Shown here piece by piece: positions 1 through 64,000 of a stretch of 64,000 nucleotides of DNA. The notes below the pieces were generated by a model. The model made no database searches. It was not told where the DNA came from and saw nothing but the letters and a program-made list of their open reading frames with translations. How positions within the stretch are numbered: the first letter of the stretch is position 1; every line of letters starts with the position of its first letter. A program made the position numbers and the translations under genes. Origin of the DNA: Butyriboletus loyo (taxonomy: Eukaryota; Basidiomycota; Agaricomycetes; Boletales; Boletaceae); the NCBI GenBank assembly GCA_038093515.1, contig JBBPSI010000011.1:248001-312000 (forward strand), read 5' to 3'.

Positions 1-422
1 GCTGCGGAGCTCAGTGTGAGTATTTCTTGGCAACGTCTTTCTCCCAGAGAGAGGGTACGGAACTCGATCGATCTTGGCATCTGCTTATGCCAATGGAATG
101 CTCTGATCAGAAGTGCCGTAGGGGCTTTTGTCTGCATAATCATCTTTTCGCTTCCTCAATCTCGGTTCATACGACATGACGCAGTGTGTTGTAGCCCCAG
201 CAACCTTAGATTGTACCCCGATTTGGCTTGTTATTTTGATAGGATATTAGCTAGTCTATATGTAAACACACGTACTTGCATTTCAACCTTCGGGTCCTCG
301 GCTTGTCTCAAACAAGGCATATCAACGTGCACCGCCAGATTGCGAATTCTGGAAAAAGTGCGGGTGCCAAGTTGCAATATTAAGTAATGTAATGCATTGG
401 TAGCGATACACAACGTCTTCTT
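1..422. other. 3' flank of U2AF1, no gene seen
   Basis: This stretch lies downstream of the U2AF1 stop codon and probably holds its 3' UTR and terminator. A 123-codon open frame at 16-387 on the plus strand shows no recognisable domain, and its composition looks non-coding. Nothing else can be supported. Confidence 0.5.
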
Positions 423-1327
423 TTATTTCCGCGTCCAGCGGTCCTCCCCGCTGTTCCCCCCTCTTCTTGGTGGGCTTGCACTCCGGCCTTTCTCCCTCTT
501 GGCGGGCTCCCATCCGCCACCACCGCCCTCATGCTTCACAGGGTTCAACCGTCTCTCCAGTCTTTGACCTGCGCGCAGGGACGATACAAGATCCTTGGAA
601 GCAAGTCGTAGATGCATAAAATTGCAAAACCCTCCTCGGTTGCATTCTCCGTTTTCGTTTTGTCGACAGCAAGCTTCCCTGAAATCTGTGACAGGGGAAA
701 GTTCTGCGTACAATGGACGGCCTTGTCAAGGAGTATCAGTGTGATACCAGAGAGCGACGGACAAGTAAAAGACAAGCCACACACCTGCATACCATCGATC
801 ATTCAAGTTATCGACAGCAGCTTGCGCCTCAGTTTCCCATTCATACCGTGCATATACATTGCCAATTAGATGGTCCCCAACGTTGTCACATACCTGGGCA
901 TAGTCAACCTCGGTCGACGGAAAAAATTGAAACAACTCACATGCAACTCGAGCAAGTGCCCGAATTTGGCTAGTTCACAATATAGGTCCTCGTACACTGC
1001 GTCAAAACCTTCTTGCAACTCTTGTTCCGTCAATTTGCAGACAGGGTCGTGAGCAGGATTGTGGTAGACGTTGGGCAGCAAGATTGTTTGGGAAAAGGGG
1101 GGTCTGATGTGCTTTCGCGAACACCTATCCCCGTGTCTACAGGCACCAATCTAGACAATGGAAGTATCAAGCAAAGGAGAATGAACAAAAGGTTGAGTGA
1201 CAGACCTTGTAGTAGAAAGAGCAATTAACACGATCCTGCTCCGTTCCAAAGATGTTTGCCTACGCAGTAATGAGACCAGTCCGTGAGGTAACGGCTATGG
1301 ATGGACGCGCACCAAATGAGAAGCCAT
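423..1327 (-). CDS. U2AF1: U2AF small subunit (U2AF35), 3' splice-site AG recognition
   Basis: Small subunit of the U2 snRNP auxiliary factor. It pairs with U2AF65 in the nucleus and contacts the AG at the 3' splice site. Five exons join cleanly: 1327-1313, 1259-1206, 1150-941, 893-785 and 721-423, giving 228 residues. The order is zinc finger 1 ([20 protein letters not shown]), then the UHM/RRM with VCDNVGDHLIGNVYARYE and NDRWYAGRPLYAELSP, then zinc finger 2 (CCRQNENGECNRGGFCNFMH). The start at 1327 gives MASHLANIFGTEQDRV, the family N-terminus. The C-terminal tail is short and Gly/Arg/Lys-rich, with almost no RS dipeptides, unlike the long RS domain of the human protein. The gene stands alone, facing 2.5 kb of sparse DNA upstream. 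Family assignment is secure and the exon borders are strong. Confidence 0.96.
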
Positions 1328-3822
1328 TTTGAACAATTCCGACTCTCGTTGCTCAAGGAAACCTGCGCCAACTGGAAGTGGTCCGGCCTGAGAAAATTGC
1401 TAAGCCCATGGGATCGGAGCTTGAAAATTCAGAGCGGCCGCACCTCCTTTACGACTTACCATTCCAAGTAATCCCACTCAATTGACGGGCTAGTACAAGT
1501 ACACAGTACGCTTGGCCAAAAATCATTTCATAGGCTTCCTGCAACGGCCGAAAACTCGTATTTTCTAGAAAATCGAGGTGATCTGCTCTCACTGCATGCG
1601 GCAAGAGTCCAAATTTCCCCTTTTACATCCTCTAGCTTGTTCACATGGATGATTGTTTTCCTGCCGCGAACCCGTGGCGTAGCAGGACACTATGCACCAG
1701 CAGAAATACTCGCCCGTCCGCGAGACTTGGCATTGGCTTGTTTCAGCATGCCTGCCGGACAGTTCTTGGTGAGCAATCCTTTCGCGGAACCTAGCTCAGG
1801 CGGACGACCATCTCAATGATCAATCACCATTTCCCAGATGCTGACTACCACATTTTTTCTTCGGCACCAAGGTCACGTACCAATCTTATGGATCTGTTCT
1901 GAGGAAGTAATCGTGAGAACAAAAGCGCCAAGATAACGGCCCTGAATTCCGCACAAGATACCTTGCACGGTCTAGGCGAACTTAACGGCCCCAGTTTAGG
2001 AGCTCTAATTATAATCTCCACCAGGCCAACTTCAGGTCTTTGTGGCTGCTTCGCCGTGATCTTGTCGAGATAGTCCTGAAATGCCTCCGACGGTGAGGGA
2101 CGTACCGTATACTCTCAGACCTCGACGGTATGTGCAGCGGGGCACAAGCATGTATCTACGTCCGCGACGCCGTTCCTGCTTTCCATGGAGTTGACAAGGA
2201 TGGTAACCGCGTGACCACGCTGTACACGGCGGTAGCCGAGAGTAGCGAGACAGCTACTGTGGGAGGGGACATGTTTGGGTCGTCAAAGATGCCTTGCGTT
2301 AATGTTCCAGCCAGGGGGTCATACGAGATATTCACCATCTGAGTCCGAATTTACATCATATTTCCGCTACGGAAATGGTGGGTTTTACGTCTTAGTTTTC
2401 ATTTTAGCAGGAATCTGTTCGTTTCAACGTCGCTATTAGTATTCGTTTGTTTTACCCTGTCAGAGGCTAGCGAGAGCCTTTGGACTCTTTGTACACGTTT
2501 CTGTGCCAGGTGCGTTCGCCTCGTCCTTCCCACTCGCCGTCGTGTCACATCTGGCGGTTCGAGGATTCTGTCATTTCCAGCGCAGTCGCGCACCCACATC
2601 AGATTTGAACTGGACCGTGCATCTCGGACCAGCTTCAGCGTCGAGTTACTTTTTATCTCTTGAAAGGCTTGCTGTTTCCCCATTAGATGTGTACCTTGAG
2701 ATTTGTCTCCCACGAAGGTGTCTTCAGTGCAAACTTTGCAGGACTCTTGTGATCAGTGGCAGTTGAGTATCGTGCTGCTAGACTTGATGGCGAAACATTC
2801 ACATGGACCCTCGGTCCGATTTGACGGCTTGCTGATCATGAACGATATTTGGAGCATGCTAGTGTGGAACCGACGAGTCCAGTTAGATCGAGTATAGCTT
2901 GCGCTTGTCGGGAAGGGTGCAGAGCACGAGGGATATCGGGCGTGCGCATCGCGTTCGGGCACTTTCATGTTAGTCAAGGTGTACCTCGTGCATACTTGCT
3001 TTCCCTCGATGTTGCATGTTGCATGGCCGGCGGGCACGACGATGCGATACGACCTCGTTGCTAGTACGGTCCCCTTCCACTTCAAGATATTAGTAGGCAG
3101 ATTGCATGTCCGGACCTCCGTTCCGCAGTCAGTGAGCACGTCACCATGGCCAATACGGTGAGTAACGTTATTGGTCGACTCTCAAGTTGTGGAGAACGGC
3201 TAGCAAACAAGGGGATCAAACTATTCATTTTTAATTCGCGTACCCATTAGGTGGCAGCCTCGAATGCTTGGCTAACGACCACCAACGCATGTTACGCAAA
3301 ACTGCCAAGTCAAGAACGAGGCGTTGCCCAATCAGTGTCCATGTTCATCCGGCTGTGAACTCGCCAAGCCATACGAGTGTAGTAATACTTGCCCGGACTG
3401 TGGGTTCGAGAAGTACCAAGTCGTGACTATACCGCAAATGTGATACTCTGGGAGTCATCAAGAAAAGTAGATTATCTACGGCTGCTGGTTCTAGCCTTCC
3501 ATTCGTCCGTGGCATTATGTACACGGTCGCCGGAAACTTTCTACCTCCCGAACCTTCCCACGAATGCGGTTCGTGTGTTCTGATGGTTCTGATTTGATGA
3601 CAAGATTGTTCCGGAGTTCTCTTTTTCCTGCGTCTGTTTTTTTTTGAATCCGTTAGATCGCCTCTCCCCACTCGCGCTTATATCGGCGATTCCTTCTGGG
3701 ATTATGACTAGTGGCACGTATCGTTCACCCGAAATGCCAAGACAATTGCTGTCACTGCTACAAATATCCACCCACCTCGGTACATTCACGTCTAATATCC
3801 CCCCCTCCTTCTGATCACACCT
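1328..3822. other. Sparse 2.5-kb intergenic region
   Basis: This region separates the divergently transcribed U2AF1 and Zn2Cys6 genes. Open frames of 60-130 codons occur on both strands (for example 2399-2713 minus and 2753-3139 minus) but none carries a known motif. The one candidate is the cysteine-rich mini-gene at 3146-3443, listed separately. The rest probably holds promoters and decayed sequence. Confidence 0.5.
3146..3443 (+). CDS. Possible cysteine-rich mini-protein (metallothionein-like), two exons
   Basis: An ATG in a strong context (caccATGGcc) opens a 4-codon exon, 3146-3157, followed directly by a good donor (gtgagtaacg). A perfect CTAAC branch-like site lies inside the intron. 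Splicing to the CAG at 3333-3335 continues in frame into 3336-3443. The product would be 39 residues with six Cys: MANT, then CPCSSGC, later YEC, NTCPDC, ending TIPQM. Clustered CxC/CxxxC spacing suggests a metal-binding microprotein, but no family was recognised. The proposed intron of 178 nt is longer than the usual 50 or so, which is a weakness. It could also be chance. It precedes the Zn2Cys6 gene on the same strand. Confidence 0.25.
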
Positions 3823-5315
3823 ATGGCCACCGAACTCAGGGCTATCCGCAAGAAGCGAGCACTTTCTGACGCTACGTCTCCCATCCTTGCCCCTGAAGGT
3901 GATCATCGCAAACGTCGTCGCAACCGTACCACACAATCATGCCTCAATTGCCATACCTCCAAGCGAATGGTATGTCACCTTGACAAATAATGTCCGCAGC
4001 CACAAATGTCCTCTCTAGTGCGATCGAAAGCGTCCTTGCGGGCGCTGTACACAGCTGGGTCTGGTACGCCATTCTGAATGATGATGTGGCGAGTCGTTTG
4101 GGCTCAACGCTCTCACAGACTGGCTTGTGTGTCTATGAAGTCGACGACCCTAGTCAACGAAGCGATGCCAAAGATGAGGGCTCGCGGCTCCGTCAGAGAG
4201 TCGCTGAGCTAGAAGGTGTCATTCGTGAGGTAGGCTTGGCACTAAACATTCATGAGGGTCCTCTAAGTTATTTTATTCGACCTCAGTTGAAAAATAAACC
4301 CCATCCTCGATGGGTGAAATCTGGATCCAGTCCAGATGAAGAATTTGAGAAGTGTCATGCACACGCTCGGTCTCGCTCCGCTTCAGAAGATTCCGTCGTG
4401 GAGGCTCGGCCTCCTTCGACGAATTCGAATGTAGATTCAAACGAAGAATCTTCGGACAAGCGAACGCAGTCTCTACTCAGTGAGACCCTCCAGGCAGACT
4501 ATCTTCTATCTCCATTTTCGCCACCGGCCACGGGGAGTTCAGCACCCTTCTCAACTTTACCCTACTCTCCTTGTTTCGACATCCAATCTCCTGTGAGTGC
4601 CCCGTCGACCGGTATCACGACTCCAACGGACGAACATCCCCAAATGCAAGTTACGGTCGCAGAGGACCAACAATTAGCCAACGACATTGATCTGGCATCC
4701 CTCTTTATGTCATACCCTGATTTACTGGCTTGCGACGAAGGTCTAGGAAACGTTGATCACGTGCTCCGGGTCAACACCAACAGCCAACACGTTGATCCCC
4801 GTTCGATGAAATACAGTCATGGTCGATTTTTGGACGGTCATTGCGGCTGCCTTAACGAAGTCGCAAGCTACAACGTCGTGCTCGAACTATCACTTCGTCT
4901 GCGTAAAGCTGCAGATATTCTCAGCCATTCTGCAAACCATCGATTCAATAACGGGTGTCCGCTTAACCGGGGAATAGTGGACCTAGATGTTTTCGCCACG
5001 TGAGTTATTCCTCGCACTTTTTTTCCCCCTTCGCAGTCCATCTGACGACATGGTAGGACCGCTCTGGGGAATGTCGCCACTTCTCCCAACGACTTTGGAC
5101 CAATGCATCTACGTTCTCGAGCCAACACGGCACCAAGCGGTCCCATCGCTTCAACTTTATCCCCGACAAGTTGTATCTCACCCATCCGTGCTCTCGCTAT
5201 TTCCCCACCTTCCCTTCGTGGCCTTCGATCATGGAGCGCCGCATCGTGTGCTTCGGATCCTTCTGTTTCATGCGACGAAGCTTTTATGAGCTGGGAACCA
5301 TCACGCCGGGGCTGA
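3823..5315 (+). CDS. Zn2Cys6 binuclear-cluster transcription factor
   Basis: Fungal DNA-binding regulator. Four exons fit: 3823-3969, 4019-4063, 4119-4999 and 5057-5315, giving 443 residues. A basic stretch (KRRRNRTTQ) precedes the zinc cluster CLNCHTSKRM, then CDRKRPCGRC, which is split by intron 1. After it comes TQLGLTGLCVYEVDDP, a linker common in Agaricomycete members. A predicted coiled coil (RLRQRVAELEGVI) follows, as usual in Gal4-type dimers. The middle is Ser/Pro-rich and disordered. A conserved-looking block near residue 300 contains HCGCLNEVASYNVVLELS. The C-terminal frame ends FMSWEPSRRG, which favours the acceptor at 5056 over one closer in. No fungal-specific TF middle-homology domain is evident. 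Targets cannot be read from the sequence. Confidence 0.9.
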
Positions 5316-5829
5316 ATTATGTTGTATCTGTTTTGATATCTGGTATTTGAGATACCCTATTTTGTAGTACTTGACACCTTTTCCATTCAGTCACTGAGAG
5401 GAAAGAGTAGACTCATGAAGCGCATTTTGTATTCCACGTATGTACAACATGGTGCACTTCCGACCTGCATTGTATTATCACGGGAAGTACTCATGCCAAA
5501 CATGTTATCTCGGGAGTAATTAATTCTGCGACGTTTGCACAGTCAAGGTTTCTCGCGATGGTGGGTGCCACAATAACCTCGCATGGAATCGTGACTCACG
5601 AGACTCCATCGCCAAGTCTGTCAACAAGAAAGCCAAGGGCAAGCTTAAATGAAATCCGCTCCAACCGCAGTATGGTTCAACAAGTCAGGTAGATAAGACG
5701 AGGGTAATCTTGACTTTTGACGTTGTCACCCAAGAAGTAGGTGGCTGGTCTAACATAACAGCGCAAAGGAGCGCCTATTCCACTACCTTTGAAGTGGAGT
5801 CCTCCCCACCAGTCTTTCAGCGCTTAAGA

Positions 5830-6087
5830 GGGCACGGAGGACCGATTCAAAAGAGTGTTGGACAAGAATTACATCCCCCCAACACGAACTTGCTTCCAAA
5901 TTCAATGCCAGCACACCATCCAACACGTCTTCCACCTCTCCAAACACCGTCGTCAGTCTCTTCGTATGGTTACGTACAGGGCATATCTCGCTCTCATCGA
6001 CTGCCCGCAATATGTACACGAGCGTCACATCCTACGCAACGCTCTGGGAGAGCTGCTTCTCGCTCCCCCACCTTCTCACTCGAACGA
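5830..6087 (+). CDS. Orphan exon-like block, hypothetical
   Basis: From just after an acceptor-like CAG at about 5820, or the AAG near 5828, an open frame runs to a good donor (gtatgcg) at 6088. It reads TEDRFKRVLDKNYIPPTRTC, continues with HVFHLSKHRRQSLRMVTYRA and ends in LGELLLAPPPSHSNEG. The composition looks like real protein, yet no family is recognised. No convincing upstream start or downstream exon could be linked. The minus strand is also open over 5783-6028, so the strand is uncertain. It may be one exon of an unrecognised gene, a gene remnant, or chance. Confidence 0.22.
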
Positions 6088-6230
6088 AGGTATGCGAACC
6101 CCTCATCCGCTTCGTCAATAGCACGAGTCGCCTCAAGGGGTAATGCAGTCCCCAATGAGCGAAAAGACAGATAACGCTAAACTACAACACTCACGCACAC
6201 ATGCCACCCTCTACATCTCGATCACCGCGT

Positions 6231-6275
6231 CTCTCACTATTCTCACTCACACTCACTCACATTCTCACTCATTTT
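6231..6275. repeat. CACT/CTCA-rich microsatellite
   Basis: The plus strand repeats CTCACT and CACTCA imperfectly through about 45 bp (ctcactcacactcactcaca and neighbouring units). It is a degenerate tetranucleotide tract in non-coding DNA. No role can be assigned. Confidence 0.6.
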
Positions 6276-8080
6276 GTCGGAGGATTCGGTTAATGATAGC
6301 CGGGCGGGAATCAGTCAGCATAGGCGAAGAAGAGGGAAGGGAAAGTCTTATCAGCAACAGCGGTACGTTGGCGCGCTACAAGCTACGTCTGCAACGGTTC
6401 ATCAAGACGGACTACAAACTCTACACCTCTACTTACACCGAACTGCACCCTACCTTCTTTCGTACAAGCGGTCGCTTCCGACGGCCCGACTATTTGTATA
6501 TCCGCAGCAAACGTTCAGGACTTATATTCACCTATCGAACTGTACTAATAACTTGCTACAACTTAGGAGGCTGGTTCCGGCGAGAACGGCGGACCAAGGG
6601 GGCAACGTCGGTCGCACAGTCGGAGGCACCGTATTCTAGGGTAGATTACCCCACAAGGAACAAAAAATGGATTTAAAAAAAACGCTCGTGAGATTACCAT
6701 GCTTGCGAGCAATTCTATATTATCCCAAGTCATCCATGGCTATTCCCCCGAGCCGCGGGATCCCGTGTCAAATCGTTGCTCGCTGACTTCGCTGTGGCCT
6801 GATGCGGGTTTCGCTGTGAATGGATCGAAGATGCGACGTGGCACAGCGTCGCTTTCTATATGTCAGACGAAAAAGACGACCCAAGACATTCCCAGCATCG
6901 CTTACTACCACCGGTAGCTGTGCCTATATACCGAAGATGTGGTGGGTCCTGGGAGTTGCCAACGGTGCGGGGTGTGGTGTGATATCAAATCGGTAATTGT
7001 ACCGCATTTCAACGTTCCAGTCACCGTCGACCATTCAACTGGACGTCGTATAACTTGATGAGCTGACGATGTGGAGTGAAAAAGTTATGAGCTTAAACGG
7101 TGTTATTTATTGATGGAATGATCGGCGTTTCGTTATCGATTACACGCTGCTGTCCCAGGAACGCCAAAGGTACCAAACCAATCCCAAAGGCCTTTGTGGC
7201 GCACAGACAGGCACCTGCCAAGGCCTGCTACTGGACCCAAACGCGATCAGGGCGGCCGAGTGGTAGAAAGGAACACAGGCTCATGATACTGAGAAATCCA
7301 CTGCAGTACGCGCGCCGGCCTCGGGCACGAGGCGATAAATCCGAATACACATGAGTAGCATCAAATTGAGTAATAACGTAGTAACTTGGGACAACAAGGA
7401 GGCATTACTGCGGTTAATAACACTCGCAACAGGCAGATTTTGTGTGAATTCCTACCCTCACCGTGTACATACTCATATCTCAGACAATGACAGCCAAGAA
7501 TAACAATACAAGAGCAATGAATGTGTCGATTCCGACACAAGATGACATTCTTTCATCTCGTTCCTTGTCACCGCCATTTGATGACATAATTTCTGGTGCG
7601 GAGACGGTATCAATCACGAACTCGACCAAATGGCACCATCGCACTCGAATAACCTGTAGACCGCCACAACACCCAATCACAGATTTCTCAAACACATCAT
7701 GTTGGATTATTTATTTTTCGTATCGTTCAATTCCTGCAGATCGTACATTTTCCCTCGACCAGGGTATTTTTACAATTTATCACATTCTTATTCTGTTCGA
7801 CATGGGGCGGCCGACCATGCTAAAACACCACGCGCGAAAGACACGTGACTTGCTACGGCGCCCTCAGCGATCGGGGGGTTGTGTCGCGCAGAACAATTTG
7901 TTGTGGATAGTCCGCGCTGATTGACTATCAGGAATGCGAGATTCCTTGTAGTCCTCTCTAGTACTCGACACGAGGGTACGAATAACGACGGGTTACGTAG
8001 CGTTTGCGATGTTCCCACTCCCCCTCAAACGGCGCGGGTATGGAGTAATAAAAATAACATCTTGGAATGTAGTACCTATG

Positions 8081-8844
8081 TCAATGACATTCTGTACGAC
8101 TATTGATCGTTTGCGGAGCCCGTATGATCAGAATGAACGTCTTCTGACCACGAAGTTTTAGGTCTGCTTTGGGGAGACCGTTACTTGCGGGGTATGTCGG
8201 CTCAAGCGGTTTCCCGATTTTCAAGCTCGATCTCATCTCCTTGGCTTCTGCAGCATCTCTTGTCCCTGTACGACGCCTCCGTTCCGTCCGATAAGGCCCC
8301 GATATGGTCATTCGTGTTGGTCCACATTCTGCTCGTACTGGCTTGACCAACTTTTCTAGATTGCGTTTTGACTCGTTCTGGACGACGTGGTGGGTTGGAA
8401 GGGTTTCACGTGTCGCTTTTCCCGTTTGGTAGGTGGTTTATGTGACTCAGGTAGGTCGATCATCTTGCGCGTAGCCATTCGTGCTGACACGCCTCGTCGT
8501 CAGCTAGCGTCTTCGTTTCGGCTCGTTCCGGCTCGTGACATGCGCCGTTCGTTGTGTTATCAGTTCTGCCCCTTCTACCATCTTATTTTTCGCCGTCGCC
8601 ATCGCTCTGATGCTCCCTGTCGCCCTCGAGGTCTCCGGATGCCTCCTGTAATACCCCCTATGATTTGATTCGACGCGTTCGTCGCATCATCAACCCGACT
8701 CGTTTTGTCTTCCGAGCGTTCCGGTTCGTTGTATGGTTCCATTTGTACATCCATCTCACCTTCTGGATCGTCTAGCTCGCTTTTCGCGTCTACAACCAAC
8801 GGTTCACTGACGCTGGCATGGAGTGGAAGATCAACCTTCAACAT
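8081..8844 (-). pseudogene. Decayed charged/basic coding block, unknown family
   Basis: Minus-strand pieces look protein-like in changing frames. 8844-8575 gives an acidic then basic product containing EPYNEPERSEDKTSRVDDA and GGIRRPRGRQG. About 8545-8470 gives CHEPERAETKTLADDEACQH in another frame. 8350-8081 gives PYRTERRRRTGTRDAAEAKE. The first two pieces resemble each other at both nucleotide and protein level, which suggests an old internal duplication. Stop codons and frame changes interrupt the series, and no ordinary introns bridge them convincingly. It could be a broken gene or a multi-exon gene read wrongly. No domain was recognised. Confidence 0.25.
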
Positions 8845-9977
8845 TACTATTACCCGCTTTCCTCGTGTTGGTACAGCTTTCTACTCGCCAGAATCGTAAA
8901 AACATCGTTATCAAGAGGCAATATTCAGACTTGAAGCCAATTGGACGGTGGCATAAATGGCTAGTCTATTTTTCAACGTCGGTCCGGAGATAAATAATCC
9001 GTTAAAAAGGCTAGTACCTCGATGCAGAACGGCCGCCGACCGTCTATCTGTCTTCTGGTGCAATCAAGTACGCCATTCAAATCCGGGTTAGGTGCGTCCA
9101 CATTTAAGTTTGAAGGACTGAATGATGCCGCTTGGCCCACTTGCTCCCTGCGGTCAAGTGTTTTCACATTTACGTCCAGAGTGTTGTCATTGTTGATTTT
9201 CGTTTATCATTAATTCCTGAATGTCACAATCAGTATACATTCGCGCTGTGATAGTCATGCCGCGAGCGAAGCGGAGCCTGAATTGAAGCTGGACTTGAAT
9301 CGGTGACTCATCTGTGACTTTTGTGACTTGGCAAAGCAAAGCTCGTACACTAATATTAGCGGGGTCCACTCAAAATTAAATCAATTAATTCATGCGCAGC
9401 GCGAGGAAGAAAAAGAATATACAAGGTAAGTTCCACAAGTCCATTTCAAAGTCCGATAATGGATCCTTGAAGGGGGCTGGAGTCACATGATATGATGTCA
9501 TAAAGCCTTTTTAGGCAGATAACTTGATTCCTGTTTCATATGTTACGCCACGAGTGACCTCTTCAGGGCCTGGCGTAGACAATCCATTGTTTTAACCACA
9601 GGACTTGCGTTCGGCTTTAGTTCCCAGAAGCAAAACTTGATGGATTCACGGAGTGCGGTTTGATTGATTCCCAGACCTTCTTACATAGGGAAAGAGTCGT
9701 GGCGGCGTCATCATTTTCGTTTCCGTTGGAATGAGGCGACCGTCGGAGACTCCATTCCTATGGAGTTCCGTGGCGTCCCTGCAAATGTCGCAACGCAGGC
9801 TAAGCCTGATGCAACGTTAATATTATCAGTTCACTCAAGTCCACCGTACGGTAATTCGAATTCTGATGACAGGGAGGCTTTCAGTAGTCAAAGTCTACCA
9901 CCTTCGACGTCCTTTCAATGTCATGATCACACATCTCTTCTGTTTCGAGGATACCGCTAATATACTTTTACGTTCGG

Positions 9978-11533
9978 TCACAGGTTCCATCCGTTGGTTT
10001 GTGGGTTGGGACTTCCCCACCCCTGCTGGCCACCCCAAGCGTTCGTACCACCGCCTGAGTTCGGGCTGGTGCTTCCCCCCCAGGCGTTCTGAGCAGGGCT
10101 TGTCCCCCAGTTCGAGCCTCCTCCGGAACTCGCTGCCGGAGTTGCACCCCAACTACCAATATTTCCGCTGCTGTTCTGCGCCGGGCTTGGGCCGCCTCCC
10201 CAACTCCCACCGCCATTCCATCCACCAGCGGTCGGGCTAGCATAACCAGCGGCAGAGGCAGCTGGGTTCCCCCACGCCGTGGGTTGACTCCAACTAGCAC
10301 CAGCGCCGTTCACTGCCGAATCCATCTCCCCTGACACATCCATGTCCGAAGGTGCTTTAAGGCCGAGGATCAAGTTTGCCAGCTTTGTCTGGAGTTCCGC
10401 GAGACCCTGCAGCGTGTTACAATAAGTATTTATTAGCCTGGCAGCTACAGCTCACATACCTTCATGATGACTTCCTGCGGACCTAAGCTCCCGTCTGTTT
10501 CAACCTCAAAGTAGAATTTACGCGGCTTCGCATTGAAGTCGAACACTTCATCATCTCTTGGTAGCTCTTCCTCCTTTGCATTTTCGCTTACAGGCCACTC
10601 CGCCCGCGCATCGCCTTCGTACCAGTATGTTGTATGTCTCAGCTTGTTGTAAGGGTCGTATTCGAAAGCGACAGCAGAGCATGGTGACCACTTTGCATGT
10701 TCTTTCGCTATGCCCTGCCATCACGCTCAGTGAGATGCTCATGCAACATTCAATGTGCGCACCTTCTTTGCCACGCAACGCAGGCGCAACTCTTGCCCTT
10801 TGCGAATCTTACAAATCAAAACCGGAGGTACTGACGGGTCGTCTGGCAGGACGGGATAATGAGAAGGACCGCTGAAAAAGACAGAGCAACGCACTCTTCC
10901 CTACTGGGTACCCAAAGACCTCTCCTCGCTTCGTCAGCTCTTCGCCGTCCGTTATTATCTCTGACGGGCCAGCGTTTGATGTAAATTCAACTACTTCAAG
11001 GTGATTACTTGTGACTTCCATGGTCCGATTGTCGTTGCACACAACGTCTAGCCTCAGCTCGATCGCACAGTACCTGCATCCCGCCAAACAGGTACAGTCC
11101 TGAGCATCGCCAGAACTCGTCACGATTATTATTTTCTCAGCCCACGGGATGCGAGACGTACTCTAGTATAGCGCATGCCTTCGTCGCAATTCGCGCTGTT
11201 CAGCGGAATCATGCCGAGCCGATGGGCAATGAACTCGTCTGGCAACACCGAAGTGTTGGAGTGAATCTCGACCATGTCGATGGCTAGCTCGGGTTTTAGT
11301 ATTGCACATAGACTCTCTGGCACGTACGAACCGACTGTCGGTATGTCCGCCATGACCACCCTTCGAATTGAGTTTGCAAATCTGCCATGAACGACGGAGG
11401 TGAATGCGCATGGTCAAGTTGACACAGGACTTCGTACGCACGCCAGGTCGACATTTTCTAGCACAAAGTTCACCCGGTCTCTCCTCAAGTCGCGTATCCG
11501 TACGATAGGTTCTGTGTCTTCAAAAGATTGCAT
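9978..11533 (-). CDS. RPB3: RNA polymerase II subunit RPB3 with WG/GW-rich C-terminal tail
   Basis: Third-largest Pol II subunit, an alpha-like partner of RPB11 in the core assembly platform. The start at 11533 gives [20 protein letters not shown]. Exon 2 begins at 11381 after an intron that splits [20 protein letters not shown]. Further family blocks are [18 protein letters not shown], the zinc-loop piece [45 protein letters not shown] and [17 protein letters not shown]. The joint near 10880-10910 is ambiguous (donor after VFG or after PVGK). After the normal end near [13 protein letters not shown] the protein carries about 110 extra residues rich in Gly, Ser, Asn and Trp with seven WG dipeptides, ending GWNL. 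Yeast and human RPB3 lack this tail. The gene lies 85 bp downstream of the oxidoreductase stop. Confidence 0.95.
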
Positions 11534-11618
11534 GACGAGCAGTTCGAAAGGACCAACGGGCGAAGTACTACTAAGCTAGGAGGACAGCCCGGACCCCAAA
11601 CACCCCACCGACCCATAG

Positions 11619-13065
11619 TTACAACCTTGCCGTGGTCTTATGCTCCTCATCACGAACACGGACGACCGCTTTGCCCCACGTCTCTCTTCTTTCCAGCGCG
11701 CCCAAGCCGTCCATTGCACTCGCCAAAGGATACACTGTGGAATAGATGATTGGTTTGACTTTACCCGACGAGAGCAAGCTAGGAATCGGCTGGTCAGTCA
11801 CATCACGGATACGCAATGGTGAATTACGAACCCCAGCAGTTCTTTCCACACGACAGGAATTCGGGAGGCCTCTTTCTCTGAAATAGATGGTTAACGCGGC
11901 GTTCGATTCCACAAGCGCATCAGTCTGCCACACACGTGTATAGAGCCCCCAATGGAGTCCCACGATACTGATGTTTTTCAGTAGCACCAAGTTCAAGGGC
12001 AACTAACGGTCGTGGTGAGCGGCACCCAATCGACACCGGCACAGAGATGGCGCTACCTTCTCGATCAATCCCGCGGCGAAACCGATCACCAACGCTCTGC
12101 CTTTAAACGCTATGCATTTCAACGAGTCTAGAAATTCTGTCAAACTCTGACCACAGGAGAGAATGTGGCTCTACTTGCCTTGTATCCGGCCCACGGGATC
12201 GTACACGACGTCGACGCCCCTACCCTCCGTAATCTGCAGCACTTGCTTCTGCCACTCCGACGTCGTGTAGTTAACAACGTAGTCCGCGCCGCCATACCGC
12301 TTACATATGTCAAGTTTAAATTGTGAGCCAGCAGCGGCAATCACTTTGGCTCCCAGCACTACGCTTTTTGAGTGGGTGACAGGGCCTCGAGATATGGAAA
12401 AGGCACCTTTGGCCAGTTGCACGGCAGCAAGCCCGACTCCTCCAGCTGCAGCATTTACAAGGATGGTCTCACCTACGATACCGTTCTGAATCAGTCCATC
12501 GCTCTCCTAGACACGCACGTTCTGCTTAACCTGGCTTTAGTTCTGCGCGGCCTACAAGGGCCTCGTAACTCGTTGGCCAAGTAAGATAAAGGCCTACATA
12601 TGACATCGTCCTAAGAAAGATTCGCACTCTGAAAACAGCGAGACGTACCTGCCCCCTGGTCGAAAGTGAGGTTGTCAGGGAGGGGCACGATTGCTTTCCA
12701 TTTGACAGCGATGCGGTCCGCAAATGCGCCCTGTGCACTACCGAATACCCTATCTCCAGGTTTAAAGGGGCAGTCCTTTGGGATTGGGGAACTGCTCGCA
12801 ATCTTGCCCGCGAATTCTGCACCGAGCGTGAACGGAAAGGGGGGTTTCACTTGATATTTACCCTGGGCCTGTAAGATCTGTCGAGGATGCGTCAAGTCTG
12901 CCGATGCGTATGCAGCGTGTGCGAGATAGATACATCGAAAAAGTTGAGGCCTGCAGAATACACGACCACCAGAACGTCCTCTGGTCCGGTCACTGGCTCG
13001 GGTGCGTTATGGACGAGGGTAAGTTTAGAGGGATGCTTCCAGTCGTTGACCACATAGGCTCTCAT
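11619..13065 (-). CDS. Zeta-crystallin-like NADPH:quinone oxidoreductase (MDR family)
   Basis: Medium-chain dehydrogenase/reductase of the zinc-free quinone oxidoreductase type, expected to use NADPH on quinones or similar carbonyl compounds. The start at 13065 gives MRAYVVNDWKHPSKLTLVHN. The family blocks are GLNFF then D|ILQAQGKYQVKPPFPFTLGA, GDRVFGSAQGAFADRI, the nucleotide-binding motif NAAAGGVGLAAVQLAK, GAKVIAAAGSQFKLD, GADYVVNY, VDVVYDPVGRI, NISIVGLHWGLY and SGKVKPIIYSTVYPL. At least six introns interrupt it. One, 12178-12128, has a GC donor in full consensus (AG|GCAAGT) and an AG acceptor. The joint near 11790-11830 needs a very short intron of about 38 nt and is less certain. No zinc-binding Cys set is visible. 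It sits between TOM1 and RPB3 on the same strand. Confidence 0.9.
12128..12178 (-). other. GC-AG intron in the quinone oxidoreductase gene
   Basis: On the minus strand the exon ends at 12179 and the intron opens GCAAGT, closing TTTCTAG before ACTCG. No GT donor nearby restores the frame, whereas this 51-nt intron joins DPVGRIQ to DSLKCIAFKGRALVIG without a break. The donor context AG|GCAAGT is the classical one for GC-AG introns. Confidence 0.8.
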
Positions 13066-13270
13066 AGCGGTTCTTGCTCAACCGGAGGCGCATATCACAG
13101 GCCGGTGAGTCAACAGGGTAACCGGATGGCGAGTCGCCGGATGGTCCTCGTGCACATGCACGACGGTAGCAAACCTCATGGTAAAGCTATGCGTAATGTA
13201 AATACAAATATGATGTTCTACTACATGACTGGCCGTTCATCTAATCGTGTTCCGGGACAAGAATACATGT

Positions 13271-16200
13271 TTATGCGAATCCAAAGCCTTCTCCCCCTTC
13301 GTTTATTGCTAGTAACAGCTGTTGTCGCAGCATCTCATACGAAGAATATTGTGGCAAATCGATCTGATTAAAACCTAACATGACGGACATCAGAATCTGA
13401 TCCATCTTAGTCAGTCAAAGCGCTCACAAGTGTGGGCTTGAGGAAGGCGATCTGGATCCCCGTAGGCACGATGAATCGAGAATCTTTGTACTCCTTGTAC
13501 TCCTTGGAGATCGACGAAACCATTGAGAGGGACACGCGAAGTGCCAGTCGCAAAGCTCAACACCTTGGCCCTTTCTTCGCGATTGAACGACTTGAGAGCT
13601 CTCCACCACCAAACGATGACGGGGTCCGAGCCTGTGTATCCGTTGTATTCCGTCGCCGCTCTCCACTCGTCGACGTCAATATCAGGCGTCCCGGAGATGA
13701 GTAACTCAAGTTCTTGTTCATTGAACTAAAAGAGAGATGAGAACTCTCTAAAGCGTGGAGAATGTCACGGCTTACGATAGTAATGAGGTCCTTGGGAATG
13801 ATCTCGTGGAATCCGGCAACTAGATTCTCAATTTGCTCGCTAATGGAGGAGTACAGGCGGAAATTGGCCGAAAGCTGCACAAACTCCCGCCTGTTTTCCT
13901 GCGTGACAGGAATGGATTCACCTCCTGGCTTCAGTGGGAAAATGCGGTTCCTTCCGAACTGTGGGGTTTAAAGAAATTGAATGACGCAAAAATTCGTGGA
14001 TGAAAGTAGCAACAAACCTCGTCCGCTTCAACACTGAATGTTAATTCCAATGGCGTGGGATCATTTTCCAAAATCCAGCATAATGAATTGTAGTACTCTG
14101 GATCAACCCACTCCACGTCTCGATAATCGACTGGTTTGCAAAGGAGCTGTCGATACAAACTCTTTGCAAAGTATGCATCTAGCAGCCGCCCGTCGTATAT
14201 GGCTTTCCCGATGACCCGACCAACGAACTTGAAGAACGATAGATGCTCCGGATTGACCCATGAATTCTTGTTTGGTTGATACGTCAGTCTGTCGGCCGCG
14301 CATGGCTGAAAGAGTGCGTTGTTGGGATCAAACATCTGTCGTGCAAGGATTTGAAACCATTCTCTCGTGACGCCACCAGCGTCCACGCCTTCCTCCTCGT
14401 AAAATCGGACGCTAAGTTTGCCATACTTGATTTGATCACCAGTCTTCCGTTGGAGGTATTGGAAACTGTCCTCGAATACACGTGCACGGCGAACATTGAG
14501 TTGTAGCGTGCCGTAGTGCTCACGGGATGCAGGGCGACGGTGAAGCTGCTGTGCGAAGTAGTTCCGCTTGTTGTCGAAGTCTAGGACACGTGGGTTGTGG
14601 ACCAAAAGCGAAAACGATCCACTCATTAGTGACGGATTGTTGCGGACCATCACATTGAGGATTTTTCTGTGAGCATCGGTGAAAGTGACGAAAAGATCCT
14701 CCATAGACTCTCTGGCGGTCATGGGTGACCTTGGGGATGCAGACGCCTTTATCGTCCTCGCCACACCTCCGGCAGTCGACTTTGGGCCCACGTACTTGCA
14801 CACTACCATCAAAGCTTCGATTAAGGGCAGCAAGACGGTGGCCACATGCTCCATGTCGGGCTGAGCCTCAATGGTAGCGAGACAATCACCGAGTCGTCGC
14901 CAGAGTGGTGTGAAGCAGAATGATTCATAGATATTCTGCACTTTCTCGGCATCCTGGCTCTTGCGAGTCTCGTCCGTCAGGGGTCCCGCTGAACGAGGGG
15001 TGTACATATAGTCCAACGTCTTCAGGATACGCAAAAGTTTGGTTTGATCAGATGACGGAGAAGAGAACTTGGACGCTACAGAAGAGGCGAGAATGTCTCG
15101 AGTGGGATTTTGCAGGGATACCCAGAGGTGGTTGAGGTCGGTGAGAACATTTTGCCCACAGTCTTGTGCCTTAGCTTTCAACTCCTGCGCGATCACGTCT
15201 CGAGCGTCCGGAATATGCGACAAATTTTGGATAAGGGTCAGTGATTGCTGGAATGTGCGCGCAGAGCACTCGCCAATCGTCAGGATGTTGACGATGAGAC
15301 GTAGCACTGAGTGGGGTATTTGAGGTGGACTGGGCAGCAAAATCCGTTCGTCCGATTGTTCGCCGGAAACGTTTTCGTTTTCATTCTTGTTCTGATCTGC
15401 TTCTGCTCCCGCTGTAGCGCTTGGTTCTTGATGCCGAGGTGCGTCCGGGGCAGTAGGTGGCGATGGTGCAGATGAGATACTGGAAGCTGGGTCATTCGAA
15501 CTCGCTGGTGCTCCAGTCGGGACAGATTCCTTTTCTGACGTCAGACTAACCAACGGCTTGGTAACGGTCGAGAGTAATGAGACGACAGAATCCATGATAG
15601 ATGGTGTTCTGAGCAGCGATTGTCTGTCCAGGAGGCCAAGGAGGAGAACGATGGGATAGTGGGTTTGGGGTGCTTGCTTCTCCTTTCCTTTCCCCTTCTT
15701 GGTGTTGACCTTTCTGAGTCCGGCAGGTAACTCGTGTTCGCTCAAGAAGAAGAGAGACGATAACTCGTTAGCGCTGACTATAAACGCCAGTGCTTCAAGA
15801 CAGCGCTGAGCAACTAGATCTGGGACAGATTCAGTCTGGAGATTGGTGAGAGTCGCGGAATTGTTGAGCTCAGGTGCCTTTTGTTTACCGTGAGCCTTGG
15901 AAGTTTGTTGACTGGGTGTCTTGGGAGTGCGCGTAGACATCTGTGCGAAGCTTTTGTCCACAGCGGTGAGGTCGCCTGGTCCACTTTGCAATATGCTGAG
16001 AAGAATATTGAAGAGCTCCGTTCTGGTTTTGCCGTTCTCACAGATGTTGACCAACACTTTGAAAAGGAGGTTCTTCTTCAAGACCTGAGGGAAGAAGAGA
16101 AGGCGAACGAGGGTGGCCACCCCAGTCTTATCAAGGAGCTGGATAGCATCCCTTGGTACAGGAGCTTTACGGGGTAGGATGGGCCGTGAGGGCGCCCTAT

Positions 16201-19200
16201 GACCCCCACGCGTTGCGAACGTAAATCTGCGTGGGTGCTGAGCCTCTTCGCGGTATGCGCCTGCTTCAGCAATCATGTAAGATGGCAAAGTTTGTAGAAG
16301 GCCTTCATCCGAGTCCAAAAGAACGACTTGTCGGAGGTGTGGATCGAGACTGGCTATGAAGCTAGCTGGATCAATGTCGGCCGCACTTCCGGGTGCAGCA
16401 TTGTCGTTCGCTGTCGCTGACTGGACCTGTCTTGCCTGTTCCAGCCTTTCCTGTTGGATGAGTTCCGCGCGGATTTCAGGGGGTAGAGCATCAAGGAATT
16501 CGGGGCTGATCTGAGAGTCGGCAGGTCGCTCTATTCTTGCAGCGCGTTGGTCACGAACATGTTGATTAATAACCTCTTCTCGTATATCATCTGGTAGCGC
16601 CTCTAAGAATGTCGGGTCTATGCCCATATCCGTGATGTCGACCTCGCTGCCGTGAATCATGACAGTTAATCTCTCTTGGACCTGGGACGGCCCCGCCACC
16701 TCTGCCTGCGGAACAGCAGCCACTGGTTCAGACGGAGGTACATCGCGCATCTCGACATCACTGGCGACCGAGTCTGTGACAGGAGTTTGTTCTGCGTGCT
16801 CTTGAGCTGGGGCCGAAGGTTCCGGTGAGGTCGTGGCTGTGTCGTCCTTTAGTTGTGTGTCTGCACCTTCAGTAACCTCAGCTTCTTCAGCTGCTGATCG
16901 TTCGGCCTCCCGCTGTTTAGCTTCCTCCTCGGCCTTCAGCTGTGCTTGTCGCCTTTGCTCTTCCTCCTTTGTCTTTGCTACAATGGCAGCCGGTAATAAT
17001 GCAAGTACGACATGGTTGCCTAGCCGATTGGCTCGTTCAGATACATGTTTTCCATTAACAATTTTGGCCTCCTCGGTCCACCTCTGCACCGTGAAAAGAG
17101 GATCGAGGCCACGAGTGTCAGGGGGGTTTTCACTCTGTCGAGGAATGCGTTCCACTCTGGGACCAGTGGGTACACCTGCAAGCCTCTGCAGGTGGATCAT
17201 GCCCTGCTCTATGCCGGCTAGCGCAGCTGGAGCAACGTCGACACGAATCGTCTCGCGAGTACCACCAGAACGGTTCACGATGTGCTGGAAAACTTGAACA
17301 GCATCTCCCCCTATAATATCTTCAATCGACTGGATAAGTTCGGTTTGAAGGTTATTCCCGCTTCCTCGTTGCTGCCGTCGAGAACCACGAGAGAGAGCTG
17401 TCGATGTGCGATTACCGCCAACTGACGCGTCCAGAAGAAGAGGATGAACCGTCGCTTCGCTTGGTGCGGATGGTGGGTTTCGACTTCGGCCGAAAACCTG
17501 AACATCATCGACGCCTGAATGAAATCGCATGAATCTTTCGCCAGAGGATCACGCAAATTATGGACACTTACTACCTCGTCGGCGAGATATGAATGGATTT
17601 ACATCTCTCCCTTGGACTTCAATTCCGTCGACGTCGAAAGGTTCCGAGTAGGTGAAAACATCGTCGTTAGTACCGCCAATGGGGGCAACATCTCGAACAT
17701 CAACAACGCCGACATCGCCTCGGAATCTACTTAAATGTCAGTCCTGCATCATATGGTTCGCAATCAATAGCCATACTCTTCCTCGTCAGACATGTCTGGC
17801 TCATCGTCTTGCTCAGCGTGGATCACATTGACGTGGTCTGTATCCAGAATCAATATCGAGCCAAGAAAAAATTAGTAGGGTGGACTAACCTCTCCCTTCG
17901 TCCTCGTCGCCTTCGTCACCGTTTTCGTCTTCCGCATCCCCTTCATCCCCTACCTCCTTCAAAGTATCCTCAAGTCAAATCGGCGTCCGGCGAATAGCAT
18001 TGATCAGACAAACCTGCCATATCATGTCCTCGTCAAGAACCTGGTCAGCGCCATTGACGGCAGTAACACCGGCTTCTCCATCTTCATCATTCTCGATCAA
18101 ATCCGCTTCCTCGTAGTCTTCGTCTTCATCCCGCCATCCATCGCCATGAGACTCGTCTTCATCCTCCCCATCGTCTTCTTCCGCGTCAACTTCATCGGAG
18201 TTGGAAGTCGCTTCGCTGTCGGTTTCGTCCCCGTACTCCATGTCGACGTCCTCCTCTTCATCTTCGTCTCCCTCATCCATCTCGTCATCTTGCGCATAGT
18301 TAACATCCTCCATCTCCTGTTTTAAATTCATCAGTCTTCGTCATGATCGGTGGCTACTATACTTACACCTCCAAACCTACACCAGAAGATATCAGGTAAG
18401 GGAATTTATAGACGAAAAATTTAATGAGACACCCACATTCCAAGAGCTGAATGACGGTACAAATCAGGAGTCTCCTCGCGCTCGACATCTTCGGCGTCGA
18501 TATCCTCCTCTTCCTCGTCCTCCGACATCGATCCGACACTCTGAGTCTTTTCCTCTGGGCCGTCCTTGGACTTCTCTGACGCTCGGCTCATCTTAATTGC
18601 GACACGCGTTCTGAGGATATACACAATGTGGCTTTCCGTGACGGGAAAGAAAAAGAAAAAAACTTACAAATTCTCCAATGGCCGCAGAACAGATGCAACC
18701 AGGTTGCGAATATTTGGGAAGTTCAGATCAACTTCAGCGAGAGCGTTAGTCAAGGTCGCGACAAAATTCTTCTCCAGCATGATCTTCGCAACATGTGTCG
18801 TGTTTTCTTCCATTGGCTTTCTGGACCCACCGTTGCTGAAACGCACAGTCAATAGACGATTGCAGAGGTCTGTCAATGCAAGGAGGCGACCATATCTGGT
18901 ACCCATGCTTTCGGAAGGCAGGGTTTCTTTGATAGTCTTGCTTATGGCATCAAGGGCAAACTTGCGGACCGAAACTAGGTCCGCATGAACCTCCTTTGTC
19001 TCGGCACCTGGCGAACAGTCGATGCAAAGAGCTACAAGGACCGACATAGCCCAAGTGCATAGATGCAGCCTGGCTTTAGCATCGGGCTGGGTGGCGATCG
19101 TACCATACGTGACGAGCTCGGAGAGGAAGAATTGAAGAACTGCTGTCCTGTACTTCCCGTCTTTCGACGGCGTTTGTTGGCGTTGCTTCTTGGGGTTATA

Positions 19201-22200
19201 TGACAAAAACGCAAGTTTGCATGCGTCGTAGGAGAATAAGAGTTCAGAAAGGCATTGCATCAGGAAGCAACAGTGAGCGTAACGTTCTTGCTCGCTCGAG
19301 TCGTTGGGGTGAACCATCGGCGTCTGGGTGCTTGTTTGCTCGGCGGGTACTGCTGGGGCAGGCTGCGGTTTGTTTAATTGAGGCACTGTATCCGTGGAAC
19401 CATCAGAAGGTTTATAGGTCCTCATCAGCTCGCCTATGAGAAAATGAACCACAGATTCCAATGCTTCGTTTGATGGCGCGCGAGGAACATCTGTCGGCGA
19501 ATCAATTTGCATATCCGTTGGTTTGAGGCTTTCTTGGTCAGTTGGTGCAGAATCTTCTGCGATGTCGGGCTTCAGACTGATGTGCTGGATCGCAGAGTAG
19601 GGTTGCTGCAGCTGACAGATCGACTGAATAACCTCGACAAAAGATTCGGGGTTTCGTAACGCGACTGCACTGCAGTTGCGAGCGAAGCTGGAGATATCAA
19701 CGATTCTCGTACGAGGTTGAGAGAGGAAGCGCTTGATCTCCTGGCGCATGGTACCTTGTAAAGTGTGCAGGTCCTCCGCAACATGTCGGAGAATGATGGC
19801 AATATAGGAATAACTGCTAGCTCCCCCGTGGACTTTCAGGTGCTTAAAGACAAGGGACATTCCGTCTTGTTTGACAAATTTGGACGCAACGTTGTGATCA
19901 CGCGAAAGGACGACTAGAAGGCGCAAAGTCGCTAAGAACTCGTCACGAGGTAAGTTGGGCAGTGCGAGTAAACGGCTGCAAAAATTGAAGACAATCGACC
20001 GCGCGTCAGGGTACGGAGGACCAAGCTTAAGGTCTTGTGGAACGATGGGATCTCCTTCCTTCGGGAGGACAATAGGAACTGGCTGATCGCCGATATTGAG
20101 CAAAGCCTCCGTGACAAGGAAATGAGAGGCGAGCCATTTTGGAGTACTGTGATCCGGTTCCATCATGCTTGAATTCGAGAGGAGTAACGCAAGAAGGCAA
20201 TCCATGAGGTTGCGGCCAATGCTTGGTTCGAGGGTGGGACATTCCGATAACACGAGCGCTAGCAGTCTGCATCTCGTCGCTAGGGGTTCTTCTTTCATAT
20301 CCAGTGCGCGAGGTGAGTATTCCTTAATGTCGTCGATCAAGGAGCGAATGGACAATTCCTGTAGATCTGGAGAGGGGCGCAAGAACGCCTTGTGAACCTC
20401 GAATATCAACGATGGGTGCTCGTCAACAAGCAACAATGCCTGTCGGGTCAAGCCTGCCTTTAATGGCTCGCGAGTTGCATTCAATTCCTGCCGCAACTCC
20501 TCCAAACTCTTTCCTTGTTCTGAAGAAACGGGCGCGACTGAGGCGTCGGGTAGAGCGGATGATGCGACTTCCTCCGATTCCATCTCTTCGTCGTGAGTAG
20601 CGGATTCATCTGCATCTTCGCCAGTGGATTCGGCAGTTTGTTCGGGACCTCCCCCGACTTCGTTCTGCTGTGTGTCGGACTCTGGTTCTGGGTCTGGGGG
20701 AAGGGGGAATGGGTGTGAAAGAAGTAGATCCGCAGCTGCCATGACGTTATTGTGAGTGCGTGCCAATGCACGCTCGGCTGCAGAGCGAGGGAAACCCATG
20801 TCTGTTAACTGACGGATACGGTTCTCGTCGGGCCCAGTGTTCCGCATATGCAAGCCAGCAGCAATCCCAATGGCGGAACCTGCACCAGGGATACCTTCTG
20901 CTGGAGGTTCGCCCTTGAGTTCCTCGTTTTCTGCGGCGGTAAGCTCAAGGACAAGCTGGACGATAGATTTGACCAGCGTCAACGGCGCGGACCGGAGCCA
21001 CGACGATTCCCAGATTCTTTGAAGAACTGGGGCACTCGCAAGTCGAAGTCGAACGAGAAAGTGATGGGGTTCGAAGTAGTCAGGATCCGTGTCCTTTTTG
21101 TCGCGAGTCATAACCAAAATAGTCTGCCCGGACTCGAAGAGAGCTTTGGAGGAAATGAGGGGATAAAGAAGATGGAGGGCAACTTTTAATCCACCCTGCG
21201 CATGAACCAACTCCTGAACCATCGGCTCGGATCGTTCCTCCAGTCTCACATTCGTAACGCTCTCGATAGAATCTAAGAATTTCGAACATATGTCGAATAT
21301 CGTCTCCACGCCGCCGGCGCGCTGGAATGAAAGAAGTAGGACCGTGTGGAGTGTATTCTGCATGGTACGTTCTAACGGATTCATGAGAGCCGATCTCGCA
21401 ATGATCCATTAAAGTTGCCCACCGTCCACCAACAACACAGTCATCAAGCCGAGCATGACACTATAGTAATCAAGACGATATAGGTTGTCGCCTAAAGTTG
21501 ACAGTCAATAATCATGTTAGACGACTACTGCCTAGATTTCTCACCAACAATCTCCGCCTTGAGGTGGCTGATCATAATGCTTGCAATTATATCTGAGGCG
21601 CTCAGGATCTGCTTCTTTTGCACGGGATCAGGGTTTCTTCTGGCGTAGAATAATTTGACGATTGCTGTCGAACACCAGGTCAGAAGATACCAAACAGTTC
21701 ACAGGTGACGAGCACGAACATTGGTAGAATGGTGCAAGTGCACTCGGAAGACCGTGAGTGAGGTGTTTGAGTGCCTTGGCATTCTTGTCCATGGGAGTTT
21801 CCTTCTTCAAGGGTAACACCGACGTTGGCGAGGACCTGGCACCCGAAGATTCAGCCGCAACACCATTGGCGACAACGCCAAAACTCGTTGGCTCAGGAAG
21901 GGAAACAAAAGTGTGACTGGGGGACCTCTCAAGGGGTGATCCATGTCCGCTGATCCCAAGCTCGATTCCCTTAGAAGCAATGTGGGCCTTGAATAGGATG
22001 TTTTCCCAAATTGATGCACGATGCAGAGCACCCATGTCCATTACCACCTTGGGTGGATCTGACATCAGAGTCTGCAACAGGCCCACCGCGGACCGCCCAT
22101 GGGCATAGCCAGTCGTGGAAAACACGTCCGCCATTAAAGTGACGCGGATGTACAACGCCACGAGGTTTCGGAAGTGCTGGTTGACTTTGGACAATTGATC

Positions 22201-25097
22201 GTCCGTCACCTCCAACATCGGGACAAGCTTCGACTCCGGCGGGAGGTCTTTCCAGAACTCCTCCGTCTCCGCAAGTGAGGTACCGACAAGTTTCGAAAGG
22301 TAGAAAAGCGCCTCGTTCGGGCCAATCTCCGCCATGGTGCGGATGACTTGAACGATCGAATCGGATGACACACTGTTAGCATAGTCATACGGAAGGCAAG
22401 GCAGACCAGTGAGCCTTCCAATTCGATCCAACCCATCTGCATTGCGAATGAAATCCTTGCAGTGTTGTGGATGTTGGAAAAGCCCTTCAAGGAACTAGCG
22501 CGGGCAATTAGCACATTAACATTACAGCGCCAAAATAGTGCTCACCCTACATATCACGTCAATAAACATGACTACGTTGTTGTCGTGGTCTCTTTGTGTG
22601 GCAGAATCCTCTCCAGATATCTCGCCATGGTTGTCGGTTGTCAACCCTGCGCCACTTTCCCTCCCCTCCGACTCAATACCTTGCATAGGCGCCCCAGTTT
22701 CCTCGGAGGGTTGAACAGGCAAGAGTTCATACCATTCTTTCTTATCCTCTGGGATCACAAACGTGGTTCCCAAATCCTCAATCTTGCTGAAGACAGCTCT
22801 TACAGCATCAAACACAGGTGTCTTGAGAGAGGGATGGTGGCGAATGAGCTCGTCGATTGAGGTACCTATGAGAACTGCGTTCTCTTTGTCGCGGAGGACC
22901 TTAAGGTGCCGTTCAGATGTGAATATGGAAAATATGCCAGGAATGATGCTCGGACGAGCTGAGAGCTGATCTTGGCCGGCTTGGTTGAGACACAACGCTC
23001 CGATAGCATTCGGGATGGCTTGGATAACCTAAACGGAAAATTAGTTAACGACAAACGAAGAACCACGCGGAGAAGAGCATACTTCAATTACCGGCTCCAC
23101 TCCAGTTTCGATAGCTTTGTAGAAGACTTCAGGTAATCCTGCCTCCTGAATTGTGGGAAGAGAGGTTGGCTCGTTGTGGACGAACGTTGCCATGATATTC
23201 ATCGCTTGGAACCTGTTACTTTTCGGCATTCGATCACAAGCAAATGAGACATACCAAGTGGAAGGACACTCGGTCCAAACAAGCCTCTATATTCAATGAT
23301 CCTCTTGATAGACTGCAGCAATGTTGAATCAATCAACCCCCGGAGCCCTTCCGAAGTTCCAGTTGACTGCATCATGCGGTGTATCGATCTCAGTGTATGC
23401 TTGAGAATAGCAGCGCGAGCAACAGGTAGTTCACCCCACGATCCAAAGATGTCACGAGAGCGGGTCTCGTCGCCATACATTGTAATGTCGAAATCAATCT
23501 CATGCTAGGATAATGGTGACGTAAGATCTATGGGAGTCGGATACAGGAGCCATGATCATACCTGAATCCTTTCGACAAGGACGTCAACACCCCTAGCATT
23601 CGAAAATAGCTGAAATGCATTGGCATATCCATAAAGGACATTGTCCACTAGTTGCATCGCCTTGGACACCATTTGAAGTCTCTGAGCAAGCTTGTTCTCG
23701 ATTATTTGTACGAGCAATGGGACCAGACCAGCGCCAACAATCATATTGCCTCCACCTGCATGCTGTGCAAGGTATGTAACGAACCCCAACAGTGCGTCGA
23801 TGAAGGAATTTGGAAGTTTGGATTCGGGATTGTTGACATCCAGGATGGTCTTGCGAAGAAGGGACATCAAGATACCGTGATTGACACCTGCGTTGATAGC
23901 TCCCAGAACCTCCTGAATGCGACCGCGGTATCTCGCAATTGAATCGAGGGCAGCGATAGCAGCTGTTTGCACGGAAGTAGAAATACCACGATCGAGTTGT
24001 AAAAGCTCAGCAATATGGGTTGTAAGATCAGGTTCATAAAGGAAGAGCGAAGATGCAGCTTGATTCTCGCTATGAGTATGGCCATAGATGGCGATAGCCA
24101 AGAGTCGAACGACAAGAAGTTTCTCCCGTATGATTTCATTTCCTGTCACCAGCGCCTTTGCAACGCGCATACGGCAAAGCAACTCATATTTATCGTCACC
24201 AGAGAGAGGGTGCGCTTCAAGGACGTCGGCTAGAATTCCCATGACGTCCTTCTTCTTCAGGGTTTCATCGTCAACGTGAATGTTTATGGAACCAGGTGGA
24301 AGGGATAGCCTGCGAGGGGTTGCGGGAGGTTCATCACCACCTTCGGGTTTCTGTTCCTTCTCCTTGTAGTCAGTTTTGTAGTACACGAAATTTACGTCTC
24401 GAGCTTCGCCAGGGAGGACGTCGACCTGGGGTATGCCATTTGGACTAGCGAGGTCCAAAAGGCTAATGCCGTGCTCACGCAGATTGGGCCAACGTTTTGA
24501 TAGGGAGAGCAGGCGTGGTGTGGAAATACTAAGGGCAGCTGAAACAGCCGGCTGGGCGGAGTACTGTTGGGCTGGGCGCAACAGAAGATTCAGCGCCAGA
24601 ATCAAAACGTCCAAATCGGATGTCAAAAGCAAGCTCATCAACCGCTGCCAAGGTAAGAACACCATGAGCCACATGATAGTAGGTGGAGTAAAATGCATAC
24701 GTCATATGAATTAAAGGTTTTGCGGTTGGTTGAGTTCTCGAGCAGCAGCCTCTCAAACCTGAGGATAGCAGAGATTGTCTGCTTGATTGCTGGGGTGAAT
24801 ACGTTGAGTTGAAGCTTGTCGATGTCATAGTCACGGATAGCTTCTTCAAGAATTGCGTCGAATTTGTCAAGGACTTTGATCCAACAGTTGAGGTCAGATC
24901 GGGGCCATTTCCAAGATTCGATGTTGGCAAGAACATTGGCCGCGTCATCGTTTGGGGTGTTTGCAAGCTTTGATATGAGCTCTGCCACCTGAGGGTGCTG
25001 TGAGGAAGCGTAAGATGCATGAAGGCATGAAATGGATTTGGGGTAAGTCGTCACTTACGGGTTGGGCCGCCCTCTTGGATTTTTGAGAGATCTTCAT
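13271..25097 (-). CDS. TOM1: Giant HECT E3 ubiquitin ligase TOM1/HUWE1
   Basis: HECT-type ligase of roughly 3,500 residues in about 18-20 exons, spanning 11.8 kb. The start at 25097 gives [13 protein letters not shown]. The order is: N-terminal helical armadillo-like regions (DUF908, about 24.7-23.5 kb; DUF913-type, about 23.0-21.6 kb), a UBA domain near 20.75-20.62 kb ([18 protein letters not shown]), very acidic segments at 18.6-17.8 kb, a DUF4414 block near 16.63-16.42 kb ([17 protein letters not shown], then [16 protein letters not shown]), and the HECT domain from about 14.56 kb to the end. HECT landmarks are [49 protein letters not shown] and the C-lobe [17 protein letters not shown]. 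The active-site Cys codon is split by an intron. The stop is at 13271-13273, right after GEGFGFA. Yeast Tom1 acts in mRNA export, removal of excess ribosomal proteins and histone turnover. The gene diverges from SUB1. Confidence 0.96.
13375..13427 (-). other. Phase-1 intron splitting the HECT catalytic cysteine codon
   Basis: The exon ends ...CAC ACT T at 13428. The 53-nt intron runs GTGAGC to TTAG, and the next exon opens GT TTT AAT CAG. The rebuilt TGT is the HECT active-site Cys of HTCFNQIDLP. The join is unique because no other GT/AG pair keeps this motif. Confidence 0.85.
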
Positions 25098-25358
25098 CGT
25101 ACCGCAGCGAATGCGGATTGATCAAAGACGGCTGACAAGATGGGTGTTATGATTACTTGCAAGTCGGGTGAACGTGAAAGGAAGAAGACGAGGGAGGCAG
25201 CTGAGGTAGCGGGGGCGGGGAGGCGTCTCGTCGAAGGCGACGTAGGTCTCAATATATCAGGAAAGAGTTTCCCATACTGCTCCAAGGTTTACCACGGGCA
25301 GTCGAAATGTTTGACTGGGAACGCCACACATTGGATCCAGACGCGGTGGTAGACGACG
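25098..25358. promoter_or_regulatory. Divergent TOM1/SUB1 promoter region
   Basis: 261 bp separate the two start codons and must carry both 5' UTRs and core promoters. No TATA box is obvious. Shared regulation is an inference from the layout only. Confidence 0.5.
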
Positions 25359-25993
25359 ATGGGGAACAAGAAACGAAACCAAGACAGCGATGGCGAGGAG
25401 GACCTTGATCATAGCGCGTCCGACTCTGACGCGCAGCCCAAGAAAGCTACGAAGCCAAAGGTGCCCCAAGCCATGACCGCGACACAACACTAGGCTGACT
25501 TTCCTACCACCGGGTACGCGCAGCAGTCGCTCTCCAGCAAGAGCAAAGCATCCTCCAAACCCAAGACGGCGAAGAAGCCCAAGTTTGATTATTCTGGCGA
25601 CGAGGTTCGTCTCTACATTATCTCCCTCTCTCTGCTGACCCCTATGTTCCCTCCAGTCACCGCCAGCCCGCGAAGAAGGCAAACAACCATCCATCAAAGT
25701 ACTCAAGACTACTGAGGGCGAAAATTACGTGGATCTAGGGAAGAAGAAACGCGCCGCCGTGCGCTCATTCAAAGGTCAGTTCTTTGCTATACACGCATGC
25801 CCTGTCCATTCATTGTTACAAATGATGATCGATGACAGGTCAGGTATTTGTCGACATACGCGAGTTCTACGGCACAGACGGTGACGAAAAGCCCGGGAAG
25901 AAGGGCATCTCACTTGCCATGGAGCAGTGGGAGGCTCTCAAACGGAGCATCAGCACCATCGATTCGCTCTTCGCAGAACAAGGTAAAAAGTAA
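25359..25993 (+). CDS. SUB1: Transcriptional coactivator PC4/SUB1
   Basis: Single-stranded-DNA-binding coactivator of Pol II transcription, also linked to Pol III transcription and genome stability. Four exons fit: 25359-25460, 25524-25604, 25657-25774 and 25839-25993, giving 151 residues. The N-terminal part is charged and Ser-rich (NQDSDGEEDLDHSASDSD, then Lys-rich). The PC4 domain follows: VDLGKKKRAAVRSFKGQVFV, then DIREFYGTDGDEKPGKKGIS and LAMEQWEALKRSI, a near-complete match to the family. The basic N-terminal half resembles the SUB1 lysine-rich tail. The gene converges with the ADCK1-like gene, with 147 bp between stop codons. Confidence 0.95.
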
Positions 25994-26140
25994 ACCGTCC
26001 GAGCTAGTCGTAATATACGGGTTTTCAACGTTTTGCATTTGAGTCTTTTACCCAACTTGTATCTATATACCATCCTGGTGCATCATCCAAATTTTGGTTT
26101 CTGCAGCTATTTTCACCTTTCGAGGGCTTGCAGACCGCCA

Positions 26141-28605
26141 TCACGATATCGATAGTCCAGCAGCTGCTTGATATGCCCCCACCAGACCGCGTCGTCGAAG
26201 GCCTCGCAACCATGCAAAAATTTTCAGAGTGGATGCCTGCACATCCATTACAACCTCGAGAAGCGTCATGCTTGAGTAGCCTCTAGCATATCTCCTGTAA
26301 CACCATGACAGACGGATCAATGAGAAAGAACGATAGCTTACCACCAACAACCAACCACATGACGCAAAGATCCAAGCCAACCGTACGTGCGAAGACCACC
26401 TTGTATTTGCCTAAGATCATCACGCCACACTGCGGCCATGCAGTACTTGGCGGTGATCAAGAATATCCGAGCGCTCGAGTGTGTAGTCGCGAGCGCATGA
26501 TCCAAGCTCCTACATGTACAAGTCACCTCAACCTGCATCCCAAACCACTAATGCGAGACTCAAATTCAACTCACCTTGTCAAATCATTCAACTTCAGCAC
26601 CATCAACACCCTTCTAGGGACTCTACGGAGAACATCCAACACCGAGATCAGTAATCCCTCGCGATTGATGACCGCATCTCTAATCGCTTCCATCTCTTCC
26701 ACCGTTTGAGGAAGCATCTCAATCATACCTGAAGCTCGCTTGAACGTGTTTTCAACAGAGTCTTCGTCTTCCCACGTTCCTTCAAATGCTGCGCGACCCG
26801 TAATTGCAGCCTCAAATACAGGGTACTGAAGTTTCGTTAGCATCGAGTTTACCCGCAGCATCGACCTCACACACGAGATCAGGGGTAATATTGCCAACCA
26901 GCTCTGCGTATTTGCGGCGGGCAGCTCGCGTTTCTGGCGATGCCCTTGCGATGAGAGATAACCAGAATTTGCTGTAATTGACACGCAGTTCTGGATCAAG
27001 GTCGAAATACAGTCCATGGTCCAGGAGCACAATTTCGAAATTGTATGGCGAACGTGACTTGGGTGGGGCACGCCTGATCAACAAATTACCTGACAATGAG
27101 AAAAAGTTGAATCGTTATCGATTGGCGGGAATTTTGCAAGGACGGATTACCTGGATGCGGATCCTACAATAATATAAGTACCGCGCCATGCGACGAAGAC
27201 TTGTCCCTCACAGCATGAAAATAGCCATTCAGGAACACCATTCGGTTGAACACCCTCGTAAGTTCTAGTGCGACCTTGTTCCTATCAATCCCCTGTGCAG
27301 CCAAGTAGCCTAGATCGTCGACTCGCGCACCCTGGATAAACTCCATGATCAACACTCGTTTCGTGGCTGAGATTACTTCGGGGATATAAAGTGAGGTAGA
27401 AACGTGGTTGAAATCAGCGATGGTACGTCGAGCATTCGACGCTTCAAGGACAAAATCCATTTCCTTGGGAAGGTTTTCGCGCATTTCCTCGGCAAGCCAT
27501 GTGAATTCGAACTCGGGGAACCAATATTTGATCCACCCTACAGACGTGCATGTCATTTAAATGTCATTGTGGAGTTGCGAAGAGGGAAAGAGATGAACAT
27601 ACCGAGCGTGACCTCGACCATCTCCATGTCGATATCACAAAACTCTGCAAGGTGTGGGTGCTGCAACTGTTTTTATACATCCGTCAAATTTGAGCCCGAC
27701 ACCTATCCCAAACACTAACCCACTTTTACAGCAGCCTTCTTTCCCGACTCCTTATGCGTACCGACATGAACCTGGGCTAAACTTGCTACTCCGATCGGAA
27801 CAGGGTCAAAATCCTCGAACAGATCTTGAATGGGTTTTCCCATATCGGATAGGAAGAGCGCTTCAACATCTTCATAAGGCGTCGGGTCGCATTTGTCCTG
27901 TAAAGGCCGCATTGTCTTCGTCCATTGTTTCGGGAGAACTACTCTGTAAACATCACGGGGTAGTGCTGTGCTCACCCAGACAATGATTGCGAACGTACAA
28001 TGAAGCCACATGTTGTCCCAACTTTATAAAAACGCCTAAGACATAATTCCAGTTGCGTGGGCTTCACTTTTTGTGGTGATGAAAAGCATCCGCACCTCCA
28101 TTTGCAAGGAGTGCCTTCAGTACCCTCTTTGCACTACGCGTATGACACTCCGAATACGCGTGCTGCCTTTCCTCCTCGGATAGGTAACTGCGCACAAACG
28201 TGTACTTGTAGTCGATGGCTCCTGCAATTGCGGCACCTGAATAAATGAATATTCAGCCAGCAGGTTGGCGGCACAGCGAACCTCATGTCTCCGGTCAGCG
28301 GTGTACCAAAAAGAAATTGTACACATACGAGCAATCCGGGAACAGCGCACGACAGCCAACAATGTGTGTCTGAATGGCTGGTAATTCTCATACGCGACGT
28401 ACCCTGCACCTCCAAGTAAGAGTGCTGTGGCCGGGTAAAGGATCCATGGCTTTGCACTTGATCGTTTGGTCGAGATTGGAGCGGCCCCGGTTGACAAGGG
28501 ACGATATTTTGGCCCTGTGCGCGACAGCCGTGAACTGTGGACTACATTGGCGTGTAGGAAAAGTTGGAAGGACTTGAAGACTGTGCGATGACTACGGCGA
28601 GACAT
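26141..28605 (-). CDS. MCP2: ABC1/ADCK1-family atypical kinase (MCP2-like), mitochondrial
   Basis: Member of the UbiB/ABC1K group. Yeast Mcp2 and animal ADCK1 sit in mitochondria and affect lipid balance and cristae. The N-terminus at 28605 (MSRRSHRTVFKSFQLFLHAN) is basic and amphipathic, as in a targeting sequence, followed by a membrane segment (WILYPATALLLGGAGYVAY). Kinase landmarks are the invariant FIKLGQHVAS (KxGQ), VPIGVASLAQVHVGTH in the Ala-rich loop, AAVKVQHP with the lysine, FVLEASNARR, then DPHPGNLL and LLDHGLY (DHG in place of DFG). Introns cut DPHPG|N and other blocks. The C-terminal part (SSMTLLEVVMDVQ, then LRGLRRRGLVGAYQAAAGL) matches the family but lies in another frame from the preceding exon at about 26.45-26.34 kb, and the joint is unresolved. 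The ATG at 28605 is the first in-frame one after an upstream non-ATG extension. Confidence 0.9.
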
Positions 28606-28755
28606 GGGTGACAAGTTTACTGGGTAAATACGGATGTGGCACTAGCAAGCATGTACACATTTTTTTGGACAAATCTTATTATTATGTCTGTTGGTGTTCC
28701 AACCCGCAGAAATTCAAACTACCAATAAGAACAAAACGACCTACCCAACTTGTCC

Positions 28756-30800
28756 TCAATCTTCAAACAATGGCTGGAATGCCTGAATATCCGTCTTGAA
28801 TACACGCAAGGCGCGGAGGAACAACCAGAACTAGCTTACCTTCCTGCCATCCTTGTCTCCGTCTTGTGTAGGCCCAAATTCGTCTTCGAACAAATCCAAA
28901 CTCTCTCCACCGTCTTCCCCCTCATTCGAGAAATCGACCCCTGACTCCATGTTCTTTGCGAAGTCAAATTCAACTTCCTCCCCATCTCCCTCTAGCATGG
29001 CCTCCAATTCCTCCCGATTCATATATTCTACACCAAGTCCCGACTCTCTAATCGTCTGTTCGTCTCGTTGGGAGAGCTGCGACATTGGAAAGAAGAGTGG
29101 GGTTTTGGCACGTTGAGTCTGTGTGGGTCGCTCGCATGTCAAGGGGACTGGAGGTGGAACAATTTGCGACGACAGTGGATAGAAGAGAGGATCGCCCGAG
29201 TGAGAAAAAATAGAATTTTCACCTCCTTCGGTGTCGCCATCGATGGTACCTGCTTCGTCGCCAATATCGCCCAAATCAAAGTGGTCCGTGGCGCCAAAAT
29301 CTCCGTTCTGCGAAGCATCGAAAACAAGCGAGTGACTTCCCTGCGTCCGATTAGCATTGGGGATGAACGATGGCGGTGGCATCATGTGTTCATCTTTTAT
29401 CGCTGTCGAGTTTTCCCTGCTTACAATCGTCGCCCCAGTAACCTCCGTCCTTTGCACTGCCTTCATTGGTTTCTTGACCTTCTCTGCCCGTGGTGTCTCA
29501 CTTCTCCCACTGCCTGAACCTGACGCATTCAATGCTTGCTGTACCTCATTATCTGGATGCGGCCTTTTCTGTCCGCCTGGTTGCTGCGGTTTGGGAGTAG
29601 ATAAACTCCGTGTGTTCGTGTTTGAGTTGAATGTCGTTCCTTGGAGTTGTGATGTAGATATTACAAAAAGACCATCAGATTCGTCGCCTTCTATGTCGAT
29701 AAATAGTGGTGCAGCAGGATCCGTAAAACGGACCTCCAGTGCTGAAGCCATGGATTCTGCAAACGCAACTGTAGCCTAATACAAACGCTTGAGTTAGCAC
29801 TGACGGTCGATGCAAACAAGCAGCAAGACAGACGTTGAACTCTCGTAGATGGAAGGCGATGGTGATAGGTGGCTCGGTTATTTCGTACACATCAAACTCG
29901 TCGGCACTGATGGTGAGCTCTGTGGCTAGCTGTGCTCTGCCTGGAAGTAGATCACGGACGCTGGTAGGCAACTTGCGGATGGCACTGACCTTTTGTATCA
30001 ACAGACGACTCAAGACTTTTTACATCAACATCTGTGTCCCCGAACGTCCACACAAGCTGAGGATCGCTTTTCATGCCACGACCACTGGGGAAGTGCTCGG
30101 TGATGTCTTTGATAGCTCTTGGGCCGATGGTAAGTCGTGATTCGTTTTCAGACTCTGTGACACTGGGCGAAAGGAGAGAAGTAGGTATAAGAAGGGGTAA
30201 GCGATGGGTTTTTACGATACCTAGTAGGATATATGTTAAGTTGCACGCATTATCGATGATAGAAATTGGAGCTCACCGTGTTTGCAGTGTAAGCGTACAA
30301 TAAGCCTGCTCTCTAGCGTGTCCTCGTCTTCCTGGGGCTGATCGCTGGATGGGCCTTCAACGATGACCAGCTCGCATCGTTCGACTGTCTTTTCGATGGT
30401 TCTGTGCTTAAATATGGACAACAGTGTCTACGAGAACTGGCTTGGCGCATATACAGATCTGAGTGCACACGAAACGTACCTTCACGAGCAGCTGTCCCTT
30501 GACATCCTGAGGTTCGGTGAGGCTGCCAGCCGACGGGGCCGTCCCATTCATACCACCACCTACGCGGTATCTCGAAAAGAACATCCTCCCATACCTGAAA
30601 CGACAATATGCAGAGAGCGAGGAGTTTGTCGCGCTTAGTGTGAAGTGTTGCGCGTCTGCATATAGTACGAGGTCATCGCCGTATCGCGAGAGACATGACA
30701 ATGCCCTGATGAACGCTACTCGTTGAATGAGCCTGTATGTGAGCGGTGAACGAGTCAAGAACGCACGTTTGAGTGCAACGGTACTGAGTGTTGCCTGCAT
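28756..30800 (-). CDS. RAD9: DNA-damage checkpoint clamp subunit RAD9
   Basis: Rad9 forms the 9-1-1 ring with Hus1 and Rad1, loads at damage sites and activates the ATR/Rad3 pathway. The start at 30800 gives MQATLSTVALKRAFLTRSPL. PCNA-like domain blocks follow: CLSRYGDDLVLYADAQHFTL, SAYCRFRYGRMFFSRY, KGQLLVK|TLLSIFKHR, RLIVRLHCKHG, TISADEFDVYEI, MASALEVRFTDPAAPLFIDI. The C-terminal half is disordered and acidic (a run ending ESLDLFEDEFGPTQDGDKDG), as in other Rad9 tails that bind partners. The last exon is tiny (28782-28756) and adds AFQPLFED before the stop. Splicing there is needed to reach this ending. Seven or so exons are present. The start lies only 34 bp from the ARH1 start on the other strand. 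Confidence 0.92.
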
Positions 30801-30834
30801 TGGTCACCGGACGTGAAGTTCAAGTCCCACCGGC
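30801..30834. promoter_or_regulatory. 34-bp spacer between divergent RAD9 and ARH1 start codons
   Basis: Only 34 bp separate the two ATGs. This is too short to hold two 5' UTRs and two core promoters, so at least one transcript must begin inside the neighbouring gene, giving antisense-overlapping 5' ends. An in-frame TGA lies just upstream of the ARH1 ATG, so the ATG cannot simply be moved upstream. Confidence 0.7.
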
Positions 30835-32358
30835 ATGCCACCACCGGCGAAGCTCGCCATTGTCGGCGGTGGGCCATCTGCGTTCTACGTGGCCTCGCGC
30901 TTGCTGTCGCTCGTGTCCCATGCTGACCCGTCCTCGCCGTCGCTGAGAGTGCACATATTCGACCGTCTCTGGGCCCCTCACGGTCTCGTACGCTACGGCG
31001 TTGCTCCAGATCATCCAGAGGTCAAGGTACGTGCACGGTGTCGTCCTCGTCTGCCCCCGCTCACAACGTCCAAGAACTGCACGAACAAGTTCGACCAAAC
31101 CGCTGCTGACCTGCGTTTCAGATTCTTTGGCAATGTCCATGTCGGGAGCGCGCCGTCCACCGCGATCCCACACACGCTCCCCCTCCCCCTCTCGTCCCTC
31201 CTCCAGAACTACACACACCTCCTGTTCGCAACTGGATGCACGCTTCCGACCCTCCATCGAGACATCCACCCGTCTTCGCATTGCGTTCCTGCACTCTCCC
31301 TCGTGCATTGGTACACCCGACACCCCTCCAACCCGCCCGCGCCCGCCCTTGACAAGATTACCCACCTCACTCTCATAGGCAATGGAAACGTCTCTCTCGA
31401 CATCGCTCGTATGCTTCTCACATCACCTTCTGTTCTCAAGAAATACGATGTCCCCGAACATGTTCTCGATGTCCTCTCCCGGTCCGCTCTCAAGCATGTC
31501 TCCATCATCGGTAGACGCGGACCATTAGAAGCAGCTTTCACGAACAAGGAACTGCGCGAGATGATGCACATCCCGGATGTTTCCATGGTCCCTCTTGACC
31601 CCTCCCTCCTCACATTCCCAGAGGGGACAACCTTGTCTCGCCAACAGCGCCGTACCTTGGAGCTTCTTCACAAAGGCTCTCAAAGACGGTTTGGAAGCAC
31701 CCAAAAGACTTGGTCCCTCGATTTTTATCGCATGCCTATTACTCTTACGCCGTCCCGCTCTTCCCCCGCTGCTGCCGAGCTCACCCTCGCACACACGATT
31801 CTTGATCCTTCTACTGGCCGTGCAATCTCAACGGATCAGACTTCCACGCTCACTACTTCCTTCGTCGTCACGTCCCTTGGTTTCCATGTAGATCCAACCA
31901 CCGCTTTCTTCGATCCCTCCTTCACCCACCTCCGGGCACGTGGGGGCCGCATTCTATCGGAGTCCGGCATTCCCTCGAGAAACATGTATGCTTCCGGATG
32001 GAGTGCTAACGGCGCCAAAGGCGTGCTGGCTACGACAATGATGGACGCATACGCGGTTTCTGACGCAATTCTATCTGACATTATCTCCGGCAGCACTGGG
32101 AATGTGAATGTGGAGACGATACCGGCGGGAGAACACGAGAGTGAGACGGTATCTAATACTCTCATGTCGAACCTTGTCCCGCATCTCGATGATCCGCCCG
32201 AGGAGGTCAAACAAGGAATAAAGGACAGGCTGGTTACCCAGTACGATGATTGGAATGCCATCAATGCTGAGGAGGTGCGTAGAGGTGCACTATTCGGGAA
32301 AGAGCGAGAAAGGATGAGCTGGGAAGACGCGAAGAAGTTCCTCTCCCTCTCACGATAA
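30835..32358 (+). CDS. ARH1: NADPH-adrenodoxin/ferredoxin reductase ARH1
   Basis: Flavoenzyme that passes electrons from NADPH to mitochondrial ferredoxin (Yah1) for Fe-S cluster and heme A synthesis. Two exons: 30835-31026 and 31075-32358, about 491 residues. Motifs are the FAD-binding KLAIVGGGPSAFYVASRLL, APHGLVRYGVAPDHPEVKNC (rebuilt across the intron), the NADPH-binding LIGNGNVSLDIARML, IIGRRGPLEAAFTNKELREM, SLGFHVDP and the C-terminal FAD motif YASGWSANGAKGVLATTMMD. The FAD motif starts at residue 6, so no mitochondrial presequence is present, which is odd for this enzyme. A stop codon eight codons upstream excludes a plain extension. The 48-nt intron has no stop and is a multiple of three, so its retention would add 16 residues after PEVK. 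Confidence 0.95.
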   Translation: MPPPAKLAIVGGGPSAFYVASRLLSLVSHADPSSPSLRVHIFDRLWAPHGLVRYGVAPDHPEVKVRARCRPRLPPLTTSKNCTNKFDQTAADLRFRFFGNVHVGSAPSTAIPHTLPLPLSSLLQNYTHLLFATGCTLPTLHRDIHPSSHCVPALSLVHWYTRHPSNPPAPALDKITHLTLIGNGNVSLDIARMLLTSPSVLKKYDVPEHVLDVLSRSALKHVSIIGRRGPLEAAFTNKELREMMHIPDVSMVPLDPSLLTFPEGTTLSRQQRRTLELLHKGSQRRFGSTQKTWSLDFYRMPITLTPSRSSPAAAELTLAHTILDPSTGRAISTDQTSTLTTSFVVTSLGFHVDPTTAFFDPSFTHLRARGGRILSESGIPSRNMYASGWSANGAKGVLATTMMDAYAVSDAILSDIISGSTGNVNVETIPAGEHESETVSNTLMSNLVPHLDDPPEEVKQGIKDRLVTQYDDWNAINAEEVRRGALFGKERERMSWEDAKKFLSLSR

Positions 32359-32503
32359 GATCATCCGTTACAACAACGAAATTCTTCAAACTGGGGCCAT
32401 TAGATGTAGACACGTCCGACTCGCACTAAATACAACATTACTCATCTCTCTCATCTTTCGGCTTCAATTCTGCGAACCCCAGTACCTCGCGGCGTACCAC
32501 GCT

Positions 32504-35500
32504 TCAATCTTTCCTCTGGAAAACAGGATGAGGCAATGGTCGCCGCGGTCGTTTCGATGTAGATGAGGGCAAATTCTGCAAATTACTAAACCCTGTGGAC
32601 CTCGGGGGTGCGTTGCGGCGTGCATTATTCTGTGGATCACACAATGCCAAGGTCACAACTGGATCGTACTCAACATAGGCGAGACGAACCTCTGCCTCTT
32701 GTTTCTGCTTTGAATAAAACGCGAACAAATCTGCAATCTGCTGTTCAATCACTTGTTTTTCTTGATGGAGTCTTCCAACATCATCAGTCATCGCGGCCAC
32801 CTCCCGGCTCAGCTCTGCTTTGAAGTGCTCGACATGCGCTACATCATGTCAGCGATGGGGTTTCTTCTATTCGCCATCTAGCTTACCTTGAACGTTGATA
32901 GCTGTAGCCTCCTTCATGGCTTCCACGAATCGTAGTCTCTCGCCGCGAATCTCGTTCGTGAGCTCTGTGGGAGATCGTCGAGACAATGAGAACATCCCGA
33001 ATTGAACAATGGATGCCTGCCTACCTGTTGAGAGGGCACGGAGCATCTGTTCTTGTTCGTGTCGCTGTCGATTTATGATCTCGAGCACGGAATCCGTCAC
33101 TACAAGTTCCAGTCAAAACTCTGAGTTAGTAAGGACGACTGGGGACCCGCACCGAGCGCGGACCGTTGTTCAGTGCCGTTCTTCATCTGCTCTCTGACCA
33201 CATCCATCAGTTCGCCGACGGATGCCTGCAGCTGACCTTCACCCAAGGCTTTGGTTTGGACGGATGATATAAAATGTCTGATCTCGCTGAGCATCCCTTG
33301 GGTAGGGGGCTGTCCGTCAACGGCGTCACCCTCTGAGGAGATACCAAGGTGAGAGCAAAGTTGTTCAACGTTTGCAGCCACTGATTGGATATGAACAGTG
33401 CCGCCATTAACGAAGGCCTCGAGCCACTGCGAATGTTACGATAGTTTCAATAGGTCACAGAAAAACTGGGAGTTGTGATTGATACATACCGAGTTCAATT
33501 CATTGAGGTAACGAACGCTATCAGCTTGTTGGTCGAGCTGGAGCTTCCGCTGTTCTTCGTCCAGCTTAAGATGATCCAAGATTACTTGGAACTACAAAGA
33601 TATGGTAAACGTGAGCTTAAAACGCGCCAATGGCAATAACAGACCTTCTTTGAATCACCATCTGGGGTTTGCGACGAGGGTATGCTGTGCATCTCCTTTT
33701 CTGTGGAAACCGCGGCAATGCTGGATCTGTACAGACACGCAAGTTCGTCAAGTTTCGAGTGTATATCTGATAGATCGACAAAAGTATTGGGGGATCCGTC
33801 CCGAAGACCACTCTCAGTCGATGACGAGGGGCGAGGTGTCCGAGGATGAATATCTAGGTTCCTCGTAGTTCTAGCATGCGTTGGAGGTTTCTCGGCCTCT
33901 CGCGTAGCCTGAAGTTGCAGTTGGGTCTGGCCTTGTTCGATGGACGTTAGCTTCCCCATAAGAATTGGCGCCAGCGTTGCAAGTTGTGTCTGTAAGGCCT
34001 CAAACATCTTCACTAATGAATCCATCTGTGGATGTTTCGAGTCCGCTAGGATTTGCTTCCTCAGCTCTTTGAGGCTGGTCAAGACGTTCTGCAAATTCTC
34101 ATTGTCGATGTGGCCATTTGAACTAGATATTGGTTTAGCCGCTGCAGCCACCGCTTGCCCCAAGAAGACCTGTATTTCGTTTGGGAGAATATGTATGTCT
34201 CGCTGGAGGGAAATGATCTGTTCACCCAGTCCTGCTGTTTGGTCATAGTGCTTTGCAGCGGTATCCTTGATAAGCTCTGCTAACGGCGCCAACTGAGGCT
34301 CCACACCAACGGCGAGTGGGGACATCGGCGGATTCTCGGCGTGTTCTCGAATCGCAGGCTCTGAAAGCTTAGCCCGTAAAGTAGCCACTGACATCGCGAA
34401 TGACGTAGATGCTTTAGCAGGCGAACTGGGCGGTGTCAGTGCAGGTGATGACAGACGCTCTGCACGATCTCTCCTAAATGCACTCCGCACAGAGGCGGTC
34501 TCGGAAGGAGGCACATTTGGTGGCTTGGGAAGTGGAATCACGATAGAAGCGTCCGTCGAAGGTGTGTCGACGATCTTACTCCAGCTCTCTCCCGCATTCC
34601 CTTCCTGGAGCTTCTCGATCTCTGCGAATGAACGTCCGTGGTGCGTTGGGTGGTTGATTTGCGCACCCCGGAGAGCGGTGCCCACGCTGGATGAAGTGAC
34701 AGCACTCGGTGCGGGGCTTCCAACTTCCGAGCACTCGATTTGGGCAAGGCGTTGCGTGACGACGGACAATGTTCCAAGGTTGGCGATAGAAGGGCTTTTC
34801 GACGGAGAGTGAGAATTGGAGAATTGAGACGGGGGACGAGGTGGGGAGACAGACAGTGGAGAAAGTGTATGATGTGGTGACTTGGCAACTGGTGTAGGCG
34901 GCGGCGCCTGCTGAGCTGGAGGGGTTTTTGGCGCGCTAGAAGATGTGTATTCAGAGCACGCCTCCCCAGGAGGTGAACGGGATTGTAGGCATTGTCCGAT
35001 TTCTTTGTGTTTAGGCGAAACATCTGTTCTGATACTAAGGGTCTCACTGCGTTTCAACGTATGCACGGTTTCACTTCCGCGTTGTGAGCTGAGAACTGTA
35101 TCCCTGCATCGAGGTGAGATTTGTGAACAGAGACAGGCGTTGGACCTCACCAGATCGCCCCAACCCATCGCGCACGGTCCTGACTAGAAGTCGCGGCAAA
35201 TGTTTCTCTCGGTCGACCCTCAAAGGTCAACTCAAAGGTCTTTAGATCACCTTCGTTGTCGGGTCGTGACACTCGCTCATTGAGAGAACGTACGTCCATG
35301 AACCCATCTAGCTGGATGATGCGACTAGAAGGGGTATCATGCATGGTATACCAAGTAATGAGCAAGTGGGAGTCGTATAATACCACTGTGCATGACATCC
35401 AGACAGGGGGATGAGACGGCGGCCGTGAGAGGTAAAGTAGAGAGCCAGAGAGCACGGATCCAGCTCTGTTGAGGGTTAAAGCTATTTCTTTCTCCGAGGG

Positions 35501-36145
35501 ACGCAAGACCACCTGGGGTTTTGGAAGAGATGTGGGCTCCCCCGGTACAGCGATATGCAGTTCAGGAGCGTGATAAGATGGAACATAATCATCATCATCT
35601 GATTCCTTGTCCTTCTTCTTCTTGAAGACGGACATGAAGTTTCGCAAAGAATTACTCAAAGATCTTCTCTTACTCTTGTGGGGGGCAACGGTGAGAAAAG
35701 GTCGGTGCATGTTGCGCGGGTCGGTCCCCGAGGATGCGCGAGTAGAACCAGGGGGTCTCTTGACTTTAACCATCTCTGCCGCGTCGGTCATGGATTCGAA
35801 TCGATATATTAATTGCTTCGTTGACTGCCGACACAGCGTCGGGGCATGACTGGGACTCAGGACCCGGTCAACCGACAAGTAAGGCTCGCGGGTTACGAGG
35901 TCTTCACGTTCGCCCGCATACTTGAATGCTTGCTCGAGGGCGGAGGTGTTATATGCCCCAATGTGCGGTTCTGTACTGTGAGCAGTGTCCATTTTCCGAG
36001 GGCCCGCAACACCTGACTTTAAAGCTCGAAGAGTGTGTAGTTCATTTGCAGGAGTATAGGGAGGCTCGGTGTTGGTTGTGCTCCTCCGCGATATCGGGGA
36101 GGACATCGGAAGGACGGTTGACGTTGTGTCGCCTACACTCGACAT
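32504..36145 (-). CDS. PH-domain protein with C-terminal coiled coils, uncharacterised
   Basis: Not recognised as a named gene. The start at 36145 (MSSVGDTTSTV) is chosen because the open frame upstream of it lacks protein character. Residues about 1-190 are Ser/Thr-rich with a basic stretch (HKSKRRSLSNSLRNFMSVFK). A PH domain follows, near 35.48-35.15 kb: LSGSLLYLSRPPSHPPVW, SSRIIQLDGFMDVRSL, TFELTFEGRPRETFAAT and the hallmark RARWVGAIWD, split by an intron at about 35.14 kb. The middle is Pro/Ser-rich (QQAPPPTPVAKSPHHTL). The C-terminal third is helical and coiled-coil (LVKMFEALQTQLATLAPIL, RQRHEQEQMLRALST, HQEKQVIEQQIADLFAFYSK), ending PRRPLPHPVFQRKD. About eight exons. The layout suggests a membrane-lipid-binding scaffold, which is inference. 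It lies 3' to 3' with ARH1 and downstream of TIM17. Confidence 0.8.
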
Positions 36146-36472
36146 GGGCTCTGCAAACTCGCGGCAATTCAAGAAAACAACGGCTGATACAGAGTCGATC
36201 GGGAGAAAAAAATCGTACCGGAAGAGTTTCCGGTTGCATTCTCGACCGAAAGGCTGTGATGTATCGCAGCTAGTCTGATCTAAAACCCTGCACGGGGAGA
36301 AGTAACCCGGAAAGTTGTGATGGGAGCGTGATACCAATGACTCGTTGGAGTTGATTATATTCTCGAGTTCGCAAATAAAATGTACGTGCCTTGCCATTAG
36401 CGAATGTATCCCTGCATTGAATGGCGATTATACATTGAGATGGGTAGTAAAGCAAGATAAAATATGTAACGT
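36146..36472. other. Spacer between TIM17 and the PH-domain gene
   Basis: This holds the TIM17 3' UTR and the promoter of the PH-domain gene. The minus strand stays open in the frame of the PH gene (84 codons), but the translation has no conserved character, so it is treated as 5' leader. Confidence 0.4.
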
Positions 36473-37187
36473 CTAGTAGCTGGCCGGTGAAGGTTGTTGC
36501 GCCATATTTTCTGGTACTGAGAGACTGTCTTGGGTGAGGCGCCATTGAAAGAGAGGAGATACGTACGTGGAGGTAGTTGTGGTCGTGTTCCCTCGCTGAA
36601 GACACGGGAAAGTAGGACACCGACACCCTCAAAAACACCGAGTAGAATGCCACAAGTAACGGCTGATCCTAAAGCGGATTTTGGACCACCTGAGAATGCA
36701 TGAGCGAATGATCCAAATGCGAAGAGATTCACAAATGTTGTTCCGGAAGAAACTCGGGTGTCAAATGGACTCACTGCGCGCAGCTAAGCAACCGCCGGTC
36801 ATGAAACCAGAGATGATGGCATTCCAAGCATCCTCCTTCTGCCGCCAGCCCTTGACTGCGCAGTCGAATGTTGAGAACATGCCGCCCCAGACCCCAAAGT
36901 TACCTCCGGTCACAGGCGCTCGTGCTTTTATTGTCGATATGGCACCCACCAGGCGTTCGCCCTAAGGAGAGAGGTTAGCAGATGAAGGGGGAGAAAATGG
37001 GGCGCGTACTCGTGGAGAATTTCGAGCACCCTTTATGCCGTGCCATATACCACCGCCCACGGCACCCATTGCAAAAGCACCTCCAAAGTCATTGAGGATT
37101 ACCCATGGGCTGGGATAGTCGTCAGTGATGCCTTGGAGGAGGATGAGCACATTACCAAGGGTCTCGTGTGTGGTCTGCGTGAGACAT
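36473..37187 (-). CDS. TIM17: Mitochondrial inner-membrane translocase subunit TIM17
   Basis: Core subunit of the TIM23 presequence translocase. The start at 37187 gives [10 protein letters not shown]. An intron splits the next Cys codon, restoring [20 protein letters not shown], which is the Tim17 signature. Next come [57 protein letters not shown] and [20 protein letters not shown]. The fourth membrane stretch is [20 protein letters not shown]. The last exon adds [14 protein letters not shown] and stops at 36473-36475. Four hydrophobic segments are present. The Cys pair near the first membrane segment (DPCPWV) and later (FDCAVK) matches the conserved redox Cys of the family. It diverges from the CDCA7-like gene. 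Confidence 0.95.
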
Positions 37188-37508
37188 GGAAGATGAGTTT
37201 AATGGACCAGTTGAGCTGACTTGTCAAGCGAAGATTTTCTGTTGAGGGTAGGCTTGGAATTGAATGTACACGTGATCGTGCCCAGGGAAGCGGCCAACTC
37301 CACTTTGTACGCGTCGCAGAAGAGCGGACAACGTCGAGCACGACAAGAACGGCGGGCCAGAACGTTGTAGACGATGGGTGGCACTGCGCGCAGATTTTCG
37401 CAGGTGTTCGTGGAGCTGGCAGCGTCGCGGGACCCGCTCAAGCATCTCCCGCACGTGTCATCAACGGGCCACAAAGAAAACGCGTTGTCTCGTCCATCTA
37501 CCTCTCAG
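37188..37508. promoter_or_regulatory. Divergent TIM17/CDCA7-like promoter region
   Basis: This is the spacer between the TIM17 start and the preferred start of the zinc-finger gene. An upstream in-frame ATG at 37374 would lengthen the zinc-finger protein by 45 residues and shorten the spacer to 186 bp. No clear TATA or CCAAT element was picked out. Confidence 0.4.
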
Positions 37509-39923
37509 ATGAACTCCAGCACACACCCCGCACCCGCCCACAATAAACGAAAGCTCGATGTTGAGACCTCCGTCGCCGACCAGCCAGCAACCAAGAAGCA
37601 CAAGCATCCAAAAGATACCATGTCAGTCGCGAACGCGGCCGACGAGTTTCCCAACGGTTTCGTCTACTGTCATCAATGCAACAAGAAGCGTGACGCCACG
37701 GGTCCGTCTCACCCCCTTCCTTCCGCAGCGCATACACTCACATCGCCCTTAGTCTCTGTCCGTTGTACCGCAAAAGACCGCAAGGGTCGCAGGTGCAACG
37801 CTAAGTACTGCAAGCCTTGCCTCAAGAATCGCTACGGTCTTCTTCTCGAAGATGTTCTTGCCGATGGCGAAACAGACCAGGATAACCACGTCCACGGACT
37901 GGGCTATCACTTCAGGTGACGATGCCGTCCTATTCTGCCGGATGTCACAGATCAATGACTTGCCATCAGGTGTCCACGATGCGATGACGTCTGCAACTGT
38001 GTTGCGTGCAGAAAGGCCAAGGGCTTGCAACCGACAGGGTTCGCGGCTGTCCTCATAAACGAAATGCAAACTAATACGCGCTTCCAGGAATCTCGCCAAT
38101 GCAGCACGCCAATCTGGTCTCACCTCGGCCGCCGATGTACTGCGTCAAGACCCCAAAGCCGCCGTCAGTTTACTACGTCATGGTCGATAATGTATCTGAT
38201 CCACTCTCTAGGGTCCCATGGCACATAAGCCGGGTGAGAAGAAGACAAAGCGGCAACAGCCAGTGCATGGTGTTACTTCGAAACACGACAGTAACAACAA
38301 ATCCCTCTCAGCACCAGTCAAAGGTGGCGCCAAGCGGACTCCCCAATCTTTCAAGTCGGAGACAGAATCCAAAGCCAAGCTTGCGCCGAAGGCCAAGGTT
38401 AAGGCTGTCCCTAAACCAAAGTTGCTCGCAAAGCCTATCTGGACACGCGTGGGTACTACTTTATCGCGAACTGAGGCCGAAGAACGCATCAATATCCGCG
38501 AGTTTGCTCTACGATTCTCCTCTGTATTGGAGCTCTCCCGTACCCATCTGGATGAACTAGACGAAATAAGGTCGTCACGAACTCGCAATCTCGAGGATGA
38601 GGACGACGATCTCGTCCCGTGGGTCAGTGAAGCCTGTCTCAAATCATTCCTTCTCGGTCTCTTGAATATGGTAGATGCCAAAGGAGATCGCGAGAAGGTA
38701 GGGCCCACTTTTAGATGTGGCAACATGACTGATCTTGATCGAACTTGTAGCATCTGAAAGCCACCATAAAATCAATACGAGAAAGCGGCGCACATCTCAA
38801 CAAGATATGGGCTGCTCTTGCAACTCTCCGTGACTGGCAGGAGAACGCATCCACATCTTCTCGCTCCACCTCCACTAGCTTTCCTCTTTCTTTTCCGGAC
38901 CCTTTGCCTCCTCCAGAGTCTATTTCTATCATTCGGACACGTAGCGGAACCAATCAGTCCAACATAGGGAGTATTAATGTTCTCCGCACGGCTCAGCTGG
39001 TTCCCGTCATCTCTGCGTTCGTCAATGCCGTTGTCGAATCTGAAGCGGTGAGACAGGAACTCGAAGCGGGAATTCAAGAGTCAAAGGAGCGAGTCAAGGA
39101 GGCACGAGAAGCACATCGTATTGAGAATGAGCGATTCGAGCGCGAAAAGGTGCGCGAAAAAACGACAGGGAAACGGGTAATCGCCTTTTTTTCACTGAAG
39201 AATTACGCTGTTAACACGAGTTTGCAGCTGGACAAGTCAAGGTCGGAGTACCACAAGCGCAACATGGCAACTATCGACGATGCGCTGAAAATGACCTCGT
39301 ATGCAAGCATTCCTCGAATCACACCTTTGGGGAGGGACATAGAAGGGCGCATATATTGGGCTCTCACGCCAGGGATGAACGAGCGCGAAGATGCACTAGA
39401 CCTGCTTCAGTCGTATTCCCAGGGGCGTGCCCAGAAAACATCAAGATCCCGTCGCAAGCCCCTGGTACCATCCGAAGAAGATCGTAGTGCTCTTAGAAAG
39501 TGGTCCTGGTTCGTTGCTGTTTGCGGGAAGAGACCTCCGATCGTAGAACGTACCCTCGTTGACGACGACAGCGAGTATGAGGAAGATGAAGACGAAGAAG
39601 ACGAAGAACAATGGTGGGGATTCTGGGAGCCCGAGGAAATCACGAAGCTGGCGTCTTGGGTTCATTTCAAGGCTAGCCTTGCAGACAGGGCCCCTTCCGG
39701 CGCCCGAACGCAGTCCCCGGACTCGGATGTAGACATGGATGATCTGACCGACGATGAGAGCTCTGACGACAAACTAGAAGGCGATGATATGGAGGCCAGC
39801 ATGATCCCGACCGAAGGTGAGATCGTAACTCTGGTTGAGGTATTGGAACAATACGCATCACTCCTCCGAGGGAGGATCAAGAGAGACGAAGACACGGAAG
39901 ACACTCGCCCGACGAGGAGGTAG
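37509..39923 (+). CDS. CDCA7-type zf-4CXXC_R1 zinc-finger protein with DDT/WHIM-like segments
   Basis: Chromatin-type protein. The N-terminal 4CXXC_R1 zinc finger reads GFVYCHQCNKKRDAT|VSVRC, then RRCNAKYCKPCLKNRYGLLL and YHFRCPRCDDVCNCVACRKA. This matches the CDCA7 zinc-binding fold that recruits the remodeller HELLS/Lsh. Introns cut inside it, and a further intron with donor GTCAGT at about 38.17 kb joins DPKAA to GPMAHKPGEKKT. Next is a basic linker, a DDT-like helical block (INIREFALRFSSVLELS, then SEACLKSFLLGLLNMV), a helical segment (QESKERVKEAREAHRIENER), a WHIM-like motif (PLGRDIEGRIYWALTPG) and acidic patches (SEYEEDEDEEDEEQWWGFWE). About 700 residues. The DDT/WHIM match is by eye and weaker than the zinc finger. 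The start at 37509 is preferred; 37374 is possible. The HELLS partnership is inferred from family. Confidence 0.85.
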
Positions 39924-40091
39924 AGAGCTTGCTCTGATCATTGCGACGACCACACCGCAGCGCAGCGCGTTCTGGGAACGATCCAAGGTTAAATATGTTT
40001 ATACTCTATTTGTCAATAATCATAGAGTACTCGGGTTTGGTCACACTTAGTTTCATACTTATATCCGTACTTTGCATCTTCGTTGATGATA

Positions 40092-40688
40092 TTACACATG
40101 GGACGTGAGCCTCGCAAGGAGATCGTCGTCGCCAATGGGACGTTCGATGCATTTCGAGAGTTGCTCTGCGAGACGGACAGCGAGCACATGCTTACACTGG
40201 TAGCAGCGCTCGACCATGATGTAGGGTGCAACGTATCACGATATGCAGGCTCACCATCAGATGAGATTCGCTCATCAGGACCGCGAACGCGAAAGCAGGG
40301 CAGGTACAGTAGCAAGACGTGTGTGGCGACCAACCCAGACGGGGGAAGACGCTGTACGTCGCAGTGGACCCGAGGACTTCGTAGTGGCATCTCCCCCACG
40401 ACGTCCGGTACTTGAGCACTGCAGACCCATGACCTGAGCGAGCGCGTGCGATAGAGAAGGAGGTAAACATACCGCACTCGCGGTCGACGAGGTCAAGCGC
40501 AGCCAAGAGCGTCGTGTCCGGGAACAGCGCACGCAGCTTGTCGATTCCTTCCTCGACTATAGACTTGGACGTCAGTACCGGCCCATCCGAGAAGACGTCG
40601 CGGGGTCAGCGGGCTTACGGTTGTCCTCATCGATAGAGCCTACGACGGCTTGCACGACGTGTCCCAGACTTGGCGTGGTGATAGACAT
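40092..40688 (-). CDS. SWS1: SWIM zinc-finger protein SWS1/ZSWIM7 (Shu complex)
   Basis: Small recombination factor. Fission yeast Sws1 and human ZSWIM7 join Rad51 paralogues in the Shu complex to promote Rad51 filaments. The start at 40688 gives MSITTPSLGHVVQAVVGSID. Then come GIDKLRALFPDTTLLAALDL, VDREC, RCHYEVLGSTATYSVFPRLG, CYCTCPAFAFAVLMSESHLM and CKHVLAVRLAEQLSKCI. The SWIM signature CxC...CxH (CTC...CKH) is complete, and an intron lies between its two halves. The joint after VDREC has two possible acceptors. The stop at 40092-40094 follows RLTSHV. The size is about that of the family. It diverges from TRM11 with 80 bp between starts and converges with the CDCA7-like gene. Confidence 0.93.
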
Positions 40689-40768
40689 CAAAAGGTTAAG
40701 TGAATCCGAGTCATCCAGCGCGCATTGCGTGTCCGTCAAGACGCGTTCCGAGTTCTTTTTGATCAAAC

Positions 40769-42693
40769 ATGGTCGAGATGACACCATCTGACTATCTCTT
40801 CGTCTTTGCTCAAGCACACGAAGAATTCCGCGTCCCGGAGCTTCGGTCTATAGCAGAGCTCTATGGCTTCCACATCGGATTCGACCATTATACTACCGAG
40901 GACCTCGCCAACGCCGTCAAGCGACCGTTCATGATCCTTAGGTTGAGGGAAGTGGAACACGCAAGGCTTCTCGCAAGCAGATGTATTCTGATCAAGTACG
41001 CCCGCCCCAGAGACCTTGACTGCGCCGACGTGTCGCTCACTTCTCCATCCTTCGCCAGGTCGATCTACGCATTCTACGCACAGGGGTCGACCTACGATGA
41101 ACTACATGAAGCGAACAAACACGTTCGATCTCTTTGGGAACGCTATATTCCTGATACCTCCTTCAAATTCACTGTGAATGGATACAATCACGGGCTTTCT
41201 CAACGTCGGCAGCGCGACGTGATAGAAAGTTTTGCCTACATGGACTTTTTAGGCAAGATCGAGATGAAGAACCCAGCGATTACACTCGGGGTGTTTGAAG
41301 AATGTGCGTGTCTCAAGTCCGCTCGAAATCATCGGTTGACGTCTCTGCATATTTGGATTCAGACGAGGATGATCGCCGACCTGACGGGCGCCGAAACGTA
41401 GACGGTGAATTCAAGCAAGCTTATTTCGGCAGGTTGGTGCGTTTTACCCGATCATTCACTCGTTCTGTCAAGCACCATGTCATGCCCACTCACAGATCGT
41501 GGAAGGCACGGCACGGTCCCTCATCGGGACGTTCGACGTGAAAAAGCGAGCCTACTTTGGGAACACGAGCATGGAAGCGGAGATATCATTGCTGATGGCC
41601 AACCAGACGCAGGTGAGCTGCGTCTTGTCGTGATAATCGACCAGGCGCTCGAGCTGTGACAGGCCGCACCAGGAAAGCTCATGTACGACCCCTTCATCGG
41701 AACCGGAAGCATGGCCTATGTGCGTACCCGATACATAGCTACATGAGCCTGCGCATGACTCGACATTGTGACCAGACGACAGCATATTTTGGAGCACATG
41801 TGTACGGGTCTGACATTGACGGTCGACAGATGCGCGGAAAAGGTCGCGTCCTCGCCTCTAGTGCACGCGGGATGCAATGTCCTGAACTGACGTTGTTCTG
41901 AAGCTAAAACCCCGGGTGTCATCCGTGCAGCTACTCAATATGGGGTCGCACAGAGGATCGTAGACCTTTGCACGTTTGACGTCACGCACCACCCTTGGAG
42001 ATGTGGCGGGCTCTTCGATGCTATCATCACCGATCCCCCGTGTATGTCCCTGATCCGATCATACACTCACCCCGTGGAACGAGCCAGGGTCTGACACATG
42101 AAACAGACGGCGTACGAGCTGGCGCCAAACGCCTCGGACGCAAAAAACGCCGTGATGACAGGCCACCACCACAGACTCCTCAACCGTAAGTCCTTCCGGG
42201 TCTTGCCCACAGACACCACCATCGACGCTAATGCGGATGTGTTCCAGGGACCCGAATGAACCGTACATCCCGCCCACCAAACCATACGAGCTCTCCGTCC
42301 TGATTGCCGATCTCATTCTCTTTGCTCGCTACCAACTCAAACCACATGGATTCCTCGTGTTTTTCCTCCCCACGGTGACAGAGACGTACGAGGAGGTGGA
42401 CGTCAAAGCGGCGCTCTGCGATGGAATGGAACTCATGGCGAATTCTGTGCAAGGGTTCGGAAGTTGGGGTAGACGGGTGGGATATCGCGAACTGCTTTTG
42501 GGCAGCATAACATGGACTGATTCGATGTTCGTAGCTTATCACGGTCCGCAAGGCGACGACAGAGAGTTATCCACCACCCACGTTCGATTCTGCTAACGCC
42601 AACGTTGTGGAACGTTCGCATGGTCCAGCCCACAAGGATTTCAGGGGAAAGTATTTTCAGGGGTTTAAGAAAGCGAGCGAGCAATGGCAGTAG
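40769..42693 (+). CDS. TRM11: tRNA guanine-10 N2-methyltransferase catalytic subunit TRM11
   Basis: Together with Trm112, Trm11 methylates N2 of guanosine 10 in tRNAs in the cytoplasm. The start at 40769 gives MVEMTPSDYLFVFAQAHEEF. A THUMP-like N-terminal domain follows (RPFMILRLREVEHARLLASR, FKFTVNGYNHGLSQRRQRDV). The SAM-binding core is MYDPFIGTGSMAY, YGSDIDGRQMRGK and GLFDAIITDPPYGVRAGAKR; the catalytic DPPY is rebuilt across an intron. After it come PYELSVLIADLILFARYQL and ELMANSVQGFGSWGRR. Skipping a 42509-42564 type intron gives LITVRKATTESYPPP and the C-terminal AHKDFRGKYFQGFKKASEQW. The stop is 42691-42693. At least eight exons. It ends tail to tail with the MFS gene. Confidence 0.94.
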
Positions 42694-42932
42694 TTGACGC
42701 CCGCGTGCTATCAAACGAATGGTCTCGTCGCCCAAATTAAAAGATTCATTAGACAGTCTAAGCCAATGTGGGCAGTACGGAAGAACATGTATGTTTTCGG
42801 AAGTGAAACTATGGTATAAATCGGTTCATATCATGGCAAGTCAACAAACCACGAGGTAACGGAAGAAAACAAAACTAGCGTTCAGACGTCTCCATCTACT
42901 CCTTACATATAGCTCATTGACCAGACCGACCT

Positions 42933-45008
42933 TCAGGAGGGATCCACCACTAGCTCGAGCCTTTCCGTTGTTTCCTCGAGCGTTACAGTCGTATTAGGAT
43001 TGGAAACCATAGGAACAGTACTTTCTGTTGCCATCGTCTCGTCCAGCTCTCGGCGGGCTTGCCGTGCGGTCACAAAGAATACAAGCACCGCGAAAACCAT
43101 AATGATCGTCCCGTGGAAAATAATAGCATTTTTCATGTTGTATGGTGGGTTTGCGGTTGAGGAGGCACGAAGGGCGCCTTCCGCTGAATCGAAATGAGCT
43201 GACTAGTATATGAGATAAAAAGACGAGAGCAAACTCACCAAGGATGAAGATGATACCAAACACATTTCCACTATGCGGTGTGAGTACAGCTGACGTACGC
43301 TGCAAATGCATGCTCACCTGCACCATAAAACAGCCGCACTCGTATCTGCGTTCCTCGTCAGCTCGACTCCAAGTTCCAAACCAATAGGGAGCATCGTCAG
43401 GGAACATATCCCGATGACGACAAAGATGGCAAATAGCGCGGCGGTGTTATTTGGACGGACTTGTAGCAGTCAGAGTGGTGTCGAGGTAGGAAAAAAGAAG
43501 CCTACCAGCCCAGATCATGGAAAACCAACCAACTGCTACAATTGGGCACAGGATCTTGAGAGTGATACCGAGCCTATGGGTGAAGATTCGATCGAACAAT
43601 GGTGCAGCGACAATTGCAGCGACGATGCCCGCAAGTAGCAAGGATGCACCCATTAGTCCAGCGGTCGTGTCCGAATATCCCATGGGTTGCTGAGGGGAGG
43701 ACGATTGTGCAGTTGTGTGGGTAGATAGACAAGCTAGAAATAGTACTTACGAACCACTCGGCCGTCAACACACTGAGAGCAGTGGTAGCACCAACGAATG
43801 TTCCAAAAAGGAGCGAGATGACGACAAAGTCGAGGCGTTCAGGCAGGGTCATGTACGCATCTGGTGGAACCGACCAACCCAAGACGGCACGGCATAGAGA
43901 TGACAGGGTTTGTGAAGGTTTGGAACCAGAATACGCTAAGAAGATGATTGGGATTGATTCAAGGAGGTAAAAATGAGTCGAGGGCTTACTAGGGGGAGTA
44001 GGGGGGGCATCGGAGATGAAGAGAACAGTGGGTACAGCAGCTGTGGAAATGATTGCTAAAACCAAGACCTAAAGGGGAAGTTGAGGTGAGGTGATGAGTA
44101 TCGGTGGCGGGTGGAGGGAAGAGTGGGGTGATGGGATGGATGGGATGACTGACGGATTGGCGGGGGGTACCAACGAGGGGAGAGAGCAGCTGGCTGATCG
44201 CGCCGCCTATTGGATTGGCTGTATAGACATGAGAATGAGAATGGGAAGGATGGGGTGGAGAGACGGACCGATTGCGATGATCATGGTTGCGGTAGTTCGG
44301 CCCTTGAGATCGAACCATTTTTCAGAATACATGGGACCGAGGACCTGGAAGATGGGTTGTGCGATCCCAGAAAATATCTTTGGGATGAAGAGAATGAGGG
44401 GAATTGAGGTAAAGTGAGGGGAAGTGGTGTTACCTGACCAAAGATGAGAAGGGCGTAGGCAGACTGGGGTGACAGAAAGGTAGAGGTGCCAGCATAACGA
44501 ATCCACCCGGAGATGAGGGTCATGAGAGCACCAGTTTGAGCCTAGAGGGGATGAAATGAGGGGAAATAGTGGGGGTGGTGGGGGACATACGCAACGAGTG
44601 AGGCCGAAACGAGAGCTGAAAATAGGGACAAGGAGCGAGACGGGGATGAAAATAAAAGAAATGATGTTACCAAGCCAATTGACTTGGTTTACGGTTATGC
44701 CAAACGCTGTGGCAGCTGAAACAACTTATGGCGGGTGATGATGCAAGAGGGTGTGTTGAAGGAATACCTTGTGGAGAAATCGGACCAAACCAGGCCCATG
44801 GCATGCCAGTGACGAAGCCGAGGATGACCTGACTTGGAGTAATGAGAAGAGAGACAAAAAAGCGAGAGGGACGTACGAAGCCGAACAGGCCCGCGAACCT
44901 CCTCTTGTATAGCCTGTATTTGACGTGGGGAGGAGGAGCAGCAAAAGAGAGGCTGGACTTGTCCAGTGATGCGGAGGGTTCGCTCGAGCCAGGACTGGCC
45001 ATCGTCAT
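42933..45008 (-). CDS. FLVCR-like major facilitator superfamily transporter
   Basis: Twelve-helix MFS carrier of the FLVCR/MFSD7/DIRC2 branch, whose animal members move heme, choline or related solutes. The start at 45008 gives MTMASPGSSEPSASLDKS. The first helix region VILGFVTGMPWAWFGPIS is followed by the branch hallmark FGITVNQVNWLGNIISFIFI, FSSRFGLTRC, GALMTLISGWIRYAGT, KIFSGIAQPIFQVLGPMYSE, WFDLKGRTTATMII and ANPIGGAISQLLSPL. The second half has SLLFGTFVGATTALSVLTAE, GYSDTTAGLMGASLLLAGIV and a last helix IIFHGTIIMVFAVLVFF, ending with an acidic cytoplasmic tail (ERLELVVDPS). About ten short introns, one holding a GGATG-rich stretch near 44.1 kb. The substrate cannot be told from sequence. 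Confidence 0.88.
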
Positions 45009-45071
45009 GTCTACGGAAAAGGATGGCGGTTGGTTGCAAAGCGTCTAACGTCCATGTTCTACCGTACGATC

Positions 45072-45827
45072 TCAGGCTGGGCAGGAAGGTCGGCCCTTGC
45101 GTTTTCGGAATAGACTCGGCTCAGCCTCAACCAGCTCGCTCGGTTCCTCCTTTGAACCAGCCCGGTTCGACTCTTCTAACGGGTCGTAAATCTCGCCGAG
45201 TCCGACCGACGCCGTTTTCTTCCGCAGCTTGAACGCCCGCACGTCCTCCTCCGCTGCCTCCGCTGCCCCCCGTTTTTCTCCCCGCCCCTCCTCGCCTCCC
45301 TTTGTCTCCTCCTCCTCCATTTCCGCAGTCTTAGTCACCACCGTCCATGCTCCCGGTGTACCCGTATGCATCCTTTGCTGCGCCTCCTCTGCATCAGGGT
45401 CTCTGTACCCAAGCGACGCTGCGGTGCTGTAATTCGCATACGGATCAGACGGTTTCACCGTCTTCGCATTTGGCTTTGGTGCAGCCGTAGCCTGCCCACC
45501 CGTTCCTCCCGAGGAACTCGTCCCTCCACGTCCAGACACGACATCCAGCGCATACGCCGCTTCCGCAGCCTGCCATCAAACATCAGTGGCGTGGCAACAG
45601 CTATCCACCAGACACACCTTTCCAATGCTCGCCATCATCCCCTTCTCCTCCTCCCTCTCCCTCACTCGCTTTTCCCCTTCCTTGTACAACCCCCTCACGA
45701 ACCGTTCCACGTTCCCTTTGTGTCGTAGTCCATTCTCGTGCTGTTGTCGCGATGGTTTGTCGTCTGCGATGTAGATGTTACAGTACTTGCAGTGGTATCG
45801 TTTGTGCGACACCCAGTATTCCGACAT
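45072..45827 (-). CDS. U1-type zinc-finger protein, WBP4/FBP21-like
   Basis: Probable spliceosome-associated protein. The start at 45827 gives MSEYWVSHKRYHCKYCNIYI. The U1-like C2H2 finger is HCKYCNIYIADDKPSRQQHE followed by NGLRHKGNVERFVR. The helical linker EKRVREREEEKGMMASIGK runs to a 46-nt intron at about 45.57-45.62 kb, then AAEAAYALDVVSGRGGTSSS. The rest is disordered and acidic/basic (KTAEMEEEETKGGEEGRGEK, AFKLRKKTASVGLGEIYDPL) and ends FRKRKGRPSCPA. Human WBP4 has two WW domains after the finger; none is visible here, as in other short fungal forms. The finger is clear; the exact orthologue is a family inference. It diverges from RMT2. Confidence 0.85.
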
Positions 45828-46001
45828 GACGGTAGCTAGTCAAACCCACCCCGACATTATGTAATCTACCATCATTTTATTGCCGGTCCGCATCTTATCT
45901 GTCCTCCGACTCCTGCCAGTGAGTGAGTACATCGGTCCTGTCAAGACAATGAACCCGTTCTACTTTGTTCCTTGACAATAGACTCAAGGCCGGCATTCGC
46001 A
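45828..46001. promoter_or_regulatory. Divergent WBP4-like/RMT2 promoter region
   Basis: 174 bp separate the two ATGs. This must hold both promoters. No distinct element was identified by eye. Confidence 0.45.
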
Positions 46002-47495
46002 ATGAGCGAGGACAACCCTCACGATCCAGATGTTCAGATCATCGAGGATGTCGAGCTAATGGAAGAAATAAACAACCTCACAGAACTTGGAACCACCCTG
46101 ATCCAGGCGATCTTTGAAAAGGAGCCCATCGGTAACATTCGCGACCTTACCGACGCGGGCGCACCACTCTGGTTCCAGGACAACGAAGGAACCTCCCCCT
46201 TGCACGCCGCCGCGTATGTCGGCGACGACCAGCTTGTAAAACTACTTTTCGAAGAAGGCGCACCGTGGAACGCAGGTGAGTCCTTTCTGACGTCTTCTCT
46301 CCACCCGTCACATCGTCTGCGCATCAGTGGACAACCTTGGAAATACGGCAGGCGACATCGCGTTGTCCATGAACAACAACGCGTGTTATACCCTCATTCG
46401 CGACGCTGGCATTCGTGCAGGTGCTTCATGCACAGCTACTTCCCGTTCACCCTCGTTGAAACTCTGACAGAATTGCTTCTTACACTCGTCTCTGCAAAGT
46501 CATCACTGATCGAAACACCTTCCTCCTTGGTGATCCGCAGAGACGATGCCTCGGCAGCCGGATCCACCGATGCCTTCCTAGCTTCGCGCTTACAATACAC
46601 CAAAGATGCCAAGGGTCAAGAAATATGCCTTCTCAAACTCGAGGATGGTGGAGAGGTAGGCGTTATGATGGGATGGGAACGTGAGATCAGTAAGTTGTTT
46701 GACTGTCTGCCCAACCACGTGCGTGTTGTATACGAGGGTTCCCAGTGCGCAAAACAGTCGACGAACTTTGTTCGGGTCACCCAAAGCTGGATAATGGATT
46801 AAAGGTGCTCAACATTGGATTTGGTCTGGGTATCGTTCGTGAATCCCGCTTCTATTTTACGTGACCACATCTAACATTTGTCAAGATCGACACCATGTTT
46901 CAATCCCTCTCCAAATCACCATCTCACCATGTCATTATTGAGGCACATTCCGATGTGCTCGCTCACTTGGAAGAAAGGGGATGGTACGAAAAGGTGGGCG
47001 TCAAGATGCTGAATGGCAAATGGCAAGACGTACTCTCCAGCGACGAGTTCCTTGCGCTGGGCAAGTTTGATGTCGTCTACATCGACACATTCGCGGAACA
47101 CTATGACGGTGAGCTCGGCGTCCTCAGACAAACTGTGATCCTTAGCATATGCATATTTGCAGAGCTTCACAAGTTCTTCAAGCGTCTACCAGATCTTCTA
47201 GACGGGCCTGACGCACGGTTTAGTTTTTTCAATGGATTGGCCGCGACAAGTATGTTCAATTCTTTCTCCTCCCAACTTCTAGACGGATACTCACCAAGGG
47301 CATCAAGACGCGCTTTTCTACGATGTCTGTACTCGCGTGTCCGACTGTCACCTGTCTGAAATCGGAGCCGAAGTCCATTGGCATGATGTCGAGGTTGGAC
47401 TGGACGACCCAGGAGATGATGACCGATGGGGGGGGACACGAAAATATTTCACACTGCCCATATACCACCTACCAATCGCCCAGCTTAAGAAATAG
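46002..47495 (+). CDS. RMT2: Protein arginine N5-methyltransferase RMT2 with ankyrin repeats
   Basis: Fungal and plant type IV enzyme. Yeast Rmt2 methylates the delta nitrogen of an arginine in ribosomal protein uL11 (Rpl12). The start at 46002 gives MSEDNPHDPDVQIIEDVELM. Ankyrin repeats are seen in GTSPLHAAAYVGDDQLVKLL and DNLGNTAGDIALSMNNNACY. A 46-residue link leads to EVGVMMGWEREI, KTVDELCSGHPKLDNGLKVL and the SAM-binding NIGFGLGIIDTMFQ. The join uses donor GTTCGTG after GFGLGI. Next come HHVIIEAHSDVLAHLEERGW, GKFDVVYIDTFAEHYDELHK, FSFFNGLAATNALFYDVCTR and the last block YFTLPIYHLPIAQLKK. About nine exons. The TTG at 45972 is not used as a start because the ATG at 46002 gives the family N-terminus. 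Confidence 0.94.
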
Positions 47496-48274
47496 TAATA
47501 GGGTTTACTTATGATCAATGTCGACCATCAGGTCTTCTCAATAATTTCTCGTATCCCAGCAGAGTGCATAACAAACTGATTCGTGCATACCAGTCGTATA
47601 TCGACTGAATACAACACCGCAAATAGGTGACACATAGTAATGTCACAAAGCTCATCCATCGTCGTCGAGTACTAGTACGATGTGCTCATGCAAAGTCGTC
47701 TGCCTCATGCTGGTGAACTCGTGTGCACGGGAACGACGCAACTGCTTTGACAACAGCAAATCCTACTCTATTAATACAGCCCTCTCGAGCTGCTTCCACA
47801 AGGCCATTGCCTGAGCCCTCGTAACGCACTGTTCTACTGGGTCCTCGTCTTCATCCGAGTCAATCTTGATCACGGCCCCTTCAGCATTATCAGCATATCA
47901 ACTGAATCTTTGGCTTTTTGGTTTTTCATTCGAGCACATGCCCCTTCGAGTGTTCTGAAACATTTGCATTACACGATCTGGCGACCGATGCTCGTGAATT
48001 TCTTGCGGGTCTCGACTCTCGAGTAATAAACAAGAAAAAAATGTGAACATGGTGTTGCCAACCCGACTGTTGTCATGTCGCCCAGCTGTACGGCCCCCGA
48101 TCTGTGGGCGATGCAACAGACTTACTTATAGACCCTTCGGACCCCCCGCCTGGTGTTTCCCCAGGTCCCTCATCTCTGGCAAGACACGACGGATAGCGCT
48201 TGGAGCTGGTCCTCCCTCAACCGACGATTTCACTCGTTACAAGTACCGCCGCTCACTTTTGCAGCAATCCCATC
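47496..48274. other. Intergenic region with a transposase remnant
   Basis: This lies between RMT2 and the membrane-protein gene. It contains the pogo-like remnant at 47652-47900. The other frames (for example 47898-48116 minus) show no recognisable motif. Confidence 0.5.
47652..47900 (-). pseudogene. Possible 3' remnant of a pogo/CENP-B-like DDE transposase
   Basis: A minus-strand frame reads GAVIKIDSDEDEDPVEQ, TRAQAMALWKQLERAVLIE, then an in-frame TAG at 47763-47765, then DLLLSKQLRRSRAHEFTSMR and QTTLHEHIVL before a final stop at 47652-47654. The pattern of an acidic patch, a short helical segment and a basic helix ending in QTTL is typical of the C-termini of fungal pogo-type DDE transposases (CENP-B-like). 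No catalytic core or inverted repeat is visible nearby, so only the end survives. The match is by pattern, not by any search. Confidence 0.35.
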
Positions 48275-49313
48275 ATGAGTGTCCCTTTCTTAGTTGACCC
48301 GCAACGAGCCACTACCGACGTCGCGGTGGTGAGCTTATCTCTGATGCTTTTGCACTGGGGAGCTGAATGACGATCAGGAATTGACCCCCTCTCAAGTCCC
48401 GCCTACGTTGCCTTTTGAATTGAAGGATTACGTTCGTCGCGATTGTCCTGTCTCTTTTGCTTGGGCGAACTCACCGCGTCCTTGCATAGGTTTCACCCAA
48501 TACGTGGGAGATCCGTCTGTCGATTCTCGCCCGGTTAGCGTCACAGTACTGTCGGCCCACCTTCGAGAGAGCCTATCTGGTCGTCATGTTGCTGTACGTC
48601 TCGATCGTAACTCCCCCGCTCTAGCATGCATCCTGATATCTCGCTTGGGAGGCTGACCTTTTTGATCCCCATCGCGACCTACCACGCCGCCCTCCAAGCG
48701 CTGGAGAACACCACCGCTAACATAGACGAGCAAGTATGGTTTATCCGGCTCGGCTGTTTTGCAGTCACGATTACGACGTGGATTGTCTTGCTTGCACCCA
48801 TCCTCGTCTGGAAATATCTGGTGCGTATTCTCCCCGTTTTAGTGTCTGCGCGTTTGAGTAATGGCATGGCTGCCCAGGGAAAAGTACGCGTGATGAGGCT
48901 GGCAGATCAATGGACCAGAACCGACGCGCTCTCTGCCCCCTCATACGGAGCCGCTCCGGTTTGGAGGGCGTCTTTACCTGGGTTCTTCAGGGATACCATC
49001 GTACGTACAAATAGTGCCCCAGAGTACTCTTCACCGACCAACCGATCGATTCTTTTCCCTCAGGTACTGATAGTAACCGTTCCCTTGACCAAGAAGAGCC
49101 ATTTTGATCACGACAGTTATTTGCCCCCAGTAAGGACGCTTTCACCTTCGTTCGTTCCCCGGCACGATGAACTAATGCACCTTGACACCTCAGTACGTTT
49201 CCGCAGGGGACGACGCACTGCCTTCTTACGGGAATTCAAAGATGATCCAGTGGTCGCAAGATCTCAAAGGCGGGATGAAATATGGAGACCTCCCGATCTA
49301 CACTCGGTTATAG
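48275..49313 (+). CDS. Uncharacterised single-pass membrane protein
   Basis: The start at 48275 gives MSVPFLVDPQRATTDVAV, followed by a good intron and ELTPSQVPPTLPFELKDYVR, PVSFAWANSPRPCIGFTQYV. After a frame change near 48.60-48.65 kb that no neat intron explains, a region reads FLIPIATYHAALQALENTTA, WFIRLGCFAVTITTWIVLLA and PILVWKYL, with one clear membrane helix. Then come GKVRVMRLADQWTRTDALSA and FFRDTIVLIVTVPLTK. The last exon is chosen in the frame giving YVSAGDDALPSYGNSKMIQW and YGDLPIYTRL, because it looks more protein-like than the alternative. No family recognised. It converges with the DUF2461 gene. Confidence 0.55.
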
Positions 49314-49560
49314 TCTAAGACTAGGACACCAAACAGTTGGATACAGTCCAATTCTCAGATCGTGGGGCAGATTGTACTTGATGTGTACTGGTACCACTCT
49401 TGTCAGAGCGTTGATCGCTCCCTGGTTGACATCCATGTGTTCTTTTCATCGTTTTTGTTCGTGTGGTGTGTTTTTGCCAGCGATCGCGAGATCATCAATT
49501 GCTCAAATATACCGACATACTTTATAGACATTCAAGCTCGACTCCAGAGTTGCCACCAAT

Positions 49561-51409
49561 TCATTCATGCGCGTCATCATCGCTGGAGTCATCCTCCACA
49601 GGTAATGTCATCATGTCATTGAGACTTTGGATTAAAGAACGCACTGAGCCGTCAGAAATCACGTCGGATAGATATCTGCTCACCAGTGAACAAAGGGGCG
49701 GAGAATCCGTGCAACTTTTCCAAGTTCTTGGACGAACGTCCCCCCCAGCATCTGATCATCGGTGAACCTGTTGGCGAGCAAAACGAGAAGTAGCTCAACA
49801 CCACCAGTTAGTCAAGAGATCACCTCGGAACCTACTTTTGTGATACCCCTAGAGATCGACATTTGAGAAGGTCAATGTCCCTGGGTTTCAAATACCAGTA
49901 AGTGATCAGCGGCTGAAGAATGACGACGCGTACTTGTGATTCTTGTCCACTCCCTTTGGCGCTGTCTTTAGTTCATCTTCACCGCCAAACACGTTCTGGC
50001 GTATTCCCTTTGGATGTGGGCGTGGCTCCCCAAAATGTGCCACAAATTCGGGCTCCGAGATGATCTCGCGAAGACGGTCCGAGGAATGCTTGATATGATT
50101 CCTTGCACAAGGTCAAGTGTTATCGCCAGATCTGTCAGGGAAGCGTGAAAGCTCTACCTTAGCAAGTTGAGTTCGTTTTTGGCTGGACACCACGCCCCAG
50201 CAGCAAGTGCACTCTTGTCTCCTGGTTTGACTGTACGCAGAACGTGAACAGGAAGACAGTAAGCGTGGAAGATAAACTTACTCAATCTGATTTCATGCAG
50301 TTCAGATATGGCAGGGCATCCACAGAAACAACACTTACATGTGATCTCAAAGGTTGCGTATCAGACGAACTGTCAAAGTAGCATTTCAGAGACACTCACA
50401 AAACGCAAATATCCCTTTTTTGCCGCTTCTCGAAAAACTTGCAGAGAATCCGGTCTTGTAGGGTGTCTTGTCGTTGCTGAAACGAATCTAAACCTCGCTC
50501 AGTGAGATAACATGCGTACATAAAATCACACGAACATCGCGGTAAATTCGATGAACAACGTCCTTTGGAGGTAACGGTGGGATCTGAGGATCTACTTCAG
50601 CAAGCATCGCAGTGAAGGCCTCCACAAAGTTCCTGAATTCCTTCTCGCATCGTCGATAGACAGGCTCTGGGTTGTAAACGAGCACTGTGAGTGAGGATTA
50701 TAAGAGTGGCAATAGCGGTGGGACACGATACCATGCAGTTTGAACCTAGGATAGACGGGATAGACGAATACAGTTCATGACAGAGCAGAGAGGTCACGAG
50801 GAGCGTATATGCTTACCAGACGCGATCATTGCATGCTGGGTTCCGCAACTGCATCAGAAAATCCAGCGTGTGGCGAGATATCTGGCCTTCCGGCGCTGTC
50901 GGCGAATGGCTCGTGAGTCATGAAGAGGCGTTCTCGATGGAAACAGCCGTATGCGCACCCCATCCAGTTGTTGGTGCCTCGACGACCTTACCGACGACCT
51001 CCTGACCATCCTTGAGCTCGACATCGCTGTTGCCCTCACCCTCGGCAATGTTATCCTCGACCACCTTGCGCTTCTTCCTCGCAGGCGTCCCCTTCTCGGA
51101 CACGCCCCGCTTGGACTTGGGATCAGTGCTACGCGGCGCAGCCGGCTTATGTTTTGAGCTTGAGCTTTGGGTGCGTTTCGAGGACGACGCGTCGACGCGT
51201 CGACTCGGACGTTTCTTCCGAGTCTCGATCTTTTCTGCGTCGTCAGACTCCTCGTCAAGTGCGTCGCTACGTAAGGAAAGTCGCGCGTCTTCTTCACTGT
51301 CGCTGCCGGAGACGCAGTCCTCGCTCACGTCTTCGACTGGCGAGTCGGCTGCGGCGGAGCGCGTGTTCGCAGGTTTCCTCGCTTTGGTGCTGGCGCGCTT
51401 CAACGTCAT
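49561..51409 (-). CDS. DUF2461 (TIGR02453) family protein with charged N-terminal extension
   Basis: Conserved family of unknown function. The start at 51409 gives MTLKRASTKARKPANTRSAA. The first 150 or so residues are disordered and charged (VSEDCVSGSDSEEDARLS, KKRPSRRVDASSSKRTQS, ARKKRKVVEDNIAEGEG), with likely nuclear signals. An intron then joins EAPTTGWAPEGQISRHTLDF. The DUF2461 domain follows: LMQLRNPACNDRVWFKLHV, PVYRRCEKEFRNFVEAFTAM, VVHRIYRDIRFSNDKTPYKT, GFSASFSRSGKKGYFAF, LAAGAWCPAKNELNLLRNHI, LKTAPKGVDKNHKDIDLLKC and ILRPFVHCLNDMMTLPVEDD, ending in acidic DDDAHE. About nine introns, several splitting motifs. One exon near 50.2-50.35 kb is not fully resolved. Bacterial members lack the extension. 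Confidence 0.88.
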
Positions 51410-52069
51410 GATACTTGGAGTAGAAGCGGAGAATTGTAGTAAGACTATGGTGATTTGTCTCAGTCTGACTCGGGTTCTCCCGAATCGCTCGCTACCTGAA
51501 TGTGGGAAGACTAAACAGCTTGCGAACCAGCTCGCAGTGCGATTCACTTGTCACATGAGATTTGAAACTCGGCACAGCGAACAACTGTAAGAGTTCGGAC
51601 ACGGAGATTCGTGTTATCGATGCGCAAGTTGACATTCAGTGGAAAGACAACTGGAACATCACAACCGTGTCGGTGCACCCCGGAACGTCAGTTAAATAAA
51701 AAAAAAAAAGGAACTATGGATGAGCCACACGCATGGTAAAGTAATGCGAACGAAAAAGCATCGTCACGAGGATTCCGAATATCTCGAATAGCTCGTGCGA
51801 GCCGGTACGGTAGCCACCAACTCATTCACCTCTTCGGTTGGTTATTGCCTCTCGGGTTCCGTGAATGGAGCGATCCGACTAAGAGTTCAACTCAAGTGAT
51901 GCGTGGCACGTCCCAAGGCAAACGATGCTACTTGTTAAATGCAGAATGCAGCAGTAAGTAGTACATGACCTTCACCTTGGTAGAATATGACCGTCGAAGC
52001 CCCGAAAACTGCAACCGTGAGGAAAGCAGAACAAAGTGGAATACAACGGGTAATTCATTGCAAGGACGG
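51410..52069. other. Intergenic, upstream of DUF2461 and downstream of PRKRIP1
   Basis: This should carry the DUF2461 promoter and the PRKRIP1 3' end. A run of twelve A lies at 51698-51709. Short open frames on both strands have no recognisable content. Confidence 0.5.
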
Positions 52070-52810
52070 TCAGTCGTCCTCATGAATAGTAATCTTCTGT
52101 TCTGTTGCTATGCGAGGTGCCTCGGTCGGCTGAGGAACAGGCTCGTCGCTATCAACAGGGGCAAGTTCCTCACGGGCGCTACCTTCAAGACCATCCTCAT
52201 CCTCATCCCCATCCTCGTCAGTCTCCTCTCCGGGTTTCCGGAACACGAGTTCCTTCCCGTTAATCAGTCTGCGTTTCTTCAAAGGCGCATCAGAAGTGCC
52301 AGACTGTCCCTCGCCGCGACCAGCTTTATCCGAAGACTTGGTCTTTGCACGCTCCTTTTTCTTCTGTCTTTTTGCGCGATTCTTTGCAGTCTTTCCTTCC
52401 GCAAGGTCTTCAGCTTCTCTGCGCCGTCGTTCGATCACTTTTTCTTCTGCTTCCTATTAGGTGACATTGAGCTCGGTGGCCAAAGACCTCGCGGAGGTAC
52501 ATACTTTTCTGGCCTCTTCTTCCATGATCTTGAGCCTCTCATACTCCCGTCTCCGGCTCGCTTTGTACACGTGGAACTCGCCGCTCCCTGCACCAGCGCT
52601 TGAGCCCTGGACGTTCTTCATCATCTCTCGTGCAGGACGTATTGTCTTTTCCTTTGGCGAAGGGGGAATATAGGCTGGTTTACTAGGATCCTTGAGGAGC
52701 CGTTCGAGTTGGGAGCGCTGACGCTCGAGTGGGGTGAGTGCATGGCGGGATGTCCCTGGTGCTGGCGATGCGGAGTGCGAGTTGGGTGCGGGCGAGTTTG
52801 AAGTCGACAT
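52070..52810 (-). CDS. PRKRIP1-like DUF1168 spliceosome protein
   Basis: DUF1168 protein. Human PRKRIP1 is a small helical component of the catalytic spliceosome. The start at 52810 gives MSTSNSPAPNSHSASPAPGT. The family core is LTPLERQRSQLERLLKDPSK, PAYIPPSPKEKTIRPAREMM, KNVQGSSAGAGSGEFHVYKA and SRRREYERLKIMEEEARK, interrupted by an intron of about 50 nt. It continues with EAEEKVIERRRREAEDLAEG and KTAKNRAKRQKKKERAKTKS. The tail has LKKRRLINGKELVFRKPGEE and an acidic stretch ending TEQKITIHEDD. Two exons. It lies on the same strand as NSA2, 136 bp downstream of the NSA2 stop. Confidence 0.92.
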
Positions 52811-52946
52811 GGATCAAATCCAAGTTGATTGGCAAAACATTCACCAACAACACCAAGTACGCTTGCTACATAAATCTCTAGAATACATCTCATGACCGGG
52901 AATGTTGTTCCAATTCCTCGAATACGTTGTACCGCCATAGGTGATT

Positions 52947-53991
52947 CTATACCACTGTAGTCCAATGGACATTAGCAAGGCATAAATGGGGGAGGAGTAG
53001 GAAACCCACAAAGTACTGCGTTCACGCAGCCATCATTTTCCGGATTGTTGGTTATTTGTGCGTACTTGCCGAACACAACCTTGCCTCCAGTCGTCACCAT
53101 TCCCAACTCTGAGACGTTGACTTCAATCACTGTCCCCTTGGTCAAAACACCGAGCTGTGTATACATCGGCGATTGGGGGTTTTTCTTGACACCCAATATC
53201 TGCAACTGGAACGTTGCTTTCAGGTCGGCTGTTGAAACGATTGAATAATGATACCAAATTGACACTGCCTGCGCTCACGATGGGTGACGTTAGCTTTTTT
53301 GTATCGCAGAGCCATTGGTCTGATAAACCGTTCCATCTTGACAGGCTTTCGTGTAAAACCCTCGCCAACAAAGGTGGCCTTCGTCACCATTCGCTTCCAT
53401 GATTTGCTCTTATTCTTGCCGGTCTTGACGACCTTGAACATCTCATCTTCGGCAATGCCCCGAACCTTGGGTAGTGGTACGGAGTATTTTGCGGCCTTGT
53501 CTTTGCGTTTCTGTTTGATGGCCGATGAGAGTGCCTTGGCGTCTTTTTGGCCCTCGCGGTCGAGGAGATACGTAGGAAGGGCACCATCTGGCACGGCGGA
53601 AGAGTCCGCCTGCTTGATATTGCGTTCGTCGTGTGCTTTGAGTGTCTTCTTGAGCTGGACCTTTTCTGCGTGACGCTTCGCATGAAGGATTTTTGCCTTC
53701 AAGCCGAATGTCTTTTGGGTGACTGCGGACAATTTGTGGACTGCCCGGGCCTCCCTCTTACGCCTGAAGAGGTCAGTTTGGATTGATCGGACGGAAATAT
53801 CACTAGACAAACTGACTTCCGTTCGTAGTAGTCTAGTCGTCTGCCATGCCGTTTGATATGCTCCTCGATGTACTCGTTCTACAATTCGTGGATCAGACAG
53901 TGTGAAAGCTTTGCTATATCGCCCTATATACCTGCGGCTGTACGTGGTATCAGTAAAGGAACAGAGCATCGGCGGGTAGAGGACTTGCCAT
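52947..53991 (-). CDS. NSA2: 60S ribosome biogenesis factor NSA2
   Basis: Nucleolar assembly factor of pre-60S particles, needed for late 27S pre-rRNA processing. The body is nearly invariant: [140 protein letters not shown], then [20 protein letters not shown] and [15 protein letters not shown]. The family start MPQ is recovered only if the ATG at 53991-53989 is spliced through a GC-AG intron (53988-53938) to a 6-nt exon CCGCAG (53937-53932), then a normal intron (53931-53879). The last coding exon is 8 nt (52954-52947), restoring the LLV ending. It diverges from YIP1. Confidence 0.94.
53932..53937 (-). other. 6-nt microexon (Pro-Gln) of NSA2
   Basis: CCGCAG is flanked by TACAG on its 5' side and GTATAT on its 3' side. 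It supplies the Pro-Gln of the conserved MPQNEYIE N-terminus. The two flanking introns are 51 and 53 nt, and both contain a CTGAT branch-like site 14 or so nt before the acceptor. Confidence 0.7.
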
Positions 53992-54146
53992 CGTGCACGA
54001 AGTGTAGAGTCACAGGAGTACGGCAAGTGCCGAGCTCTGCAAGTAGCCGCCAACGCTGAAGCCACGGGCGCGGCTGAACACGACTACGACCGCGTCCTCG
54101 CTCAGAGTCCTTCCAGATCTATCATACCCACTCAAAACGACTCGTA
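53992..54146. promoter_or_regulatory. Divergent NSA2/YIP1 promoter region
   Basis: 155 bp lie between the two start codons. The spacer must serve both genes. No clear element was singled out. Confidence 0.45.
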
Positions 54147-55107
54147 ATGTGGCAAGACTCGAACAACCGTTATGGCGCGTCTTCCAGTCCTTACTACCCC
54201 ATGCCTGCCCAGCAAAACGTACCCCTCCAGTTCTACGCCGCAGGCTCTGACCAGGGCCAGTTCTATCCTGGATCGCGTTCAAGTTTAGAAGGCAACATGG
54301 GTACTTCAGCCTCAATGGCACCCGCAAGCGTCGCTCAGGCGTACGGCGGTACCATTCAACAGCCAAGTGGTTGGTGGACTGCCTTTGGCACTGGTGGGTT
54401 CGAAGGCGAGCCTCCATTACTAGAAGGTGAGTGCGACATATGGACGCTTGAGTTATCTGTTTCAAACCAAGCCCGCAGAATTGGGCATCAACTTCTCGCA
54501 TATACGCGTCAAATCCTTGACCGTCCTCAATCCACTCCAGCAAGTGGATGAACATATCATGGACGATGCCGACCTCGCGGGCCCTCTCCTTTTCTTCTTC
54601 TTGTTCGGAATGCTTCTGCTTCTGGTCCGTGATCTTTCTTTCGACAGTATCACCAGCCGACTTACAACATTCAATAGTCTGGAAAACCGCAGTTTGGCTA
54701 CATTTATGGTTTCGGTTTGTTGGGGTCGATGTCGATATACACGCTTCTCAATCTCATGTCCGACAAAGGCATCGATATTTACCGCGTCGTGTCTGTTTTG
54801 GGCTACTGCTTACTCCCAATGGTCGGCGTCGGTGCAGTAAGCGTAGTTGTGACCCTCGAGTATGTGTTGCCCGTCTTCTTTGAATTCGTTCGCTTACCGG
54901 ACACATGCACCTAGTGGATTTGTTGGCTACCTGCTCTCTTTGCTCTCAATCATATGGTGTACATTCTCTGCATCGGGCATTTTCGTAGCGGTGCTGCGCA
55001 TGTCGGAGCAACATCTGCTAGTTGCATATCCTGTCGGCCTGCTCTACGGATGCTTCGCGTTGCTGAGTGTTTTCAACGTAGGTGCCGGTGGATCCTCTGG
55101 TAGATAG
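54147..55107 (+). CDS. YIP1: YIP1-family Golgi/ER membrane protein
   Basis: Yip1/YIPF5-type protein that binds Ypt/Rab GTPases and acts in COPII vesicle formation and ER-Golgi traffic. The start at 54147 gives [20 protein letters not shown], a Gly/Ser/Gln-rich cytosolic N-terminus. After an intron comes the family block [40 protein letters not shown]. Five membrane segments follow: [31 protein letters not shown] with [48 protein letters not shown] and [19 protein letters not shown]. The DLAGPL and YGFGLLG motifs are diagnostic. Four exons. The protein ends shortly after the last helix. It converges with CSF1, with 164 bp between the stop codons. Confidence 0.94.
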
Positions 55108-55271
55108 ATTGCTCGCTTATTTATTCAACGACACACTCCCTCTCGCTCGACTGGACCCAAATGAACGCCAAATTAGCAATTCCATACTTTATGAACTATC
55201 ATCGTAATACTGAATGAGCGAATCGAGATTGAGACCGTATAAGATAGAGTAAAGTGATTAGAGCATATCTA

Positions 55272-58200
55272 CTAGTGGTTCCTTTTCGTCCTGTCCGACC
55301 TCAGCTGCTGGCTGTACAAGGTCAAGAGTGCCTCCATGATCTGCTCCAGTGGCATCGTCGCGTATTCGTGAACGTACTGAGGTAGTGAATCCTCGAGGTT
55401 AAACCCCGACTTTTTGAAGAAGGGATGCATCACATCTGGGGTGGCCTCCCCCAGCTGACGCATCGTCAACCGTTGTATCTTCCTTTCTCTAGGCTCGTAC
55501 ACCAATGTCAGTTTCCCAGGACCACTCAACGAACCAGGGGCTGCGGGCGGAGTGTTACCCTCCCCATCGTACGGTTGCGTAGACCGTCTGGCTGGGGAAG
55601 CAGAGCCCACCACGAAAATACCATCATCAGCAGGGGCAAAGGATATACTGGCCCCGACCTGGTTCTTCGTCGACAACAGCGGAATAGTGCTGTCTTCTGC
55701 GTGCGGTGCTGTGGATCCTGATGATACCTCTGTACCGGAACCTACACCCCTTTTTCTTGAAGACGGTCCAGGGGGACTGCTCAGCTGTGTGCTTGTTGAT
55801 CCCTGTACCTGCTCTAATTCCCTTGACAAGTTTTTCCGCAGTCCCGTGAGCCATGCATACAGCGCCATGTTTAGTGTGATGTAGATGTCTTCTGGGCTTT
55901 TGTCTCCTCCTTGAAATGTACTGTAGAAATCATACACCAGGCGGGTTGTAAAGTCTTGGACAGACTCTTCGGTGATCATCAGCATCTTCATGGAGGGTAG
56001 ACCAACAATGTTTGACTCGACGGGGTTCTTGAAGAGTGATGATACCCAGGATGGATCCTGTGAGACGGTGGCGGTCGACGGCAGAAGTGATTGAAGCTGA
56101 CTGAACTTGGAAATATCCAGAGAGGTGAATGACAAATGGACTTCTCTGCGAGACGGAAAACTGTCCTGTACGGTCCGGTTTAGACTAGCGTGCACATCAC
56201 GACCAATGAACTGCGCAAGTTCGGTATCCGCCATCGAGCGAGGGAACAGGATGAGTCTGAGCATCTCGAGCCTAAAGCTCATTTGTTGGCGAACCAGGTG
56301 AGAGATGTCTGTCTCTGCTTCCTTGAACTTGGTCCTGGCGGACTGCAAGAAAGCAGAGGCCACTGCCGTAAGTGGCTTGTCTGGCTGTGGACCTTGAGTA
56401 GCGCGGAAGGCCTCCGATTCTTGACTAGCTCCAGCCCGTTGAACGGCAATGTTTGCTTTGAATCTGTTTACATAGAGCATGAGCTTAGGGATGGTAGATA
56501 TAGTAGCCAAGGCAGTAATTTCTTTGCCATGAACAGTGAATGCAAGGAGAAGTGGCCGATCCTTGTGTCCAGTTGTTGAGATAAGCGACCAGTCGTCGTG
56601 AATATCCACCTGGATTGGATCCGCGCTGTAATTGAAATCAGTTATATTTTCTGTCACTTGGCAAGGGGAGACTGACCGGTAAACCAGTAAACGCTGATGC
56701 TCCGACTCCAGCTCAGCGCTCAAAGGACCACTAGTCATGGTGAGCTCTAATAACCTTGCGGAAGTGATTTTCGACAGCAGGACCTCCTCGTTCCTGCTGA
56801 GGGTGTGGAACATGCACTCCGCTACGGTGACATGGCCAGATATGTTCCCTTTCGCGAATATGGTAACATCTGCAATGGATAGAGACATTTCTCGACATCT
56901 TTCCGACAATTTCGTTCGGACGAGGGTGTCTTCCATGCTGAGCGTGACGTTGCTAATGGATTGGCCAAGGTCAACATTGACTTCGATTGAACGTATGCGG
57001 ATAATGATTGCTGTGGTGACTTCTTGCTTGACTACAGGACTAACGCTGCGTGGGGCAGGTGGGAGGGTTCCGGACGTCTCCGGAGATGTGTGCTCCGATG
57101 CGATAAGCGGAATACGGTCCAACCATACTGCCTTGAAGCACAGCATGTCCTGCAGGCGTGAAAAACGTATGCCGCCTGACATGTCGGTGCTTACGACCAA
57201 GGATATCGTGTTGTCAACGTTCCTGAGGGGACCTTCGGGCTTGGCAAATCCCAGCGAAAATGCAAGGTTACGGGTAGCTAGATTAACACAATCTTCGCTC
57301 AAGAACCCGTGCTTCAGGCCCACAGTGAGGCCATCGACGGAGCCGGTAAAGGTCACCCTGTTTGCGCCGGGAGAGATGCTCACCACAAACCCTCCGCTCT
57401 CCCACCGCAAGGCCGCCAGGACGTTGACATCAGGCTGGCAGGTAAACTCGAGGGTCGATTGGTCGATGCGGAGTGAAAAGTTGATCTGCAGTCTGGAGGT
57501 CTTCTGAAGGTCTGGCACTACGGCGGGAGGTGAGGAGGGTACCCGCTCACTGCCTTCAGATACCATAGAACGACTGGAGAGCTCGTTATGGTGGGTCGTC
57601 ATCCGCATGCGTATCTGCACGAAGTCGGTGATGTCCGAGACAAATGGTAGCAGAGTGGGCCTGAGAGTATTCTGACTAGAATGTATTTTGGCCTTGAAAA
57701 TCAGAATGGATGGTTGCAGTGGTCGAGGGATGGCGCTGACGTTTGGGGATGTTCGATACTCTATCCATGCGGACACGACTGGCAGTCTAATCAGCTCCGT
57801 GCCTGTCATTGGTAGAGAATCATCAACGTCGTCCGCGAATGCAGAAGACATCGCCCTCCCATGTCTCCCTTCGCTATGCACACGGATTTCTCCACTTTCA
57901 AAGACGAAGGCCCCAAAGATATTTGAGCTGGGTTGTTCATCGGCCAGAGAAATTGCGATGGGCAACGGCTCTGGGGGTGGAGGAGCTGTCCCTTTAGGAA
58001 TATTACTGGCGAGACGCTCCATCCGCTCTCTCCCTTGACAATAGACGTCGATTAGAGAGAAAACACAATCTGAGATAGAAGAATCGAGGTCCAGAATGAA
58101 ACCGGTGATATTGGCAGTGAACCAGATTTGGTGCTTGGAGAGTGATGTCTCAGAACGAAGCTGTGCCTTCATTTGGGGGTAAACCAAGCGATTGTGAGTT

Positions 58201-61200
58201 TGGTGGCTATCCGAATTGAAATCCGTGACTATATTCTGTCTAAATCTACGAGCAGTTCAGCTTGCGATCGCATATGAGCAAGAGCAGCCTACCGGTTAAC
58301 GAACTGGAAAGATAGTTCTCGGGTGCTCATCTGGCCTGCTTCTCCCTTCTGAGAACTGAATCTGATCCGTCGTACAGAAAATAAGAATGCGCGAATAGAT
58401 CCCAGATCTTGACTAGGCCATTGCGATAATCGATCCAATGCCAATGGAAAGGCCACCCCTATTCGCTCTATCTCCACCAATACGGTGTGCTTGCTTAGCC
58501 ACGATGGCTTGTCTGCATCGGAATTTGGTGTCTGAGATTCGAAAGTCCTCAGAATACGTCTAGTTTTCTCCTTGAATGCTTCCAATTCCGCAGCTCTTTG
58601 TTGCCTCCGGGCGAGCAGCTCAGCCTAGATATCATTAGACATGATATTGCATGGCGCGGAAAGATTCATACCTGGTGATAATCAATGAAGTCACCGAGCT
58701 CGCTGATTGAGCTTGGTTGCATGACGGCATGGATTTTCGGCACAGAAACTTTCAAGACCCCGTCATTCGCCGATGCGGTGATGTCGATGATCACGAATGC
58801 CGACTTCTCGTTAACGTCGAACCCATACTCATGGGAGGCCACACCTGTGTGCGGCGCTAGTGACAATGCGAGATTGCGGAGCTGAACTTTCCATTCCGAT
58901 TTATCGTTCTCTTTGCCAATATCTCCCCAGACATCTTGGCACTCCAGATGGAACACAGACGAGGGGCCTTCCAGGCCCAATCTGAAACCCTTGACGTTAA
59001 CGTGCACGATGAACTTGCCGGGTATTCCGGTTGCTCGGGTGGGCTTGGAGACGGCGGAATGTTTCTGACGAGTCTCTCGGATTAAATCCAGCAAGTCTGT
59101 AAAGTCTTGGCCAAACTTTTGCTGCACCACGAGGAGGGTGTCTATGTGAGTGGGTTTGATCATGATGTTCACGAAGTCTAGGGCACCAAGTAGCTCGATA
59201 CCACCCTTGCTTTGATGTCCTGTCAAAGTGAGGGCAGGCAAGATAAACTTGACTCGTGGAGATCCTGTGGAATTTTCCATGCTGTGAGACTTATAGGTTA
59301 TGGTAAATCCCTGCGACCCCAGTTGTAGACCAAAATCGTACGTCCGTTTCGACAGTGCAGTGGGCGAGGAAGAAGCGAATCCAGTCGTATCTTCTACGGT
59401 CCAAGACAACCATGTTCCTCTCATTACTTGAAGCGTGACACCTAGTCTAGCAATGCGTCCATTGACATGTAGGACAGTAGAAAGTCGTTCCGTGCTGTGC
59501 GCCAACGAGGGCTTAGATACCGTCGACATGCTATTGCGTTTCAATTCTGAGACAAGTGTCTCTGCCGTGGCCTCGACACCAGGCAGGAAGTCGGCTCGCC
59601 ACTCTTCCACGAAGCGGTACAGTCGGATAGCGCTGCGCGGAACGCTGACCAGAATCTCTTCAAGTCCGAAAATGATCCGCAGTGTTTTTGCTACTAGATC
59701 ATGGCGCTGGGCTGCGTCAATTCTCCCGTTGGCCAAAGCTAGTGAGGCCAGGATATCCATCTCAGAAATACCTGCATCGGCTCCCTTGGATCGGGCTCGG
59801 AAGTGGATAGCGTTAAACGCGAATACACCGCTTGCAGTCTCCGTCCAAACTTCCGGGCAAACGAGAGAGGAGGAGGAAAAATCTAGTGAAGAACCTGCGA
59901 CCTCGAAAGTGAGATTCTCTGCTCCAGCACGAATGTTCATGCTTCCAACATGGGTCACCAAGATGGTTTGGGATGGTGGACGGGTGGCCTGAGCAGGGCA
60001 ATCATCAGGTGTGATATCGTTTTGCCAATACTTATTGACACGGATTGCACCTTGAGCAAAGTCGACGAGGTGGGGGGAGGCAATCAGCGACACATCAGCA
60101 GCGCCAAGTATAGCAATTTGCTGAGTTGTTTGTGTAGGAAGTGAAATGTGAGGTCTCGAGTGAAACTGAATGAGCGTGTTAGATTGGTATTGAAATCGTA
60201 GCATGGAACTCGTTATGTAACTGTGAGACTTCGAGGAGGTCGACAATATAGTCAGGTGCATGGTTCCAATTCCACAGGCCACGGATGGTAGAGTGGAGGA
60301 AGGCTTCGTAGGGCTTGGATTTTTAGGGGGGAATAGCAGGTCCCAGAGGTTTGTATCCATCCCGTCGAGTGTATCCAAGTCTATCATAAGATTGGCTAAA
60401 CGAGATTTTATGAGCTGCCGCACTTCGTGGTCCCCGTTCCAATGCGAGGAGTCTGAGGTCAGGTCGTATTGTCGCAAACATGAGCGAAGGTAGAAAAAAA
60501 ATTTGAGTGGACCGTTTGTCCGCACAGCGTGTGGGAGCCCTCGCTGAACCAGAAATGATGGCTGTATGATGGAAAGGGGATCTACAGGAGTATCGTCCCT
60601 CGTGAACCAGAGAATATGGCGCACGAGGGCAAGTAATGATGTGGTGAATCCGGTTCTCCACTCTTGATAGATATTCGACAGCTTCCCTGCACGATGCTTC
60701 GCTGCGACCAGGAGGGAGGCTATATATTCCGGGTCTGATGGCCCAATCTGGACCGTGAAATTACTGCAAGAAATATCGATATGGGTATTCGAACAGCTTG
60801 CTTGGAAGGTGTACATCGACAAGTAGAACTCTGGCTGGGGAGATTCGAGAATGACGCCCGTGGTGGGTAGCCTACGAAGCCCAATGGAGAGTTCATCAAA
60901 GGTGGCTTGGACCAACACCGAATGCGCCTGTGAAATGGCCCGAATATGCAAATTCGTGAGTGAACTGTGGAAGATGACATCTACAGCCTGGTTGTCTCCA
61001 GGGCCGCCTGCGACAGATGATGGACCGGTGCTGCCCTTGTGCAAGAGAATCTGCTCCAATACCTGGATACGCGCGGAATGAACCGATATATCGAAAGCTG
61101 TAGACGGCGAGGAGATGCCTCTCTCCGAGGACACGAAATTAGACAATTGCCGCACAAGAACGACGTCCAAAATCAGTTCTGCACTGATATCCTACGCCAA

Positions 61201-64000
61201 GGTTGAGTTGGGTACCAATCAAAGACAAAGATTGCGTTACATGCTGTTCACTCTCATCCTTGAGGCGAGACAAAAGAACAAGCAAGAGTGGGGTGACGAG
61301 AACCTCGATACCATGGTCACACTGAATGCGAACCAAAGATCTTGAATCGGTAGAAATAGATAATTCCGCCTTGCGTGGATGGATCAAAGACGATGTTTTT
61401 GAGATGTTTTTAGGCCTGTGAAAGTTGAAGGTCGGTGGGTCCTAACATACCATGCAATCAAGTGCATAAGTCTTCTGGGTGAGTGTACGTACTCTTAGCA
61501 TGATGAAAGGCGAGCCTTCGCGGCTTGATATGTCGTCCAACGAGCACTCTCTATAACGCTTGGTGAATCGTTCGTAGTGATGGAGGATATTCTTTTCTGT
61601 AGGAATGTTCAGGTGACTCCGATATATCTCCTTACTACTTACCAGGACTTGCGGACCAGTCACTCTCCGACGATCGGTCGTCTGTTAAATCGGCATCATC
61701 CGACTCGTCGTCCGACATGGATAACTCAGAGTCATCTACATTGCTTGGTGAACTAGGTTGAAAGATGCGACTTCGTGCTAAACGTGCGTCCCTATCCGCT
61801 TCAGATATATTTTCACCGTCTGATTCCGACAGGTGGGAGAGCTGAGACCAACGAGGGAGAGGGCTGGGATATTGCTGTTGTCGCTGAACACCGGAATTCT
61901 GTACGCGGTTGAAACATGGGAGGATAAGTGGTGGAAGATAAAGATCGTTGCGATGCACACGGTAGGGTGGGCGACGTCGCCCACCGCGCCCTGAGGCGTA
62001 TGGCTTGCCCCAAAAGTTAACTCGGGCCTCCGTGAGTTGACTAAGCAAGTACTGAGCTCTCTGAGTCAAGAGGTCTTGCTCATGCAAGAATATATTCTGA
62101 GGATTGCAAGTTGTCTCGGGGCAAGTGAACGAGTCGAGTATGATGTCAAAGTCCATGGCAACAGCTTCAGACCACGATTTCCGGGAAGTGTCCGAAGTGA
62201 CCAAAGCTTTCACGGAGGCAAGAGGTAGCCTCAGACTGAGAAATTTGCCGCAAAGTTGACCCTGCAAGTCGTTCGTATGCAAAATAAGTCCTTTTGGCAC
62301 ATCCAAATCGACGGCAGCCGCCCCACCAAGGCAAGTGGCATTCAAAGCCTCCAATGATAGCTTCACGTACGTCACTAGAACGATCATCAGAAAAGTCATG
62401 TCGACAAAAGTCCACTCACAATCTGGATCAAGAGGGACACTGAATTCATCTGCAGGAGCGTTTGCGACATCCGTGAAACGTATTCGCAACACGTCAACGA
62501 CCGCCAGTAGAGCACGGCATTCCAATGGTGTTGCGATGGTTTTGACATGGCCCAGAGCAATTTCCCATACGCATACATACGTGCGTGTACGTGGTGGCGG
62601 CCCGAAAAGTCTATTGGCGGTGATGTTGATACCTAGGACAAATTGGCTTGTATCTGTGGATATTCTGATAATCACCTACCGTCGACGACAAGTGTCTCCT
62701 TGAAGAATCGTCTTCTATCATAGAAGAATTCATCTTCCGGACATGTCACCACAATACAGCCCCTGAGTTCACCAACATTGAGTGACATCTCTATAGCAAT
62801 ATGAGACACCCATCTGTGGTTACCGCAGTTGGAACTTACCCATAAAATAATCGTGCAACCGAAAATCGAGTTGTAATTCAGGGAATGCAAGGTACAGCGA
62901 AGTGCCAATGTCCTTTGCGGTCGCCATACCCGTATGTTTTTCAAAGCCAGGTAAACCCGCAGGAAGTAGCAGAGATCCATGTTGAACCGTTAAGGTTAAT
63001 TCGACTTGAAGCATGTTTGTCTGTACCTCATTTGAGGGAACAATCCACTCCTTGCGGCGCACACTCACCTTTCCTGGCCGCCACTTCTTCTCAATAGGAT
63101 CGCCGACTTCACCTCTGCTCCGTTTCTCCAAATACTCCGTCAGTGTGGAGAAGTGGGTGAATGCGCCAAAGTAATTGTCACGTAAAACCATGAAGTATCT
63201 GATCGCCCAGCCCAGAGTTTTCATGGCGACGTCACCGGCCTATTCTCAGATTCGCACATGAAAGAATCCCTTAGACAAGCAACGCACCAATATAGTAACT
63301 TTAAGCTGCTCGATGTTATCTGGGTGAACTTCCGCCCAGTAATGGTAGGTACCATCAATACGGAATTTGCCTGCTTGCATGATGTGATGCTCTTCGCCCT
63401 GGTTATAAAGGAACTGAGTGTTCCATTTGGGCAAGCATATGCAGACGGAGAGTTCTGGGATGTCAGCCGCAAAGGAAATGGTTGTAAATTCCGGGAGATA
63501 CACGTCCGACGGGATCGTCGCCATCGCCCAAAGCCGGGGGGCTCGTAGGTTAATCATAGCTTACAGCAGGTCATTGAGACAATCAGACCCACAGAAAGAA
63601 GACGCACGCACTGTTCTCGTCCTTGATCGAGGGCTTGTCGATGATATTCTGATCGTTGGCGCACAAGCTTAAACCAAAATGATGCAGGTGGACCTCCAAC
63701 GAGTAGAGAGTTGGCACAAAATGGTGCCATTCCGTGGGTTCACCACTGACCCAATCGCGTGAAAGGTCGGTAATCATGTTGATATGATCCCTCAGAAGAA
63801 CGATGACTGGCTGTCGCAAAGAGACAGAAAACAACCATTGACGCTCCGCATTCCATCTGAGGGGAGAAGGAAGCGCCGCAGAAACCTACACATAGTCAGG
63901 CCGAGATATATAAGATATGCTACTAGGTCTACTCACTCGACACGATTCTGCGGTGATAACTTTGATGTCATTCAAACTTGATGTGACCTCGATGGTATCA
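55272..64000 (-). CDS. CSF1: CSF1/BLTP1 bridge-like lipid-transfer protein, C-terminal part (5' end beyond window)
   Basis: Very large protein of the Csf1/Tweek/BLTP1 group. These form long hydrophobic grooves of repeating beta-groove modules that carry lipids between the ER and other membranes; yeast csf1 mutants fail at low temperature and in lipid supply. Only the part from the right edge to the stop is in the window, roughly 2,600 residues in many exons. Family blocks are SLRQPVIVLLRDHINMITDL and LCANDQNIIDKPSIKDENS near 63.8-63.6 kb. The middle is long, beta-rich and low in motifs. The C-terminal end, RQLGEATPDVMHPFFKKSGF, NLEDSLPQYVHEYATMPLEQ and IMEALLTLYSQQL near 55.47-55.29 kb, is the most conserved part of fungal Csf1. 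An acidic Ser-rich loop lies near 61.7 kb (DDSELSMSDDESDDADLTDD). The 5' part, including the N-terminal membrane anchor, is missing. Confidence 0.92.

Follow-up and report, generated by a model that had tools for sequence, protein, structure and literature searches.

A conserved tryptophan and Ser-Pro tail on the RNA polymerase II subunit RPB3 of Butyriboletus loyo and its likeness to the Spt5 CTR

The RPB3 gene and its last exon

The window, a stretch of 64,000 nucleotides (G000:C11:248001-312000) from the 30.3-Mb, 420-contig assembly of B. loyo, contains a complete gene for the RNA polymerase II (Pol II) subunit RPB3 on the minus strand at positions 11533-9978. By splice-site reading the gene has 7 coding exons, with GT/AG at all junctions, and encodes 410 amino acids. 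The protein matched Pfam families PF01193 (E 9.3e-19) and PF01000 (E 2.3e-16), its RNA_pol_L and RNA_pol_A_bac insert domains scoring above the Pfam cut-offs at 67.4 and 60.5 bits. When an uncorrected 426-aa model that retained a 48-nt intron in exon 2 was used as the query, it was 81% identical to RPB3 of Tylopilus felleus. The start codon and the last stop-bounded frame of the gene before it, which has the same orientation, are only 85 bases apart (11534-11618); by eye that gene's product looks like a protein of the quinone oxidoreductase type. The features discussed below are as follows.

11533-11442, 11381-11332, 11283-11162, 11099-10895, 10842-10763, 10714-10460 and 10406-9978, minus strand: RPB3 exons, by splice reading.
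10406-10356, minus strand: end of the RPB3 core helix, in the same exon as the tail (the helix spans residues 262-284 of the modelled orthologue P0001).
10355-9978 including the stop, minus strand: predicted disordered Trp/Ser-Pro tail of 125 aa from APSDM, with 10 Trp and 6 [ST]P.
10169-10137, 10118-10086 and 10088-10056, minus strand: middle units, three of 11 residues, in which W is followed by SP or TP after 1-4 residues (span 10056..10169).
10043-9978, minus strand: C-terminal box of 21 residues plus the stop, with Trp within the last 5 residues in most homologues.

The last exon is a single open frame that includes the TGA stop and ends in NGWNL, and no intron candidate of the form GT[AG]...CTRAY...AG of about 40-160 bases was found inside it. 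The original prediction, that a tail of WG/GW repeats follows the RPB3 core, was borne out in this open exon: the 125 residues hold 10 Trp in 7 WG and 3 GW, together with 30 Gly, 20 Ser, 18 Ala, 12 Asn and 11 Pro, and the first Trp codon begins at 10292. Nine of the ten Trp adjoin Gly, the tenth standing in AGASWSQ, and the tail also contains NAWGGQ. When the tail was shuffled, 7 WG were reached in 2 of 5000 shuffles and, in a second run, in 11 of 5000. A Trp followed by [ST]P after 1-4 residues occurs 5 times, as opposed to a shuffle mean of 0.7, and this number was reached in 7 of 5000 shuffles. An AlphaFold2 model of the Tylopilus orthologue P0001, built from 30 aligned sequences and weak overall (mean pLDDT 59), had pLDDT below 50 over residues 289-413, consistent with disorder.

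It had also been claimed that yeast and human RPB3 end before the tail. This was true of the 275-aa chains, which we take to be mammalian, but not of S. cerevisiae, where Rpb3 continues past the core helix. The chain 1i3q_C, presumably S. cerevisiae Rpb3, ends in GNTGSGGYDNAW, a short tail with a terminal Trp (last letters GGYDNAW).

Conservation of the tail in Agaricomycetes and Ascomycota

We compared RPB3 C-termini across Agaricomycetes and Ascomycota and found that the Trp and their Gly neighbours are conserved in Agaricomycetes. Our homologue set for Agaricomycetes was the best 120 of 1829 matches (Agaricomycetes where named; records P0025 and P0115 are labelled partial). All of these best 120 carry the tail, with a median of 8 Trp (range 3-12), although the list is not an unbiased sample of Basidiomycota, since the tail adds to the score by which homologues were ranked. 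From the core helix on, the median length in the best 120 was 118 residues (range 58-162). The tails contain a median of about 5 [ST]P sites each, and the Trp are spaced at a median of 11 residues.

We aligned the B. loyo tail with its 12 nearest homologues, nine of which are named, all Boletales. Trp were 0.96 identical, as opposed to 0.62 for the whole tail, and random ten-residue sets reached 0.96 in only 5e-5 of draws. Neutral drift was rejected on these figures, Trp identity being far above that of the whole tail. Ser or Thr before Pro was 0.97 identical (other Ser/Thr 0.43), Pro after Ser or Thr 0.96 (other Pro 0.45), and Gly beside Trp 0.75 (other Gly 0.56). The terminal Trp stood at 1.00 and the nine other Trp at 0.92-1.00. 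Identities in four further groups, which were hand-picked and placed partly by likeness, are listed below.

Polyporales (16): Trp 1.00; S/T before P 0.79, other S/T 0.32; P after S/T 0.79, other P 0.64; Gly beside aromatic 0.86, other Gly 0.61.
Russulaceae (13): Trp 0.99; S/T before P 0.78, other S/T 0.44; P after S/T 0.72, other P 0.72; Gly beside aromatic 0.85, other Gly 0.50.
Mycena (11): Trp 0.98; S/T before P 0.95, other S/T 0.36; P after S/T 1.00, other P 0.72; Gly beside aromatic 0.88, other Gly 0.46.
Other Boletales (7): Trp 0.83; S/T before P 0.86, other S/T 0.26; P after S/T 0.92, other P 0.17; Gly beside aromatic 0.72, other Gly 0.48.

Among the 12 nearest homologues, then, the [ST]P sites were about level with Trp in identity; in Polyporales and Russulaceae they fell below both Trp and Trp-adjacent Gly. 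Ser or Thr before Pro was held well above other Ser/Thr in all 6 of the 6 aligned groups, figures that lean on alignments prone to stacking W and P. Counts made on the best 120 tails without alignment gave 423 occurrences of W.{1,4}[ST]P against a shuffle mean of 56; SP was seen 498 times against 137 in shuffles, WG 594 against 247, and TP 29 against 75. Trp was rarely exchanged for Tyr or Phe (937 Trp, 21 Tyr and 30 Phe residues).

The C-terminal box, GW(G/S)SP..Q.NGWN(V/L), is near-fixed, with W.?SP within the last 25 residues in 110 of the 120 tails. Of the best 120 homologues of this search, 119 had a Trp among their last 5 residues, as did 103 of the best 120 from a search with S. pombe Rpb3, and the terminal Trp (W411) was nearly invariant in a mixed 30-sequence alignment. 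The RPB3 tail of Hygrophoropsis aurantiaca (P0017) contains near-perfect tandem 12-residue repeats, GGWGNTSPAQNA, which suggests that it grew by unit duplication.

The Trp/SP tail of RPB3 is therefore a real, strongly conserved feature. The presence of the tail in the best 120 homologues, its predicted disorder and the 96% identity of its Trp in the 12 nearest indicate that it is under selection. Absence from related fungi or free drift of the Trp had been put forward as grounds for abandoning the original prediction; instead, the tail is kept in relatives and its Trp vary little.

The search with S. pombe Rpb3 gave a second set, the best 120 of 1776 (Ascomycota where named), from which 118 tails were parsed after P0176 and P0190 were dropped. 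In a small tree, P0132 and P0176, at the least, fall outside the named Ascomycota. Each of the 118 tails has between 0 and 3 Trp and between 0 and 8 Tyr. The motif TP[YFW]G was counted 107 times (0.7 expected) and TP.?[YFW] 134 times (5.5 expected), and SAWGG was found in 21 and TPYG in 53 of the 118. The best 120 tails of the Agaricomycete search had TP.?[YFW] twice, against 10.6 expected. Among 21 hand-chosen Pezizomycotina the consensus was RSP...GYTTPYGN..SAWGGGTTPYGATPYGQNGW, with Ser or Thr before Pro at 1.00, other Ser/Thr at 0.46, Trp at 0.87 and Tyr/Phe at 0.63. Four candidate seeds for distant basidiomycete RPB3, evaluated by tree and BLAST, were discarded as nearer to Ascomycota.

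Fifteen of the 118 tails, Lipomycetaceae included, are shorter than 30 residues, and 11 of these 15 lack Trp. Tails of only 16-18 residues without Trp were seen in Lipomyces and relatives (P0125, P0129, P0130, P0131, P0135, P0136, P0138, P0139, P0143 and P0144), and the tail has apparently been lost in this one yeast lineage, judging from these sequences. Ascomycete tails share with those of Agaricomycetes the [ST]P and aromatic grammar and the terminal Trp, so the tail probably predates Agaricomycetes and is ancient in Dikarya. Across Dikarya the aromatic residue and the length changed, and the [ST]P-aromatic grammar and the terminal Trp mostly did not.

Candidate functions of the tail

Argonaute hooks are known from plant NRPE1, SPT5L, GW182/TNRC6 and fungal Tas3, and the original prediction likened the RPB3 tail to them. 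The WG/GW array would insert its Trp into the PIWI pockets of one of the fungus's Argonautes and bring small-RNA complexes to nascent transcripts. This reading was upheld as far as WG/GW in predicted disorder and the spacing of Trp are concerned, and it ran into difficulty with the [ST]P grammar and with the Tyr-based tails of ascomycetes; the Argonaute label is possible, is not our leading reading and seems unlikely to be the right one. In its favor, the WG/GW context exceeds chance in shuffles of the tail, Gly beside Trp was held above other Gly in every group (0.72-0.88 as opposed to 0.46-0.61), Trp were rarely replaced by Tyr or Phe within Agaricomycetes, and the tail is predicted to be disordered. 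Pairs of Trp at least 10 residues apart occur in 120 of 120 homologous tails; spacing of at least 10 residues is given for the Trp sites of TNRC6 in the accessible text of PMC9262622. Partners for a hook exist in this fungus, since PIWI exons of Argonaute genes were found on five contigs, C38 (two genes), C67, C6, C326 and C33. Contig C38 carries at 86000-94500 (L044) two Argonaute genes, closely similar by eye and opposite in orientation. VFRDGVSE in one corresponds to VFRSGVSN in the minus-strand copy, where the Asp that we take to be a catalytic PIWI residue has seemingly been lost.

On the other side, a hook leaves the conserved SP sites unexplained, and we know of no hook that needs [ST]P sites. 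The ascomycete version of the tail is Tyr-based (TPYG, 0-3 Trp), and S. cerevisiae, which to our knowledge has no Argonaute, retains the terminal Trp. Pocket positions are also partly replaced in the C67 Argonaute, a pattern that favors neither side. Taking Y698 to be a pocket residue, and assuming AGO2 numbers for four ALG-1 residues, we compared this one Argonaute with human AGO2 and QDE-2 and found the P590, Y698 and P700 positions kept, K660 present as Leu as in QDE-2, and F659, C691 and E695 not kept (Trp-pocket residues follow the available portions of PMC5147811 for ALG-1 and PMC9262622 for AGO2). WG repeats with another role are known as well, in the Spt5 CTR unit SAWGGQ (PMC4787787, in part).

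If WG arrays in this genome do serve Argonaute, a zinc-finger-like open reading frame on contig C2, rich in WG and free of W-[ST]P units, makes a plainer hook. This frame (L049:3472-4683, plus strand) has a CCCH-like segment, assigned by eye, and then a WG/GW array of 18 Trp, 14 WG and 10 GW with DNKD-type charged linkers, and may encode a conventional Argonaute-hook protein. It was among the first places listed from a genome-wide pattern search for clustered WG codons, which gave 394 matches as opposed to 297 for the reversed pattern, so that most matches are chance.

The repeat unit of the Spt5 CTR reads TP(M/L)YGS(R/Q) for human, TPAWNSGSK for S. pombe and SAWGGQ for S. cerevisiae; Cdk9 phosphorylates the CTR, to which Rtf1, Ctr9 and Cdc73 bind (PMC4787787, accessible sections). 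The Spt5 CTR profile PF12815 matched neither the tail nor RPB3, and the RPB3 tail is not a member of this family; some SPT5 homologues (P0268, P0271) also have no precomputed PF12815 match. The only match to the profile found in the genome was SPT5 on contig C67, a protein 86% identical to SPT5 of Butyriboletus roseoflavus. It holds NNAWGNTSPARP, and its TPAWNASSRTPNPY repeats (also written KTPAWNASSRTPNPYQDG) are followed by SGWGGGWGSGSSDNNAWGNTSPARPADASYSSW. From the best 120 of 967 SPT5 homologues, 118 C regions were parsed; TPAW occurred in 117 and WG.{0,3}[ST]P in 102, or in 97 after removal of units ending in RTP or KTP (the CTR proper). RPB3 tails and SPT5 had 69 6-mers with W and [ST]P in common, whereas dipeptide-preserving shuffles gave 16 (at most 30). 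A second module of WGGATP or WGNTSP type was seen behind the TPAW/TPNPY repeats in many Agaricomycete SPT5 (L043:4819-5403, P0241-P0360). When RPB3 tails were used to query the genome, SPT5 was not recovered, and a search of the PDB with the tail gave no match. The regular tail of Hygrophoropsis matched nothing in the genome, a result that says little because RPB3 itself was also missed.

As a generic aromatic sticker, the tail would gather Pol II in condensates by weak multivalent contacts, with no specific reader. Its Gly/Ser/Asn-rich composition, predicted disorder and spaced Trp (median 11) suit such a role, as does a length that varies from 58 to 162 residues from the core helix on; a near-fixed C-terminal box and conserved SP sites are more specific than stickers need, however, and there is little exchange of W, Y and F inside Agaricomycetes, and we consider a pure sticker an unlikely account of the tail. 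An improbable alternative is that the terminal GW motif alone is a docking site for Mediator or for Pol II assembly or import factors, the rest serving as spacer. The terminal Trp is indeed kept across both searches and W411 hardly varies, but the nine other Trp are about as fixed among the 12 nearest homologues, and across the four further groups Trp as a class stood at 0.83 in one and at 0.98-1.00 in the rest. We give very little credence to a drifting, functionless low-complexity extension or to an annotation artefact; the low-complexity composition and the repeat slippage in Hygrophoropsis (P0017) would fit drift, yet the tail is open and continuous with the core exon and recurs throughout the best 120 homologues.

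We favor a CTR-like reading; the conservation of [ST]P is the part that a hook leaves unexplained. Under this proposal, to which we assign slightly less than an even chance, the RPB3 tail is disordered, probably phosphorylated, and serves Pol II as a docking platform in the manner of the Spt5 CTR. Aromatic anchors, Trp here and mostly Tyr in Ascomycota, would alternate with Ser/Thr-Pro sites, and proline-directed Pol II kinases of the Cdk9/Bur1 type would phosphorylate the SP sites. Through its Trp the array would dock factors for elongation or RNA processing next to Pol II, and the near-invariant Trp at its end may act as one fixed anchor. The likeliest partners would be those that bind the Spt5 CTR, namely the Plus3 domain of Rtf1, Cdc73 and Ctr9 of Paf1C, and capping enzyme. 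The genome has CDC73_C exons, and Plus-3 exons at the family cut-off. In yeast, the C domain of Cdc73 contacts Rpb3 and the Plus3 domain of Rtf1 binds the Spt5 CTR (PMC5467213, available text), and the unphosphorylated Spt5 repeat of S. pombe binds capping and 3'-end factors (PMC10659198, in part). We infer that the tail hangs from the RPB1/RPB3/RPB11 dock side of Pol II, below the RNA exit channel; at that site a cap-binding domain of viral origin inserts among the three subunits and is touched by C-terminal residues of human RPB3 (accessible part of PMC13128444). In S. pombe, mutation of the Spt5 CTR has an effect on RNAi-dependent heterochromatin (PMC10659198, same excerpt), and a CTR-like RPB3 tail could therefore touch RNA silencing without binding Argonaute.

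A wider generalization is more doubtful, and we offer it tentatively. Dikarya may have a third Pol II phospho-repeat platform, an aromatic-SP/TP tail on RPB3 with a near-fixed terminal Trp, situated on the RNA exit side, whose readers would also be those of the Spt5 CTR. The Agaricomycete form of this platform would be built of Trp, would have grown to about ten units and might also engage Argonaute, coupling elongation to RNA silencing, a link that genetics supports for the Spt5 CTR of S. pombe.

Significance and comparison with known systems

Standard accounts of Pol II name a single repeat tail, the Rpb1 CTD, alongside the Spt5 CTR. If the CTR-like reading is true, a docking platform on a third, core subunit, present in mushroom-forming fungi and as a Tyr form in Ascomycota, would have been missed by work on S. 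cerevisiae and human, in which the tail is short or absent. The RPB3 tail would also help to decide cleanly whether, on the transcription machinery, WG repeats mean Argonaute or elongation factors. We found no description of such an RPB3 tail among the matches listed from open-licence PMC literature, as far as the text of those sources was accessible, and the words Rpb3, Argonaute and tryptophan are absent from the available main text of a survey of elongation factors (PMC13289920).

The closest likeness is to the Spt5 CTR. Both combine aromatic residues with Gly/Asn and Ser/Thr-Pro repeats on a component of the Pol II elongation machinery; AWGGQ in the B. loyo tail, like SAWGG and TPYG in RPB3 of ascomycetes, corresponds to CTR units of budding yeast and human, and the WGNTSPA idiom is common to the RPB3 tail and boletoid SPT5. 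The tail differs in that it stands on RPB3 and not behind the KOW domains of Spt5, and its units are irregular. The order of the motif differs as well, SP following W in Agaricomycetes whereas TP precedes the aromatic residue in the CTR.

With the WG/GW Argonaute hooks the tail shares tandem WG/GW in disordered sequence and a Trp spacing of about 10 or more. Unlike them, it has conserved SP sites and a Tyr version in Ascomycota, and its link to Argonaute is putative. The Rpb1 CTD likewise carries aromatic residues and SP in repeats on a core Pol II subunit, but the RPB3 tail lacks YSPTSPS heptads, uses Trp and not Tyr, and has a median of only about 5 [ST]P sites. The yeast (S. cerevisiae) and human RPB3 proteins have the same core domains, and the yeast protein also has a short tail with a terminal Trp; human RPB3 lacks such a tail, and that of yeast has a single Trp and no WG array.
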